Below are positions 1 to 54,191 of a stretch of 54,191 bases of DNA, one piece after another. Position 1 is the first letter of the stretch. Each line of letters opens with the position of its first letter. Source of the DNA: Candidatus Peregrinibacteria bacterium GW2011_GWF2_38_29 (GTDB lineage: Bacteria; Patescibacteriota; Gracilibacteria; UBA1369; UBA12463); contig LBUS01000013.1 of the NCBI GenBank assembly GCA_000992695.1, forward strand, positions 1 through 54,191, read 5' to 3'. Made by a program: the position numbers and the translations under genes. The notes below the pieces were generated by a model, which saw nothing but the letters and a program-made list of their open reading frames with translations, had not been told where the DNA came from and did no database searches.

Positions 1-86
1 CTGAATATCTTCATTTCTATAACAATGAAAGACCACACATGGCCTTGCAAATGCAAACGCCTATAGAAGTGATGCAAAGGTATTGA
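1..86 (+). CDS. Transposase C-terminus (IS3/IS481, rve-type), partial
   Basis: Reading from base 3 gives a frame with FYNNERPHMALQMQTPIEV followed by Met-Gln-Arg-Tyr and a TGA stop. The Asn-Glu-Arg-Pro-His...Thr-Pro block is the characteristic C-terminal end of rve-fold DDE transposases of the IS3/IS481 type. The catalytic Asp residues lie outside the window. The identical peptide is encoded at the far end on the opposite strand. Confidence 0.8.
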   Translation, partial: EYLHFYNNERPHMALQMQTPIEVMQRY

Positions 87-97
87 CTAGAAAACAG
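1..97 (+). mobile_element. IS3-like insertion sequence, right-hand end (truncated by window edge)
   Basis: This stretch is the reverse complement of 54093-54189 at the other edge, so the window is bounded by two inverted copies of one IS. The element ends ...AGAAAACA at 96; seen from the other strand this is TGTTTTCT, the TG start of IS3-family ends. The match stops after position 97, and the last shared base may be chance. No target-site duplication can be judged because only one end of each copy is present. Confidence 0.8.
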
Positions 98-121
98 TGG
101 AATGGGGACGGAGGTAAAAGC

Positions 122-135
122 CCACCACGTGGTGG
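122..135. repeat. Perfect 14-bp palindrome next to the IS end
   Basis: CCACCACGTGGTGG reads the same on both strands. It lies 25 bp past the IS end and 40 bp before the stop of the next gene. It is unusually GC-rich for this AT-rich intergenic context. It could be an operator or a remnant of flanking DNA; nothing here decides. Confidence 0.5.
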
Positions 136-176
136 AAATCTATATCGCACAATAAATCAAAAACTCCGTAATAATT

Positions 177-842
177 TTAAATCACCTTATAAACCAACCC
201 GCCATTTTTTGGAGCCGATAGCGTTTTTATACCAATCGAATCCCCTTTCTTAGCTCGTTTCACGGGTTTCCTATTTATCTGCATTGAATCAACTTTTTGT
301 TGAAAAAAACCGTTATCACACTCAATTTGAATAATCTCTCCATGTCGCAAAACGGCATCCAATTCAATTATTCCAACTTCAATATTTCCCAAATAATCTT
401 CAATCATCCCAATTGGCACAATTCGCACAAGCTTATTTGAATCCTCGGAAAAATCGTCCACCAATGGACTTTCAAAAGAATTTTTCTTAGGCTTTGCGCT
501 CACTTCCCCATATCCATCTGTCGCATCCTCAAGCGAAAAACTCTTCAAATCAGCTCTTCCGCCAATATTACTAAAATCCAACAAAGGCGCTTCAAAAGTT
601 TCAATTTTTTTGACACTCGCAGCCCTCTTCTTTTTCGGTGTGACAGAAACTAAACCATCCGGCCTTCTTTTTGCATGTCTTATCGGATTCTCACGCGAAA
701 CATCGCGCGCAAGTTTTTCAAGAAGTCCTTTTTGCTTATAATCATAAGCCGTATTAAGCAACTTGTCCTTAACGCCCCTTGCAATGCCCTTTTTTCGCAT
801 AAACGCGGGAACGTTTGGTGAATCCACGTCGTAGTTTGCCAT
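177..842 (-). CDS. Hypothetical protein with C-terminal EF-Tu domain-2-like beta-barrel
   Basis: 221 aa. The N-terminal half is basic and low in complexity (KPKKNS, TPKKKR), with no domain I recognise. Residues of roughly 140-221 look like the translation-factor domain-2 barrel found in small elongation-factor-like proteins: VGIIELDAVLRHGEIIQI, then QQKVDSMQINRKPVKRAKKG and DSIGIKT. No GTPase domain is present, so this is not a translation factor by itself. It diverges from the Cys-rich gene that starts at 887 and shares a 44-bp intergenic region with it. The ATG is used without a visible Shine-Dalgarno site. Function unknown; the barrel call is family-level inference. Confidence 0.65.
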   Translation of the reverse strand: MANYDVDSPNVPAFMRKKGIARGVKDKLLNTAYDYKQKGLLEKLARDVSRENPIRHAKRRPDGLVSVTPKKKRAASVKKIETFEAPLLDFSNIGGRADLKSFSLEDATDGYGEVSAKPKKNSFESPLVDDFSEDSNKLVRIVPIGMIEDYLGNIEVGIIELDAVLRHGEIIQIECDNGFFQQKVDSMQINRKPVKRAKKGDSIGIKTLSAPKNGGLVYKVI

Positions 843-886
843 GTGAGAAGGTTATATGGTTTAATTTTAGCGTAAATTTTATAAAA

Positions 887-2479
887 ATGGAAAGAATTTG
901 CAAAATAACATGCAAGCCTTTTGAAATAACAGATGCGGATCTGGATTTTTATCGAAAAATGAATGTTCCACCTCCAACGATTTGCCCAAACGAACGCGAA
1001 CGCCGAAGAATGGCTTGGCGCAACGAAAGATCTTTATATAAAAATATTTCCTCGGAAACAGGAAAAAAAATAATAAGTGTGTTTGATCCGGACGCCGGTT
1101 ATCACGCATGCGAACTTCCGATTTGGTATTCCGATAAAGTTGATAATGCAAAACATGGCCGCGACTTTGATTTTAATCGACCATTTTTCGAGCAATTTAA
1201 TGAGCTTTTACATGATGTCACGCTCCCCGCTCTCGCAATGGTAAACACAACCAACACTGATTACGGCCAATACGTTGATAATGCAAAAAATTGCTATCTG
1301 ATTTTTGCCTCAGACAACTGCGAAGATTGCTATTACGTTGATTACATTTGGGAATGCAAAAACTGCGTTGATTGTTATGGCGCTTTAAAATGCGAACTTT
1401 GCTATGAATGTTTGGACTGCAAAAATTCATACAAAACCATTTACTCACAATTTTGCATGCAATGCTCGGACTCAGCCTTCTGTTTTGACTGCAAATCCTG
1501 CGAATATTGCTTTGGCTCATCCGGTTTGCGTCACAAAAAATACGTATTTTTCAACGAACAATTAACGCAAGAAGAATATGAAAAACGCATAAAACAAGCC
1601 TTTCCACTCACGGAAGAAAAAATAAAAGAATATGCAAAACGCGCATACGAATTATCTTTAAAAATTCCACGAAAATTCGCACAGATTTCAAAATCAGAAA
1701 ATTCAACCGGCGACTTTCTCACAAACTGCAAAAACTGCGAAGAATGTTATGACTGTTACAACGACGAAGAATGTAAATGGGTTTTTAACGGCCCAAAAAA
1801 CAACAAATTTTGCTATGACTGCACAGGCGTAAACACCGGCGAATTGATTTACGAATCCGTCGCAAGCGCTGTTGGAAGCTATAATTTAGCATATTGCATC
1901 CTCTGCTGGATCAGCAATAATAATTTAAGAAATTGCTATTACTGCTTGAATTCAAAAAATCTTTTCGGCTGTATCGGCTTAAAACGCAACGAATATTGCA
2001 TTTTGAACAAACAATATACAAAAGAAGAATATGAAAAAATCATGCCGCGCATCATCGAACACATGACAAAAACACAAGAATGGGGCGAATTTTTTCCGAT
2101 CAAATATTCAACTTTTCCATATAACGACACAATCGCAAACGAATATTATCCGCTTACTGAAACCGAAGCCTTAAAACTCGGCTATAAATGGCGCAAAGAA
2201 ACCGCACCAAAGCATCTCGAAAACGCCTTAACATGCGCTTCCTGCAAAAAGCCGTTTCAAACAATTCCACAAGAACTCAAATTTTATAAAGCATTAAATC
2301 TGCCTACTCCAAGTTTATGCTCAAATTGCCGCTATCATTCCAAATTCTCCAAAAGAAATCCTCACCATCTTTTTGATCGCAAGTGCGATAAATGCAAAAC
2401 TCCAATCAAAACCGTTTACGCTCCAAATCGCCCGGAAATCATATATTGCAATGAGTGCTATACGGCTTCGCTATACTAA
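887..2479 (+). CDS. Cys-rich tandem-motif protein with zinc-ribbon at both ends
   Basis: 530 aa. I start at 887 (MERICKITC) because an in-frame start at 815 would overlap the divergent gene. Three parts are visible. First, an N-terminal ribbon that looks degenerate: CKITC, then CPNERERRR where the family usually has CPxCR. Second, a core with dozens of Cys in CxxC and CY motifs (NCEDCYY, CKNCVDCYG, CELCYECLDC). Third, a C-terminal ribbon with four intact CxxC pairs (CASC, CSNC, CDKC, CNEC). The core is two halves, each closing with a matching block: GLRHKKYVFFNEQLTQEEYE and GLKRNEYCILNKQYTKEEYE. Paralogues of the core lie at 26010-26975 and 35079-36041, and a free-standing ribbon at 25598-25864. 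Metal binding is likely, function unknown. It has no signal peptide, so it is probably cytoplasmic. Confidence 0.8.
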   Translation: MERICKITCKPFEITDADLDFYRKMNVPPPTICPNERERRRMAWRNERSLYKNISSETGKKIISVFDPDAGYHACELPIWYSDKVDNAKHGRDFDFNRPFFEQFNELLHDVTLPALAMVNTTNTDYGQYVDNAKNCYLIFASDNCEDCYYVDYIWECKNCVDCYGALKCELCYECLDCKNSYKTIYSQFCMQCSDSAFCFDCKSCEYCFGSSGLRHKKYVFFNEQLTQEEYEKRIKQAFPLTEEKIKEYAKRAYELSLKIPRKFAQISKSENSTGDFLTNCKNCEECYDCYNDEECKWVFNGPKNNKFCYDCTGVNTGELIYESVASAVGSYNLAYCILCWISNNNLRNCYYCLNSKNLFGCIGLKRNEYCILNKQYTKEEYEKIMPRIIEHMTKTQEWGEFFPIKYSTFPYNDTIANEYYPLTETEALKLGYKWRKETAPKHLENALTCASCKKPFQTIPQELKFYKALNLPTPSLCSNCRYHSKFSKRNPHHLFDRKCDKCKTPIKTVYAPNRPEIIYCNECYTASLY

Positions 2480-2492
2480 AAATAATTCCAAT

Positions 2493-2520
2493 TTGCGATT
2501 CATCATTCACAAGCTATAAT
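2493..2520 (+). promoter_or_regulatory. Promoter of the aminotransferase gene
   Basis: A consensus -10 TATAAT lies at 2515-2520, with a weaker -35 TTGCGA at 2493-2498 and a 16-bp spacer. The ATG follows at 2546, giving a leader of about 19 nt. That leader contains a 6-bp hairpin, GGGTAA at 2523-2528 and TTACCC at 2532-2537 with a 3-nt loop, essentially at the 5' end of the mRNA. Confidence 0.6.
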
Positions 2521-2545
2521 TGGGGTAATCTTTACCCAAATTTTT

Positions 2546-3874
2546 ATGCGACAAAAAATTTCAGATGATAGACCACTTCTTATGCGCTATGAAATCCGTG
2601 AAATCGTTGATGTTGTGCAAAAGATTCAAGAATTAGACAAAAATTTCAAATTTATAGGTGAAAATATTGGCGATCCTGTCGCAAAAGGCTGGCCGGTTCC
2701 TCCATTTTTAAAAGAAATTTTAATTGACGCCATCAAGCAAGAGGGCGACAAAATTTTCGGATACACGCATTCACGCGGATATCCCTTAGCTCGAAAATGG
2801 GTCTGCAAATACGCAAAACGCTTCTCCCCTTCCGCAAATTTGGATTATGAATATGTACTTTTTACAAGCGGCCTTGGCGCGGCAATTTCCGCAATTTATG
2901 AAATGCTCCCTCATGGAAAGCGCATCTTGCAGCCAACTCCTTCTTATCCAACGCACGCATCAATGGAATCGTTCAACGCAAATCTTGAATCAGTTTCGTA
3001 TCAATTGAATCCCGATAATGACTGGCAGCCCGATATAGAGGATATGGAAGCCAAAATCAAGGCAGATGAAAACATCGTTGGAATTCTCGCCATCAATCCA
3101 AACAACCCAACAGGAGCAGTTTATTCAAAAGAAACTTTGGAAAAAATCGTCGCGCTCGCGGAAAAATACAAACTTTTCATTGTTTCGGATGAAGTTTATT
3201 TCCGAATGGTTTATTTTGGAAAACAATTTGAACAAATAACTGAAATCGCAAATAATCGCGTGCCTTTGCTTGTGATGCGCGGTCTTTCAAAAGACGTTCC
3301 TTGGCCGGGCGGTAGATGCGGATGGATTGAATTTCACGGCATTGACCTTGATCCGGACTACAAAAAATATTGTGACGCTGTAAAAAAACGCATTCTTCTT
3401 GAAGTTTGCTCAACAACAATTCCACAAATGATTTTGGAGCAAATGTATGAACATCCAAAATTTGACGATTGGAATAAAGAATATAACGCGCATCTTGAAG
3501 ACAATTCGAGATACATCGCCGAAACACTTTCTCGCTCGCCTTATTTAAAAGTAAATCCAACATATGGCGCATTTTATATGATGCCACTTTTTAAAGAAGG
3601 TGTTTTAAATGACCGCCAGACCTTGCCAATTGAAAACGAAGAGGCCAAAAAATATGTTGAAGAAATAACATCAAAACCGGGATTAAAACTGGATAAACGC
3701 TTTGTGTATTACTTACTCGCCGCAACAGGAATTTGCGTTGTTCCGGCATCCAGCTTTTTCAGCAAACATTATGGCTTCAGATTAACAACTTTGGAACGCG
3801 ATCCTGCCAAAAGAAACGCAACGTACGAAAAAGTTGTTGAAATGATCCAAAAATACGTGGAATCGGCGAAGTAA
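2546..3874 (+). CDS. PLP-dependent class I/II aminotransferase
   Basis: 442 aa, fold type I aminotransferase acting in the cytoplasm. Visible motifs: NPNNPTGAVY (substrate/PLP binding), SDEVYFRMVY (the Asp that contacts the PLP ring nitrogen and the Tyr), and RGLSKDVPWPGGRCGW with the Schiff-base Lys in SKD followed by the glycine-rich turn. Overall it resembles the alanine/aspartate aminotransferase group (AlaA/AspC-like), but substrate cannot be read from sequence alone. At 442 aa it is slightly longer than the usual 390-410, with an acidic insertion near residues 355-385. It is monocistronic and followed by convergent genes. Confidence 0.85.
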   Translation: MRQKISDDRPLLMRYEIREIVDVVQKIQELDKNFKFIGENIGDPVAKGWPVPPFLKEILIDAIKQEGDKIFGYTHSRGYPLARKWVCKYAKRFSPSANLDYEYVLFTSGLGAAISAIYEMLPHGKRILQPTPSYPTHASMESFNANLESVSYQLNPDNDWQPDIEDMEAKIKADENIVGILAINPNNPTGAVYSKETLEKIVALAEKYKLFIVSDEVYFRMVYFGKQFEQITEIANNRVPLLVMRGLSKDVPWPGGRCGWIEFHGIDLDPDYKKYCDAVKKRILLEVCSTTIPQMILEQMYEHPKFDDWNKEYNAHLEDNSRYIAETLSRSPYLKVNPTYGAFYMMPLFKEGVLNDRQTLPIENEEAKKYVEEITSKPGLKLDKRFVYYLLAATGICVVPASSFFSKHYGFRLTTLERDPAKRNATYEKVVEMIQKYVESAK

Positions 3875-3893
3875 AACTTTCACCAAACAAAGC

Positions 3894-4094
3894 TTATTCT
3901 TTTTCCTTTAAAGCGGCTTTTCTGACTTTTGAAACCCTAACTTTTATACTGCCTTTATTAACCCAAACCAAGGCTTCATCAGGCTTTAATTTAAACACTT
4001 CAGCATAACGAGAATAATCCGCATCAGCTTCGGAAACAGCAACAAGATCAAGCAACAATTCCACTCTGATCGATAACGTATTTTCTACCTCCAA
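3894..4094 (-). CDS. Short frame overlapping the end of the giant gene; likely its frameshifted C-terminus
   Basis: 66 codons, opening with TTG inside the last 47 bases of the 1743-aa gene and continuing in another frame. There is no ATG. The peptide past the overlap (YSRYAEVFKLKPDEALVWVN, then KGSIKVRVSKVRK) looks like ordinary coding sequence. It could be a separate overlapping gene: GGAGG occurs at its very start but is not positioned for its own TTG. It fits better as the missing tail of the upstream gene after a 1-nt indel, either natural or from sequencing. Confidence 0.4.
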   Translation of the reverse strand: MEVENTLSIRVELLLDLVAVSEADADYSRYAEVFKLKPDEALVWVNKGSIKVRVSKVRKAALKEKE

Positions 4095-7000
4095 CTTTCA
4101 AATCCAATGCTCTTTTAGCAGCAAGTTTGTCAGCAGCTTCATCCGAGGCTTGCGCACCAGCATCAACAGACTGTTTAACAGCGCTATCAACACCCTCGGC
4201 TTCTACCGCGCCACCATCTATCACACCGATGCCCTCTTCCACTCTCTTTTTTGACGGCCTACCTCGTCTTTTTGGCGCAGGCTTCACCGACTCAACAACA
4301 GCCGCACCATCTGCAATCGCTTCAACCACACCACTCTCTCCATCCACGACCAAAGGCGCAACCCTTTCAGTATCATCAACAGATATTTGACCTTCAAGAA
4401 CGCCTTTCATAACCTCAAATTCACTTCCGGAAAGCCTTGACTTCATCTCTTCCAAAACAGAACTTTGCATAATTTTTCTTGGATCAAGTTTTCCAGAACC
4501 AAGATATCTTGCAAGCTTATAATAACGCCCCTGCCTATATCCACGATTCACATCTGTTTCAATAAGCGTTTCCGCAAACTTTACTTCAGGCATACGCTTT
4601 TTCATATCACTTTCCAAAAACGCATCTGCAAAAATACCAACAGAACCACTCTTATTACGACTTGAATAAAGCCTACATCTTGGGTCAACGTACTCACTAT
4701 CACTACCTTTCCCGGCCAATCCAACAAAAGTCATACCTAAAATTTTTCCGGTATTTTCATCGTACAAAATCGAATACAAACATTTTCTTGAAGAAAAATC
4801 TATATCTTCTCTAACAAGACCTCGATCCACCATCTTCATATACGTAGCAAGATTCTCGTCTGACATCTCATGCTTAACAAGAAAATATTCTTTACCGGCT
4901 ATGACAATCCTATGACAAGGTGGCAGTTTTTTTCGTCTAAATAATTTACCATCTTTCTCAACAATATTGCCTCGCTTATAACTTGCAGGAACAAGTTCAT
5001 AATAATTGCTTCCATCAAACTCAACTTCATTATCATAGGCAACAGGCTGTCCAAGTGGCAAATTATATGTTCTACCACCAAGGCTTCTAATCCTAATTTT
5101 TTCACCAACAAAATCCCTTATTTTTTCAGGCAAAGACGCAATCAAAGCACATCTTTTTCCTTTAATCTCAACTGTTTCAAGTGAAGACAAGTCAAAGTCC
5201 GGACGCAAGCCAGAAAGCAAATCAACATCAACATAGTTTTCATCGTCCTTACGATAAATAAGCTTAAAAACACGGCTATAAATACCCTCATCGCCCTTAC
5301 AATGAAGCGGCCAATCTTCAATTGGAGCCGTACAAAGCTCAGCCATCCCAAGCAAACTCATAAGATCATCCAAAACCCCAGCTCGCGTTCCTGAATTTGC
5401 AAAATCCCTTTCTCTGCTACGGACATACCTCATAGCAATATAAGCTCTTTTTCTTTTAGCAATTGTCGCTTCGGCATCAACCGGAGTTTTGCTTGGAATC
5501 GAACTGTAATAATGATTATCAACATCAGGCCTTTCATCACCAAACATAAAATTAGAAATAGACCTAATTTCCGGCGCAACTTTAAGTGCAAACGCCTCAA
5601 GAACAGCCGCATGGATTGCCTTATACAAAACATAATCGGGCTTTATTCCAAAAATCAAAAGATCGCCATTTTTATCCAAAGCGCACGATAATCTTTTTTC
5701 CCCAAATCCCGGAAAATAAAATACAACTTCAACATAACCAATAAAATTGTTTTTCTCTTTTTTTGGCATACCAAGCCTTTCAATTGAATCATCAGACATT
5801 CCAAAAGCTTTCAAAAACTTCGCACCAATATCAGAATTATAAAAAGCAATATGGCTTACAAAGCCTTCCTTTGAAAGCACGTTTGCAGGATCAATCCTGG
5901 AACGATAACAATAAGCTGGATCCTCAGTATCGCGGTATCTATCAATAGCCTCCTTATAACTCACAATCTGATTGCCATGATCAATATCACGCGTTGGCAT
6001 ACCTTCGATCGTAGATTTCCCAAGATATCTCTGTAAAATTGAAATAATCTCAAGGTTGTTTCTTGTCAAAGCCTCGGATTCACTACCATCAACGCCAAAT
6101 TCACGCTCATATTGCACAAACCTTCTTTGAAAATCAAACCATTTCGCAGAATCAGTATTAAAAATTTCATCCGTAAATCCATTAAAATCATTCTCGCATA
6201 TACTATAAATTTCCTCATACATTGCAGACTTAAAAAGCAAATAATACATTCGATTATCGATTCCAATATAAGACAAATCTTCGGCAGGCTGAATAATATT
6301 AAAATTTCGATCAAACATCATTTTTATTTTTCTGAATTGCCTTTTCTTCGCATCCACTTCAAAAATCAATTCAGCACAAACGCCGGTTTCATTAACGGAA
6401 AAAGAAATTCTTCGCAAACCAATTTTACGCAAAATTTCACTCTTTACGTCAAATTCCTGACCAGCAAGGCCCGAAAGCGCTTCAATATACTTGTTTGGCG
6501 AATCAGAACCCGAATCAGAACCACTCAAATAATCATAATACAAGCTCGAAATCGATTCCAACTCTCTTGCTAAAAATATATGTTTTTCAGCCCCGGCTCC
6601 AAATATTTTTTCGTAATCAGGCAAATAATCGAACAAAGCACCGGGCGCATTACACACAATATAATTATCCATCCCAAGCCCAGCTCTAAGTTTTTCAAAC
6701 CTTTCTTGTCCACCATTCTCAAGTAATTCAGGATGTCTTGCAACCAAACCGGAAAGTTCATCAAAAAGCCCCAGCTTAGAACAAACATCAGGCCTACTCA
6801 TAACAACAAAAGCTTTACCCAACAAATATGCATCATTTTCAAAATCCGGGATTGAACGAACAACCTCAAGAGCATCTTCATATCTACCAAGATTCATAAG
6901 CCCAACAATGGCTTTCTTATGTACTTCCAAAAGCACAGGTCCGACTTTTGGATCAGATAAAAGTTCATTTATAGTTCCTCGTAAAAATATAAAATAAGGG

Positions 7001-9279
7001 TCATCATACGCCATTGGATTTAACGGCTTTCCTGAAAAAAACATGATATGCAAAATAATAACGCCTCTCTCATTTCCGCAAGTAACTTCCTCTGTCGCGT
7101 CGTCCCTATTTTCACCACAAAGCTTCCAAGGCTGTGCAAGCTTAAACCCTGAAATATTTCCGCCATTCACTTCAACAAAATCAAAATAATTCGGCAAAAT
7201 ATATTTGCGCCAAATTTCATCTTCCCACTCAGTTCCAACGAATTGCGACAAGCTTTTTGAAATAATCAAAAGCCCCTTCTTAATCAACTTTTCCTTTTCA
7301 ACGCCATCAACTTTTTCCGCAAGTTTAAAGCATGATTTCATCCCATAATAAGCTGCTCCGCGCAAAACAACGGCACCATCGCGTTCAGCAGTATCGCGCT
7401 CAAGATATTCCAATGGCTCTTCATAATGTCCGCAAAGAAAAGACGTTTCAATACACCTTGCAGCACAAGCATTTTGAAACTCACTTGGAATAAAAAGCCC
7501 GGCTTCAGTAAGCTTTTTATATAAACCAACAAATTTAGCATGACCAGCCGGAAAACCCTCATGGATAAGGAAATAATCAAAATAAACAGTAAGAAAGAAA
7601 ACATACTTACCAATCCCGGAATCAGCATTATCGTGATTAACTTTCAAATGCTCAAACGAAGCATCAACGCCATTTTTCGCATTTTTCACAATACGACTAA
7701 AAGTCGCTCTACGTTCCGCATTTGGAATCTTTGGAACATTAGCAAAATACTTATACTCAAGCCCAAAAGAAGGAATAAGTCCTCTAAGATTTTCATCAAT
7801 ACAAACCATATTAGATGTAACAACCTCATAATCCGTTTGACTACCTCCTCTCTCGTCCCATTGCGCAGAATTCTTTCCAACATATGGCTTCAAACCTTTT
7901 TTCATAGCATCATTAGCGGCCACATAATTACCTTCGCCGTGCAATAAAAGAACATGAATATGACTAACCATATTCAAAAAATTTGGCTTATATTCAACAG
8001 CCGATTTGTTGCAAAGATTTCTAAATTTTCTATTTTTTTCTTCATTGCTGTAATAAATACGTTGGAAATTCACACTATAAATAAGATCTGCATTAAAAAC
8101 ACTTCTTATATTTTTTGAAAGAAAATCAACCAAATCTGCAATCTCACCGCGTTCTTTCTTAAATTTATAAAACGCATCAAAAAACTGCCTTCTTTCACTG
8201 TGAATAACCGCAACCTGCAAAACCGCCTCAAATTCTTTTGGGCATTTCGAAGCGCCTTCTTGTCCATAAGCATTCAAAGCTTCCGCAAAAACCATACAAG
8301 GAAATTCCGACGAAGAAACAGAGCCGGCATAAGCCAAAACTCGTAAAGATTCTTTATATAAATATTCTTTTTTGACAGAATCACCGGTCTCTGCTTGATA
8401 CATCAAATGCAGCATCTTCCATACTTTAAAAACCTTTGCAGAAGGTATTTTTTTTAATTCAATAGGCTTAAGAGCAGCAATATCACGATCAACAAGTCCT
8501 CTAGCACCCATAACTTGAATTGTGGGATAAATCCCGTGAATCGAAGATTCGGTAGCAAGCTCACGCGCAAATTCAGGGCTACGCGGATCTAAATCTACAA
8601 ATAAATTTTCACGCCTATGCATTTCTTCAATTTGAGCCATGGTCTTTCTAACTCCGCTCGCTATCCCATCCTGAAAAGCCTTAGGCGCAAGAGGATCCCT
8701 GGCCATTTCAAGCAAAGCTTCAGGGCCATTCTTAACTTTACTTGCCCAAAAAGCAGCGTCCATAAGACCAACTTTTTCTCTCCAATCCGGCCCTTCCGGA
8801 ATATCAAAAAATTCATCAAGAAATTCAACCAAAACTCGCCTTGGAGTCATTGCTAAAGTCTGAATTTTAGGCAATGTAATATTATATTGCCTTGCTACAG
8901 CCAAAACCAAGCTCAAAACCGTAGCCTGATCAACTGATCGATAACTTCTTGTTTTTTTCACTTCGTCCAAATTATCAAGATTAAAAGTTGCCGCACCATA
9001 TCTGCTTAAAAACTGCCTAAACAGCTCTTTACGCGCTAAACCATCGGAAGTTTGATGATATTTTTCCATAAAAAACCACAAATCTGTTTTATCAAAAACA
9101 GGCATCCCCTCCATTGGGATATGAACCTCATTTTCCCGGGCTAATTTTAGAAATTCTCTAGTCAAATCCGCGCGCTCAGCATCATCCAACTGTCTCCACG
9201 CAGCAAGATCATCAGCACTCCAACGCCCAAGATCATCACTAAGATCTAAAGGTCCCCCATTTTTCCCCTCGTCAGCCAT
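4048..9279 (-). CDS. Giant 1743-aa protein of unknown function
   Basis: I do not recognise a family. The protein is soluble-looking, with no signal peptide or TM segments. Much of the N-terminal two thirds is helical with TPR-like stretches such as LLEVHKKAIVGLMNLGRYED. A later part near residues 1380-1550 looks beta-rich and Tyr-rich (RIRSLGGRTYNLPLGQPVAY). The tail is Ala/Glu-rich with an AT-hook-like RRGRPSKKR, which could bind DNA. The ATG at 9279 follows a good promoter (TGGACA, 16 bp, TATAAT at 9338-9311 on the minus strand). The frame ends in TGA; a short frame after it suggests a frameshifted C-terminus. It is by far the largest gene here, at nearly a tenth of the window. Confidence 0.75.
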   Translation of the reverse strand: MADEGKNGGPLDLSDDLGRWSADDLAAWRQLDDAERADLTREFLKLARENEVHIPMEGMPVFDKTDLWFFMEKYHQTSDGLARKELFRQFLSRYGAATFNLDNLDEVKKTRSYRSVDQATVLSLVLAVARQYNITLPKIQTLAMTPRRVLVEFLDEFFDIPEGPDWREKVGLMDAAFWASKVKNGPEALLEMARDPLAPKAFQDGIASGVRKTMAQIEEMHRRENLFVDLDPRSPEFARELATESSIHGIYPTIQVMGARGLVDRDIAALKPIELKKIPSAKVFKVWKMLHLMYQAETGDSVKKEYLYKESLRVLAYAGSVSSSEFPCMVFAEALNAYGQEGASKCPKEFEAVLQVAVIHSERRQFFDAFYKFKKERGEIADLVDFLSKNIRSVFNADLIYSVNFQRIYYSNEEKNRKFRNLCNKSAVEYKPNFLNMVSHIHVLLLHGEGNYVAANDAMKKGLKPYVGKNSAQWDERGGSQTDYEVVTSNMVCIDENLRGLIPSFGLEYKYFANVPKIPNAERRATFSRIVKNAKNGVDASFEHLKVNHDNADSGIGKYVFFLTVYFDYFLIHEGFPAGHAKFVGLYKKLTEAGLFIPSEFQNACAARCIETSFLCGHYEEPLEYLERDTAERDGAVVLRGAAYYGMKSCFKLAEKVDGVEKEKLIKKGLLIISKSLSQFVGTEWEDEIWRKYILPNYFDFVEVNGGNISGFKLAQPWKLCGENRDDATEEVTCGNERGVIILHIMFFSGKPLNPMAYDDPYFIFLRGTINELLSDPKVGPVLLEVHKKAIVGLMNLGRYEDALEVVRSIPDFENDAYLLGKAFVVMSRPDVCSKLGLFDELSGLVARHPELLENGGQERFEKLRAGLGMDNYIVCNAPGALFDYLPDYEKIFGAGAEKHIFLARELESISSLYYDYLSGSDSGSDSPNKYIEALSGLAGQEFDVKSEILRKIGLRRISFSVNETGVCAELIFEVDAKKRQFRKIKMMFDRNFNIIQPAEDLSYIGIDNRMYYLLFKSAMYEEIYSICENDFNGFTDEIFNTDSAKWFDFQRRFVQYEREFGVDGSESEALTRNNLEIISILQRYLGKSTIEGMPTRDIDHGNQIVSYKEAIDRYRDTEDPAYCYRSRIDPANVLSKEGFVSHIAFYNSDIGAKFLKAFGMSDDSIERLGMPKKEKNNFIGYVEVVFYFPGFGEKRLSCALDKNGDLLIFGIKPDYVLYKAIHAAVLEAFALKVAPEIRSISNFMFGDERPDVDNHYYSSIPSKTPVDAEATIAKRKRAYIAMRYVRSRERDFANSGTRAGVLDDLMSLLGMAELCTAPIEDWPLHCKGDEGIYSRVFKLIYRKDDENYVDVDLLSGLRPDFDLSSLETVEIKGKRCALIASLPEKIRDFVGEKIRIRSLGGRTYNLPLGQPVAYDNEVEFDGSNYYELVPASYKRGNIVEKDGKLFRRKKLPPCHRIVIAGKEYFLVKHEMSDENLATYMKMVDRGLVREDIDFSSRKCLYSILYDENTGKILGMTFVGLAGKGSDSEYVDPRCRLYSSRNKSGSVGIFADAFLESDMKKRMPEVKFAETLIETDVNRGYRQGRYYKLARYLGSGKLDPRKIMQSSVLEEMKSRLSGSEFEVMKGVLEGQISVDDTERVAPLVVDGESGVVEAIADGAAVVESVKPAPKRRGRPSKKRVEEGIGVIDGGAVEAEGVDSAVKQSVDAGAQASDEAADKLAAKRALDLKVGGRKYVIDQSGIVA

Positions 9280-9310
9280 ACAAAAACCGCTTTTAATTTT
9301 ATAAGACTAT

Positions 9311-9338
9311 ATTATACATATAAAATTAAAATTGTCCA
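9311..9338 (-). promoter_or_regulatory. Promoter of the giant gene
   Basis: On the minus strand TGGACA (9338-9333) and TATAAT (9316-9311) are separated by 16 bp, upstream of the ATG at 9279. It matches the sigma-70 consensus at 11 of 12 positions. Confidence 0.65.
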
Positions 9339-9358
9339 GCTCAAACGTGCTCAACAAA

Positions 9359-9922
9359 TTACTTCTGCTGCACTCTCTCAACATACGCATGCGTCTCCGT
9401 ATTTATGCGAATCGTATCCCCTTCTTTAATAAACAAAGGAACGTTCACAGTCGCGCCGGTTTCAATTGTCACAGGCTTTGTGCCACCCGTGGCAGTATCG
9501 CCTTTTTCTCCAGGTGGAGCGGCAATAACTTTGAAATCGAGCTTTGGAGGCATTTGAATCGAACACGCAGCCCCATCAATAAAAACAAGCGTAACTTCCG
9601 AGTTATCAACCATCAAGTCCGCATATTCGGCAACCAAATCCTTTGGAATCGTAAACTGATCATAAGTTTTATTATCCATAAAATTATAATCCGTTCCATC
9701 GTTATACATATACTGACATTTTCGATATTGAAGATCGGCCTCTTCAATGCTTTCACCGGATTTAAAAGAAACTTCAAGCGCTTTTCCGGTTTTAATATTC
9801 TTCAGCTTTGTTCTTGTAAAAGCAGTTCCTTTACCCGGATTAACAAATTGAAAATCCGAAATAAGCCACGTTTCACCGTTATACTTCACCGCATTTCCTT
9901 TTCTAAAGTCTGATGTTTGCAT
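9359..9922 (-). CDS. efp: Elongation factor P
   Basis: 187 aa, the normal length. EF-P enters the ribosomal E site and helps peptide-bond formation at polyproline stretches. The KOW-like N-domain carries the modification loop NPGKGTAF; Lys31 aligns with Lys34 of E. coli EF-P, the residue that EpmA beta-lysylates. The two OB-fold domains follow (IEEADLQYRKCQYMYNDG, then TGATVNVPLFIKEGDTIRIN). The gene lies 19 bp downstream of epmA on the same strand, so substrate and modifying enzyme are probably co-transcribed. A long open frame antisense to it is a shadow. Confidence 0.95.
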   Translation of the reverse strand: MQTSDFRKGNAVKYNGETWLISDFQFVNPGKGTAFTRTKLKNIKTGKALEVSFKSGESIEEADLQYRKCQYMYNDGTDYNFMDNKTYDQFTIPKDLVAEYADLMVDNSEVTLVFIDGAACSIQMPPKLDFKVIAAPPGEKGDTATGGTKPVTIETGATVNVPLFIKEGDTIRINTETHAYVERVQQK

Positions 9923-9941
9923 ATTGATAATTGTTTATTGA

Positions 9942-10937
9942 TTATTCCTTAATGAACTTTTCTCCACAAAACATAATATCGTCTATCTTCGTAGAATCGG
10001 TAAAAAGCATAACGAGACGATCGACGCCAAGAGCAATTCCTCCTGACTCCGACATGTATTCTAAAGCAGAAATGAATTTCTCGTCAATCGAATAAACTTC
10101 TTTCTTAAGACGTCTTCGCATTTCCTGTTCATCTTCAAGTCGCGCGCGCTGCTCTTTTGCGTCAATCAATTCCGAAAATGCATTTGCAAGTTCAAGTCCG
10201 GCAATATAAAGTTCGAACCTTTCCGCATATTTTTTATCTTTCTTGCTTTGTTTGGATAAAGCCGCCATACACAAAGGATAATCATACAAAAACACGGGCT
10301 TTTTTGCGCCCAATTTTCTCTCGATTTCATTCAAAAATATAAGAAAAAACGCATCTGAATAATCTATGGTTTTGCTTGTACTGTAGCCTTTTTTAATAAC
10401 AATGGCCTTAAGCGCTTCTTCATCTTCCAAAGTCTTTTTATCAATTCCTGCATATTTCTTAAAGGCGGAAGCAACACTCAGCCTTTCAAACGGTGGCTTC
10501 AAATCAATTTCCACGCCTTGATATTTTATTTTCGATTTCTTGAAAACTCGCTTACAAACATCAAAAATCATATTTTCCGTATCACACATAATATCTTTAT
10601 AATCCGCATTTGTTCGATACCACTCAAGCATCGCAAATTCCGGATTGTGCGTCGCACCCACTTCTTTATTTCGAAACGTATGCGTAATTTGAAAAATATT
10701 TTTAAACCCACCGGCAAGAAGCCTTTTCATCGCATATTCAGGCGAAGTAATAAGATACATATTTTGCGTTTCACCCCTCTCGTTTTTAAATTGCGTTTTA
10801 AAAGGATCCAAATATGGCTCCATTCCGGGGTGTGCAACCATAATCGGCGTATCTGTTTCAATAAACTTATTGCGCCAAAAAAATTCCCGAATAGCTTTTA
10901 TTATTTTCGCCCGCATTTCAAGTTTTTTCACTTCCAT
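9942..10937 (-). CDS. epmA: EF-P lysyl-ligase EpmA (LysRS-like)
   Basis: 331 aa, close to the 325 aa of E. coli EpmA (PoxA/GenX). It is a class II lysyl-tRNA synthetase catalytic core without the anticodon-binding domain. Visible class II motifs: TSPEYAMKRLLAGG, FRNKEVGATHNPEFAMLEWY (motif 2) and GIALGVDRLVML (motif 3). The Ala in GIALGVDR corresponds to A298 of E. coli EpmA, known to favour (R)-beta-lysine over alpha-lysine, where LysRS has Gly. It therefore looks like a true EpmA rather than a truncated LysRS. It attaches beta-lysine to EF-P, the next gene. A candidate beta-lysine source, a KamA-family enzyme, is at 31272-32264. Confidence 0.9.
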   Translation of the reverse strand: MEVKKLEMRAKIIKAIREFFWRNKFIETDTPIMVAHPGMEPYLDPFKTQFKNERGETQNMYLITSPEYAMKRLLAGGFKNIFQITHTFRNKEVGATHNPEFAMLEWYRTNADYKDIMCDTENMIFDVCKRVFKKSKIKYQGVEIDLKPPFERLSVASAFKKYAGIDKKTLEDEEALKAIVIKKGYSTSKTIDYSDAFFLIFLNEIERKLGAKKPVFLYDYPLCMAALSKQSKKDKKYAERFELYIAGLELANAFSELIDAKEQRARLEDEQEMRRRLKKEVYSIDEKFISALEYMSESGGIALGVDRLVMLFTDSTKIDDIMFCGEKFIKE

Positions 10938-10959
10938 AGCTCGGATTCTAGCATAAAAT

Positions 10960-11832
10960 TTAAACTCTCAACATACTGCGATAACCGGAATCCCCAAATC
11001 TATTTGTGTTAAAAGGGCTTTGACGGAAAAATCTAGGTCTAGAGTACTCACTATTATAAAAAGCACAATTAGCTCCAAGTAAAGGAAACGCTCCACTTTC
11101 AAACCACATAGTTACACCTTGTTGAGATCCATCACGAGAATCACAAGCAAAAGAATGATCCGTAGCATTTTCATACATATCCATCAATCTTTGATCTGCA
11201 CTAAACAACTCCCAACCTGAACGACGTTTTTTATAATTATTTTCAAGACTCCAATAATGCATCGCGGAACGTCTATTCCAAAAATAGTTCCCATCATGCC
11301 CTTCAATAGATTTTCTATCTAAAGCAAATAATGCTCTACGGTTGTCATCGACTCCAAATAATACCGCACTACCAACACTTGGTCTTTCTACGCTTAAAAG
11401 TTTAGAAGCATCGTTTGCAAGAAGCCTATTTTCAATTTCTCGCCACGAAATCATTCTTTTTAATGAACTTGGTAAAAAACAATATTGAGATTTAAATCTA
11501 GCTAAACGTGCAGCAAACTCGTCTGGTGAGACAGGCAAATCCGTATATTCTTTGATACATTGTTGCGCCTTTACTTCTGCCAAAACCGCATGACGAACAG
11601 CGTCAACATCATCGTCTTTTCTCAAGCCAACACAAAACGGGTACATATCTATAAATGTGGATTTTGAACGATCGTCCTTGTTAATATTTAATCTATACAA
11701 ATGTTCTCGCGTTACAACTCCACGCTGTATTAATCCAATAGCGTCATCACGCAACTTATCAGGTATACCTTTCCACTCTTCGCGTCTTTTTTGTTCTCCA
11801 CTATAATCGTCAGAAGGTTGATTAAATTTCAT
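10960..11832 (-). CDS. Hypothetical protein, unrecognised
   Basis: 290 aa, no signal peptide or TM segment. The N-terminal 120 residues are charged and helical. The C-terminal half is rich in Trp, Arg, Tyr and Asn, and ends in a string of aromatic/Arg residues with a final GYRSMLRV. That ending faintly recalls C-type-lectin/FGE-sulfatase-like folds, whose C-termini read GFR-x-V, but this is weak. It has its own near-perfect promoter (TTGACA-N17-TATAAT). It is followed by epmA after 22 bp, so it may also drive epmA and efp. Confidence 0.65.
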   Translation of the reverse strand: MKFNQPSDDYSGEQKRREEWKGIPDKLRDDAIGLIQRGVVTREHLYRLNINKDDRSKSTFIDMYPFCVGLRKDDDVDAVRHAVLAEVKAQQCIKEYTDLPVSPDEFAARLARFKSQYCFLPSSLKRMISWREIENRLLANDASKLLSVERPSVGSAVLFGVDDNRRALFALDRKSIEGHDGNYFWNRRSAMHYWSLENNYKKRRSGWELFSADQRLMDMYENATDHSFACDSRDGSQQGVTMWFESGAFPLLGANCAFYNSEYSRPRFFRQSPFNTNRFGDSGYRSMLRV

Positions 11833-11854
11833 ATAAATATTTAATTAAGACATA

Positions 11855-11883
11855 ATTATAAACATATACTATGCGCTTGTCAA
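11855..11883 (-). promoter_or_regulatory. Consensus sigma-70 promoter for the 290-aa orphan gene
   Basis: TTGACA (11883-11878), exactly 17 bp, then TATAAT (11860-11855) on the minus strand, upstream of the ATG at 11832. All twelve consensus bases match. The leader of about 16 nt is pure A/T with no Shine-Dalgarno site. Confidence 0.8.
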
Positions 11884-11961
11884 GTGCAACGGAACAGCTA
11901 AAACTAACTAACTCTTATACCCTATTTGAAAATGATTTTTTATGGTAAAATACCCAACAGT

Positions 11962-13002
11962 ATGATCGCAAAAACAATCTCATACGTACAAAAATCTTTC
12001 TACTATATCCTGCTGGCGACAGTAATAGTATTTTTATGGTTCAAGTTCGATGAAATTAAATATACGCTTCAACTTTTCTCAAAAGGCGGACCGGTTTGGA
12101 TATTCCTCGCAATCATCACACAAATTTTCACATATCTCTGCAATGCATATACATATGAAGGAATCCTTAAAATATTCAAACTTGAAAAAGTTCTCACAAC
12201 GCGCGAACTTATGGAATCCTCAATCGTCATGCTGTTTTTATCAAAAATAATCCCCTCTCTCGGCATAAGCAATAACTGGTTTTTCGTGTCAATTCTGCAT
12301 AAAAAAGGCATTGTGCCAAAACAAGGGCTACAAGTCGTTGTACTCGAAGTTTTCACATATTACGCATCGCTCATTATATTGATGCTTGCAGGGCTTTTCT
12401 ATCTCGCGACAACACATAATGTAACAAGATTCTTATTCTGGGGCACAATCGTTGGAATCGTACTTGTAATAGTTATAACAGTGCTTGTGGGTTGGCTTTT
12501 GGGCAATCACGACCAACTTCACAAAACAATCGCATGGCTAAAGCGCAACTTTGCAAAATTCTCAGGGAATAAAGATGAAAGTATGTTGCACAGCAAAGAT
12601 CTTCAAGAAAACGACATAGAAAGTGCAATCGACGTATTAAAATCAAAAATCAAATATTTATTTTGGCCTACGTTTTGGCAAGTCGCAATGTTCATTCTAA
12701 ACTCATTCACGATATATTTCCTTTTCAGATCATTCCACGCAAATCAAACATTCGGGACAGCAATGGTTGGATTTGTATTGGCGCAGGTTTTATCCCTTGT
12801 TTCACTTATTCCAAGCGGAATCGGCATATTTGAAGGAAGCATGGTTTTCTTTTATACAGCACTCGGCGTACCGCTTGAAATGGCCGTAATCATCACAATT
12901 TTATTCCGCGGACTTTCCATGTTCGCCCCAATTCCAATCGGTTCATATTTATACAAAAAACTTTGCAGCACAAAAGAGCTGGATTGCTGTAAGAAGATTT
13001 AA
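11962..13002 (+). CDS. Flippase-like integral membrane protein (UPF0104/LPG synthase TM-domain family)
   Basis: 346 aa from the ATG at 11962 (MIAKTISYVQKSF). Upstream in-frame starts at 11926 and 11932 sit on what looks like the -10 region (TGG-TAAAAT, 11943-11951), so I prefer 11962. About eight TM segments are visible. The hallmark near the C-terminus is SLIPSGIGIFEGSMVFFYTA followed by FRGLSMFAPIPIGSYLY, typical of the lysylphosphatidylglycerol synthase TM region/AglD-like family (PF03706). No C-terminal acyl-transferase domain is present, so it is a stand-alone flippase-like protein, perhaps moving a lipid-linked precursor. Confidence 0.8.
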   Translation: MIAKTISYVQKSFYYILLATVIVFLWFKFDEIKYTLQLFSKGGPVWIFLAIITQIFTYLCNAYTYEGILKIFKLEKVLTTRELMESSIVMLFLSKIIPSLGISNNWFFVSILHKKGIVPKQGLQVVVLEVFTYYASLIILMLAGLFYLATTHNVTRFLFWGTIVGIVLVIVITVLVGWLLGNHDQLHKTIAWLKRNFAKFSGNKDESMLHSKDLQENDIESAIDVLKSKIKYLFWPTFWQVAMFILNSFTIYFLFRSFHANQTFGTAMVGFVLAQVLSLVSLIPSGIGIFEGSMVFFYTALGVPLEMAVIITILFRGLSMFAPIPIGSYLYKKLCSTKELDCCKKI

Positions 13003-13011
13003 AAAATAAAC

Positions 13012-13752
13012 TTAAGCCACCTTTTTTTCTTTTCCTTCAAACCAACCACTATCTAAATCATCATTTCGAACCTTTTCATCATCAGCCAAATATGAACCAT
13101 TAACGGCTTTATTAACCGCATCAATAATAACTGCCTCTTTTGGATGAATATGGTCGAAATAAAACTCATGCATATCTGAAAGAGCGCTTTTAACTATTTC
13201 AAAAGGCTTACCGCTCAAAGCTGAATAATCTTTCTCGTGCAAAACTCCTTGCCCTTTAATGTTTTTACAAAACACAGGCATAATCACATAACTTTCGTCT
13301 TTATCTTTATAGCAAATGACACAATCAGCACCTGTAAAATGAGCAAAACGACTTGCTGTAAACAACTTAGGATCAACAATATAAGCATTATCGCGCAAAC
13401 CAACAGGAAGTTTTTCAAAACTTTTAGCTAAATCGCTATCCCCGGGAACTAATTTCAAAATAGCCTCCATCTCTTCAGCGGAAAAACGATTATGTCGCGC
13501 CAATCCATCAATATAAGCATCTAAGCCTTCTGCGGGACGAGCTTCATCAAATTCACCCTGTCTAAAAACTGCATCAGTTCTAGTTCGCGTATCAGCAAAA
13601 TACTTAGGCTTAAGCTTAAAATTTAATTTATCAGTATCGGCAGCGGGATCAATTTCAGGTGAACTTGCATCTCTCAAACGAAATGGTTGCCAAACAGGAT
13701 CATTTGGAGGAAAAAACTGGTTGCCTTTTTGACCATTATTCACGTCACCCAT
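13012..13752 (-). CDS. Hypothetical protein, unrecognised
   Basis: 246 aa, soluble, no signal peptide. The N-terminus is Pro/Asn-rich and disordered-looking (NQFFPPNDPVWQPF). A folded part from about residue 70 contains GADCVICYKDKDESYVIMPV, and then KGQGVLHEKDYSALSGKP, a beta-rich pattern that might be a small binding domain. It has an extended-consensus promoter and stands alone, convergent with the flippase-like gene. I cannot assign a function. Confidence 0.65.
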   Translation of the reverse strand: MGDVNNGQKGNQFFPPNDPVWQPFRLRDASSPEIDPAADTDKLNFKLKPKYFADTRTRTDAVFRQGEFDEARPAEGLDAYIDGLARHNRFSAEEMEAILKLVPGDSDLAKSFEKLPVGLRDNAYIVDPKLFTASRFAHFTGADCVICYKDKDESYVIMPVFCKNIKGQGVLHEKDYSALSGKPFEIVKSALSDMHEFYFDHIHPKEAVIIDAVNKAVNGSYLADDEKVRNDDLDSGWFEGKEKKVA

Positions 13753-13778
13753 ATCAATTTTTATTATTTTATATATTA

Positions 13779-13807
13779 ATTATAACATTTCATTATTATC
13801 TTGTCAA
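13779..13807 (-). promoter_or_regulatory. Extended-consensus promoter for the 246-aa orphan gene
   Basis: On the minus strand TTGACA (13807-13802), 17 bp, then TGT-TATAAT with TATAAT at 13784-13779. All twelve hexamer bases match and an extended -10 TGn is present. The leader to the ATG at 13752 is A/T-only, about 20 nt. Confidence 0.8.
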
Positions 13808-13900
13808 ATACATATAGTCCCTCCCTCTTCCCTCTTTAGACTCAAACGCTTAAAATAACGTTAGAAATTAGATCAATTAGCGCATTTAGAAATTTATTCT

Positions 13901-14728
13901 ATGCTCCCATACCCAAACATCAACCCCGTCCTCGTAACTCTCGGCACCCTCGAAATCCGATGGTATGGCTTGATGTATATTTTGGCTTTTGCTTTTGGAA
14001 TCTTGCTTATCAAAAAATTCTTTAGTGAGCGAAAAATCTATCTTTCAAAAGACTTTCTTGTAAACCTGCTTTTGGCCGCGCTTCTTGGCGTTTTAATCGG
14101 TGGCAGAATCGGTCACGTTTTAACATCATATCAATTTTTTTATTTCGCAAATCCACTCGAAATCTTCAAGGTTTGGAAAGGCGGAATGGCTTTTTTTGGC
14201 GGCGTAATCGGATTTACGGTTGCTCTCTACATCTTCAGTCGCATTGAAAAAATTTCATTCTATAAAATCATGGATTTAATAATTCCATGCATACCACTCG
14301 GAATCGCGTTTGTGCGCATCGGAAACTTTATAAATGGCGAACTTTATGGAAAAGTCACAAAATCCGCAATTTGCATGTATTTTCCGGACGATCCGGGACG
14401 CTGCAGATACCCTTCCCAACTTCTTGAATTTTTACTTGAAGGTGTCGTGCTTTTCTTAATTCTTTTCTTTCTACGCAAAAAGAAGCTCGAACCGGGAGTT
14501 ACGACTTGGCTTTTTGCAGTTCTATACGGCATTTTCCGCTTCATAGCAGAATTCTTCCGTGAAATCGCTCCTGATCAAACACCTATTTTTAAAATATTTT
14601 CGCTCGAACAAATGCTTGCGGCAATCATGACGATTATTGGTGCAGGAATGATCGCGTTCATCTTGATTCGAAAATCTAATCCTGATTTACCTTCACAGAC
14701 ACCGCTTCCTCCAGTTTCTTCTCATTAA
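13901..14728 (+). CDS. lgt: Prolipoprotein diacylglyceryl transferase
   Basis: 275 aa integral membrane enzyme that transfers diacylglycerol from phosphatidylglycerol to the Cys of prolipoproteins. Typical features: the start PYPNINPVLVTLGTLEIRWY, GGRIGHVL, KVWKGGMAFFGGVIG, and the Lgt signature VRIGNFINGELYGK with the conserved Arg and Asn. About seven TM segments. The last 53 bp overlap the 3' end of the convergent endonuclease Q gene. It implies that this organism makes lipoproteins. Confidence 0.93.
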   Translation: MLPYPNINPVLVTLGTLEIRWYGLMYILAFAFGILLIKKFFSERKIYLSKDFLVNLLLAALLGVLIGGRIGHVLTSYQFFYFANPLEIFKVWKGGMAFFGGVIGFTVALYIFSRIEKISFYKIMDLIIPCIPLGIAFVRIGNFINGELYGKVTKSAICMYFPDDPGRCRYPSQLLEFLLEGVVLFLILFFLRKKKLEPGVTTWLFAVLYGIFRFIAEFFREIAPDQTPIFKIFSLEQMLAAIMTIIGAGMIAFILIRKSNPDLPSQTPLPPVSSH

Positions 14729-17066
14729 AAATCTTAATTTTGCCATATTCTCCATCATATCCCGGCACAATTTTTAATTTGCCTTCACGAATTCTCAAAA
14801 CTCCTTCCGCAATCTTTAGCGTCGAAATTTTCGCAATTTCTTGTATAGGCGTTTTTAATAAAATCTTAAGTTCATTCCCAAGCGCATAAATCAATTTCAA
14901 ATATTCATGTTGCACTTTTACGCTTGTTTCAGAAACGCCCATCGCATCCGCAATAATCTTATCCAAAGAAACCAAGTTTTTATAAGGAATATGTTTCTTG
15001 GGCACATATCCAACCTTTCGATCAGCCAATTTTTCCACACGATTCAAAACCCCAACCGTCACTTTACGGCCACACTTAGGACAAATCCCATTATGTTTTC
15101 GGGTTTCTTCAGGCGAAAAAGACACATAACAATCCGCATGCCCATCAAAATGATATTTTCCCTCTTCCGGAAAAAATTCAATCGTATACAAAAACTTTTT
15201 CGGGTCTTTTTTGCGCACCGCATCGAAGATTGCCGTATAACTCAAATCCGTATCAAAAACATTTGCCTCTCGCCCAATCCTTGGCAAAGAATGCGAATCC
15301 GAATTCGAAATCAGAGTCACTTTATCAAGCGCAGAAAGCCTGAAGTTCATCGCAGGATCAGAATTACCACACCATACCGGAATACCATTTCTTCGAACAT
15401 AAACAACGTGATTCGGAACCGTAACACAGTAAACTTTATCATCAAAATCAACCCATGCTTCAATACGCCCGGCTTTATTGACAGTAGACGGCAACACTGT
15501 GTGAATATTATGTCTTATAAAATAAATAACCCAACTATCGGCACTTTGTTTATAAATTTTATTATATTTTTGACCGGGACTTTTAAATGGATGTCCTTTT
15601 TTATTATGCAATTTATAATAAGCCGACATTCCTAATTTCAAAGCGACCTCCTGTAGATCATTACGTAAACGAACAGATATGGTTGTAGCGGACAATCCTT
15701 TACCATTACGACCGTACACATGACCATCGCCCTCAATGTAATATTCAAAAAATATATTCAACAAACGAGGAGATAACGATTTCACTTCCAACGGAACAAA
15801 TTTGTCAGCTGCTTTACCAAATTTCTCTAAATAAGAAAATAGCTGATAATTTCTTACACGAATAACCCCCATCTCTTTTTTATTCCAAAAAACATTGTAA
15901 CCAAAACTCTCAAGAATACCTTTCATCTCTAAAATCAAACCACGATCTTTATTGGCCAAACAAACGCTATACGATCCATCTTTACCTCCTCCGGTAACCC
16001 ATCCTTCAGCAATCCAAAGCCCAAAAAATTTCAACCAAGACTCAATGGGTATTTTCTTCTCATTTTTAACCCTACGCCCGGAATAATATTTGCTACCATG
16101 TCTCGGATAAACTGTCGGTAAAGTAAAATAATCCTCATCTTTACCGATCCAGATGCCGTCTTTTTTAAAACATTTTGATTTATTAAATGACAATTCGGCC
16201 TCTTTTAAAGAAAATTTTAAAGGTTTTCGAAAATCACAATGACTATAAAATAACTTGTGATTAGGCGTAACTAATAAATCAATCCTTTTGGTTTTAAGTC
16301 TATACATCTTCCCTTTATATTTATAGGAATGTATTTTCAACGAATTTTGGAATTCAACCTCATTGGTTTCAGGATTAAGGGTACAAATTTTGTCATAATT
16401 ACCAACTTTAGAAACCTTCTTCCATCCATCATCGGTAAGAATTTCGGTCTCACCGTCATAACACGAGAGCCCCGTTTCAATCGCAAAAATTTTATCAGTC
16501 CATTTTCCAAAACATTCTTCAAGCGAATCAAAACCCGACATAGATCCAAAAACAGAAAAATAAGGAGTCCAAACGTGCGCCGGCACAAGCACAGCCTCAT
16601 TTGAAACTGTAAAAACAATTTCCGCGAGTTTATCAGAAGGCAAACCCAAAATCGGCCTTCCATCGCTCATCAAATTTCCAACCGCAGAAAGTTTTTTATT
16701 TATTTTTTCCGCAATTTCAAAAGATGGGACAGCAATCAAATTATGCACCCTTCTCCCCTTCCCGAGCGCCGTATAAATACTCGAAACCTCACTCGTCAGC
16801 ATAAATCTCATATCCGCTCTGCAACTTTCCGGCACTTCATCTATAAGCGTTTTTTCAATTTCAGGTTTCAGCTTAAACAAGCCATATTCAGCAGGCTCCA
16901 ATTTTGACCGCAACTCTTTAAACCAAATCGGATGCGTAAAATCACCAGTCGCCATAACTTTAATTCCTTTCATTTGCGCCCATTTATAAAGATTTTCCAA
17001 ATCCATCTTCCCACTCGTCGCCCGAGAATATTTTGAATGAATATGTAAATCAGCAACAAACTGCAT
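14676..17066 (-). CDS. Endonuclease Q (PHP-domain DNA repair nuclease) interrupted by an intein
   Basis: 796 aa precursor: a 429-aa host protein plus a 367-aa intein. The host part matches the TIGR00375/EndoQ family, which nicks DNA 5' of deaminated bases such as uracil and hypoxanthine. It starts with the PHP metal motif ADLHIHSKYSRATS, then TGDFTHPIW, VPAHVWTPYFS and, after the intein, SNSDSHSLPRIGREAN. A zinc motif (CPKCGRK) and a helix-hairpin-helix-like C-terminus follow. Without the intein the length matches archaeal EndoQ (about 424 aa). EndoQ is known mainly from Thermococcales and some methanogens with scattered bacteria, so transfer from archaea is plausible. The 3' end overlaps lgt tail to tail. 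Confidence 0.85.
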   Translation of the reverse strand: MQFVADLHIHSKYSRATSGKMDLENLYKWAQMKGIKVMATGDFTHPIWFKELRSKLEPAEYGLFKLKPEIEKTLIDEVPESCRADMRFMLTSEVSSIYTALGKGRRVHNLIAVPSFEIAEKINKKLSAVGNLMSDGRPILGLPSDKLAEIVFTVSNEAVLVPAHVWTPYFSVFGSMSGFDSLEECFGKWTDKIFAIETGLSCYDGETEILTDDGWKKVSKVGNYDKICTLNPETNEVEFQNSLKIHSYKYKGKMYRLKTKRIDLLVTPNHKLFYSHCDFRKPLKFSLKEAELSFNKSKCFKKDGIWIGKDEDYFTLPTVYPRHGSKYYSGRRVKNEKKIPIESWLKFFGLWIAEGWVTGGGKDGSYSVCLANKDRGLILEMKGILESFGYNVFWNKKEMGVIRVRNYQLFSYLEKFGKAADKFVPLEVKSLSPRLLNIFFEYYIEGDGHVYGRNGKGLSATTISVRLRNDLQEVALKLGMSAYYKLHNKKGHPFKSPGQKYNKIYKQSADSWVIYFIRHNIHTVLPSTVNKAGRIEAWVDFDDKVYCVTVPNHVVYVRRNGIPVWCGNSDPAMNFRLSALDKVTLISNSDSHSLPRIGREANVFDTDLSYTAIFDAVRKKDPKKFLYTIEFFPEEGKYHFDGHADCYVSFSPEETRKHNGICPKCGRKVTVGVLNRVEKLADRKVGYVPKKHIPYKNLVSLDKIIADAMGVSETSVKVQHEYLKLIYALGNELKILLKTPIQEIAKISTLKIAEGVLRIREGKLKIVPGYDGEYGKIKIFNEKKLEEAVSVKVNQD
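15363..16463 (-). other. Intein with LAGLIDADG homing endonuclease, inside endonuclease Q
   Basis: Residues 202-568 of the precursor. It begins Cys-Tyr-Asp-Gly-Glu-Thr-Glu-Ile after host ...ETGLS and ends ...IPVWCGN before host Ser (SDPAMNFRLS), so Cys1, Asn-last and a Ser +1 nucleophile are all present. Block B is VTPNHKLFY (TxxH). The endonuclease has two LAGLIDADG-like helices, FFGLWIAEGW and FFEYYIEGDGHVYG, each with an acidic residue. Block F is VYCVTVPNHVVYV. The penultimate residue is Gly instead of the usual His, a known but less common variant. Splicing would restore ETGLS-SDPAMN, the conserved host sequence next to the active site. Confidence 0.9.
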
Positions 17067-17142
17067 ATGAATAAATAAATTACCTAATTACTAAGTACTC
17101 TAATTTCTATGAAAATTCAAATTTCTAAAACCTAAAATAAAA

Positions 17143-17889
17143 CTAACGAATAATAATCGTCCCAATATATTCACCCAAGCTCTCAAGCTCATCAGGAAAA
17201 AGAAGATCATCTCTATGTAAAAATTGATCCAAGCTTCCAATTTGATATTTTTTCAAAAAGTCTCCTAATCCAGGAACGCTTAAAAGTCTACGCCTAGTTA
17301 AAGCTTCAATTTTTTCAACGCCATCCATTTTAGCCTCTCTCGCAAGATCAAAAGCAGCATCAGAACAATTAGATTTACGTGACCCACTCAAACTATAAAT
17401 CTCGCCCTGCAAATGCTCTGTAAACCATTTTCTAGCTTCAAGCTGTTTATCAACAGGAACTTTCGCATGTTTTATATTTATCGGACAATTTTTATAAGCC
17501 GAATTTTTCAATAAATCATCAAGTGGATAATCTTTTGCACACGTCGGAGGCCTACAGCCCATAACCATCCATTGATTCCCAGCCTGATCAAAATACATTA
17601 TTTCAGAATGCCAATGATTTGGCTCAGCATAACCAACGGTTTTCGCTCCATCAGCAATAAAATCATCAGCCCCACCAGGCTTATTATCAGGTTCAAAAAG
17701 AAGCAAATAAACATCTTCCGGACCCTTCCCAAGATCATCAAAAGAATCAAGCATTTTCCTTTCAACTTTTTCTTCTTTACCTTGTTTATCAAAAGCATCA
17801 CCGCTCTTACGGCCAAAAACCAACGTCACGCCTGCACCAAGCGCACCACGTAAAACGTCCCTCCTACCATGATCAACACCTTCTCCCAT
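17143..17889 (-). CDS. Putative exported permuted NlpC/P60-like (YiiX/YaeF-type) protein
   Basis: 248 aa. The N-terminus GRRDVLRGALGAGVTLVFG looks like a twin-arginine signal (RR-x-x-L followed by a hydrophobic stretch). The mature part has His first (EPNHWHSEIMYFDQAG) and Cys later (SRKSNCSDAAFDLA), the order of the circularly permuted papain fold of YaeF/YiiX (DUF830) peptidases or amidases. This is motif-level inference. The promoter is TTGACT-N17-TGT-TATAAT at 17924-17896 and places the start of transcription on the ATG, so the mRNA may be leaderless. Confidence 0.55.
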   Translation of the reverse strand: MGEGVDHGRRDVLRGALGAGVTLVFGRKSGDAFDKQGKEEKVERKMLDSFDDLGKGPEDVYLLLFEPDNKPGGADDFIADGAKTVGYAEPNHWHSEIMYFDQAGNQWMVMGCRPPTCAKDYPLDDLLKNSAYKNCPINIKHAKVPVDKQLEARKWFTEHLQGEIYSLSGSRKSNCSDAAFDLAREAKMDGVEKIEALTRRRLLSVPGLGDFLKKYQIGSLDQFLHRDDLLFPDELESLGEYIGTIIIR

Positions 17890-17895
17890 AATATA

Positions 17896-17924
17896 ATTAT
17901 AACAAATAACGTAAAAAGAGTCAA
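17896..17924 (-). promoter_or_regulatory. Strong promoter giving a probably leaderless mRNA
   Basis: Minus strand TTGACT (17924-17919), 17 bp, TATAAT (17901-17896) with an extended TGT. Only 6 nt separate the -10 from the ATG at 17889, so the expected +1 is the A of the ATG. Confidence 0.75.
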
Positions 17925-17949
17925 CTTAGCAAAGTGGTCGACGGCAATT

Positions 17950-18510
17950 CTACAAAAACGTCCCCTTCCATTTTATCGAGCATCCCATGCTCGGAATCTG
18001 CCCCTCTTTTGGCGCAACTCCGGCCAAAACCGAATCAATCGCATCCTTCAAATCGTGGCTTTGCACTTTACTTTCATCCTTCCAATTATCGTCAAATCTA
18101 CCATGATAAACAAGCATACGACGCCCATCGTAAACAAAGATATCCGGCGTACAAACCGCTCCAAATTCCTTCGCAACTTCCTGCGTTTCGTCCCTTAAAT
18201 AAGGAAAATTCTGCCCCTTCTCAACTACATATTTTTTCATATTTTCAAAGCTATCTTCCGGAAAATCACTATCATCATTTGAATTTATTCCAATAAACTG
18301 CACGTTCTTATATTTATAACCGTTTTGAAGCTTAATCATCCTCGACCAAACCGCTTGCACATAAGGACAATGGTTACACATAAAAACAATAACCATAACT
18401 TTCGCATCCTCCCAAGAATCGTGCGTATAAATCTGATCATCAGCTCCTTTCAAGGAAAATTTCTTAATCAACGACCCAAGCTCAATTTGTTTTGATTCTG
18501 TAAGCGCCAT
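17950..18510 (-). CDS. Thioredoxin-like/peroxiredoxin-family protein
   Basis: 186 aa thioredoxin fold. The redox motif is FMCNHCPYVQAVW; CNHCPYV is typical of the AhpC/TSA-like thioredoxin family proteins. A second conserved stretch is FGAVCTPDIFVYD, which holds the cis-Pro region, and the C-terminus has PSMGCSIKWK. No signal peptide, so probably cytoplasmic. It may reduce disulfides or peroxides. It is one of three thiol-related genes within 2 kb, with the 152-aa membrane protein and the DsbA-like protein. Confidence 0.8.
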   Translation of the reverse strand: MALTESKQIELGSLIKKFSLKGADDQIYTHDSWEDAKVMVIVFMCNHCPYVQAVWSRMIKLQNGYKYKNVQFIGINSNDDSDFPEDSFENMKKYVVEKGQNFPYLRDETQEVAKEFGAVCTPDIFVYDGRRMLVYHGRFDDNWKDESKVQSHDLKDAIDSVLAGVAPKEGQIPSMGCSIKWKGTFL

Positions 18511-18546
18511 AAAAATTTGTTTATATCAAAATTATTATACAACAAA

Positions 18547-18594
18547 GTTTTAACTTTTGAGTTGTGGTTTTGAGATTTGAGTTTTGAGCTTTGA
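18547..18594. repeat. Dispersed 48-bp repeat, copy A
   Basis: This AT-rich stretch starts GTTTTAACTTTTGAG and contains GGTTTTGAGATTTGAG. It matches 25961-26008 at about 44 of 48 positions in the same orientation. Both copies sit between genes. Confidence 0.6.
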
Positions 18595-18597
18595 ATT

Positions 18598-18632
18598 TTG
18601 GTTAGTGTTATAATTGAAATAACACTAACCAA
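18598..18632 (+). promoter_or_regulatory. 14-bp perfect inverted repeat over the -10 of the following gene
   Basis: TTGGTTAGTGTTAT (18598-18611) and its exact complement (18619-18632) flank a 7-nt loop. A TATAAT at 18609-18614 lies across the left arm and the loop, and the ATG follows at 18639. The dyad therefore overlaps the core promoter, as an operator would. It could equally act as an mRNA 5' hairpin. Confidence 0.55.
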
Positions 18633-18638
18633 CTAATT

Positions 18639-19097
18639 ATGTCTCCTTATTACCTCCTTTTATCAATCGCAGTCCTCTATTTTATCTTCGCTTTCTCAAA
18701 AAATTGGATCAAAAAAACATTCAAAATCGCGCCATGCTCAATTTGCGCGGCTGTCAGCATAACTTGGATCTGCGCGTTTGTTTTTTATCTTCTTGGAGGC
18801 CAAATCGATCTCACAATCATCACGCTTTTAATCGGCGAAAGCATCGGTGGATTCATGTATAAAGCCGAAGGTTGGTTCAAAACATTTAATCTTCAAAAAT
18901 TCTGGCTTATGCGCCTCGTTATTATCATCGGCGGAACAGCAACAATGTATTCCTTTTTAACGCGCCAATTCGAAATAACAATGATTTCAGTTGTCGCATC
19001 AATAATCCTCATGGTAATCGTTTTCGTTTTGCAAAAGCCAAAAAACACACCAAAAAGCACAAGTAAAATTAATGATATTTTAGACAACTGTTGCTAA
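18639..19097 (+). CDS. Small integral membrane protein with a CxxC near the first loop
   Basis: 152 aa with about five TM helices. After the first helix comes KIAPCSICAAVSITWIC, a Pro-Cys-Ser-Ile-Cys pair at the start of the second helix, and the C-terminus ends in Cys-Cys. I do not know a named family. The CxxC next to the membrane and the flanking thioredoxin-like and DsbA-like genes suggest a role in thiol transfer across the membrane, but that is inference. A long inverted repeat covers its promoter. Confidence 0.65.
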   Translation: MSPYYLLLSIAVLYFIFAFSKNWIKKTFKIAPCSICAAVSITWICAFVFYLLGGQIDLTIITLLIGESIGGFMYKAEGWFKTFNLQKFWLMRLVIIIGGTATMYSFLTRQFEITMISVVASIILMVIVFVLQKPKNTPKSTSKINDILDNCC

Positions 19098-19119
19098 AAA
19101 TCGCACGCTTCACGGCGTG

Positions 19120-19815
19120 TTATTTCAGACCCAACTTTGCAAAATAAGTATCAAAGCTTGAAACCGGATAAACTCCAAAGAATACTTTTTTACCGTTGAT
19201 AAAGAATGTTGGCGTACCTTCAACTTCTGCATTTACGCCTTCTTTTAAGCTGTTCACAACAAATTCCTGATATTTATTTGAAGTTAAACATTCTTTAAAT
19301 TTTGCCTCATCAAGTGAAAGTTTTTTCGCTAAAGACGCAAAAACATCATCGGCTTTTTTATTTCCACTCCATGTTTTTACACTTGTAAAAAGAGCGTCAT
19401 GCATTTCCCAATATTTTCCTTGTTCAGAAGCACAATGTGAAGCCTCAGCGGCTTTTTCTGCTTGTGGATGAATGCTAAAAAGTGGGAAATCTTTCATATA
19501 AAATTTAACTTTTCCTGTATCAACATATTTTGTTTTAAGCTCAGGCCAAACCTGTGTTTCAAAACCGGCACATGCAGGACATTGAAAATCGCTAAATCCA
19601 ATGACTGTGATCGGAGCGGAATCAGATCCAATGCCAACCAAACCTTTCATATTAAACGAAACCACTTTATCTTCAGCCTGTTTTTCAGCCGTCACAACCG
19701 TTGTATTAAATAAAGAAGTCCATTTACCAACACAATAAATAGTTGCGGCGCCCAAAATAAGGCCAATTAAAAAGAAAAACGCAACCATCCAAACGTTTAT
19801 ATTTTTCATTTTCAT
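19120..19815 (-). CDS. DsbA-family membrane-anchored thiol oxidoreductase
   Basis: 231 aa. An N-terminal signal anchor (WMVAFFFLIGLILGAATIYC) is followed by a thioredoxin domain with FSDFQCPACAGFETQVWPEL, the DsbA/BdbD-type CPAC active site. The helical insertion (HPQAEKAAEASHCASEQGKY) and the cis-Pro motif VEGTPTFFING complete the DsbA fold (PF13462). It faces outside and would oxidise or isomerise disulfides in exported proteins. It is convergent with the 152-aa membrane protein gene. Confidence 0.88.
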   Translation of the reverse strand: MKMKNINVWMVAFFFLIGLILGAATIYCVGKWTSLFNTTVVTAEKQAEDKVVSFNMKGLVGIGSDSAPITVIGFSDFQCPACAGFETQVWPELKTKYVDTGKVKFYMKDFPLFSIHPQAEKAAEASHCASEQGKYWEMHDALFTSVKTWSGNKKADDVFASLAKKLSLDEAKFKECLTSNKYQEFVVNSLKEGVNAEVEGTPTFFINGKKVFFGVYPVSSFDTYFAKLGLK

Positions 19816-19856
19816 AGATAAGGGGTTAATTAAATAAATGAAAATTTACAAATAAA

Positions 19857-20051
19857 CTACTTCATTCTCTTTGTAAGAGTCTTAAGACCCTTATTGGAAA
19901 GCATCATTTTTTCAAACTTCCCTGTTGTCTTGTTAAAAACCCTTTTAACGGTCAAAGCTGGAGAAAAACGTCTTAAAGTCTTTCTATTTGAGTGACTCAC
20001 TCTTCTTCCAACTTGCACGCTTTTACCTGTAACTGCACATTCTTTAGCCAT
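19857..20051 (-). CDS. rpmB: Ribosomal protein bL28
   Basis: 64 aa. MAKECAVTGKSVQVGRRVSH is the classic bL28 start (CxxTGKxxxxGxxVSHSN), followed by RRFSPALTVKRVF. The C-terminus contains SNKGLKTLTK. Only the first of the Cys residues used for zinc in some bL28 is present, so it is the zinc-free form. It is monocistronic, 41 bp after the DsbA gene in the genome and on the same strand. Confidence 0.93.
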   Translation of the reverse strand: MAKECAVTGKSVQVGRRVSHSNRKTLRRFSPALTVKRVFNKTTGKFEKMMLSNKGLKTLTKRMK

Positions 20052-20170
20052 ATATAATTTTATTTAAATAGTTAAGCACATCCAAGTTTAGCATATAGTA
20101 AACAAAAATCAATTTGATTTTGAAACCAAATTTGCTACAATAGCTTTTTAAGAAACATATAAAATACACT

Positions 20171-21592
20171 ATGGACAAATTTCGCATTGAAAAAGACACC
20201 TTAGGCCAAATCCAAGTTCCGGAAGATTCATACATCGGCAGCTTCACAGCAAGAGCCAAGCAGAACTTTCAAATAAGCGATTTAACGGCTTCAAAACATT
20301 TTATACGCGCAATCGGAATTGTTAAATTAATTTCCTCACAATCAAATGCAAAACTCGGCTTAATTGATGCAAAACTCGCAAAAGCCATAGAAACGGCCGC
20401 AAAAGAATTTATCTCCGGCAAATTCAATGAAGAATATAAGCTGGACGTATTTCAAGCCGGCGCAGGCACACCTTTTAATATGAACGCCAATGAAATCATT
20501 GCAAACCGTGCAAACGAGCTCCTTGGTGGCAAAAAAGGCGAATATCAATTTGTGCATCCAAACAATCATGTGAATATGTCGCAATCCTCAAATGATATAA
20601 TTCCGGTCGCGCTTTGCATCGCAATTTTATTTGGCGCAAAACCAATGCTAAAAAGCTTGAGTGAATGCGAAAAAGCTCTTCGCGCAAAATCAAAACAATT
20701 CAGAAATGTTTTAAAAGTCGGTCGCACACATTTGCAAGACGCAGTTCCAATCACGCTCGGTCAAGAATTTGGCGCATATGCGGACGCAATCAAACGCGAT
20801 ATAGACAGTCTTGTTTATTCGCTTAAAAGCATGAAGTATCTCGGAATCGGCGGAACCGCAATTGGAACCGGAATAAACACAGATCCACGCTTCAAAAAAA
20901 CATTCATAAAACTCATCGAAAGTTATACAAAAATCAAATTCAAAAACGAACGCAACACAATCGAATCCAACCAAAATATCAGCAAATTCGTATACTTTTC
21001 TTCTGTCTTAAAAACACTTTCATACAATTTACTCAGAATCGCAAACGACTTAAAATTGCTCAACATGGGCCCACTTGCCGGAATTTCAGAAATCAGCCTT
21101 CCGGAAGTTGAACCGGGATCTTCAATCATGCCCGGAAAAATCAATGCATCAATTGTTGAATGTCTTCAAATGATTTGCTTACAAATCATCGGAAACGATC
21201 AAGCGGTTTCAGTCGCTTCTCAGCTCGGCCAACTTGAATTAAACACAACCACTCCCCTCGTGGCTTTTGATATTTTATGGTCGCTTTCGCTCATGCAAAA
21301 TGGACTAGATATGTTTACAAATTCCTGCGTAAAAGGGATTAACGCTAACGAAACGCGATGCAGAAAAAACTTTGAAAGAAGCCTTTGCACAGCCACAGCT
21401 TTAAACCCATATCTCGGTTATCAAAAAACCGCAGAAATCGTCAAAAAAGCCCTTCGCACAGGCAAAAAAATCAAATACATCATCCTCGACGAAAAAATCC
21501 TCACCAAAAAACAATTCGACTCCATCATGCGCATCCAACACGTGACAAAACCGTACAATATTAAAAATATGCTGAAGGGGCTGAAAAGATAA
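20171..21592 (+). CDS. aspA: Aspartate ammonia-lyase (fumarase/aspartase family)
   Basis: 473 aa, aspartase-sized. The enzyme would interconvert aspartate with fumarate and ammonia. Family motifs: GAGTPFNMNANEIIANRANE, then GEYQFVHPNNHVNMSQSSND, VGRTHLQDAVPITLGQEF, and the signature loop GSSIMPGKINASIVE with the catalytic Ser. The GEYxxVHPNxHVNMSQS segment favours aspartase over class II fumarase. SSIMPGK rather than SSIMPAK is a fumarase-like detail, so the substrate is not certain. A TGC-TACAAT -10 at 20136-20141 lies upstream. It may feed carbon or nitrogen in an organism with a thin metabolism. Confidence 0.85.
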   Translation: MDKFRIEKDTLGQIQVPEDSYIGSFTARAKQNFQISDLTASKHFIRAIGIVKLISSQSNAKLGLIDAKLAKAIETAAKEFISGKFNEEYKLDVFQAGAGTPFNMNANEIIANRANELLGGKKGEYQFVHPNNHVNMSQSSNDIIPVALCIAILFGAKPMLKSLSECEKALRAKSKQFRNVLKVGRTHLQDAVPITLGQEFGAYADAIKRDIDSLVYSLKSMKYLGIGGTAIGTGINTDPRFKKTFIKLIESYTKIKFKNERNTIESNQNISKFVYFSSVLKTLSYNLLRIANDLKLLNMGPLAGISEISLPEVEPGSSIMPGKINASIVECLQMICLQIIGNDQAVSVASQLGQLELNTTTPLVAFDILWSLSLMQNGLDMFTNSCVKGINANETRCRKNFERSLCTATALNPYLGYQKTAEIVKKALRTGKKIKYIILDEKILTKKQFDSIMRIQHVTKPYNIKNMLKGLKR

Positions 21593-21635
21593 CAAATGTT
21601 TTAACAAAAACATTTAAGCGTTTATAATTAAATAT

Positions 21636-22130
21636 ATGGGATCACGAAAATTCTTACAAAAAAGAAATCTTCTTGAAGAATCTAAGTCAAAAATTAAAGA
21701 CTATGATGCCATAATAGGAAGAACACGGAAAGATTATGAGTTATTAAGAAAAATCGGAATACCGTGCAAAGCATTCATTGATGGTAATCAAATCCAAACC
21801 ATTCAAGTCACAAAACAATGCTGGAATCACATATTCAAACATCCAATCAAAAGACAATCGAGGATAGAAAAATTGGAACGCGCTTTATGCCTAAATATGG
21901 CAATAAAACTTCTTGAAAGAACAACAACTTATCAAGAAGTATCAAGAGAAAGAGATAAGGGAGGAAATCAACATTTATTTTTCGGCATTATTGGATATAT
22001 TCGCGGAAATAGAATAAAAGTCGTAATACGAAAACAAGAAAAAAATACTGATGCAAAATTTATCCTATTTTCATTCTATCAAACCTCTCAAGCACCAATA
22101 AGAAAAGATGAAGAAAAAAAGCTCTTATAA
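21636..22130 (+). CDS. Putative BECR-type nuclease/toxin-like protein
   Basis: 164 aa, basic, no signal peptide. The centre has VTKQCWNHIFKHP, resembling the WxHI...HP core of BECR-fold (barnase/EndoU/colicin E5/RelE-like) nucleases of phage and toxin systems. A helix with LNMAIKLLERTT and two strands (RGNRIKVVIRKQEK, FILFSFYQT) follow. The family call is motif-level and tentative. The -10 TATAAT (21623-21628) is 7 nt before the ATG, so the mRNA is probably leaderless. Its last codons overlap the terminator of the antisense small RNA, so the two transcripts overlap tail to tail. Confidence 0.5.
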   Translation: MGSRKFLQKRNLLEESKSKIKDYDAIIGRTRKDYELLRKIGIPCKAFIDGNQIQTIQVTKQCWNHIFKHPIKRQSRIEKLERALCLNMAIKLLERTTTYQEVSRERDKGGNQHLFFGIIGYIRGNRIKVVIRKQEKNTDAKFILFSFYQTSQAPIRKDEEKKLL

Positions 22131-22139
22131 ATAAGAGCT
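22114..22139 (-). terminator. Intrinsic terminator of the small RNA
   Basis: Minus strand: AGCTCTTA, loop TTTA, TAAGAGCT (22139-22120), then a run of seven T counting the stem-closing base. It overlaps the last codons of the 164-aa gene. On the plus strand there is no T-run after the hairpin, so it works one way only. Confidence 0.8.
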
Positions 22140-22236
22140 ACCCTTTCGGGGTGGGGCTGTCTTCGACTCCACTCGCTTTCGCGTAGCTGGCCGGATCAAG
22201 GGGCTCTCTTTCGAGAACTTAACCTTTCAGCACCAC
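22114..22236 (-). ncRNA. Structured small RNA, about 120 nt, family unknown
   Basis: It is GC-rich against an AT-rich background, with its own promoter and terminator. From the predicted +1 (22236) the RNA starts GUGGUGCUG, which pairs with CAGCCCCAC (9 positions, one mismatch) to close a multi-branch structure. Inside are hairpins capped by GAAA tetraloops: UUCUC-GAAA-GAGAG extended by GGUUAAG/CUUGAUCC, and CGC-GAAA-GCG extended by CCA/UGG. After the junction comes CCC-GAAA-GGG, then the terminator. The GNRA loops exist only on this strand. I tested it by eye against tmRNA, SRP RNA, RNase P, 5S rRNA and tRNA and found no match. It lies just downstream of the TIR gene. Confidence 0.7.
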
Positions 22237-22242
22237 ATTTAT

Positions 22243-22271
22243 ATTATACATAAAACAAACAATATAAGCAA
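22243..22271 (-). promoter_or_regulatory. Promoter of the small RNA
   Basis: Minus strand: TTGCTT (22271-22266), 17 bp, TATAAT (22248-22243). The predicted start about 7 nt after the -10 is 22236, exactly the first base of the closing stem of the RNA. Confidence 0.7.
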
Positions 22272-22326
22272 TAGTATGTCAATCCAAACGCGCGGTCAAT
22301 AAGCCTCTTGCTAAAATATCGTATAA

Positions 22327-23004
22327 TCAAGTAGTCAATACTTGCCAAACTATATTAAAGTCTTCTTCGCCTAAAAAGGCTTTATATTTTTCAAAAAAAT
22401 GAATTAAAACACTTCTAGCCCCAAACGAACCAGATATCTGATTCGTGCTAAGAACTGCGGAATAAACCCTTAACACCTCTTCTTCAGAGAATGTATCAAA
22501 ACCGCTTAATTGACGCGCTCTAAATTTTGCTTCATCAAATGAAGAGCTACGAGCCAAAGCGTTTATAGTAAAATTCTTCATATCATCTTTGAACTTAGAT
22601 TTAGATTTAATAATTTTTACTATTTCATTTGCTGTTAACGCCAAAAGCTTCTCGTCTATTTTCAGTCCTTGAGTTTTGCCCATAAAACCATACGGAGCAA
22701 GATCCATGTGTAAAGGAATTATAAATTTCTCACTAGCTATCGCAATTCCCGTTTCCTGATCAGTCCATTTAGAATCTCTAAAATTTTTACTGTAAAGTGG
22801 AATGAATACATCACAACGCAACAAGTTCTTTTTTATTTCCTCTTGCCAATCTATACAAGGCTCAATATCCTCATGAGCCAAAAAAACCTCAAATCCCAAT
22901 AATTCTAAATGTTTTTTTATTTCACCTACTATTAATTTATCAACAGTAGAATAACTAAAAAATATTCTAAAAGATTTTATACCTATGCCTATTTCATTTA
23001 ACAT
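22327..23004 (-). CDS. TIR-domain protein
   Basis: 225 aa. Residues 11-110 form a TIR domain: FRIFFSYSTVDKLIVGEIKK, GFEVFLAHEDI, CDVFIPLYSKNF. The segment DSKWTDQETGIA holds a Glu (residue 84) where TIR NADases have the catalytic Glu of S-x-W-x-x-E. The rest is helical and unrecognised (about 115 aa). Bacterial TIR proteins often serve in anti-phage defence by NAD+ breakdown or as effectors. A sensor partner such as an NB-ARC or SIR2 is not visible nearby; the closest companions are the structured RNA just downstream and the BECR-like gene beyond it. A TATAAT lies at 23032-23027. Confidence 0.85.
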   Translation of the reverse strand: MLNEIGIGIKSFRIFFSYSTVDKLIVGEIKKHLELLGFEVFLAHEDIEPCIDWQEEIKKNLLRCDVFIPLYSKNFRDSKWTDQETGIAIASEKFIIPLHMDLAPYGFMGKTQGLKIDEKLLALTANEIVKIIKSKSKFKDDMKNFTINALARSSSFDEAKFRARQLSGFDTFSEEEVLRVYSAVLSTNQISGSFGARSVLIHFFEKYKAFLGEEDFNIVWQVLTT

Positions 23005-23058
23005 ATGATTTTTATAAGATAAAACAATTATACACCTGACACTAATAGTATAATTATC

Positions 23059-23155
23059 GTTTTTCTTCGCAATGAATAGCGTGCGAGCGCACGAAGTAAG
23101 CGAAGCCTGCTCTCGAAACTAGAGAGCAGAGCGTAAATGAATGCAGAAGAAAAAC
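23059..23155. repeat. Nested hairpin element (possible RNA or palindromic repeat unit)
   Basis: An outer stem, GTTTTTCTTC (23059-23068) with GAAGAAAAAC (23146-23155), encloses CTTCG...CGAAG around CGTGC-GAGC-GCACG, and then TGCTCTC-N7-GAGAGCA. Three stacked or branched hairpins in 97 bp are unlikely by chance. It could be a palindromic interspersed element or a non-coding RNA. No terminator T-run follows on either strand. Confidence 0.5.
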
Positions 23156-23172
23156 ACCTTGAAGGGAAAAAG

Positions 23173-23209
23173 AGTATGAGAAAAAACCGACAAGGTTTTT
23201 GCTCATCAT
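23173..23209 (-). terminator. Terminator of the VirD4-like ATPase gene
   Basis: Minus strand: ATGAGCAAAAACC, loop TTGTC, GGTTTTTTCTCAT, forming a long A/T-rich stem whose right arm supplies the T-run. It begins at the TGA stop of the gene at 23206-23208. Confidence 0.55.
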
Positions 23210-25518
23210 ACAACCGGCGCCGTAAACTTCTCATCCTCCGGAAGCCCACTCCCCGTTGCCGCCGCACCCCCGCTCGTATCATTCGAATCCCCTGCTTGTC
23301 CGCCAAGTCTATCTTTATCAAATCTTGAAATCATTTTTTCAACTTCAACTCTTGGAGCGGCATATTTTTCACGGCACATTTGAATAATTTTTTGAGAGAA
23401 ATCTTTTTTTGGATCATTAGGCGGAATATCAAGTGTTCTTGCGGAAAACGGATCACGCAATTGCCCGTCAACAATCATCTTGATATAAAATTCACGCATC
23501 GCCAAATTGATAATGTCATTTGCTTTAAAAACAGGCGTAAACTCTTTTTCCATTGCATAAGCATCGTCCGCACCAACTCTAAATGTAATAATCGAACCAA
23601 CGTTACCAAACACCGTAGCTTTGATATTCGGCGCAAGCTGACCAATATGCTGATGTGAAATCGTCAAATTCAAACGATATTTGCGCGCTTCAGACAAAAT
23701 TTCTTCAAACGTTTTTGTTGCAAAATTTTGAAACTCATCAACGTAGAAGTAAAAGTCATGACGATCTTCCTCACGCATTGCCGCGCGCGTCATAGCCGCC
23801 TGATAAATGGCTGTAATAAACATGGAACCAAGAAGATTGCTAACCTCTTCCGACAAATTTCCCTTTGAAACCGACATAAGCAAAATCTTTTTCTTATCCA
23901 TAATTTCACGCATGTTCAACTTATTTTCCGGTTGACCGACAATGTTACGAACCAAAGGCGTCGCGACAAACTGTCCAACCTTATTCAAGACCGGAACAAT
24001 GGCTTCATTATCAAATTTTTCAGACCATGCCGCAAACTCATTAACCCAAAAGTTTTTAACAACCGTATCTTGAACTCTCGCGACAACATACTGTCTATAG
24101 TTTTTATCCGTAAGCATTTTCAAAATTCCAAAAATCGTCGAGTTTGGACATTCAAAAAGAGCCAAAATTGTATAACGAAGAACGTGCTCAACTCTTGAAG
24201 TCCAGTTGCTGCCAAACATCTTTTTAAAAATTTCAATAAAGCCCATTGCAACATGCTGACGATATGCGGGATCAACAGCCGCAATCGGATTAAATCCAAT
24301 CGGATATTCCATATCCGCAGGATTAAAATAAATAACATCATCAAGCCTGTTTTCCGGAATACGCCTTACAATATTTTCAACAAGATCACCATGAGGATCA
24401 AGAACTCCAACGCCTTTTCCCGCATTGATATCGGATAAAATCAAAAGCTCAAGAAGCTTGCTTTTTCCAACGCCACTCTTTCCAACAACATAAAGGTGAA
24501 CACGTCTGTCCGGTCTCTTAAACCCAAATTTAATATATTGATTATGAAAGTTCGTCATTCCAAACAAAGACAATTCTTTCGTATCAATAACGCCTTCCTT
24601 TGGCAAATCCAAAGGCGGTTCAGCTTTTTTTGAAATCGTACAAACAAGATTTGGAACCTCATGTTTTCCACCTTTTGGATAATGATAAATCGTCGCAATT
24701 TCCTCAGTATTCATCAAAACCTTATGCTTCCCAAAATCGCGCTCCATATATTTTTGAATAAACGTAGGAGTTTTAACATAATAACTTGCGTGAAGACTAT
24801 TTAAATCAGGTTCATGATATTGCGAATATGTCTTAACCAAGCCATGAAGTCTTTGATATGCCGACTGTTCATTCTGTGCAAAATAAAGAATTTTCAAAGA
24901 AACAATATAGTTGTCTTCTTCCGCTTTATGAATCGCGGCAGTCCTTTCTTTTTTTGTAATTTCATCACGATTTTTTGTCCTAAAAAATCTGGAGATTTCA
25001 AATTTATTAAGAAACGCTCTCCAACGAAGTTTAACCATGCGTCCAAAACCAAGCCTTCCTTCTCCAGGACCGGGCCCCATAACCAATTGAACCCAAACTT
25101 GCTCTCCAACTTGCGCCTTAGACAAAAGCGAAAATATAGCCGAAACAGAACTTCCTTCAAAGTGTTTATAAGTTTTAATCGGATAAAGATCACTTCTATG
25201 ATAAGTAAGCTCAGTACCAACAAATTTAAGTCCGGTTTTCAAAATATCAAGCGACGCATAATCCTTTACAACATCAATTTCCGCAAAAGGATAACGAGCA
25301 TAAATTTGGCTTTGAATAGTCTCATATATATCTTTCGTACACCAAATAAACATATAAACATGCTGATTCAACGATAAAAGCTCAAGAGAAATCTTGTGCC
25401 CCTCAATCAAACTGTGAATATTATGCAAAACATCTTGAAAAACGGTAGGTCCTTCAGGGTTATCATGAGGCACCTTAATTAATAACAGCGCGCTTTTCTT
25501 ATTCGCTTCAATATGCAT
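23206..25518 (-). CDS. VirD4/HerA-like type IV secretion ATPase
   Basis: 770 aa. Walker A GKSGVGKS at residues 344-351, then GVLDPHGDLVENIV, a conserved ISHQHIGQL block, and Walker B FYFYVDEFQNFATKTF near residue 590. That arrangement is typical of coupling-protein/TraD-TraG-like ATPases (TraM-recognition helicase fold). The N-terminal 300 residues are a family-specific region with no TM helices, so membrane association would need a partner. The C-terminus is Gly/Ala-rich. Relatives are common in CPR genomes. It may power DNA or protein transfer, or work with the pilins at 43.7-46.1 kb. The stop is TGA, evidence that TGA is not glycine here. Confidence 0.8.
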   Translation of the reverse strand: MHIEANKKSALLLIKVPHDNPEGPTVFQDVLHNIHSLIEGHKISLELLSLNQHVYMFIWCTKDIYETIQSQIYARYPFAEIDVVKDYASLDILKTGLKFVGTELTYHRSDLYPIKTYKHFEGSSVSAIFSLLSKAQVGEQVWVQLVMGPGPGEGRLGFGRMVKLRWRAFLNKFEISRFFRTKNRDEITKKERTAAIHKAEEDNYIVSLKILYFAQNEQSAYQRLHGLVKTYSQYHEPDLNSLHASYYVKTPTFIQKYMERDFGKHKVLMNTEEIATIYHYPKGGKHEVPNLVCTISKKAEPPLDLPKEGVIDTKELSLFGMTNFHNQYIKFGFKRPDRRVHLYVVGKSGVGKSKLLELLILSDINAGKGVGVLDPHGDLVENIVRRIPENRLDDVIYFNPADMEYPIGFNPIAAVDPAYRQHVAMGFIEIFKKMFGSNWTSRVEHVLRYTILALFECPNSTIFGILKMLTDKNYRQYVVARVQDTVVKNFWVNEFAAWSEKFDNEAIVPVLNKVGQFVATPLVRNIVGQPENKLNMREIMDKKKILLMSVSKGNLSEEVSNLLGSMFITAIYQAAMTRAAMREEDRHDFYFYVDEFQNFATKTFEEILSEARKYRLNLTISHQHIGQLAPNIKATVFGNVGSIITFRVGADDAYAMEKEFTPVFKANDIINLAMREFYIKMIVDGQLRDPFSARTLDIPPNDPKKDFSQKIIQMCREKYAAPRVEVEKMISRFDKDRLGGQAGDSNDTSGGAAATGSGLPEDEKFTAPVV

Positions 25519-25597
25519 AAAAAGAATTATATCTACCTAAATAATACAACATTTCAGCTCAAATGTCAAAATGATATTCCACGAAATTGCACGAACC

Positions 25598-25864
25598 TTA
25601 CCCAATATGCTTCCAAAAACACTCCTGACAATAGACGATATACTTGCTATCAGGCGAATACGTGCTGATTATGTCTTTTTGACACTTATCGCATTTCCTC
25701 TTATAAAGACGCCTTTCGTTGCGAAGGCTGAGTCTGCGTTTTTGCCTACATTCAGGGCAATTTTCAGGCCATGGCAAATCCTTCTTCTTATAAAACGCCT
25801 GCTCCTGTTCAATGATTAAAAAAGGTTTTGTACATGTTTTACAGGTCTTTTTTTCATCAGCCAT
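25598..25864 (-). CDS. Free-standing zinc-ribbon protein
   Basis: 88 aa with four CxxC pairs: CKTCTKPF, CPECRQKRR, CDKCQK and CQECFW. That is enough for two zinc sites. It matches the probable zinc-ribbon family (PF13451-like) and the terminal ribbons of the 530-aa Cys-rich protein, down to SLRNERRLYKRKCDKC and STYSPDSKYIVYC. It lies just downstream of the core-only Cys-rich gene (26010-26975) on the same strand. The two pieces that are fused at 887-2479 are thus separate genes here. Confidence 0.8.
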   Translation of the reverse strand: MADEKKTCKTCTKPFLIIEQEQAFYKKKDLPWPENCPECRQKRRLSLRNERRLYKRKCDKCQKDIISTYSPDSKYIVYCQECFWKHIG

Positions 25865-25960
25865 AAGGTTTTAAGTTATTTTTATACTTTCTAATTATAC
25901 AATAAGAGCAATGAAACGCAAAAATTGTTAAATAGTTTTTAGTTTTTAGCTCGTTATTCA

Positions 25961-26008
25961 GTTTTAACTTTTGAACTGTGGTTTTGAGATTTGAGTTATG
26001 AGATTTGA
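25961..26008. repeat. Dispersed 48-bp repeat, copy B
   Basis: Same sequence and orientation as 18547-18594, with four differences. It ends two bases before the stop codon of the neighbouring Cys-rich gene. Confidence 0.6.
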
Positions 26009-26009
26009 C

Positions 26010-26975
26010 TTATTTAACTGGCCAAAATTGCGCCGCCAAGCTATCCTCATAAGGATAAGTCGATTTCGGAATATAAGGGGTTGGATCAATTCCCTTAATT
26101 TCTTGTTTTATTTCAGCGACTTTTTTTGCATATTCTTCCGGCGTAAATTGTTGATTCAAAATACAATATTCGCGACGCTTCAAATAGCAACATCCAAAAC
26201 AATTATTGCAGTTGTGAAGGTTTTCACAAAACTGCAAATCACGGCTTTCAAAACACGAATAACAATAATTTGAATTATACAAATAAGTTCCGGCAACGCA
26301 TTCATAACAAAGCTCGTTTTTATGATAAAAATTCGAACAATCCATGCAATCTTTGCAATCAATCGTATTATTCATATACATAGAATCAAACATTTGTCTT
26401 GAATCAAAGCACGCAAATGCACCCTTGCTGTTATAAAGATAATCTCCCAAAGAATTCTCATTTTGAAGCTGATGCATAAACAAAATCGGAGTCTGAGAGC
26501 GAAGTTCGGCAACTTTTTTCAATATATCCTCATGCGACATCTGTTTTTTAATTTCCGCAACTTTTGCCAAATATGCTTCCCTGCTATCAAAATCTTGATT
26601 AAAAATATGGTGTTTTTTCTGTCTAAGTCCAACGCACCCAAAACACGTATCACACGATGTACAATCATCAGAGTACTGCAAATCCGAGCACGTTCTTGAG
26701 TCTTTTGTATAATTGCAACTATAACAAGAATCGCAATCAATACACTCAAAACAAAGCTCACATTTATAACAATATGCACATTCTGCAGAGTCCTTAAGGT
26801 AATAAATAAAATAACAATTCAAGCAATCTTCATTGTAATCACTGGCATAAATCAAATAACAGCTCTTGTTTTTATAACAATAAGAACAATATTCGCTATT
26901 GGTAGCGTCAATATTAACCAAGGCGTTCCTCGGTTCCCTATCCCTTAATTTTTGCAAATCTTCAAAGAATCCCAT
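26010..26975 (-). CDS. Cys-rich tandem-motif protein, core only
   Basis: 321 aa. It starts MGFFEDLQKLRDREPRNA and has no terminal zinc ribbon. The core shows the family pattern: YCYKNKSCYLIYASDYNEDC, then CELCFECIDCDSCYSC and CFGCVGLRQKKHHIFNQ. The second half ends CCYLKRREYCILNQQFTPEE. Both halves end in the shared GLxxKxYxxFNxxxxxEEY block. The CxxC and CY motifs recur every few residues, so a metal-rich or disulfide-rich solenoid is conceivable. No signal peptide. The opening FFxxxQKLRxxxP is shared with 35079-36041. Confidence 0.8.
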   Translation of the reverse strand: MGFFEDLQKLRDREPRNALVNIDATNSEYCSYCYKNKSCYLIYASDYNEDCLNCYFIYYLKDSAECAYCYKCELCFECIDCDSCYSCNYTKDSRTCSDLQYSDDCTSCDTCFGCVGLRQKKHHIFNQDFDSREAYLAKVAEIKKQMSHEDILKKVAELRSQTPILFMHQLQNENSLGDYLYNSKGAFACFDSRQMFDSMYMNNTIDCKDCMDCSNFYHKNELCYECVAGTYLYNSNYCYSCFESRDLQFCENLHNCNNCFGCCYLKRREYCILNQQFTPEEYAKKVAEIKQEIKGIDPTPYIPKSTYPYEDSLAAQFWPVK

Positions 26976-27045
26976 ATATAAGCAATTATAAGTCCATCTA
27001 AAACAAATACAAGAAAAATATGCCGAACCAAAACCGTCGTCGAGC

Positions 27046-27074
27046 TTGCTGTTTGAGGTAAAATATGATATAAT
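27046..27074 (+). promoter_or_regulatory. Promoter of the 349-aa gene
   Basis: TTGCTG (27046-27051), 17 bp, TATAAT (27069-27074). The leader to the ATG at 27098 is A/T-rich with no Shine-Dalgarno site. Confidence 0.65.
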
Positions 27075-27097
27075 TTCATAATTTATTAATAATCAAA

Positions 27098-28147
27098 ATG
27101 GCTAAGCCAGGAGGCAATTTAGAGTCCGATGATGAAAAAAAACATCTTGATGATAAAAAAGGTGGAAAGCTTGATGACTCTAAAAAACTCGAAAAACCAA
27201 ATTTTGAAAAAAATAGACAAGAAAGGCACCAAATTCTCGACCAAGTAAAAAAACAAATTGAGCTTGGTGAAAAGGCTTACAATGCATCAAAAATCGTACT
27301 GGAAACCATAGGCTATTCTAAAGAGCAAGCTGAGAATTTTCTTGAATCAAATCCGGAATTAGCAGAACAATTGATTGGTGCTGTTTACGATGTTATCGAA
27401 AACAGCGGACCAAATTTAAAAATCACAAAACCAAATCCTTTTGGCGAATATTTAAATTTAGAATTCCCAAGCCGCAGAATTGCCGGACTATCAAGTGGAG
27501 GAAGAGCTCCGCTATTCAACGACAATGGTGCGCTATTTTTTGCTGATAACGTAAATGAAATCGTTTTTAAAATAATCGGTGGACAAAGAATTAAAAAAGC
27601 ACCGGCTCAAAAACCAAAAAAAGATCAATTTGAAGAACTCGCAGAACAGCATAAAAATGAAAAAATAACAGGAGGTAATGAAATCCAAAAACTCGAAGAT
27701 TCATATTTTAATAGCCACCCTTATTATAAAATTGCCGATCAACTTTACGCAGATGCGGATAAAAACTATGAAAACGAGGAACTGCGCGGGTTGATAAACA
27801 AAGGCAAAGAAACATTAGCTTATTCACTGAAGCATATGGCTGAAACGAAAAATTCCTACAGCCATTCTTTCCACGATCAAATTAATGAATTTATAAAGCT
27901 ACTTAATTCAGCTCTAAACTCAATAGATAGCGGCGAATTTAACAACGAAGAATTAATGGAAGAAATTGACAATGCCTGGAGTCGAATAACAATAGGGGTA
28001 GCGGCTTGGAAAACCTCATCTTATCTAAGTAAAAATGAATTAGATTCAAACGTTATAAACGAATACGTAAACAGAGAAATATGCGACATGGCTTTAAGGG
28101 GCATAGTTTCATGCATACGAGAATTAATTAATCGATACAAGTCCTAA
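27098..28147 (+). CDS. Hypothetical helical protein at the head of the modular island
   Basis: 349 aa, soluble, no signal peptide. The first 45 residues are strongly charged and probably disordered (DDKKGGKLDDSKKLEKPN). The rest is mostly helical. A Gly-containing segment (PSRRIAGLSSGGRAPLFND) may mark a small domain. I do not recognise it. It has its own promoter and lies 54 bp before the first MFKENRLIF gene, which has another promoter, so it may be co-regulated with that family. It lacks their N-terminal module. Confidence 0.65.
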   Translation: MAKPGGNLESDDEKKHLDDKKGGKLDDSKKLEKPNFEKNRQERHQILDQVKKQIELGEKAYNASKIVLETIGYSKEQAENFLESNPELAEQLIGAVYDVIENSGPNLKITKPNPFGEYLNLEFPSRRIAGLSSGGRAPLFNDNGALFFADNVNEIVFKIIGGQRIKKAPAQKPKKDQFEELAEQHKNEKITGGNEIQKLEDSYFNSHPYYKIADQLYADADKNYENEELRGLINKGKETLAYSLKHMAETKNSYSHSFHDQINEFIKLLNSALNSIDSGEFNNEELMEEIDNAWSRITIGVAAWKTSSYLSKNELDSNVINEYVNREICDMALRGIVSCIRELINRYKS

Positions 28148-28148
28148 C

Positions 28149-28177
28149 TTGCCATTTATAATAAAATATGCTATAAT
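28149..28177 (+). promoter_or_regulatory. Promoter of the first modular gene
   Basis: TTGCCA (28149-28154), 17 bp, TATAAT (28172-28177), leader AATTAAAATAAAAAACAAA to the ATG at 28202. It nearly repeats the promoter layout of the 349-aa gene 1.1 kb upstream. Confidence 0.7.
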
Positions 28178-28201
28178 TTTATAATTAAAATAAAAAACAA
28201 A

Positions 28202-28825
28202 ATGTTTAAAGAAAATCGTCTAATTTTTGAAGAAGCCGTCGATCGTCCAAAGGCAACAGCGGAAATCGGCACAAAAACACCGGAAGGAATTAACCCTCAA
28301 GAAGTTGACGCTGAATTTCAATCTATTAAAGCCGGAAGAATAGCAGAAAGAGCGCCTCAAGAAATTAAAAAAATTCTTGATTCAACACCGGATAAAGTAG
28401 CAAAATTAAGAAAATTACAAACATTCTTAAGAGAATACGCAGAAAAAAGAATGGATGTTGAATATACGGGATCAAAAGACAAAAAACGTGAAGCGATAAA
28501 TAAATTATCAGGAATTGCACAACAAGCACTTAAAATTGATGAAGATATTGCAAAACTGGAAAAACCATCTAACCCCGTAAAAGAAGTAGCTTCAATACCA
28601 ACTTCTAGACCAACCGCTGCTCCCGCGCCAAAGCCAGAAACTGCTCCTGTTATATCAAAGGTATCAAGGCCTGCGCCGGAACCAACGCCAGCTGTAGCAA
28701 AAGCAGTAGAAGGAATTAACCCTCAAGAAGTTGACGCTGAATTTCAATCTATTAAAGCCGGAAGAATAGCAGAAAGAGCGCCTCAAGAAATTAAAAAAAT
28801 TCTTGATCAACACCGGATAAAGTGA
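28202..28825 (+). CDS. Modular MFKENRLIF protein, N-terminal part (frameshifted from the next frame)
   Basis: 207 codons. Order: the short head MFKENRLIFEEA, a helical module of about 80 aa (VDAEFQSIKAGRIAERAPQE ... KLRKLQTFLREYAEKR), a Pro/Ala linker, then a second copy of the module that is cut off by a frameshift. The repeat units are nearly identical in DNA (28283-28492 and 28709-28917). The second unit lacks one T (GATTCAACACC becomes GATCAACACC), so the frame runs into TGA at 28823-28825. The next frame restores the module. Three readings are open: one gene broken by mutation, an assembly error in a repeat, or two coupled genes. Confidence 0.7.
   Translation: MFKENRLIFEEAVDRPKATAEIGTKTPEGINPQEVDAEFQSIKAGRIAERAPQEIKKILDSTPDKVAKLRKLQTFLREYAEKRMDVEYTGSKDKKREAINKLSGIAQQALKIDEDIAKLEKPSNPVKEVASIPTSRPTAAPAPKPETAPVISKVSRPAPEPTPAVAKAVEGINPQEVDAEFQSIKAGRIAERAPQEIKKILDQHRIK
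28283..28492 (+). repeat. Duplicated module, unit 1 (210 bp)
   Basis: Starts GAAGGAATTAACCCTCAAG and encodes the intact helical module. It matches 28709-28917 almost base for base. Confidence 0.9.
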
Positions 28826-28917
28826 CAAAATTAAGAAAATTACAAACATTCTTAAGAGAATACGCAGAAAAAAGAATGGATGTTGAATATACGGGATCAA
28901 AAGACAAAAAACGTGAA
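28709..28917 (+). repeat. Duplicated module, unit 2 (209 bp, 1-nt deletion)
   Basis: Same sequence as unit 1 except for one missing T and GTAGCA changed to GTGACA. The change creates the overlapping stop/start GTGA at the break. The near-identity implies a recent duplication or gene conversion. Confidence 0.9.
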
Positions 28918-29952
28918 ATCAAAAGCGTATTATTGAGAATTGCAGAGTTGGGAATAAAAATTGATATAGATGTTGCAAGCTTAGTAAAAGAGCCGGTAAA
29001 AATCGTGAAACCGGAACCTAGGCTAGAACCGATGCCTGCTCCAGCACCGTCTCCAAAGCCAATACCATCAATAGCCGTAGCTCCGAGAGTTGAACCAAAA
29101 CCGACTCCTGCACCTACGCCTAAACCAGCACCAGCGCCAATTGTGGCAAAAAAGCCTGATCCAGCTCCAGCTCCAAAACAAGAACCAAAATCAACCGCAG
29201 AAACAATAGCGGAAAACGAATTAAATGAATTCGTTCGTAGAAACTTGGATACATTTTATTCACAAAACAGAAATTCACCTTTTGATACAAGTATTTCAAA
29301 TTCAGATGGTAGCACAAGAGGAGCATTCAGAAGCAAAGGCGAAACAATGGTAATGGACAACGTTACAGGCGAACATTACACAGTAAGCAGAGATCCAAAA
29401 AAAGCATCAACCGCGTTAGACCGCATAACCGACAAACCAAAAATTCTCACGGGAGAACCAAAGCTTTGTATTGATATGGTACTGGATTGCATGAAACAAT
29501 CTTTCAATTTGGAAGTTCCTAAAGACTGCAGAAGCACAGCTAAGTTCGAGGATTACGCAGCAGCAAATCCAAAAAACTATAAAACATTCCGTATAAATAA
29601 AAATTTTCCGGGTTTCGACAATAGTCCGGATCTTGGAATAAAATGCAAAGTTGGAGATATTTTAACAACAATGAAAACGAAAGGAGACTACGGAAGGCAT
29701 AGCATGATCATAACAAAAGTCGACAGCAATGGAACGCCAACCGAAATATTAAATTCAGCGTCAATAACTAATGGAGTTGGATTAAGACCATTCTTCTCGC
29801 CAAAAATTATAGTCGAAGACTTCAGGGGATGGAGAAGGTATGCAGGAGTTTTTAGCCCAAATATAAAAGTCGTAAGCGTAATTAGACCGAATTACACAAA
29901 ACCATACATAGCTCATCTTGAAAAACAAAAATCGCGCGAAAAAAATACATAA
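28822..29952 (+). CDS. Modular MFKENRLIF protein, C-terminal part with NlpC/P60-like candidate domain
   Basis: 376 codons if read from the GTG that overlaps the upstream TGA (GTGA). No Shine-Dalgarno site precedes it. It completes the second helical module, then a long Pro/Ala/Lys linker (residues 60-125, PAPTPKPAPAPI), then a globular domain. The domain has Cys early (GEPKLCIDMVLDCMKQS) and later VGDILTTMKTKGDYGRHSMI with a His, in the Cys-then-His order of papain-like NlpC/P60 or CHAP hydrolases. The hydrolase call is inference. With the upstream frame it would make one protein of about 580 aa: head, module, module, linker, enzyme. Confidence 0.6.
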   Translation: MTKLRKLQTFLREYAEKRMDVEYTGSKDKKREIKSVLLRIAELGIKIDIDVASLVKEPVKIVKPEPRLEPMPAPAPSPKPIPSIAVAPRVEPKPTPAPTPKPAPAPIVAKKPDPAPAPKQEPKSTAETIAENELNEFVRRNLDTFYSQNRNSPFDTSISNSDGSTRGAFRSKGETMVMDNVTGEHYTVSRDPKKASTALDRITDKPKILTGEPKLCIDMVLDCMKQSFNLEVPKDCRSTAKFEDYAAANPKNYKTFRINKNFPGFDNSPDLGIKCKVGDILTTMKTKGDYGRHSMIITKVDSNGTPTEILNSASITNGVGLRPFFSPKIIVEDFRGWRRYAGVFSPNIKVVSVIRPNYTKPYIAHLEKQKSREKNT

Positions 29953-29967
29953 AATACAAAAATAATC

Positions 29968-31266
29968 ATGTTCAAAGAAAATCGTTTAATATTTTTAGGG
30001 GATCCTGAAGGAGGACCCGGTGATACAAAAACGAAACTGGATAGTCAAAAAGCGCCGGAAGCTTTAAATCCATACGAATACGACGCTGAATTTCAAAACA
30101 TAAAAGCAAAAAGAATTGTGGAAAGAATGCCAAAAGAAATTCAAAAAATTCTTGATAACTCAGATACAACGTCGCTAAAAACAGCAAAATTAAGAAAAAT
30201 ACAAAATTACTTAAGTGAATACGCTAGAACGAAACAAAATCTAACATACACAGGCACGGAAAAAGAAAAACGAGAAATACAAATAACATTATCACAAATC
30301 GCACAACTGGCGGCAAGAATCGACATACAAATTTCAAATCTTAAAACACCAAAGCCAATAGAATCCCGCGAATCCAATACGGATTTAGGACTCACTCCCC
30401 AAGAAGAACGCATGCTCGCACGCTATAAATTTTGGAACTATGAAAAAGCAAGCGCAGTCGTAAAAGCCAGAACATGGCCTCATCGCTTTGAAGATCACGA
30501 AATAATGCTGCGACATTTAATGAATGATAACGAAAAAACAACAAAAGCAACGTCAAATCTACGCAATATATTTTTCCCATCAGGAACGGAAAAACCATAT
30601 TTTATAGACATAGGACCGGCAATTGGAGGCGTTTCACACGGGAGTAAACCGGCACAAACATTACAAGAAATGGCGGAAGGATTCCCAAACATGGAATGTT
30701 ACGCTCTCGATTTACCGGAACAATATGATATTTTATCCGGGAAAACACCAAAATCAAAAGTCGGATATGAAATAAATCCAAAAAATAGAGAAGAAATGCT
30801 AAGAAGAAGAAATATGCATTTTATAAGCGGAGATGGCTTAAAATCAATACAAGACCAAATTGCCGATACAAACACAAACCCATATCCGGGAAGAGAAAAA
30901 ACACCGGGAATCCCAAAAGGCGCACCAATATTCATAAGAGCGGTAAATTCAATCGATATTTGCTGCGATTGGAATGACAAAGATGGCGATACCGGCGTAA
31001 GAACAGCCCTTTTACGAATGGCAAGCGACTTTAAAGATAGTCCTGTCATGTTGTTTTTTAACGAACAAATTCTTGTAAAAGCACGTGGCTCTACAAATTG
31101 GACAATTATAGGTCATGTCTCACCGGCGGGATTCGACCATCGAAACGCAACGCATAATCGACAAGGTCAATCGCCATACACATTGGATGCAAAAAAAGTC
31201 GATAAAGCAGTAAGTGAAAACACACCTAAAACACATCCAACTCTTGACAGAGAAGTCTCGCGATAA
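29968..31266 (+). CDS. Modular MFKENRLIF protein with methyltransferase-like C-terminal domain
   Basis: 432 aa. It begins MFKENRLIFLGDPEGGPG and carries the same helical module as its neighbour (YDAEFQNIKAKRIVERMPKE, KLRKIQNYLSEYART). A different C-terminal domain follows from residue about 140. That domain has PYFIDIGPAIGGVSHGSKPA, like a Rossmann motif I, then MECYALDLPEQYDIL, like motif II. I read it as a SAM-dependent methyltransferase fold, tentative. It starts 15 bp after the previous gene, so it is in the same operon. Same head, different business end: a modular family of the kind used by effectors. Confidence 0.7.
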   Translation: MFKENRLIFLGDPEGGPGDTKTKLDSQKAPEALNPYEYDAEFQNIKAKRIVERMPKEIQKILDNSDTTSLKTAKLRKIQNYLSEYARTKQNLTYTGTEKEKREIQITLSQIAQLAARIDIQISNLKTPKPIESRESNTDLGLTPQEERMLARYKFWNYEKASAVVKARTWPHRFEDHEIMLRHLMNDNEKTTKATSNLRNIFFPSGTEKPYFIDIGPAIGGVSHGSKPAQTLQEMAEGFPNMECYALDLPEQYDILSGKTPKSKVGYEINPKNREEMLRRRNMHFISGDGLKSIQDQIADTNTNPYPGREKTPGIPKGAPIFIRAVNSIDICCDWNDKDGDTGVRTALLRMASDFKDSPVMLFFNEQILVKARGSTNWTIIGHVSPAGFDHRNATHNRQGQSPYTLDAKKVDKAVSENTPKTHPTLDREVSR

Positions 31267-31271
31267 ATCCC

Positions 31272-32264
31272 CTACCTCTTCGCTCTTTCCCTAACCTTCT
31301 CTTTTTTCACCTCATGCGTCGCAAACTCAACAAGTTTTTGTTCGACGCCATGAAAATCTTTATAAGTCGTTTTATCGAAATTCCAATAATTAAGCGGAAC
31401 CGGAATTTTGCCTGCGCCTTGCGGAACATCAATCACATACATTGGACAAGCCATACCGCTCAAATTTGAACGAAGTTTTGTCATAATCTCAATTTCCTTC
31501 TCAAAATCAGTCATAAAATGGAATGCGCCTTCAACAGGATCACATCTAAAAATATAATAAGGCTTCACACCAATCTCAATAAGCCCACTAAACAATTTAT
31601 AAAGCGTATCGTAATTGTCATTAACGCCTTTCAAAAATATCGACTGGCTAAGAAGCATAGCACCGGATTTTCTAAAATGCTCACAAACGCTTCTCGTTTC
31701 CTCCGTAATTTCATCCGGATGTTCAAAATTCATCAAAAGATAAACCGGCTGCTTCATCTCACGAATCGCATCCCCGATCGTCAAATCCACATTCTCAGGC
31801 GCCACAATCGGCATACGCGTGCCAATTCTTATAACTTTTATTTGAGGAAGTGCACCAAATTTCTTTAAAGCTTTTTTCAAAACAACAGGATTTGTAAAAG
31901 GATCTCCACCGCTAAAAATAATTTCATTAATATTTGGATGCGCCACTAAATAATTCTCAATATTTTGCAAATCTTCATCTGTCAAAAGTCCACCAAGTGC
32001 ATCGGAAACTTTGCGCTTTCTTGTACAAAATCTACAATATGCGCCACAAACAAGAGTCAGCAAGCAAAGAACTCGATTTCCATATTTATGGACCAAACCC
32101 TTTGTAACCGTATATCTTTCTTCAATCAAAGGATCTTCATACATGCATGGAGGATTTATTTCTTCCGCCTCCGAAGGATAAAACTGGCTATAAATCGCAG
32201 GGCTTTTCTTAGCCAAGCCTTCAATATGCTTAGTAACCTGAAATTTGAAATCTTTAGTGCTCAT
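31272..32264 (-). CDS. KamA-family lysine 2,3-aminomutase (possible EpmB role)
   Basis: 330 aa radical SAM/PLP enzyme. The cluster motif is CGAYCRFCTRKR (Cx3Cx2C, KamA-like), followed by SGGDPFTNPVVLKKAL. Likely lysine-binding Asp residues are in IFRCDPVEG and VIDVPQGAGKIPVPLNY, matching KamA. The length is nearer to EpmB (about 340) than to classic KamA (about 416), while the motifs are KamA-like. It would make beta-lysine. Two uses are possible: for EF-P through EpmA at 9.9 kb, or for the ATP-grasp ligases directly upstream in the same operon (9-bp gap). Confidence 0.88.
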   Translation of the reverse strand: MSTKDFKFQVTKHIEGLAKKSPAIYSQFYPSEAEEINPPCMYEDPLIEERYTVTKGLVHKYGNRVLCLLTLVCGAYCRFCTRKRKVSDALGGLLTDEDLQNIENYLVAHPNINEIIFSGGDPFTNPVVLKKALKKFGALPQIKVIRIGTRMPIVAPENVDLTIGDAIREMKQPVYLLMNFEHPDEITEETRSVCEHFRKSGAMLLSQSIFLKGVNDNYDTLYKLFSGLIEIGVKPYYIFRCDPVEGAFHFMTDFEKEIEIMTKLRSNLSGMACPMYVIDVPQGAGKIPVPLNYWNFDKTTYKDFHGVEQKLVEFATHEVKKEKVRERAKR

Positions 32265-32273
32265 TTTTGTAAA

Positions 32274-33320
32274 TTAATTTTTGTAAATTGATAATTTCTT
32301 CTCATATGCCAAACGCGCAATTCGATCCATAAACCCTTTATAATCAAGCCCGATATCCTGAACAGCGCGAGCAAAACCGGTTGGCGGATCAATCCCGGGA
32401 TTTGTATTTAATTCAAGAAAATAAGGATTCATATTTTTATCGATTCTAAAATCAAATCTTGCATAACCACTACATCCGCAAATTCGATAAACTTTTGAAG
32501 CAATCGCCTGAAGATTCTCAATAGTGGTGCTATCTAATGGTGCAGGATAAACAACATATGAATTCTTATAAAGATGACTTTCCGTATCAAACTTTGAATC
32601 AAAAGTTTGAATTGGATATTCGTCATGCGGCAAGTTTTTATAAACAACCGCGTGCGGCAACATGACATTCAAATTATCATAATCATTCCCAAGAACAGCC
32701 ACAGAAACATCCATTCCATCAATAAAAGACTCAACCAATGCAGGCATTTTATAAACCTCAAGAACATACTGAATTCTCTCAGCTAATTGCTTAAATGAGT
32801 GAACAACAGCATTTTTATCAATCCCATAGCTCGATTCAGCCAAAGCAGGCTTTACAATAAGTGGAAAAGCGATTCTTGGCATCGTTAAAGGAACTTCATT
32901 ATAAACTCTATAATCAGGCGTCAAAACGCCATATGCGGAAACAAATTCCTTTGATTTAATTTTATTAAGCGCAAGAAGAATTGACTCCCAACCACAGCCG
33001 GTGAAAGGCATTCCAACCGATTCAAGAATAAAAGGCACATAAGGCGCTTTCAAAATATCATTCCCAACGCCTTCAGTAAGATTAAAAACCAAATCAACTT
33101 TATCTTTCCATTGCAAAATTTCCTCGGCAAAATTGTCATAAACTTCCATTTCAAAAACCGTATGACCGGCTTCTTTTAAAGTCTCTGCAACAATGCGCGC
33201 TTGCGCAACAGTATCTTCTTCCGCCATCTTATCTTTTTCCGAACCGTACAGAAGCTTTTCTACAACGTTATAAATTACAAGTATTTTAAACTTTTCTACG
33301 TAAGGGGGCTGAAATTTCAT
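32274..33320 (-). CDS. ATP-grasp ligase, D-Ala-D-Ala ligase-like (second gene of pair)
   Basis: 348 aa. ATP-grasp features: VDLVFNLTEGVGNDILKAPY, FPLIVKPALAESSYGIDK (the flexible loop region), VESFIDGMDVSVAVLG, and FDFRIDKNMNPYFLELNTNP with the Mg-binding Glu and Asn. It resembles Ddl but differs from textbook DdlB in the substrate part. The start at 33320 overlaps the upstream ligase by 35 bp, so the two are translationally close. Together with the KamA-family gene it suggests peptide-bond formation with beta-lysine, or it may be peptidoglycan-related. Substrate unknown. Confidence 0.8.
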   Translation of the reverse strand: MKFQPPYVEKFKILVIYNVVEKLLYGSEKDKMAEEDTVAQARIVAETLKEAGHTVFEMEVYDNFAEEILQWKDKVDLVFNLTEGVGNDILKAPYVPFILESVGMPFTGCGWESILLALNKIKSKEFVSAYGVLTPDYRVYNEVPLTMPRIAFPLIVKPALAESSYGIDKNAVVHSFKQLAERIQYVLEVYKMPALVESFIDGMDVSVAVLGNDYDNLNVMLPHAVVYKNLPHDEYPIQTFDSKFDTESHLYKNSYVVYPAPLDSTTIENLQAIASKVYRICGCSGYARFDFRIDKNMNPYFLELNTNPGIDPPTGFARAVQDIGLDYKGFMDRIARLAYEKKLSIYKN

Positions 33321-34371
33321 TTTTTATTATTTTTTTATGAGATCTTGTTTCATCAAGACCATATCTTTTAAATGCTGTTTTTAAAATTGCTTCAATAATT
33401 TGATCATAAGACATTCCGGAATAGCTGGCTGAAACTTGAAAATAAGAAAAGTGCTTAGGATTTGGATTAAGCCCGGGAATTGGATTTGCTTCCAAAACAT
33501 ATATATTACCTTCTTCGTCCATTCGCATATCTATACGACCAAAATCACGTAATCCAAGGGCGTTAAACGAATCCATGGCAATCTTCTGCAAACGCCTCTT
33601 TAAATCAGGCTCAAGGGTATCATTAACATTAATCGCCTCTTCCAAATCATTTTCTTCACACCAAACCGACTTTGCCTCATAACAGTCAATATAAAATTCC
33701 ATTTTTGGGAATTTATCAAAAGCAATTTCAAGAATTGGCAAAACCCGAAGATCATTGCCATTTCCAATAAGCGGAATTGTAAATTCGCGACCGGATAAAA
33801 ACTTTTCAACAAGAACAGGCTCTTTATATTTATCGATCAATTGTTTAACTTTTCTTCTAAGCGAAACCTCGTCTTTACAAACGGAATCCGCATCAACTCC
33901 CATACTTGAACCTTCTCCGTTTGGCTTTACGATAAGCGGAAAAAACAAACTTGGATCAAGGACATCTTCATGCGTATTCATAACTTGATAAGGAGGAGTT
34001 GGGATCCCGCTCGCGATAAGAACTTTTTTCGCAACCGCTTTATCAAGAGTAACCGCCGCGGCCAAAGGACCACAAGCGGTATAAGGAATTTTTAACATTT
34101 CAAGCATCATTGGAATTTGTGATTCACGCGATTCGCCGGGAACTCCTTCAGCAAAATTAAAAACAAAATCCAAAGTATCTTTCAAACGATATAAAGCAAA
34201 ATAAGCTTTGTCATCAGCTTCAATAAAATAAACACTATGGCCCATAGCCTTTATTGCTTTCTCAATTGCTAAAACTGTTTTTGGAGAATCGTATTCATCT
34301 CTACACGAAGGAGGTTCTTCATCGGGTAATAAATCATCTTTTAGAAGATTGTATGTGAGACCGATGTTCAT
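33286..34371 (-). CDS. ATP-grasp ligase, D-Ala-D-Ala ligase-like (first gene of pair)
   Basis: 361 aa from the ATG at 34371 (MNIGLTYNLLKDD). The frame extends 14 codons further upstream, but that part (MWISKNYFFKAKK) is not family-like. Motifs: FVFNFAEGVPGESRESQIPM, PLIVKPNGEGSSMGVD, VEKFLSGREFTIPLIG, and FGRIDMRMDEEGNIYVLEAN with the metal-binding Asp, Glu and Asn. It is clearly paralogous to its neighbour. The pair plus the KamA-family gene form a three-gene operon. Confidence 0.82.
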   Translation of the reverse strand: MNIGLTYNLLKDDLLPDEEPPSCRDEYDSPKTVLAIEKAIKAMGHSVYFIEADDKAYFALYRLKDTLDFVFNFAEGVPGESRESQIPMMLEMLKIPYTACGPLAAAVTLDKAVAKKVLIASGIPTPPYQVMNTHEDVLDPSLFFPLIVKPNGEGSSMGVDADSVCKDEVSLRRKVKQLIDKYKEPVLVEKFLSGREFTIPLIGNGNDLRVLPILEIAFDKFPKMEFYIDCYEAKSVWCEENDLEEAINVNDTLEPDLKRRLQKIAMDSFNALGLRDFGRIDMRMDEEGNIYVLEANPIPGLNPNPKHFSYFQVSASYSGMSYDQIIEAILKTAFKRYGLDETRSHKKIIKNEISAPLRRKV

Positions 34372-34499
34372 GTTTTTTTTGGCTTTAAAAAAATAATTTT
34401 TTGAAATCCACACTGATTATAAATCTGTATATTTATAATGCAAGATATAATGCAAGTTTTTTCGATAAAAATTAAAAAGCAGATTTACATTTACGAAAA

Positions 34500-35078
34500 T
34501 TATTTCATGGGGGACATCTCCTTACGTTGACTTACAATAATAAAAGCAAAAATATGTAAAACCAGAACCGCAACAAAAAACACATTCAATTCAAACGATG
34601 AAAGAATCCCATATCGCTGATAAGAATAAGTCGCGCTAAATCTATCCAAAAAATCTTTTGCAATAAAATAAATCAAAATGCTCGCATAACCGGCCCAATG
34701 GATCTTTAGCAAATATTTCCAAATCACAAAAATTTGGCTTCCATAAAGCAAAACCCAAAATATATTCCCAAATTCATACCAAGCAAATCCCCTGTTATAC
34801 ATATATAAAGAATAAAAAACGAGCGCCATTAAAGAATAAGAAATAATTCCAACGGCAGTAAAATTAAGCAACCATTGCACAAACTTTTTTCGCCATAAAT
34901 AAATCGCATAATTCACAGCCAAAAGCAAAGGATAAAGCGAACAAATCGGCACAAAAATCCACAAATAAAAAGGCGTCTCAACAAAATCACGATAATCAAT
35001 CGTTAAAGCTGCGCCCGTCATAAACAAATCCAAAACAATCAGCACAACAAATCCCCAATTTTTTTTCAAATTATTCAT
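34500..35078 (-). CDS. Integral membrane protein, unrecognised
   Basis: 192 aa with about six TM helices (VVLIVLDLFMTGAALTI; FYLWIFVPICSLYPLLLAV; IISYSLMALVFYSLYMY). The last helix is followed by SQRKEMSPMK. Its ATG directly abuts the stop of the Cys-rich gene (35079), so the two are co-transcribed. It is the only Cys-rich gene here with such a partner. It recalls small DUF-type membrane proteins of the TIGR02206/YpjA sort, without a firm assignment. Confidence 0.7.
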   Translation of the reverse strand: MNNLKKNWGFVVLIVLDLFMTGAALTIDYRDFVETPFYLWIFVPICSLYPLLLAVNYAIYLWRKKFVQWLLNFTAVGIISYSLMALVFYSLYMYNRGFAWYEFGNIFWVLLYGSQIFVIWKYLLKIHWAGYASILIYFIAKDFLDRFSATYSYQRYGILSSFELNVFFVAVLVLHIFAFIIVSQRKEMSPMK

Positions 35079-36041
35079 TTAATCAGCTAAAAATCCTGCA
35101 TTATTCGCATTCATGCACCACTCTTTTGGCCAATCTCCATATAAGCCTTCACCTCTCAATTGCTCTTTAATTTCCGCAACTTTTTTTGGCCATTCCTCCT
35201 CTGTGTATTGCTCATTCAAAATGCAATATTTTCGCTTATTCAAGCCAACGCATAAAAACAATTTCTCGGAATGAAAACACGAATCGCAATACTCGCAGTC
35301 GCGCACGAATTCGCAATAAAAGCAAAAATTGCAGTTATAACCTTTGCCAACAAAATAAGTCTGATAGCAAAGCTGCATATCAACAGAAAGAGCGGAATCC
35401 AAACTATCAGCAGTCCGTTCGCCATAAATATTATAAACTCTATGCATATAAGAACAATCCTGAAGCCCCTCGGAATCATAGCAAAGATAAGCATTTCTGC
35501 AGTTCCACAAATGATCCCCTATCGCATTATCGGTCTGAAATTGCCTGGAAAATAAATGCGGCACAGTAAGCTTAACTTTCTCAAATTCCGCATACAATTT
35601 ATCAACCGATTCCTTTTTTAAAATCGCAACTTTTTTCTCATATTCTTCTTTGGAAAATGGCTTATTAAAAACATGATATTGCTTATGCCTAAGCCCTGCG
35701 CAACCAAAACAATTATTGCAACTTATACAATCAAAGCAAAACATGCTTTCGCTCGTTTGCTTGCAATCTTGAAGATAAGAAGAATTATAACAATTAACAG
35801 AATCCATGCATTCATAAAGCAATTCCGAATACTGAACATAACTGCAATCAACACAGTGTCGATTTTTATAAACGCACTCGGAATAAAAACAATTTTCCTG
35901 ATAATCGCCCATAAAACACAAATATGAATTCTTAGAAAAATAAAGAAAATCAGAATAATCGGAATTTATATTTTGATAACCGTGAAAACCGATTTGCGGG
36001 GTTGCTTCACGCAATTTTTGAAATTGTTGAAAGAAATTCAT
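35079..36041 (-). CDS. Cys-rich tandem-motif protein, core only
   Basis: 320 aa. It opens MNFFQQFQKLREATPQIGFH, like the 321-aa paralogue (FFEDLQKLRDREP). The core is similar but more sparsely Cys-rich: FSKNSYLCFMGDYQENCFYS, CMDSVNCYNSSYLQDCKQ, CFDCISCNNCFGCAGLRHK. The second half ends FLCVGLNKRKYCILNEQYTE. Both halves share the family's closing block. Several Cys pairs are lost compared with the other two, so it may be diverging. It is the first gene of a two-gene operon with the 192-aa membrane protein. Confidence 0.78.
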   Translation of the reverse strand: MNFFQQFQKLREATPQIGFHGYQNINSDYSDFLYFSKNSYLCFMGDYQENCFYSECVYKNRHCVDCSYVQYSELLYECMDSVNCYNSSYLQDCKQTSESMFCFDCISCNNCFGCAGLRHKQYHVFNKPFSKEEYEKKVAILKKESVDKLYAEFEKVKLTVPHLFSRQFQTDNAIGDHLWNCRNAYLCYDSEGLQDCSYMHRVYNIYGERTADSLDSALSVDMQLCYQTYFVGKGYNCNFCFYCEFVRDCEYCDSCFHSEKLFLCVGLNKRKYCILNEQYTEEEWPKKVAEIKEQLRGEGLYGDWPKEWCMNANNAGFLAD

Positions 36042-36079
36042 AAGCTATTTATAGCACAAAATGCACAATTTCGTCATTA

Positions 36080-36088
36080 TGATATAAT
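36080..36088 (+). promoter_or_regulatory. Extended -10 promoter of lemA
   Basis: TGA-TATAAT (36080-36088) with no convincing -35 box. The ATG follows at 36119. Confidence 0.5.
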
Positions 36089-36118
36089 ATTCCAGAAATA
36101 ATTTTTAACCCTCTTTTT

Positions 36119-36688
36119 ATGTCAAAAACAATGAAGATCACACTCGCGATTATCGCGGCAGTAATCATTCTATTAATACTGCCAATGATCAGCACGTTTA
36201 ATTCCCTAACAACGCTAAGCGCCGCGGCGGACGGCCAATGGGCAAATGTTGAAGTTCAACTTCAAAACAGATGGGACTTATTACCAAGACTTGAAACTTA
36301 TTTAAGCACGCAAAGAATTCAAGAAAAAGGAATTTTCGACAACATCGCACAAGCAAGAACGCAATATGGTAGCGCAAAATCAACATCAGACAAAATGGCA
36401 GCAGCAGGCGAAGTTGAATCAGCAATTTCAAGATTGCTCGTTGTTATGGAAAATTACCCACAAGTAAAAACGAATGACCTTGTAATCGTACTCAATTCAC
36501 AAGCGGAAGGCACAGAAAACCGCTTAAGAGTGGAAAGAATGAGATTTAACGAAGCGATTCAATTGTATAATACAAAAGCGAAAGTTTTCCCATCAAATGT
36601 AATTGCGGGAATATTCGGATTTGGTCAAAGAGCATATTTTGAATTACCGGACAAAGCTGCATTAAATGCACCTAAGGTAAATTTATAA
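36119..36688 (+). CDS. LemA family protein
   Basis: 189 aa. An N-terminal TM helix (ITLAIIAAVIILLILPMIS) is followed by the LemA helical domain: DGQWANVEVQLQNRWDLLPR, the family hallmark, then QARTQYGSAKSTSDKMAA and MENYPQVKTNDLVIVLNSQA. The C-terminus ends FGFGQRAYFEL. A membrane-anchored extracytoplasmic protein of unclear biochemical role. It is the first gene of an operon with the TPM protein 1 bp downstream, the usual pairing in bacteria. Confidence 0.92.
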   Translation: MSKTMKITLAIIAAVIILLILPMISTFNSLTTLSAAADGQWANVEVQLQNRWDLLPRLETYLSTQRIQEKGIFDNIAQARTQYGSAKSTSDKMAAAGEVESAISRLLVVMENYPQVKTNDLVIVLNSQAEGTENRLRVERMRFNEAIQLYNTKAKVFPSNVIAGIFGFGQRAYFELPDKAALNAPKVNL

Positions 36689-36689
36689 A

Positions 36690-37604
36690 ATGAAATTTCT
36701 TTATAAATTAGGATTCGCAGTTATTTTGTTCTGTTTAAGCGTATCTTTTGCTGGAGCATATTACAGTCCCGGCAAACCAACAAATTACGTTAATGATTTT
36801 TCAAAAACTTTAAGCGCGACAACTATTTCAACGCTTAATTCGGAATTAAAAGCACTCGAAGACACAACTTCTCATCAAATTTTTGTCGCAATAATTCCAT
36901 CAATGAAAGATGACTACATTGAAAATTTTACAGTAAAACTTTTTGAAGAATGGAAACCGGGAAGAGAAGATAAAGACAATGGCGTTCTCTTTTTAATAAG
37001 CATGGAAGAAAAGAAAATGCGCATTGAAGTTGGATATGGGCTTGAAGGGGTTTTAACAGACGCAGAATCAATATTAATAATCAGCAACATTGCAAAGCCT
37101 TATTTTCAAAAAGGAGATTTTGACACAGGAATTTCCGAATCAGTAAAAGCAATAGATAAAAAAGTAAGAGGCGAAATCGTTGATCTTGGAAATAAAAACT
37201 CAAAATCAGCTTCTTCCGGTGGTGGCGATACGTGGACTGTGCTTATATTTTGGGCAGTAATGCTGGTTATTGGTGGTGGAAGTGCGCTCATAAAATTCTT
37301 CGCAACAACGCGATCGTGGTGGCTCGGCGGAATAATTGGAACACTCGTTGGAGGAGCGATTTCACTCATGACATTCGCAATCTTTGGCAGTTACGTAATA
37401 ATTATTATAGTAATTTTAACTAGCGGCGGCTTCTTGCTTGATTACCTCGCTTCAACCGGAAAAATTAAACCTCCAAAAGGTGGCGGCGGACATGGCGGTG
37501 GATTCTTCTGGGGCGGTGGTGGATCAGGCGGATTTGGAGGCGGAGGATTTGGAGGTGGCGGCGGCGGAAGCTCAGGAGGCGGTGGCGCAAGTGGCGGATG
37601 GTAA
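36690..37604 (+). CDS. TPM-domain protein (YgcG-like)
   Basis: 304 aa. A signal peptide (ILFCLSVSFAGAYY), then a TPM domain: VNDFSKTLSATTISTLNSEL, TSHQIFVAIIPSM, DNGVLFLISMEEKKMRIEVG and GLEGVLTDAESILII. Two TM helices follow, and the C-terminus is a long Gly-rich tail (GGGGSGGFGGGGFGGG). LemA-TPM pairs are found throughout bacteria; a role in envelope stress or protein quality control has been proposed. The Gly-rich end is common in this family. Confidence 0.9.
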   Translation: MKFLYKLGFAVILFCLSVSFAGAYYSPGKPTNYVNDFSKTLSATTISTLNSELKALEDTTSHQIFVAIIPSMKDDYIENFTVKLFEEWKPGREDKDNGVLFLISMEEKKMRIEVGYGLEGVLTDAESILIISNIAKPYFQKGDFDTGISESVKAIDKKVRGEIVDLGNKNSKSASSGGGDTWTVLIFWAVMLVIGGGSALIKFFATTRSWWLGGIIGTLVGGAISLMTFAIFGSYVIIIIVILTSGGFLLDYLASTGKIKPPKGGGGHGGGFFWGGGGSGGFGGGGFGGGGGGSSGGGGASGGW

Positions 37605-37637
37605 ACGGAAAAAATAACAAAATCCAAATTGTTCCAA

Positions 37638-38741
37638 ATGACAAATAAAGGACAAATTACAACTCTGGAAATTGCAAAAAAATTAATAAATTTAAATTCA
37701 GAAAATCCTCCAATAAATAATCCAACATGCATGCAATATGTTTTCGATTTTTTAAAAGACCTTGGATTAAAACCGATAAAACAATATGTAAACAAACACG
37801 TCTTTAACGTAATCGTTGTTGGCAAAGGCCCAATTTTAATACAAGGACATTTAGATACTGTCCCATTTGGAGACATCAAAAAATGGAAATATAATCCCAC
37901 CGGCCAAATAGTTAAAGATAAGTTCTTTGGACGTGGAATCGCAGACATGAAAGGAAATGTCGCATGCTTCTTATCGGCACTTCAAAAATCCCCTACCGAT
38001 CAATTAAGCATGGCTTTCACAGCAATTGAAGAAACAAGCTTCATTGCGATCGAAAAAGCAATGGAACTCAAAAAAACACTCTTTAAACACGTAAAATACT
38101 CGATCACAATCGAACCGACCGATGGCAAACTTATCACATGCAACAAAGGCCAATTTTGGTTTGAAGTAACGGCAAAAGGTCGCACGACACATTCCAGCGC
38201 TCCAGAAAAGGGAATCAATGCGATTGAAAAACTCGTAGAAGCAATCCCGCAAATCAAAAAATACGAGCAAAAAATCAATAAAAGGCGTCACTCACTACTT
38301 GGCAAAGCCACTCTCAGTATTGGCGAAATAAAAGGCGGAACCGCTCCAAACATAGTCCCCGATCACGCCGTTATGATGATCGATAGAAGGGTTTTGACTT
38401 CAGAAACACCAAGGCAAGTTATAAAAGAAATGGAAACAATTTGCGCTCCAAATAAAGTAAGATTATTAAAACAAATTGACCCGGCCGAAACTCCAAATTC
38501 CTCAAAAATAGTGAAATTCATGCAAAAAATCCTTACTTCACAAAAAATAGATTCCAAAATTTACGGCTACCCCGCAACAGCAGAGCTCAGCGAAATAAGA
38601 AAACACGGAATCGAAGGTGTCATTTTCGGCCCATCAATGCTCTCCCAAGCCCACCAAGAAAACGAATATATGGCCTTAAAAGAGCTCGAAATGGGCGAAA
38701 AAATCTACTCCAAGCTCATCGCCTTCCTCCCCGAATTTTGA
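37638..38741 (+). CDS. M20-family metallopeptidase/deacylase (ArgE/DapE-like)
   Basis: 367 aa from the ATG at 37638; the TTG nine bases upstream is unlikely to be the start. Metal ligands are in GHLDTVPFGD, GRGIADMKGN and AIEETSFIA. The lid domain has GRTTHSSAPEKGINAIEKL, and IGEIKGGTAPNIVPDHAVM is typical. The final His is in SMLSQAHQENEY. The family covers ArgE, DapE, CPG2 and aminoacylases; substrate not assignable. It ends in TGA and is 33 bp after the TPM gene, with a low-complexity A/T stretch behind it. Confidence 0.85.
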   Translation: MTNKGQITTLEIAKKLINLNSENPPINNPTCMQYVFDFLKDLGLKPIKQYVNKHVFNVIVVGKGPILIQGHLDTVPFGDIKKWKYNPTGQIVKDKFFGRGIADMKGNVACFLSALQKSPTDQLSMAFTAIEETSFIAIEKAMELKKTLFKHVKYSITIEPTDGKLITCNKGQFWFEVTAKGRTTHSSAPEKGINAIEKLVEAIPQIKKYEQKINKRRHSLLGKATLSIGEIKGGTAPNIVPDHAVMMIDRRVLTSETPRQVIKEMETICAPNKVRLLKQIDPAETPNSSKIVKFMQKILTSQKIDSKIYGYPATAELSEIRKHGIEGVIFGPSMLSQAHQENEYMALKELEMGEKIYSKLIAFLPEF

Positions 38742-38846
38742 AAATTAAAAATTGAAACTTGAAAATTGAATGTAAATTGTAAAATCGAAAATTGACAATT
38801 TATGCATTCTAAACTAATGTAGTACCGCAATTTACACTAAAATATT

Positions 38847-39017
38847 ATGTCAAATAAACACGTCAGTCATAAACACGGAGGAAAATCAAACCCAAGATTA
38901 CGCCCAAAAAGCACTCACGGCAAAAGACGAAATAAGGCCAATGCAAGAATAAAAAGCAAAGCCCTTAGAGAATCGAATGAAATAAAAAAACGCGTCGCCC
39001 TAAAAGAGATCGAGTAA
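38847..39017 (+). CDS. Small basic 56-aa protein
   Basis: MSNKHVSHKHGGKSNPRLRP followed by KSTHGKRRNKANARIK and ending RVALKEIE. It is strongly basic in its first two thirds (Lys, Arg, His) and lies 9 bp before ftsQ on the same strand. It resembles short ribosome- or nucleic-acid-binding peptides, but I cannot name a family. Codon use and tight spacing support a real gene. The A/T-rich -10-like TAAAAT (38838-38843) is only 3 nt from the ATG, so the message may be nearly leaderless. Confidence 0.65.
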   Translation: MSNKHVSHKHGGKSNPRLRPKSTHGKRRNKANARIKSKALRESNEIKKRVALKEIE

Positions 39018-39026
39018 TAAAAAAAT

Positions 39027-39902
39027 ATGTTCGGAAATAGAACAAAGGGAAATTCGTTGCAAAAACGCTATTTTTACGGCAAAACCCCCATTCTTCAAAA
39101 TAAAGATGGTTTTTTAAAGAAAAAGAAAAATGGCATTAGAAATATAATGCCGGAACCGCAAAAAATTAAAAAAACCTTTATATTAATATTAATAGCAGCC
39201 GGAATTTTAACGATCTTTTATTGGATATTTTTATCCAACTTTTTCACTATAAAAGAAGTAACGATTGATTATAAAGAAGCTCAAGAAGAAAACGCATTTT
39301 TAAAAGACTATTTCACAAGCTACATAGGCAAAAACATAATATTCGCAGACATCGAGACTGGCGCAGAAAAAGCAAAAAACGAGCATCCGGAATTCAAATC
39401 TTTAATCGCACAAAAATCATATCCAAATAAAATAAAAATCTCATTTTCGGCATACACGTCCATTGCAAATATCATAAATACTTCCGGCGGCGGAATTTTT
39501 AAATTCATAGTCAATGAAATCGGAATGGCAACGCAAAAAGACATGGAAAATCCAAACCTGCCATTCATCAAAATCTCAACCGAAAAGCCGCTCAATTTCA
39601 ACACAATCCTGCTCACACAAGAAAAAATAAAATACATCATTGGATGCGCAAAATTCTTCGAAGAAAAGTTCAACATGAAAATCTTGGAAATAGAATATCT
39701 CATGCAAGAAAAAGAACTTCATTTAAAAACCGAAAAATATTTCACAATTCTTTTAGACATTCAAAAACCATACGAAGAACAACTGCTAAAGCTCAAAAAA
39801 GCGCTTTCCAAACTGGATATATACACTCTTCCGCTCGAATATATCGACCTTCGCATTTATAGTGCAACCGGCGAAAAAATTATATATAAAAAACGTCGCT
39901 AA
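39027..39902 (+). CDS. ftsQ: FtsQ-like cell division protein
   Basis: 291 aa. A basic N-terminus of about 50 residues, one TM helix (FILILIAAGILTIFYWIFL), then an extracytoplasmic POTRA-type domain beginning FFTIKEVTIDY. The C-terminal block TLPLEYIDLRIYSATGEKII is the FtsQ end (YIDLR...GEKIIYK). FtsQ links FtsZ-ring proteins to septal wall synthesis. FtsA, FtsZ and MurB/C are not in the window. Sbp follows. Confidence 0.8.
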   Translation: MFGNRTKGNSLQKRYFYGKTPILQNKDGFLKKKKNGIRNIMPEPQKIKKTFILILIAAGILTIFYWIFLSNFFTIKEVTIDYKEAQEENAFLKDYFTSYIGKNIIFADIETGAEKAKNEHPEFKSLIAQKSYPNKIKISFSAYTSIANIINTSGGGIFKFIVNEIGMATQKDMENPNLPFIKISTEKPLNFNTILLTQEKIKYIIGCAKFFEEKFNMKILEIEYLMQEKELHLKTEKYFTILLDIQKPYEEQLLKLKKALSKLDIYTLPLEYIDLRIYSATGEKIIYKKRR

Positions 39903-39935
39903 GTTGTTATAATAGAATAAATTTAACAAAAACCT

Positions 39936-40313
39936 ATGGCTTGGGCTTTAATCGGAATCGTTTTGGGAATAATCCTTGGATTTCAAGTGCAATACTCAAT
40001 CCCAATGGAATATACAAAATATACGGCCGTTGTTTTAATCGGCATTTTGGACGCACTTTTTGGCGCAATTCGCGCTGAAACCACAAAAGATCAATATAGC
40101 GCAATAATCTTTATTTCCGGCCTCATATTCAATATTTTACTCGCAGTAATAATCACATTTCTCGGTGAAAAACTCGGGCTCGACCTTTATCTTGCGGCAA
40201 CCGTCGTCTTCACATTCAGAATATTTTCCAATGTTGGTATCACGCGTCGCGCAATGCTTCAAAACTTCATGGACAAGCGCCATAAAGCAAAAGAGCAAAA
40301 ACAAATTGAATAA
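39936..40313 (+). CDS. sbp: Small basic membrane protein Sbp (DUF1290)
   Basis: 125 aa with three TM helices. GIVLGIILGFQVQYSIPMEY, TKYTAVVLIGILDALFGAIR and FRIFSNVGITRRAMLQNFMD are characteristic of the small basic protein family (PF06947), usually encoded in dcw/division clusters of Gram-positives. It follows ftsQ after 33 bp but has its own TGT-TATAAT (39905-39913). Confidence 0.88.
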   Translation: MAWALIGIVLGIILGFQVQYSIPMEYTKYTAVVLIGILDALFGAIRAETTKDQYSAIIFISGLIFNILLAVIITFLGEKLGLDLYLAATVVFTFRIFSNVGITRRAMLQNFMDKRHKAKEQKQIE

Positions 40314-40360
40314 ATCTGAAAAATCTGCTATAATTAAACAAATATTAAAAATAAAAACAA

Positions 40361-40891
40361 ATGACAGACTCATCCAAGCTTGAAACATTGAAAGAATTAA
40401 TCGAGAGCGCAACCGCGGCTCTTAATTCCGCAAATAAAATCGCTCAAGAATTAACGGGCGGTAAAGTTTCCAAAAAAAGCACTGAAAATTACACGGACGT
40501 AGCACAAACTTTAAAATCAGAAGATAACATCATTGAAGGTGTTTTCGACGGTCAAAATATGATCGGACCGGACAAAAGAGCTTATCCAATTCCTGCAAAC
40601 TATGCCAGCAAATCAAAACTTGTCGCAGGAGACGTTTTAAAGCTTACAATCAAAGAAGACGGCACATTTTTATACAAACAAATCGGCCCAATCGAAAGAA
40701 AAGCAATAATTGGAATTCTAACTTACGATGACAGTCAATATAGAGTCATTGCAGAAGGAAAAACTTACAAAGTCCTTTTGGCCTCTGTAACGTATTTTCA
40801 TGCAGAAGTTGGAGACAAAGTCACGATCATGACGCCTGCTAAAAAAGAAAGTGAATGGGCGGCAATCGAAAACTTACTCCCAAAAGAGTAA
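40361..40891 (+). CDS. Conserved hypothetical protein with a small beta-barrel-like core
   Basis: 176 aa, soluble. The N-terminus is helical (LKELIESATAALNSANKIAQ). The core reads EGVFDGQNMIGPDKRAYPIP, then NYASKSKLVAGDVLKLTI and FLYKQIGPIERK, a repeated-strand pattern that could be an OB- or TRAM-like barrel. I know no function. Similar proteins seem frequent in CPR genomes. A TGC-TATAAT lies at 40326-40334, and the leader AAAATAAAAACAA is the A-rich type. Confidence 0.7.
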   Translation: MTDSSKLETLKELIESATAALNSANKIAQELTGGKVSKKSTENYTDVAQTLKSEDNIIEGVFDGQNMIGPDKRAYPIPANYASKSKLVAGDVLKLTIKEDGTFLYKQIGPIERKAIIGILTYDDSQYRVIAEGKTYKVLLASVTYFHAEVGDKVTIMTPAKKESEWAAIENLLPKE

Positions 40892-40920
40892 AAACAAAAA
40901 TAAAAATAAAAAACAAAAAC

Positions 40921-41412
40921 ATGGAAGATTCAACTCAAACAACAACGACAACTGTACCAGCAATTACGCCAGCGATCACGCCGGAAATAGTTCCTGTCGC
41001 AACCCCAATGGCTCCAGTCAGCGTAGCTCCAACACAAATGCCGGCAGCAGCACCAGTTGCAACTCCAATTGTCACACAAGCTCCAGCTTCAATTACACCT
41101 GAAACGCCTAGCGCAGTTCCTACTTCAAAGCACGTTTCGACGCTTGGAGTTATGGCAATCGTTTTAGTCTTAATCGCCGCGGGCACAGGCGGATACTTTG
41201 CTTCAAAATACTTAAAAGCAAATATGAATAGTGGCGAAGAAGCTCAAGTCCAAGTCGAATCAACTGTTCTTCAAGATACAAATATAATTGATCAAAGCTT
41301 AGAAGTTCCACCTGCTACAGTTGAAGAAAAAATGCCTGAAGCACAAACAGAAGTTCAAAATACAACGGATACGGAAAGTACCGCTGAAACAGCAAAAGTT
41401 AAGAGAAAATAG
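40921..41412 (+). CDS. Hypothetical single-pass membrane protein with Pro/Ala/Thr-rich N-terminus
   Basis: 163 aa from the ATG at 40921, which follows the A-rich leader AAAAATAAAAAACAAAAAC. A frame starting at 40855 would overlap the previous gene. The N-terminal 75 residues are Pro/Ala/Val/Thr-rich (APVSVAPTQMPAAAPVATP). One TM helix follows (TLGVMAIVLVLIAAGTGGYF), then an acidic, Thr/Glu-rich C-terminal tail. The composition suggests an exposed, disordered surface segment. Function unknown. Confidence 0.65.
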   Translation: MEDSTQTTTTTVPAITPAITPEIVPVATPMAPVSVAPTQMPAAAPVATPIVTQAPASITPETPSAVPTSKHVSTLGVMAIVLVLIAAGTGGYFASKYLKANMNSGEEAQVQVESTVLQDTNIIDQSLEVPPATVEEKMPEAQTEVQNTTDTESTAETAKVKRK

Positions 41413-41442
41413 TGTTCAAAAATTCCATTAAAATTAAACCAA

Positions 41443-41468
41443 AAGGTAAAGCATAATTACCTTCATTT
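41443..41468 (+). terminator. Intrinsic terminator after the 163-aa gene
   Basis: AAGGTAA (41443-41449) and TTACCTT (41457-41463) form a 7-bp stem with a 7-nt loop, followed by CATTTTT. It separates this cluster from the HNH gene. Confidence 0.55.
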
Positions 41469-41550
41469 TTCGCAACATATTTTTCAGATTTAATCTGGAT
41501 TTTTTGGCTTGTTTAAGCTAAAATATCAATAACAACATAACTTAAAAAAT

Positions 41551-42516
41551 ATGACAAATTCAATGCAAAATGGCGCGCAAAATCAATCGCAAAATCATGT
41601 TCAAAATAGCAGCCAAATTCTCGAAAAAGATCTTCACGAAAAATTCGTCTTTTATGGCAAAAATGCTCGTGAATGGATGCGAAAATGCGCGCTCCTTCTG
41701 CCTGAAATAAATCGTCTGCGAATTTGGGAGAAAAAAGGATTTGAAAATATCTATGAATACGCACGAATTCTGGCCGGGATGAGCACAAATGCAGTCAATG
41801 ACGCACTTCGTATTTTAAAGAAAGTTGAAGATAAACCAGAACTAAAATGGGTTATCGATAAAAAAGGAATAAATGCAGTCAGACCAATAATCGCAATCGC
41901 AACTCAAGAAACTGCAAACTTTTGGGCAGAAAAAGCAATGGAAATGAGCAAAAACACATTAGAGTGTTATGTTAAGGAATTTAAAAAAGAGCATACAGAA
42001 GCCAAAATAACTAAATCAATTTTCCGTCCTAGTACGGAAAGTGGACATTCACAAAATCTATTTTCTGAATTAAAAATGGAACTCGATCCGAAAATCGTAG
42101 ATCAGTTAAATAAACTCAAAGGTCAAGGAAATTGGAACGAACTAATGCAAAAACTCTTAGATGCCTATCAAGCGCAAATTGAAGCCAATAAGCCAATCCC
42201 ACAAGAAAATGCAAAAAGGTACGTTTCAGCAAAAATTAAGAACCACGTTCTTGTTAAAACAAATAACACATGCGCATTCCCCGATTGCACAAAAGAGTAT
42301 AAATACCTTCATCACACATGGAGATTCGCACTCACAAAAACGCATGATCCGGATACTCTCATTCCCCTTTGCAAAGCGCACGAACGCCTCGCTCACGCAG
42401 GCCTAATCGAAAACGAAAATCAACCGCCACAATTTTGGAAAATAAAGCTTGAAGCCAACAAAACAAGCGAAAAATGGCAAAAAGTGGATAAATGGGTTTC
42501 AAAATACTACACGTAA
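41551..42516 (+). CDS. HNH endonuclease-domain protein
   Basis: 321 aa. The C-terminal HNH domain has NNTCAFPDCTKEYKYLHHTW (zinc Cys pair and His-His), then DPDTLIPLCKAHERLAHAGL with the second Cys and the catalytic His. The N-terminal 200 residues are helical, with a Gln/Asn-rich start (QNGAQNQSQNHVQ). It resembles HNH proteins repeatedly found in CPR genomes, perhaps mobile or defence-related. No intron or IS is visible around it. The last residues are aromatic and Lys-rich. Confidence 0.8.
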   Translation: MTNSMQNGAQNQSQNHVQNSSQILEKDLHEKFVFYGKNAREWMRKCALLLPEINRLRIWEKKGFENIYEYARILAGMSTNAVNDALRILKKVEDKPELKWVIDKKGINAVRPIIAIATQETANFWAEKAMEMSKNTLECYVKEFKKEHTEAKITKSIFRPSTESGHSQNLFSELKMELDPKIVDQLNKLKGQGNWNELMQKLLDAYQAQIEANKPIPQENAKRYVSAKIKNHVLVKTNNTCAFPDCTKEYKYLHHTWRFALTKTHDPDTLIPLCKAHERLAHAGLIENENQPPQFWKIKLEANKTSEKWQKVDKWVSKYYT

Positions 42517-42572
42517 AATAAAGCTCAAATAAAATCGATAAATATACCTCCTAAATTTCTCTCATTCCCCTC

Positions 42573-42601
42573 TTGCATCCATTTACCTTTTGTGATATAA
42601 T
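42573..42601 (+). promoter_or_regulatory. Promoter of the pilT-pilin operon
   Basis: TTGCAT (42573-42578), 17 bp, TGA-TATAAT with TATAAT at 42596-42601. The leader ends in AAAAACAAAAACAAAAAT before the ATG at 42635. Confidence 0.75.
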
Positions 42602-42634
42602 ATTGAGATAACTTAGAAAAACAAAAACAAAAAT

Positions 42635-43681
42635 ATGGCAACACAGCTTGATAAAATATTCAGGACTGCAGTTCAATACAAAGCTTCCGACGTATTCATA
42701 ACGAGCGGATGTAAGCCGATTTTGCGCATTAATGGCGATCTTGTCGCAATTGAAGAACACGCAATAATCACAAAGAAAACAGCGGAATCTTATCTGCTTG
42801 AAATCATGACTGACGAGCAAAAACAAACGTTCGCAAAAACGCTCGACATAGATTTCGCACTTGATATCGAAGATATCGCCAGATTCAGAGCTAATGTTTT
42901 TGTTCAAAAAAACGGAATTGCAGCGGTTTTCCGCGTTATTTCCTCAACGGTTTATAGCCTTGATGAACTCGGACACCCTCAACAACTCAAAAAAATTCTC
43001 AATTATAAAAACGGCTTAGTTATTGTTACAGGCCCTGCGGGCTCAGGTAAATCCACAACAATGGCCGCAGTCATAAATGAATTTAACGAAAAACATTCAA
43101 AACACATTTTAACGGTTGAGGATCCGATTGAATTTATTTTTGAAAATAAAAAATCAATCATAGATCAGCGTGAAATCGGAACTCACACACACAGCTTTGC
43201 AAAAGCTTTAAAAGCCGCAATGCGTGAAAATGCCGATGTCATTATGATTGGTGAAATGCGCAATCTTGAAACAATTCAAATGGCGCTCACAGCCGCAGAA
43301 ACAGGTCACTTGGTTATTGCAACGCTTCACACAAGTGGAGCCGCAAAATCAGTTGATAGAATTATTGATGTTTTCCCATCAGATCAGCAAAATCAAATCA
43401 GAAGCATGCTTTCAGAAGCTCTTAAAGCGGTCATTTGGCAATCGCTTATTAAAACAAAAGATAAGAAAGGCAGAGTTGCTGCGCTTGAAATCATGTTTGT
43501 CAATAACGGAATTTCAAACTTGATCAGAAAAGGTCAAACGCATCAAATCATTTCTATGCTTGAAACAGGCATGAATGACGGCATGCAAACCATGAAAAAA
43601 GCAGTTTTGGATCTTCTTCAAGCCGGAATCATCACAGAAGAAGATGCAATCGCAAATATCCCACCTGAGTTTGAGGCATAA
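42635..43681 (+). CDS. pilT: PilT-type twitching motility/retraction ATPase
   Basis: 348 aa hexameric secretion ATPase. The N-domain begins DKIFRTAVQYKASDVFITSG. Walker A is TGPAGSGKSTTMAA, the Asp box VEDPIEFIFENKKS, the Walker B region DVIMIGEMRNLET and the His box TGHLVIATLHTSGA. It pulls on pili or powers secretion. PilB, PilC and prepilin genes are not in the window, and the neighbours are T4SS-pilin-like proteins rather than type IV prepilins. It is the first gene of a six-gene operon with gaps of 1-21 bp. Confidence 0.9.
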   Translation: MATQLDKIFRTAVQYKASDVFITSGCKPILRINGDLVAIEEHAIITKKTAESYLLEIMTDEQKQTFAKTLDIDFALDIEDIARFRANVFVQKNGIAAVFRVISSTVYSLDELGHPQQLKKILNYKNGLVIVTGPAGSGKSTTMAAVINEFNEKHSKHILTVEDPIEFIFENKKSIIDQREIGTHTHSFAKALKAAMRENADVIMIGEMRNLETIQMALTAAETGHLVIATLHTSGAAKSVDRIIDVFPSDQQNQIRSMLSEALKAVIWQSLIKTKDKKGRVAALEIMFVNNGISNLIRKGQTHQIISMLETGMNDGMQTMKKAVLDLLQAGIITEEDAIANIPPEFEA

Positions 43682-43702
43682 ATCTAAGCCATAAAATGAA
43701 AA

Positions 43703-44095
43703 ATGAAAAAACTTCTTATAACACTATTACTAGCAATCGCCTTAACAGGGTTAATGCTCCCAGCGCTTAGCCATGCGGCAGCGGATGAAAGCTTCAATGT
43801 GGGGATTTTAAGAGCAGACGGCCAAAAACAAGGTTACCTTTTCGACGATAAAAACCCAAATTACGACAGGCCTGTTGTAGCAATAATTTTCACAGCAATC
43901 GATCTTTTAACAAAAACGATCGGTTCACTTGCGGTCGGAACACTCATTTTATCCGGACTTTGGCTTGTCACTTCACACGGCGAACAAACTCAAATTGATA
44001 AAGGCAAAAAAATATTCACATACGCAATAGTAGGCGTCGTTTTCGCATTTATGTCATATATAATCGCCACGCTCGTTCAAGGTTTCTTTAAATAA
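43703..44095 (+). CDS. T4SS pilin-like protein 1
   Basis: 130 aa. A signal peptide (LLITLLLAIALTGLMLPALS), a short linker, then two TM helices (IGSLAVGTLILSGLWLVTS; FTYAIVGVVFAFMSYIIATL) separated by a small polar loop with HGEQTQIDKGKK. This is the VirB2/TrbC layout (PF18895-like). It is the first of five such genes in a row. It could be a major pilin of a conjugation-like or surface appendage. Confidence 0.75.
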   Translation: MKKLLITLLLAIALTGLMLPALSHAAADESFNVGILRADGQKQGYLFDDKNPNYDRPVVAIIFTAIDLLTKTIGSLAVGTLILSGLWLVTSHGEQTQIDKGKKIFTYAIVGVVFAFMSYIIATLVQGFFK

Positions 44096-44099
44096 AAAC

Positions 44100-44777
44100 A
44101 TGAAAAAAATAATTACATACATTTTAGCAACAATCTTTCTCTTCGGTGCAATGGCGCCGGTGGTTGCGTTTGCAGCAGAACCCGACCCCGTCGTACTTGA
44201 TACGAATAACGCAGCTCAAATGAGCCAATTCGTATGTCCGGACTCAACAGAAATCTACACAGAAGGAGATCTATGTGTAAAAGACAGTGAAAGAAAAGAA
44301 TATTCCGTAAGCATAATGGAAGAAGGATTTGGCAAAGCTTATAAAATAGAAGAGGACGGCAAAACTATTTCAGAAGTAAGAACGTGCTACAGAGTAACGA
44401 AACCCGTAGAATGCAAAAACAAAGACTCAAATTCAGCAATAGAATCAATAGATAAAAATTTTACAGGATTAACTAAAACATGCCCAAGCGGTGAAGGAGT
44501 CACGTGCCAAAAAGTCACCGTTCTCCTCGGAAAAGGTGGCGTTTCTTTAATTCAGCTTTACGTCGGCATGATTTATAGATGGGCGGCAACAATGGCAGGA
44601 ATCGTTTGTGTCCTTATTATGATCGTCAGCGGCATTCAAATTTCAGCATCAGGAGGCGATACAACAGGAATGGACGCAGCAAGAAAAAGAATCACACAGT
44701 CTTTAATGGCACTCGCGGTTTTATTCTTATCAGCCGTAATCTTATACATGATCAACCCTAACTTTTTCACGAGATAA
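44100..44777 (+). CDS. T4SS pilin-like protein 2, with Cys-rich ectodomain
   Basis: 225 aa. It has the same signal peptide and paired C-terminal TM helices (AATMAGIVCVLIMIVSGIQI; LMALAVLFLSAVILYMI) with the loop SGGDTTGMDAARKR. It differs from the other four by an insertion of about 120 residues before the helices, holding six Cys (FVCPDSTE, LCVKDSER, TCYRVTKPVECKN, TCPSGEGVTC). The ectodomain may be disulfide-bonded, a possible client of the DsbA-like protein at 19.1 kb. It could be a tip or minor component. Confidence 0.75.
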   Translation: MKKIITYILATIFLFGAMAPVVAFAAEPDPVVLDTNNAAQMSQFVCPDSTEIYTEGDLCVKDSERKEYSVSIMEEGFGKAYKIEEDGKTISEVRTCYRVTKPVECKNKDSNSAIESIDKNFTGLTKTCPSGEGVTCQKVTVLLGKGGVSLIQLYVGMIYRWAATMAGIVCVLIMIVSGIQISASGGDTTGMDAARKRITQSLMALAVLFLSAVILYMINPNFFTR

Positions 44778-44778
44778 A

Positions 44779-45201
44779 ATGAAAAACATATTCAAAATCA
44801 TTATCGCAATAAATTTAGTTCTAATAATGTTTGGCGCAATTGTGCCATTGCAATACTCAATCGCACCGGTTGCATACGCTGAACCCGGCTTATCTATTCC
44901 AAAACCAAATACATTACCGGGCCAAAGCGTAGAAGATCAACAAGCCGATAAAGATAAGGGCGGCAAATATGCAGTTGAAGCCTTAATTCCAAAAGTCACG
45001 AAAATGCTTATTGGATTTGCCGGAATAACAGCCTTCTTATTTACGGTTGTCGGCGGCATCAGATTTATGGTGGCATACGGCGAAACCGAAGCCGTAACAA
45101 GCGCGAAGAAACAAATTACATGGTCTTTAGTTGGCCTTGTAATAGCCATTTTCGCATATACAATCATATCCATCATATCAAGTATAGATTTCTCAAAATA
45201 A
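44779..45201 (+). CDS. T4SS pilin-like protein 3
   Basis: 140 aa. Signal peptide ending about PVAYAEPGLS, then two TM helices (LIGFAGITAFLFTVVGGIRF; LVGLVIAIFAYTIISIISSI) with the loop YGETEAVTSAKKQITW, which is the conserved core of the family. It begins 1 bp after the previous stop, so translation is coupled. Confidence 0.75.
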   Translation: MKNIFKIIIAINLVLIMFGAIVPLQYSIAPVAYAEPGLSIPKPNTLPGQSVEDQQADKDKGGKYAVEALIPKVTKMLIGFAGITAFLFTVVGGIRFMVAYGETEAVTSAKKQITWSLVGLVIAIFAYTIISIISSIDFSK

Positions 45202-45202
45202 T

Positions 45203-45649
45203 ATGAAAAAAACACTAATAACAATATTGCTGGCATTAAATATAATGGGACTCATGTCCCCTATTGCACTTGCATACGCTGTCCCAAAATCAGAAGAAGT
45301 AAAAGGAAGCTGGGACTTATTAAAACCCGCACAAATTGATGGAGTAAACACGGGCAAAGAGCTCGAATATTTAAGAAGTTTGCCACAAGCGGACACAATA
45401 ACAAAAGACATTGAAGCAAAAACAACCGCAACTTTTTACGCATCAGCAACAAAGCTAATGATGGGACTTGCAACAATTCTTGTTGTAGTTGGATTCTTTG
45501 TCGCAGGCGTTATGTATGTCACGGCTCAAGGCAACGAAGAAGTTACAAAAAAAGCGGTCAATATAATGATGTACACTGTTGTTGGAGTTATAATCATAGC
45601 AGCGGCATATGGCATCGTAATTGGTATCACAAAGCTCAAACCGTTTTAA
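45203..45649 (+). CDS. T4SS pilin-like protein 4
   Basis: 148 aa. Signal peptide (LALNIMGLMSPIALAYAVPK), a polar segment, then two TM helices (LMMGLATILVVVGFFVAGVM; MYTVVGVIIIAAAYGIVIGI) with the loop TAQGNEEVTKKAVN. It starts 1 bp after the stop of pilin-like 3. Confidence 0.75.
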   Translation: MKKTLITILLALNIMGLMSPIALAYAVPKSEEVKGSWDLLKPAQIDGVNTGKELEYLRSLPQADTITKDIEAKTTATFYASATKLMMGLATILVVVGFFVAGVMYVTAQGNEEVTKKAVNIMMYTVVGVIIIAAAYGIVIGITKLKPF

Positions 45650-45656
45650 AACAAAA

Positions 45657-46112
45657 ATGAAAAATACATTTAAAAAATTTATCGCACTTTTACCAACTTT
45701 CGTCTTATTAACGGCAATTTTCGCGCCTGTTGCAATAACACCTGTCGCAATGGCTCAGGTTGGCATTCCAAAAGAATATGTTGATTCTGTTGGCAGCGTA
45801 CCAATGAAAGAACTTTTAACAGTAGATGATAAAAATGTAGCAAAAAACACAGGCGAAAATGCTATAAATTACATTCTTCAAAAAATCGCAAATGGTTTAA
45901 TATATGTTGCCGCGCCACTCGCAGTCGCATTTGTAGCACATGGAGGCGTCAGCTATACAATGGCAATGGGCGAAAACACAAAGCTTGAAGCCGCAAAAAA
46001 AGAAGTTACATGGGCAATAGTAGGACTATTCGCAATATTAACAGCATTCTTTGTAGTAAGAATGATGATCACATTTTTCTTCACGGCAACCGGATCAGGA
46101 TTCGCAAGTTAA
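45657..46112 (+). CDS. T4SS pilin-like protein 5
   Basis: 151 aa from the ATG at 45657 (MKNTFKKFIALLPTF); a frame from 45621 would overlap the previous gene. Signal peptide ending near VAMAQVG, then two TM helices (GLIYVAAPLAVAFVAHGGVS; WAIVGLFAILTAFFVVRMMI) with the loop MGENTKLEAAKKEVT. It is the last gene of the operon; its stop abuts the convergent metG. Confidence 0.75.
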   Translation: MKNTFKKFIALLPTFVLLTAIFAPVAITPVAMAQVGIPKEYVDSVGSVPMKELLTVDDKNVAKNTGENAINYILQKIANGLIYVAAPLAVAFVAHGGVSYTMAMGENTKLEAAKKEVTWAIVGLFAILTAFFVVRMMITFFFTATGSGFAS

Positions 46113-47588
46113 TTAAACCAATCTAGGGAATAAAACGTCAGGCTTTTTAATAATATCTCCGGAAATCGCATCAAGCACTTTTTTCGATGTATCAGGCAAA
46201 AACGAAACAAGCATATCCGCAGTTCCACGCAAAATTTCAACCATATTAACAATAACGCTTGGTAAAATTTCTGAATTTTCCTTTGCAAGCGCCCAAGGCT
46301 TCATTTCTTCAACATATCTGTTTCCAAAATCAGAAAGTAACATAACGCATTCAACCGCGGATTTAAGATCAAATTTCTCAACATTTTCATCAAAATTTTC
46401 TCGCGCTTCTTTAATCGCTTTTTTACATTCCTCGGTTTTCGCATCCTTATCAACCGCCTTATTTGATTTCGGAATCTTTGAATCAAAATATTTTTCCGTC
46501 ATTGAACAAACACGATTCACAAAATTTCCAAAATTATTAGCCAATTCTGTGTTATACAAAAGCTCAAAACGCGTAAGTGAAAAATCACCATCGTCAGTTG
46601 TCGGAATTTCACGACTTAAATAATAACGAACAGAATCAATTCCATATTTTTCAATAATCGCGAAAGGATCAACAACATTCCCCAAAGATTTGCTCATTTT
46701 TTGCCCATCTGAAGTCACAAAACCATGAACATAAATATTTTTTGGCGTTTTAAGTCCGGCGGAAAGAAGCATTCCAATCCAAACTCCGGCATGAAATCTC
46801 AGAATATCCTTCCCAATAATATGCGCATCTGCAGGCCAAAATTTCTTAAAATTTGCGCCGTCATTTTCAAAATCAAGCGCGGTAATATAATTCGAAAGCG
46901 CATCGCACCAAACATACATAACATGATCAGCATCATCCGGAACCGGAATTCCCCAAGGCAAATTCTTTTTTGGTCGTGAAAAGCTAACATCAGGAAGACC
47001 TTCCTTACCGATTATATTAAGCATTTCATTCTTGCGAGCCTCAGGAACAATCTTTAATTTATCCTTTTCAATCAACTTTCGAATTTCATCCGAATATTTT
47101 GATAATTTGAAAAAATAATTCTCTTCTTCAAGATAATCGGGAGCGGTTTTATGAGTTGGACATTTGCCTTCAACAAGGTCTTTTTCAAGCACATAAGCCT
47201 CACAACCCGAACAATAAAGTCCTGAATATTTAGCCTTATATATATCCCCTTTCTCGGCCAAAATCTTCCAAAGCTTTTGCGCACCTCTTATATGTCTTTC
47301 TTCTGTCGTTCGAATAAAGTCATCATTCGTAATATTAAAATTTCGAGTTAAAGATTTGAATGTTTCTGCGTATTTATCGGCAATCGCAATTGGCGTCGTA
47401 TTCTCTTTTTTTGCCATATTAAACAGCTTAGTCCCATGCTCATCAGTTCCAGTCAAAAAATATGTTTCATCGCCTTTTTGTCTGTGATAACGCGCCAAAA
47501 CATCAGCCTGAAGAATCTCCATCGTAAAACCAATATGCGGAGAAGCATTAACATAAGGAATCGCTGTTGTAACGTAAAATTTTGCCAT
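46113..47588 (-). CDS. metG: Methionyl-tRNA synthetase
   Basis: 491 aa, class I synthetase. HIGH-type motif in NASPHIGFTMEI, KMSKS motif in SDGQKMSKSLGN, and the Zn knuckle CSGCEAYVLEKDLVEGKC with a following His. The connective-peptide region EHGTKLFN is also typical. The C-terminal dimerisation/tRNA-binding domain is absent, so it is the short monomeric form. It is divergent from the RNHCP/tilS genes and convergent with the pilin operon. Confidence 0.95.
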   Translation of the reverse strand: MAKFYVTTAIPYVNASPHIGFTMEILQADVLARYHRQKGDETYFLTGTDEHGTKLFNMAKKENTTPIAIADKYAETFKSLTRNFNITNDDFIRTTEERHIRGAQKLWKILAEKGDIYKAKYSGLYCSGCEAYVLEKDLVEGKCPTHKTAPDYLEEENYFFKLSKYSDEIRKLIEKDKLKIVPEARKNEMLNIIGKEGLPDVSFSRPKKNLPWGIPVPDDADHVMYVWCDALSNYITALDFENDGANFKKFWPADAHIIGKDILRFHAGVWIGMLLSAGLKTPKNIYVHGFVTSDGQKMSKSLGNVVDPFAIIEKYGIDSVRYYLSREIPTTDDGDFSLTRFELLYNTELANNFGNFVNRVCSMTEKYFDSKIPKSNKAVDKDAKTEECKKAIKEARENFDENVEKFDLKSAVECVMLLSDFGNRYVEEMKPWALAKENSEILPSVIVNMVEILRGTADMLVSFLPDTSKKVLDAISGDIIKKPDVLFPRLV

Positions 47589-47632
47589 ATTTATCGTGTA
47601 ATATGCTATTATCTTAGCAGAAAAAATAAACC

Positions 47633-47998
47633 ATGAACACAGAACGAAAAAATTTCATAGTTATCGACGAAGAATTCACATGTAAAAATTGCGGAGAAAA
47701 AAACCCAAAACATGGTGCGTCGTGCAGAAATCATTGCCGCAAATGCCTTTATTCCGAGCATATTGATGAAACAATTCCCGGTGATAGAGGAAGTGAATGT
47801 AAAAGCTTAATGGTGCCGATTTACTCAATTTTTGATTCAAAAAAAGGTCAAGTTATTGTCCAAAAATGCCTTAAATGCGGCAAAACTTCGCTTAATAAAA
47901 TAGCGGACGACGACAACTTAGAATTATTAACAAAATTATTAAATGCAAATCCCGAGGCAGCAGATGAACTCACAAGAAATCGTAGAAACAACGCTTAA
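47633..47998 (+). CDS. RNHCP-domain protein
   Basis: 121 aa. The signature is GASCRNHCRKCLYSEHID followed by PGDRGSECKSLM, the name-giving RNHCP motif (PF12647). A first Cys pair (FTCKNCGEKN) and a last one (VQKCLKCGKTS) make two likely zinc sites. The function of the family is unknown. The last 35 bp overlap the start of tilS, suggesting coupled expression with tRNA modification. Confidence 0.9.
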   Translation: MNTERKNFIVIDEEFTCKNCGEKNPKHGASCRNHCRKCLYSEHIDETIPGDRGSECKSLMVPIYSIFDSKKGQVIVQKCLKCGKTSLNKIADDDNLELLTKLLNANPEAADELTRNRRNNA

Positions 47999-48935
47999 AA
48001 AACATAACTGCGAAAATTCAACTCTGATTTTGGGAATTTCCGGCGGATCGGATTCCATGTATATGCTTAAAATTCTTAGCGAAATTGCGCCAAAGTTAAA
48101 CCTAAAATTAATTGTTGCGCACGTTAATCACATGCTCCGCGGAAAAGAAAGCAACGCAGACGAAAAATTTGTAAAAATGGCTTGCGATAAACTTAAAATC
48201 AAATGCGAATCAATTAAAATTGACGTCAAAAAATTCCAAAAATCAGAAAAATTAAATCTTGAATCCGCCGCTCGCACAAAAAGATATGAATTCCTCCGCA
48301 AAATTAAACAAAAATATAAAGCAAAATTTATCCTTCTGGCGCACAACGCAACCGATAATACGGAAACAGTTTTACTGAATCTGATCCGCGGAACAAGCAT
48401 TCGCGGACTTTCCGGAATCTCGGAATTAAATGGCGATATTTTGCGACCTTTACTCCCCTTTTCAAAAAAAGAAATTGAAAAGTTTTGCAAAAAGGAAAAC
48501 GTCAAATTCCGCATAGACAAAACAAATTCCGACACAAAATTAAAACGCAATTTCATCCGACATAAACTGATTCCACAAATTGAAAAATTAAATCCAAGCT
48601 TCACACAAACCACACTTAAAAAAAGCCAATATTTCAAACAAGCACACGAATTTTTATCAAACTTGGCCGAAAATTGGGTCAATTCAAACTGCAAAATCGA
48701 AAAACACCGCATAACTTGCGATTCAAAAATCCTCGCAAAAGAAAAAGGCTTCCTAAAAAAACTCATCATCGAAAACATCTACGAAAAATTCAATGGCAGC
48801 ACTCTCGACCTTGAATCAACGCACATCGACGAACTTTTAAAAGTTATAAATAAAAACGTCGGGAATAAAGAAAAAAACATTGGGAAAAGAATCGCAGTAA
48901 GAAAAGCTAAAGGGAAAGTAATGTTCTCTGTTTAA
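47964..48935 (+). CDS. tilS: tRNA(Ile)-lysidine synthase
   Basis: 323 aa from the ATG at 47964, which has a GAGG Shine-Dalgarno site 6 nt upstream, rare in this window. An ATG at 47943 is in frame but lacks one. The N-type ATP pyrophosphatase P-loop is LGISGGSDSMYML. LAHNATDNTETVLLNLIRGT and RPLLPFSKKEIE are TilS hallmarks. The C-terminal domain is short. The enzyme makes lysidine at C34 of tRNA-Ile(CAU) so that it reads AUA. It overlaps the RNHCP gene by 35 bp. Confidence 0.93.
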   Translation: MNSQEIVETTLKKHNCENSTLILGISGGSDSMYMLKILSEIAPKLNLKLIVAHVNHMLRGKESNADEKFVKMACDKLKIKCESIKIDVKKFQKSEKLNLESAARTKRYEFLRKIKQKYKAKFILLAHNATDNTETVLLNLIRGTSIRGLSGISELNGDILRPLLPFSKKEIEKFCKKENVKFRIDKTNSDTKLKRNFIRHKLIPQIEKLNPSFTQTTLKKSQYFKQAHEFLSNLAENWVNSNCKIEKHRITCDSKILAKEKGFLKKLIIENIYEKFNGSTLDLESTHIDELLKVINKNVGNKEKNIGKRIAVRKAKGKVMFSV

Positions 48936-48950
48936 TTTGACATTCAAAAA

Positions 48951-49343
48951 TCAAATACTATCAAATCTGGCATCAGGAGGCAGAAGAGTACTGTGATATG
49001 AATTTCTTCTATGCCATGGTGGAAAAACACTCATTGAATGAACATCAACGTCAAACATATTTTGAAAATTATCTCCATAAAGATGCGCACGATTTCCATA
49101 ATAAGGAAGCGTTTTTAATTCCATAGCAGGGACATAATGCATTTTGCCGCTATTGTCTCTCCACGTAATAACAAAACTATAACCCTGTGTATTTTTACCA
49201 TGCCTATCTGTTCTTGGTGAAACCTTAAAATCATTTAGCTGAAGACTCGGATACGTTTCTCGAGGGCAAGGATTTGTAGGCGGATCATCAAATAAGGATT
49301 CACAATCATCTAAGTCATCTGAAGGTGATGTTTGTAGTTGCAT
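48951..49343 (-). CDS. Hypothetical protein, unrecognised
   Basis: 130 aa, soluble. It starts MQLQTSPSDDLDDCESLFDD with a Pro-rich stretch. A beta-rich part follows: TQGYSFVITWRDNSGKMHYV, then MELKTLPYYGNRAHLYGD. No family is recognised. Its promoter is of the same strong type as those of the 246-aa and 290-aa orphans (TTGCAA-N17-TGT-TATAAT). The A/T-only leader is also shared. Confidence 0.6.
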   Translation of the reverse strand: MQLQTSPSDDLDDCESLFDDPPTNPCPRETYPSLQLNDFKVSPRTDRHGKNTQGYSFVITWRDNSGKMHYVPAMELKTLPYYGNRAHLYGDNFQNMFDVDVHSMSVFPPWHRRNSYHSTLLPPDARFDSI

Positions 49344-49372
49344 ATAAATTAAATTTAAATGATTATATTTTA

Positions 49373-49401
49373 ATTATAACATTTTTTCATATTTATTGCA
49401 A
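49373..49401 (-). promoter_or_regulatory. Strong promoter for the 130-aa orphan gene
   Basis: Minus strand TTGCAA (49401-49396), 17 bp, TGT-TATAAT with TATAAT at 49378-49373. The leader to the ATG at 49343 is A/T-rich. Confidence 0.75.
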
Positions 49402-49407
49402 GCTCCA

Positions 49408-49680
49408 TCAGCGGTGCAAAAACCACTTCATCCAAACCCTCTTAAACATCGGCAAAGTCAAAGTTGAAAGCATAAACGCGCACGCCGGAACAATTGCATT
49501 AAGCCAAGGACTTTCTATATTTACAGCCCAAAGATATATTCCAATCGCCAAATAAGTAAAAACCACAAGCAGAGCTCGCCTAAAAATACTTATTTCCCAC
49601 GCCTTATCGGATTCAACTCGAAAATTCCTTTTCTTGATATCGGAAATTTCACTTTCCAAAATCTTGATTCTATTTTCCAT
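49408..49680 (-). CDS. Small two-TM protein with N-terminal coiled coil
   Basis: 90 aa from the ATG at 49680 (MENRIKILESEISDIKKRN). The first 30 residues form a short coiled coil (IKILESEISDIKK). DKAWEISIFRR leads into the first TM helix (ALLVVFTYLAIGIYLWAV), and a second follows (WLNAIVPACAFMLSTLTLP). I recognise it as a type common in CPR genomes, without known function. A further 17 upstream codons are in frame but poor. Confidence 0.75.
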   Translation of the reverse strand: MENRIKILESEISDIKKRNFRVESDKAWEISIFRRALLVVFTYLAIGIYLWAVNIESPWLNAIVPACAFMLSTLTLPMFKRVWMKWFLHR

Positions 49681-49768
49681 GCCACTATTATAACACAAAT
49701 CAAATCCAAAAAACCTTGTTTTTAAGCGCAAAAAGTACTAAACTTCTTATACTTTAAAAATAAAAAAC

Positions 49769-51697
49769 ATGAACAATATGAAAATGCCTGAAAACCGCGG
49801 TCGCGGTGGAATTATCTATTTATTAATAATTGCGCTCGTTATCGCTGGAATATTTTTTATAGTAAATCCAACAAGCAGCAGCACGAAAACCGTCCCATTA
49901 AGCACTGTCGTTCAGCAAGTTAAAGATGGAGTTGTTGCCTCTATGAAGGTCACAAAAAATAAACTCGATATAACGCTCGCCGATACTTCAAAAGAAGTCG
50001 CATATAAAGATACGAATGAAAACGTTTACGACATGCTGGAGAAAGCCGGCGTTCCAAAAGAAAAATTAACAAATCTTGGGATTGAAGTTTTACCAACCGA
50101 ATCATCGGATTTTTGGCTTAATCTTCTTATAAGCGCAGTGCCATTCTTGTTAATTATCGGGTTCTTTGTATTTATGATGCGCTCAGCGCAAAATTCAAAC
50201 AATCAAGCAATGTCATTTGGAAAATCAAAGGCAAGGCTTGCCGAAGGCGAAAAACAGAAAACAACATTCAAAGATGTTGCGGGCGCAAAAGAAGCAAAGC
50301 AAGAATTATTTGAAATCGTAGACTTCTTGAAAAACCCTTTAAAATACACGGCTTTGGGAGCAAAAATTCCAAAAGGAGTTCTCTTGGTTGGCCCTCCAGG
50401 ATGCGGAAAAACGTTACTCGCTCGCGCAGTTGCAGGCGAAGCAAATGTCCCATTTTTTAACATTTCCGGCTCGGAATTCGTTGAAATGTTTGTTGGTGTG
50501 GGTGCAAGCCGCGTCCGTGATCTTTTCAAAAAAGCAAAACGCAATGCCCCATGCATCATTTTTATTGATGAAATAGACGCAGTCGGCCGTCACAGAGGCG
50601 CAGGAATGGGTGGCGGACATGACGAACGCGAACAAACTTTAAACCAGATTTTGACTGAAATGGACGGTTTTGAGCAAGATACAAATGTCATTGTAATAAG
50701 CGCAACAAACAGACCTGACATTCTTGATCCCGCACTTCTTCGCCCAGGTAGATTTGATCGCAGAGTCACGGTCGACGCACCGGATATAAAAGAACGTGAA
50801 GAAATTCTTAATATATATGCAAAAAACAAACCGCTCGATACAAGCGTTGATATCAGCAGAATCGCAAAAACAACTCCGGGATTCACAGGCGCAGATCTTG
50901 AAAACTTAATGAATGAAGGCGCGATTTTAGCCGCACGCAAAAACGCAAAAGTAATCACTCGAGAAGAAATCGAACAAGCAGTTGAAAAAGTCACAATGGG
51001 TCCGGAAAGAAAATCCAGGATCTTGAGCAAAAAAGAAAAAAACATCACAGCACATCATGAAGTCGGACATGCGCTCGTGGCTCATTTATTGCCTGATTGC
51101 GACCCTGTACACAAGATTTCCGTCATATCGCGCGGAATGGCGCTTGGCGTCACTTGGTTTATGCCTGAAGAAGACAAACATCTTTATTCAAAAAATAAAT
51201 TCCAAGACGAAATCGCCTCGATGCTCGGCGGATACACAGCTGAACAAATCATTTTTGGAGACGTCACAACCGGCGCATCAAATGACCTCGAACGCGCAAC
51301 CGGTATAGCAAGAAAAATGGTTACAGAGTACGGTATGAGTGATCTCGGCCCAATCACATACGGCGAACACGACAGAGAGATTTTCCTTGGACGCGATTTT
51401 GGCCACATGAAAAATTATTCCGAAGAAATAGCCTCAAAAATCGATGCGGAAGTTCGCAAATTCGTTGAAAAAGGACACGAAACAGCAAAAAGAGTATTAA
51501 ATGAAAACGTTGAACTATTAAAGAAAATTGCAGAAGATTTGATGGAAAAAGAAACGCTCAACAGCGACGATTTCTTGGCTTATTTCAAAAAACCGGAAAA
51601 ACGCGCAGAAAAAGTCGAAGGCGACAAAAAAGCAAAAACTTTAACAGCGCATCCGCAAATCAAAATATCGCATATAAAAGGTAAAAAACACGCATAA
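49769..51697 (+). CDS. ftsH: ATP-dependent zinc metalloprotease FtsH
   Basis: 642 aa membrane protease. Two N-terminal TM helices ([19 protein letters not shown] and [18 protein letters not shown]) flank an extracytoplasmic domain. The AAA+ module has Walker [21 protein letters not shown], Walker [13 protein letters not shown], the sensor/arginine-finger region and the [21 protein letters not shown]. The protease has HEVGH as its zinc motif ([14 protein letters not shown]). It degrades membrane and short-lived cytosolic proteins. The stop TAA overlaps the galU start by one base (TAATG). Confidence 0.96.
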
Positions 51698-52608
51698 TGG
51701 CAAAAAAACAATTTAAATCGGTTATTAAAAAAGCAATTTTCCCGGCCGCAGGTTTTGGCACAAGATTTCTCCCGATCACAAAATCTCAACCAAAAGAAAT
51801 GCTTCCAATCGTTGATAAGCCAGTAATTCAATATCTTGTTGAAGAAGCTGTCGCAAGCGGAATAGAAGACATTATAATCGTCACGGGACGCGGCAAACGC
51901 TCAATTGAAGACCATTTTGACTATTCGCCTGAACTTGAGCTAAATCTCGTTGAAAAAGGCAAAAGATCACTTTTAAAAGAAGTTCAAAGCATCCCAAATC
52001 TTGCAAATTTTGTTTATGTGCGCCAACCTCATCCGCTTGGAGATGGCCACGCAATTCTTTGCGCCGCCGCAGCAATTGATGACGAACCTTTCGCAATTAT
52101 GTTTGGTGACGACATCGTTGATTCAAAAATCCCAGCACTCAAGCAATTAATTGAAGTTTATAAAAAAGTTAAAGCACCTGTAATCGGCCTTGAACGCGTT
52201 GATAAATCACTCGTCAGTTCGTATGGAATCGTGGAAGTGGAAAAATCAAAATTCGACAAATCAAATAGCAGAATTCACAAAATCAAATCACTCGTCGAAA
52301 AACCATCGCCTGAAAAAGCACCTTCAAATCTCGCAATAATCGGAAAATACATCGTCACTCCAAATATCATGGAAATCCTTAAACGCGCAAAATCCGGCAC
52401 GAAAGACAAAGAAATCCGCTTAATCGACGCCTTCCGCGAACTCATCAAAACTCATCCAATTTATGGCTACGAAATCGAAGGAACCCGCTATGACACAGGC
52501 GACAAAATCGGCTTACTCAAAGCAACAATCGACTTTGCGTTAAAAAGAGATGATACGGGACCGGAGATTCGAAAGCATCTGGAAAAAATCTGCAAAGTGA
52601 AAAACTAA
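51697..52608 (+). CDS. galU: UTP-glucose-1-phosphate uridylyltransferase
   Basis: 303 aa nucleotidyltransferase making UDP-glucose for wall or surface glycans. Signature AIFPAAGFGTRFLPITKSQP, then KEMLPIVDKPVIQYLVEEA; the metal/nucleotide Asp is in FGDDIVDSK, with GIVEVEKSKF and EIEGTRYDTGDKIGLLKA later. It overlaps ftsH by one base (TAATG), so translation is coupled. Confidence 0.95.
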   Translation: MAKKQFKSVIKKAIFPAAGFGTRFLPITKSQPKEMLPIVDKPVIQYLVEEAVASGIEDIIIVTGRGKRSIEDHFDYSPELELNLVEKGKRSLLKEVQSIPNLANFVYVRQPHPLGDGHAILCAAAAIDDEPFAIMFGDDIVDSKIPALKQLIEVYKKVKAPVIGLERVDKSLVSSYGIVEVEKSKFDKSNSRIHKIKSLVEKPSPEKAPSNLAIIGKYIVTPNIMEILKRAKSGTKDKEIRLIDAFRELIKTHPIYGYEIEGTRYDTGDKIGLLKATIDFALKRDDTGPEIRKHLEKICKVKN

Positions 52609-52615
52609 GAAAGCG

Positions 52616-53047
52616 TTACTCCAAAACAAAAGTAAGCCGCAATATCCCAGGACTTACAAAGTTAAACGTTCTTATCTTTAAAACCCCTATTTCTTTTGTA
52701 TTTTTAACATGCTCACCACTACAAGGCGTTGCAATCCCATCGCCTATTATTACAATACGTACTTTTTCAACATTATCAGGAAGTCTATGTAACGAACACA
52801 ACCTTTTCGCCTCTTCATAGCTCAGCTCTTCAAAAACAACATCTCTATTTTCAGAGATAATCGTATTCGCTCTCTTTTCCGCTTTCTCAACAACCTCTTC
52901 AATCAAAAGCTCCGTTTCCAATTCAAAATCACATCTAACTTTAGATCCTTTAAATCTGGAATCTATTATCTTCCCATTAAACAATTGCCCAAAAACAGCC
53001 GTTAAAATGTGCTCTGCCGAATGTTGTTTTGGATCTTTGTTACTCAT
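52616..53047 (-). CDS. AlaX-like trans-editing protein (AlaRS/ThrRS-type second additional domain)
   Basis: 143 aa. Editing-domain motifs: HSAEHILTAVF (HxxxH) and CSGEHVKNTKEIG (CxxxH), the four zinc ligands of the AlaRS/ThrRS SAD fold. It stands alone, without the synthetase domains, as in AlaX-S proteins that hydrolyse Ser- or Gly-tRNA(Ala). The exact tRNA substrate is not readable here; a threonyl-type function is also possible. It is convergent with galU, 7 bp apart. Confidence 0.85.
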   Translation of the reverse strand: MSNKDPKQHSAEHILTAVFGQLFNGKIIDSRFKGSKVRCDFELETELLIEEVVEKAEKRANTIISENRDVVFEELSYEEAKRLCSLHRLPDNVEKVRIVIIGDGIATPCSGEHVKNTKEIGVLKIRTFNFVSPGILRLTFVLE

Positions 53048-53078
53048 GATTTCAGCTTATGGCGTTTATGTAATACTT

Positions 53079-53324
53079 TTAACCGTGAACAATCTTTAGA
53101 ATAAAAATCGTTCCTGATAGCATTAAAGTTATTATATTGGCTATAATTATAGGAGCTTCATTCAACATTATTCCATATACAAGCCACATAATAATACCAA
53201 CTAAGTACACACTATACATTAACAGTGAAATACTTTTTGTATTCTTAGTTTTTATAACTTGTGGAATAAAAGAAACAGTTGTTGATGTTGCAGCAATATA
53301 TCCAAATATCGTACTAATCTCCAT
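53079..53324 (-). CDS. SemiSWEET transporter
   Basis: 81 aa with three TM helices. The PQ-loop motif is TVSFIPQVIKTKNTKSISLL, and YLVGIIMWLVYGI with APIIIANIITLMLSG completes the triple-helix bundle. SemiSWEETs dimerise and move small sugars across the membrane. It is divergent from the TPR gene. Confidence 0.9.
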   Translation of the reverse strand: MEISTIFGYIAATSTTVSFIPQVIKTKNTKSISLLMYSVYLVGIIMWLVYGIMLNEAPIIIANIITLMLSGTIFILKIVHG

Positions 53325-53399
53325 AGCAAATTGGTTAAATGCATTGTCTCCTTACGATTCAATATTATACGAACTTCCAGCAAATCACCATATTTACAC

Positions 53400-53428
53400 T
53401 TGAATTTTCAAGGTTTTTCAGCTATAAT
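53400..53428 (+). promoter_or_regulatory. Promoter of the TPR gene
   Basis: TTGAAT (53400-53405), 17 bp, TATAAT (53423-53428). The leader ends AAAAAATAAAAACAAAAAA before the ATG at 53459. Confidence 0.75.
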
Positions 53429-53458
53429 AGTAAGAATACAAAAAATAAAAACAAAAAA

Positions 53459-54061
53459 ATGTCAGACGCTGGAACCAACGTCGTAATCGAAAAAGCCGAG
53501 GAATTAAAGCAGGCCGGCGAACACGAACAAGCAATAAAGCTCTGCGAAAGAGTTTTGATGTCTGATTTGGAATGCGCGGAAGCTTATGAAGAAATCGGCG
53601 ATAACTTTCTTAGCTTAAAAGAATATTTCAAAGCAAAGAAAGCTCTTGAAATGGCAATCAAAATCAATCCGGAAAGCGCAAACGCAAATTATTTAATCGG
53701 ATTTTTATATTCATGTTTTGGAAAATGGAAAACTTCAATCGAATATCTTGAAAAAGCAGACAAGGTTTATCAAAACCATCCGGAAATCTTAAGATGCCTT
53801 GGCTGGAGCATGTATCACGAAGGCCACAAAGTAAAAGGCATCGTCCTTCTTGAAAGATCACTTTCTTTGAGCCCGGAAGACCCATTGATTATGAGCGATC
53901 TCGGCGTCATCTATATGAACGAAAAAAACTTTGAAAAAGCCGAAAAATTATTCTCAAAAGTCGTTCAAATTGAACCGGGAAATAAAAAGGCAGAAGAATG
54001 CCTCAACGCCATAAGATTCTTCAGGCGCGAATACGACAAGCTTAAGAAAAGGAAAGCTTAA
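53459..54061 (+). CDS. TPR-repeat protein
   Basis: 200 aa from the ATG at 53459 (MSDAGTNVVIEKAEELKQAG). The 40 codons before it lie in the promoter region and are not coding. About five tetratricopeptide repeats, for example EQAIKLCERVLMSDLECAEA and NANYLIGFLYSCFGKWKTSI. The consensus Gly/Ala/Tyr/Pro positions are present. It probably scaffolds proteins. No catalytic domain, no signal peptide. It is followed by the second IS copy after 32 bp. Confidence 0.85.
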   Translation: MSDAGTNVVIEKAEELKQAGEHEQAIKLCERVLMSDLECAEAYEEIGDNFLSLKEYFKAKKALEMAIKINPESANANYLIGFLYSCFGKWKTSIEYLEKADKVYQNHPEILRCLGWSMYHEGHKVKGIVLLERSLSLSPEDPLIMSDLGVIYMNEKNFEKAEKLFSKVVQIEPGNKKAEECLNAIRFFRREYDKLKKRKA

Positions 54062-54092
54062 TTTTACAAAAATCACCTTCGTCCTTTAGGCC

Positions 54093-54191
54093 CTGTTTTC
54101 TAGTCAATACCTTTGCATCACTTCTATAGGCGTTTGCATTTGCAAGGCCATGTGTGGTCTTTCATTGTTATAGAAATGAAGATATTCAGGG
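54093..54191 (-). mobile_element. IS3-like insertion sequence, second copy (truncated by window edge)
   Basis: Positions 54093-54189 are the reverse complement of 1-97. It starts with TGTTTTCTAGTCAATA at 54094, the IS end. Beyond it the DNA is unique and differs from the left flank. Confidence 0.8.
54104..54191 (-). CDS. Transposase C-terminus, partial (second copy)
   Basis: On the minus strand the frame reads Pro-Glu-Tyr-Leu-His and then FYNNERPHMALQMQTPIEV, ending in TGA at 54106-54104. It is the same rve-type C-terminal peptide as at the left end, one codon longer at its N-terminal edge. Confidence 0.8.
   Translation of the reverse strand, partial: PEYLHFYNNERPHMALQMQTPIEVMQRY

Follow-up and report, generated by a model that had tools for sequence, protein, structure and literature searches.

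We conclude with high confidence that the EndoQ homologue encoded by contig LBUS01000013.1 of Candidatus Peregrinibacteria bacterium GW2011_GWF2_38_29 (54,191 nucleotides, referred to here as the window) is interrupted between Ser201 and Ser+1 by a mobile class 1 intein, which carries an apparently intact LAGLIDADG homing endonuclease and has probably spread by homing. The element itself is of a well-known mobile-intein kind. EndoQ, a repair nuclease, appears to be new among intein hosts, with two separate sites that have each been invaded in two phyla, and a literature search found no earlier report of EndoQ inteins. The source genome measures 1.23 Mb and its 16S is bacterial; a search of it for further inteins found none. 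The features of the gene are listed in Table 1.

Table 1. Features of the intein-containing EndoQ-homologue gene (window positions).
Feature	Position	Strand	Basis or remark
EndoQ-homologue gene with intein, 796-aa precursor	14676..17066	(-)	ORF; extein match to PfuEndoQ 5zb8, E 1e-45
N-extein, 201 aa: PHP motifs DLHIHS, H164 of PAH, E197 of ETGLS	16464..17066	(-)	counterparts named in PMC4357722
Class 1 intein with LAGLIDADG homing endonuclease domain, 367 aa, C1...GN	15363..16463	(-)	
Block B TPNH, intein aa 66-69	16257..16268	(-)	T66 and H69 invariant, 58 relatives
First LAGLIDADG helix, intein aa ~141-155, FFGLWIAEG, catalytic acid E153	15999..16043	(-)	
Second LAGLIDADG helix, intein aa ~235-249, FFEYYIEGDGH, catalytic acid D246	15717..15761	(-)	
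Blocks F/G: VYCVTVPNHVVYVRRNGIPVWCGN, penultimate Gly, terminal Asn	15363..15434	(-)	
C-extein, 228 aa and stop: Ser+1, SDSH motif, CPKCG zinc-finger motif	14676..15362	(-)	
C-extein side of the stretch most divergent from the empty-site congener, possible co-conversion tract	15324..15362	(-)	

The precursor ORF contains no internal stop codons, and the intein occupies precursor residues 202-568 precisely and in frame. When it is removed the two exteins join in frame as ETGLS/SDPAMN to give a 429-aa protein, and the ETGLS-SDP sequence is restored just as had been predicted. The joined extein flanks align with Pyrococcus furiosus EndoQ over its full length, and the PHP residues and CPXCG motif, which are listed for EndoQ in PMC4357722, are all found in the window extein. 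Like the P. furiosus enzyme (5zb8, 7k30), it has the PHP motifs, SD(S/A)H and the CPKCG zinc motif, although the P. furiosus enzyme, unlike the window gene, has no intein. Since the spliced extein scored 195.5 bits with TIGR00375, under the cut-off of 326.6 and thus outside the curated equivalog bound, we refer to the host protein as an EndoQ homologue and regard EndoQ-equivalent activity as putative.

With respect to intein class, residue 1 of the insert is Cys, block B contains the TxxH motif, block F includes Cys346, and the intein ends in Cys-Gly-Asn367 with Ser+1 next. The penultimate His common in class 1 inteins is absent, and Gly366 is found instead. Class 2 inteins have Ala1; class 3 inteins lack Cys1 or Ser1 and have a WCT motif. 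In the window intein residue 1 is not Ala, Leu71 is at the Trp position and Cys365 at the Thr position, and only Cys346 of the triplet is shared. Because Cys1 is present and the WCT triplet absent, the sequence places the insert in class 1 and in neither class 2 nor class 3. Two LAGLIDADG helices are present, each with an acidic residue (E153, D246), as in homing endonucleases of this type. BIL domains occupy variable, non-conserved host sites, lack an endonuclease and do not require a +1 nucleophile; a BIL domain was ruled out by the endonuclease, by Ser+1 and by insertion in a part of the host protein that ranks among its ~5% most conserved.

Profile searches scored the insert above the cut-off for TIGR01445 (intein_Nterm; 30.7 bits, cut-off 24.5) and Pfam LAGLIDADG_3 (57.2 bits, cut-off 22.5), and below it for Pfam Intein_splicing (22.9 bits, cut-off 35.8). 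An AlphaFold model of the intein, based on an alignment of 58 relatives, had a mean pLDDT of 93.4, and in this model predicted helices 140-153 and 232-246 carry the LAGLIDADG motifs. The top PDB matches to the model (Foldseek) were the archaeal and yeast VMA inteins TliVMA, PhoVMA and PI-SceI, along with PI-PfuI. All have in common with it the HINT fold and an inserted two-motif LAGLIDADG endonuclease (Foldseek probability 1.00), although they reside in other hosts and are only 12-17% identical in sequence. The motifs, the exact exteins and the fold model, along with an empty site in a congener, bear out the original prediction of an intein inside an EndoQ homologue.

The empty congener allele provides a natural control for the intein-bearing allele. 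The EndoQ of congener G001 is 92% identical in amino acids to the window extein and has no insert, the two genes align over 1290 nt of extein sequence at 90% identity with no gaps, and the neighbouring genes (lysS-like and lgt) are the same. EndoQ of a second congener is likewise without an insert; it is represented by two overlapping, slightly different fragments on separate contig ends (L090, G002:C74; L098, G002:C30), which are either two gene copies or a strain mixture in the assembly. Within the window's order the intein is present in 1 of 89 genomes. Also in this order, the EndoQ of G033 is identical to that of Peregrinibacteria RIFOXYB2_FULL_32_7 (L013), which suggests that the order is Peregrinibacteria.

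The insertion point, termed site B, is four residues past the Glu that is invariant in the PHP active site, and the intein sits, much as predicted, beside conserved active-site residues. A second point, site A, comes immediately behind His164 of PAH, an invariant histidine of the PHP domain, and before CWTP, 37 residues upstream of site B. Site-A inteins were found in at least two genomes of the window's phylum (L160 1075-3573, L161 1048-3666) and at least three of the Omnitrophota sample (L186, L187, L288), and they form their own clade (100/100, four rows). They are class 1 inteins with an endonuclease domain and occupy the same host protein in both phyla, as at site B, but they have Cys+1 and a penultimate His and only about 20% identity to site-B inteins, and they make up a second family unrelated to the first. 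None of the EndoQ genes seen had both sites occupied. Ranked for conservation among 8-residue EndoQ stretches in the sample, site B falls in the top 4.5% and site A in the top 7.1%; inteins generally sit in the most conserved sites of their host proteins (PMC2814812). The haloarchaeal MCM inteins, which occupy two neighbouring sites in one gene (PMC10643990), resemble the EndoQ sites A and B in this respect.

When EndoQ homologues were searched for the same insertion site, site-B inteins ending GN/SDP were found in at least three Omnitrophota genomes (L191, L192 and L193). They are inserted at the same point (ETGLS/C...GN/SDP), are homologous to the window intein over its full length and share its endonuclease motifs, whereas they belong to another phylum and sit in host genes that fall apart from the window's in the tree. 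Identity to the window intein is 61.6, 65.4 and 60.9%, respectively, against 55.8, 46.7 and 53.5% for the exteins, and in all site-B pairs the inteins resemble each other more than the exteins do. L186 and L187, which are close to each other and have their inteins at site A, differ the other way, with 70% identity in the intein and 77% in the extein. The site-B inteins form one clade (support 100/99), while the window extein groups with its own genus (100/100) and the extein of L191 is 91% identical to the inteinless L026. In tests on a 27-row tree, holding the four site-B exteins together was rejected (AU p=1.4e-9), as was holding together those of the window and L192 (AU p=2e-6). As the inteins are one clade but the exteins are not, and intein identity exceeds extein identity, the sequences argue that the intein has moved horizontally among bacterial EndoQ genes. 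The conflict between extein and intein phylogenies, a comparison put forward in the original prediction, together with the identity contrast, is what a homing element would leave and provides our main evidence for mobility. This makes a clear case of an intein common to Peregrinibacteria and Omnitrophota lineages independently of the host gene.

It can be envisaged that Cys1 takes up the N-extein as a thioester, that Ser+1 then accepts the N-extein, and that cyclisation of Asn367 would release the free intein and the restored ETGLS-SDP enzyme. The freed endonuclease would then cut empty EndoQ alleles at the conserved site-B sequence, and repair would copy the intein into the cut allele; in this way the intein could cross from one lineage or phylum to another and leave the host genes behind, as the trees suggest.

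The same site in two phyla and a wide, low-frequency presence might also be accounted for by a very old bacterial EndoQ intein that descended vertically and was lost in most lineages. This would require very many independent losses, and it is at odds with the identity contrast between the site-B and L186/L187 pairs, with the rejection of extein monophyly and with the disagreement, throughout, of the intein tree and the EndoQ gene tree; we consider it unlikely. Beyond the window, no site-B intein was found in the order (89 genomes), in the phylum sample (380) or in 247 genomes from the Desulfobacterota-type phylum to which L035 belongs. The same-site search covered bacterial genome samples only, and the intein counts are minima. 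At 65% identity, even the closest same-site intein among the genomes searched points to no recent donor, and a phage or plasmid donor was rejected as relatives of this kind are only 25-38% identical. GC3 is 0.28 in the intein and 0.37 in the exteins, which is weak as a sign of recent arrival because lower GC3 is common to most of the EndoQ inteins examined.

The penultimate Gly had been predicted to slow or condition splicing. We found that among 74 distinct viral relatives, which were picked with patterns outside the penultimate position, Gly occurs there in 67, with terminal Asn in 71, Ser, Thr or Cys at +1 in 73 and Cys1 in all 74. Phage and viral class 1 inteins (IMG/VR L199-L278, Lak phage, Mycobacterium phages) resemble the window intein in Cys1, VTPNH, VYCVxVPNH, RRNGxxxWCGN ends and a LAGLIDADG domain, but those with Gly-Asn ends are only 25-38% identical to it and lie in other host proteins. 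The IMG/VR sequences make up a large viral subfamily in which RRNGxxxWCGN is followed by Ser, Thr or Cys, penultimate Gly is the rule and the flanking hosts are many and different. A penultimate His is not obligatory in class 1 inteins (PMC7664689; PMC5050341), and the Bethlehem gp51 RDF intein, which is likened to the window intein by its penultimate Gly and not by placement in the same subfamily, splices with Gly and is slower when this is changed to His (PMC5050341). Because Gly is the norm in the subfamily and the RDF intein is slower with His, we take it to be a subfamily trait and no sign of slow splicing.

The unspliced precursor is probably inactive, because the insert adjoins active-site residues. 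An inactive unspliced host protein is a property of many inteins. It is nevertheless conceivable that the intein is a regulatory switch kept for its benefit, which holds EndoQ inactive and splices only on a cue such as stress, damage, temperature or redox. In favour of this, insertion beside active-site residues would disable the unspliced enzyme, and conditional splicing is known for some inteins, for example mycobacterial DnaB (PMC6195587). However, the intein is confined to one genome of the order and is missing from two EndoQ-bearing congeners, the penultimate Gly is ordinary in its subfamily, and an intact endonuclease with lateral spread suffices as an explanation; we give a switch only a slim chance. 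A broader form of the idea, that inteins are retained at two sites beside active-site residues of EndoQ because conditional splicing controls uracil/hypoxanthine repair by this nuclease in bacteria with reduced genomes, seems to us just as improbable, although if true it would make EndoQ a recurrently intein-controlled repair enzyme. We found no evidence for a regulatory role; scattered occurrence, endonuclease motifs that are intact and lateral movement all suit a selfish homing element.

The first EndoQ to be described came from archaea and the enzyme has been termed mainly archaeal (PMC4357722), and both host gene and intein had been suggested to come from there. A genome scan, which was seeded with the window's own protein and gives no measure of archaeal EndoQ frequency, recovered at least 514 confirmed relatives, of which 80 were kept, all from bacteria, either placed (Omnitrophota, Patescibacteria, Nitrospirota, Desulfobacteria and others) or unplaced. 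Homologues are present in 16 of 59 close relatives and in 101 of the 380 phylum-sample genomes; in the Omnitrophota sample about 205 of the 285 genomes have one (207 match the precursor, but two or more of these do so weakly and probably via the intein only). Both samples are partial. 'Mainly archaeal' therefore does not fit the EndoQ family, whose homologues are common in bacteria. Joint acquisition of EndoQ and intein from archaea might draw on the first description of the enzyme and on an archaeal plasmid intein that is 32.5% identical, but phage relatives are as close as this one, the intein relatives at 61-65% and the only same-site relatives among the genomes searched are in Omnitrophota, and the closest extein is in the same genus as the window; we judge it very unlikely. 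Of the proposed transfer, horizontal movement of the intein fits the sequences and the archaeal source is unsupported. The extein does lie in a bacterial clade, an outcome that the original prediction had counted against itself; this holds for the host gene and leaves the intein reading unaffected, because the intein moves independently of the gene.

That the insert is a domain unable to splice, a degenerate intein or the product of a chimeric assembly, as the sub-threshold Intein_splicing match could indicate, is scarcely credible given that all class 1 residues are kept, the insertion is precise and in frame, same-site homologues in three other genomes keep the splice-site residues, and both flanks are 90% identical to the congener with conserved neighbours.

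Homing can bring flanking DNA along (PMC10643990). Compared with G001, the most divergent 42 nt of the window gene sit on the junction (15 mismatches; scan p=0.003, codon shuffling), and L187 compared with the inteinless L081 shows a local excess of divergence at site A (p=0.0024). No such excess at the junction was seen for inteinless pairs (p 0.32-0.97) or for L191 against its relatives (p 0.30-0.74). In the 60 nt at the window junction six mismatches are window-specific, five congener-specific and four ambiguous, and because changes fall on both lineages we regard the divergence only as a hint of co-conversion. The first codons past the junction (TCT GAT CCT ... ATG AAC) agree with L192 rather than with the congener; over the whole 60 nt the match to L192 and to the congener is tied, 6 against 6 of 14. 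An L192-like donor of the tract is likewise no more than hinted at.

Some further features of EndoQ genes were noted. Long reading frames in G574, G509 and G648 were considered as intein carriers and rejected, as they are fusions of an EndoQ homologue with a UvrD-like helicase (assigned by eye) in one ORF: L188 and L189 (G574, G509) are 1004 and 1063 aa, and L285 (G648) is cut by the locus end. These fusions hint at a bacterial EndoQ-helicase repair partnership. G187, G201, G425, G154 and G371 have EndoQ homologues in single frames of 459-542 aa, in which the match is interrupted close to residues 250-256 (in G371, close to 320), probably by small insertions and not inteins. In L191 (1733-10417), L192 (2740-10552) and L193 (19-5818) EndoQ lies amid pyrimidine-synthesis-like genes, assigned by eye, in the order pyrR, pyrB, pyrC, EndoQ, pyrK, pyrD. 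Near the window gene, ORFs at 13012-13752, 10960-11832 and 17143-17889 (-) have no Pfam match, and the first of these is missing in congener G001 (L163) from the interval between the homologous flanking genes.
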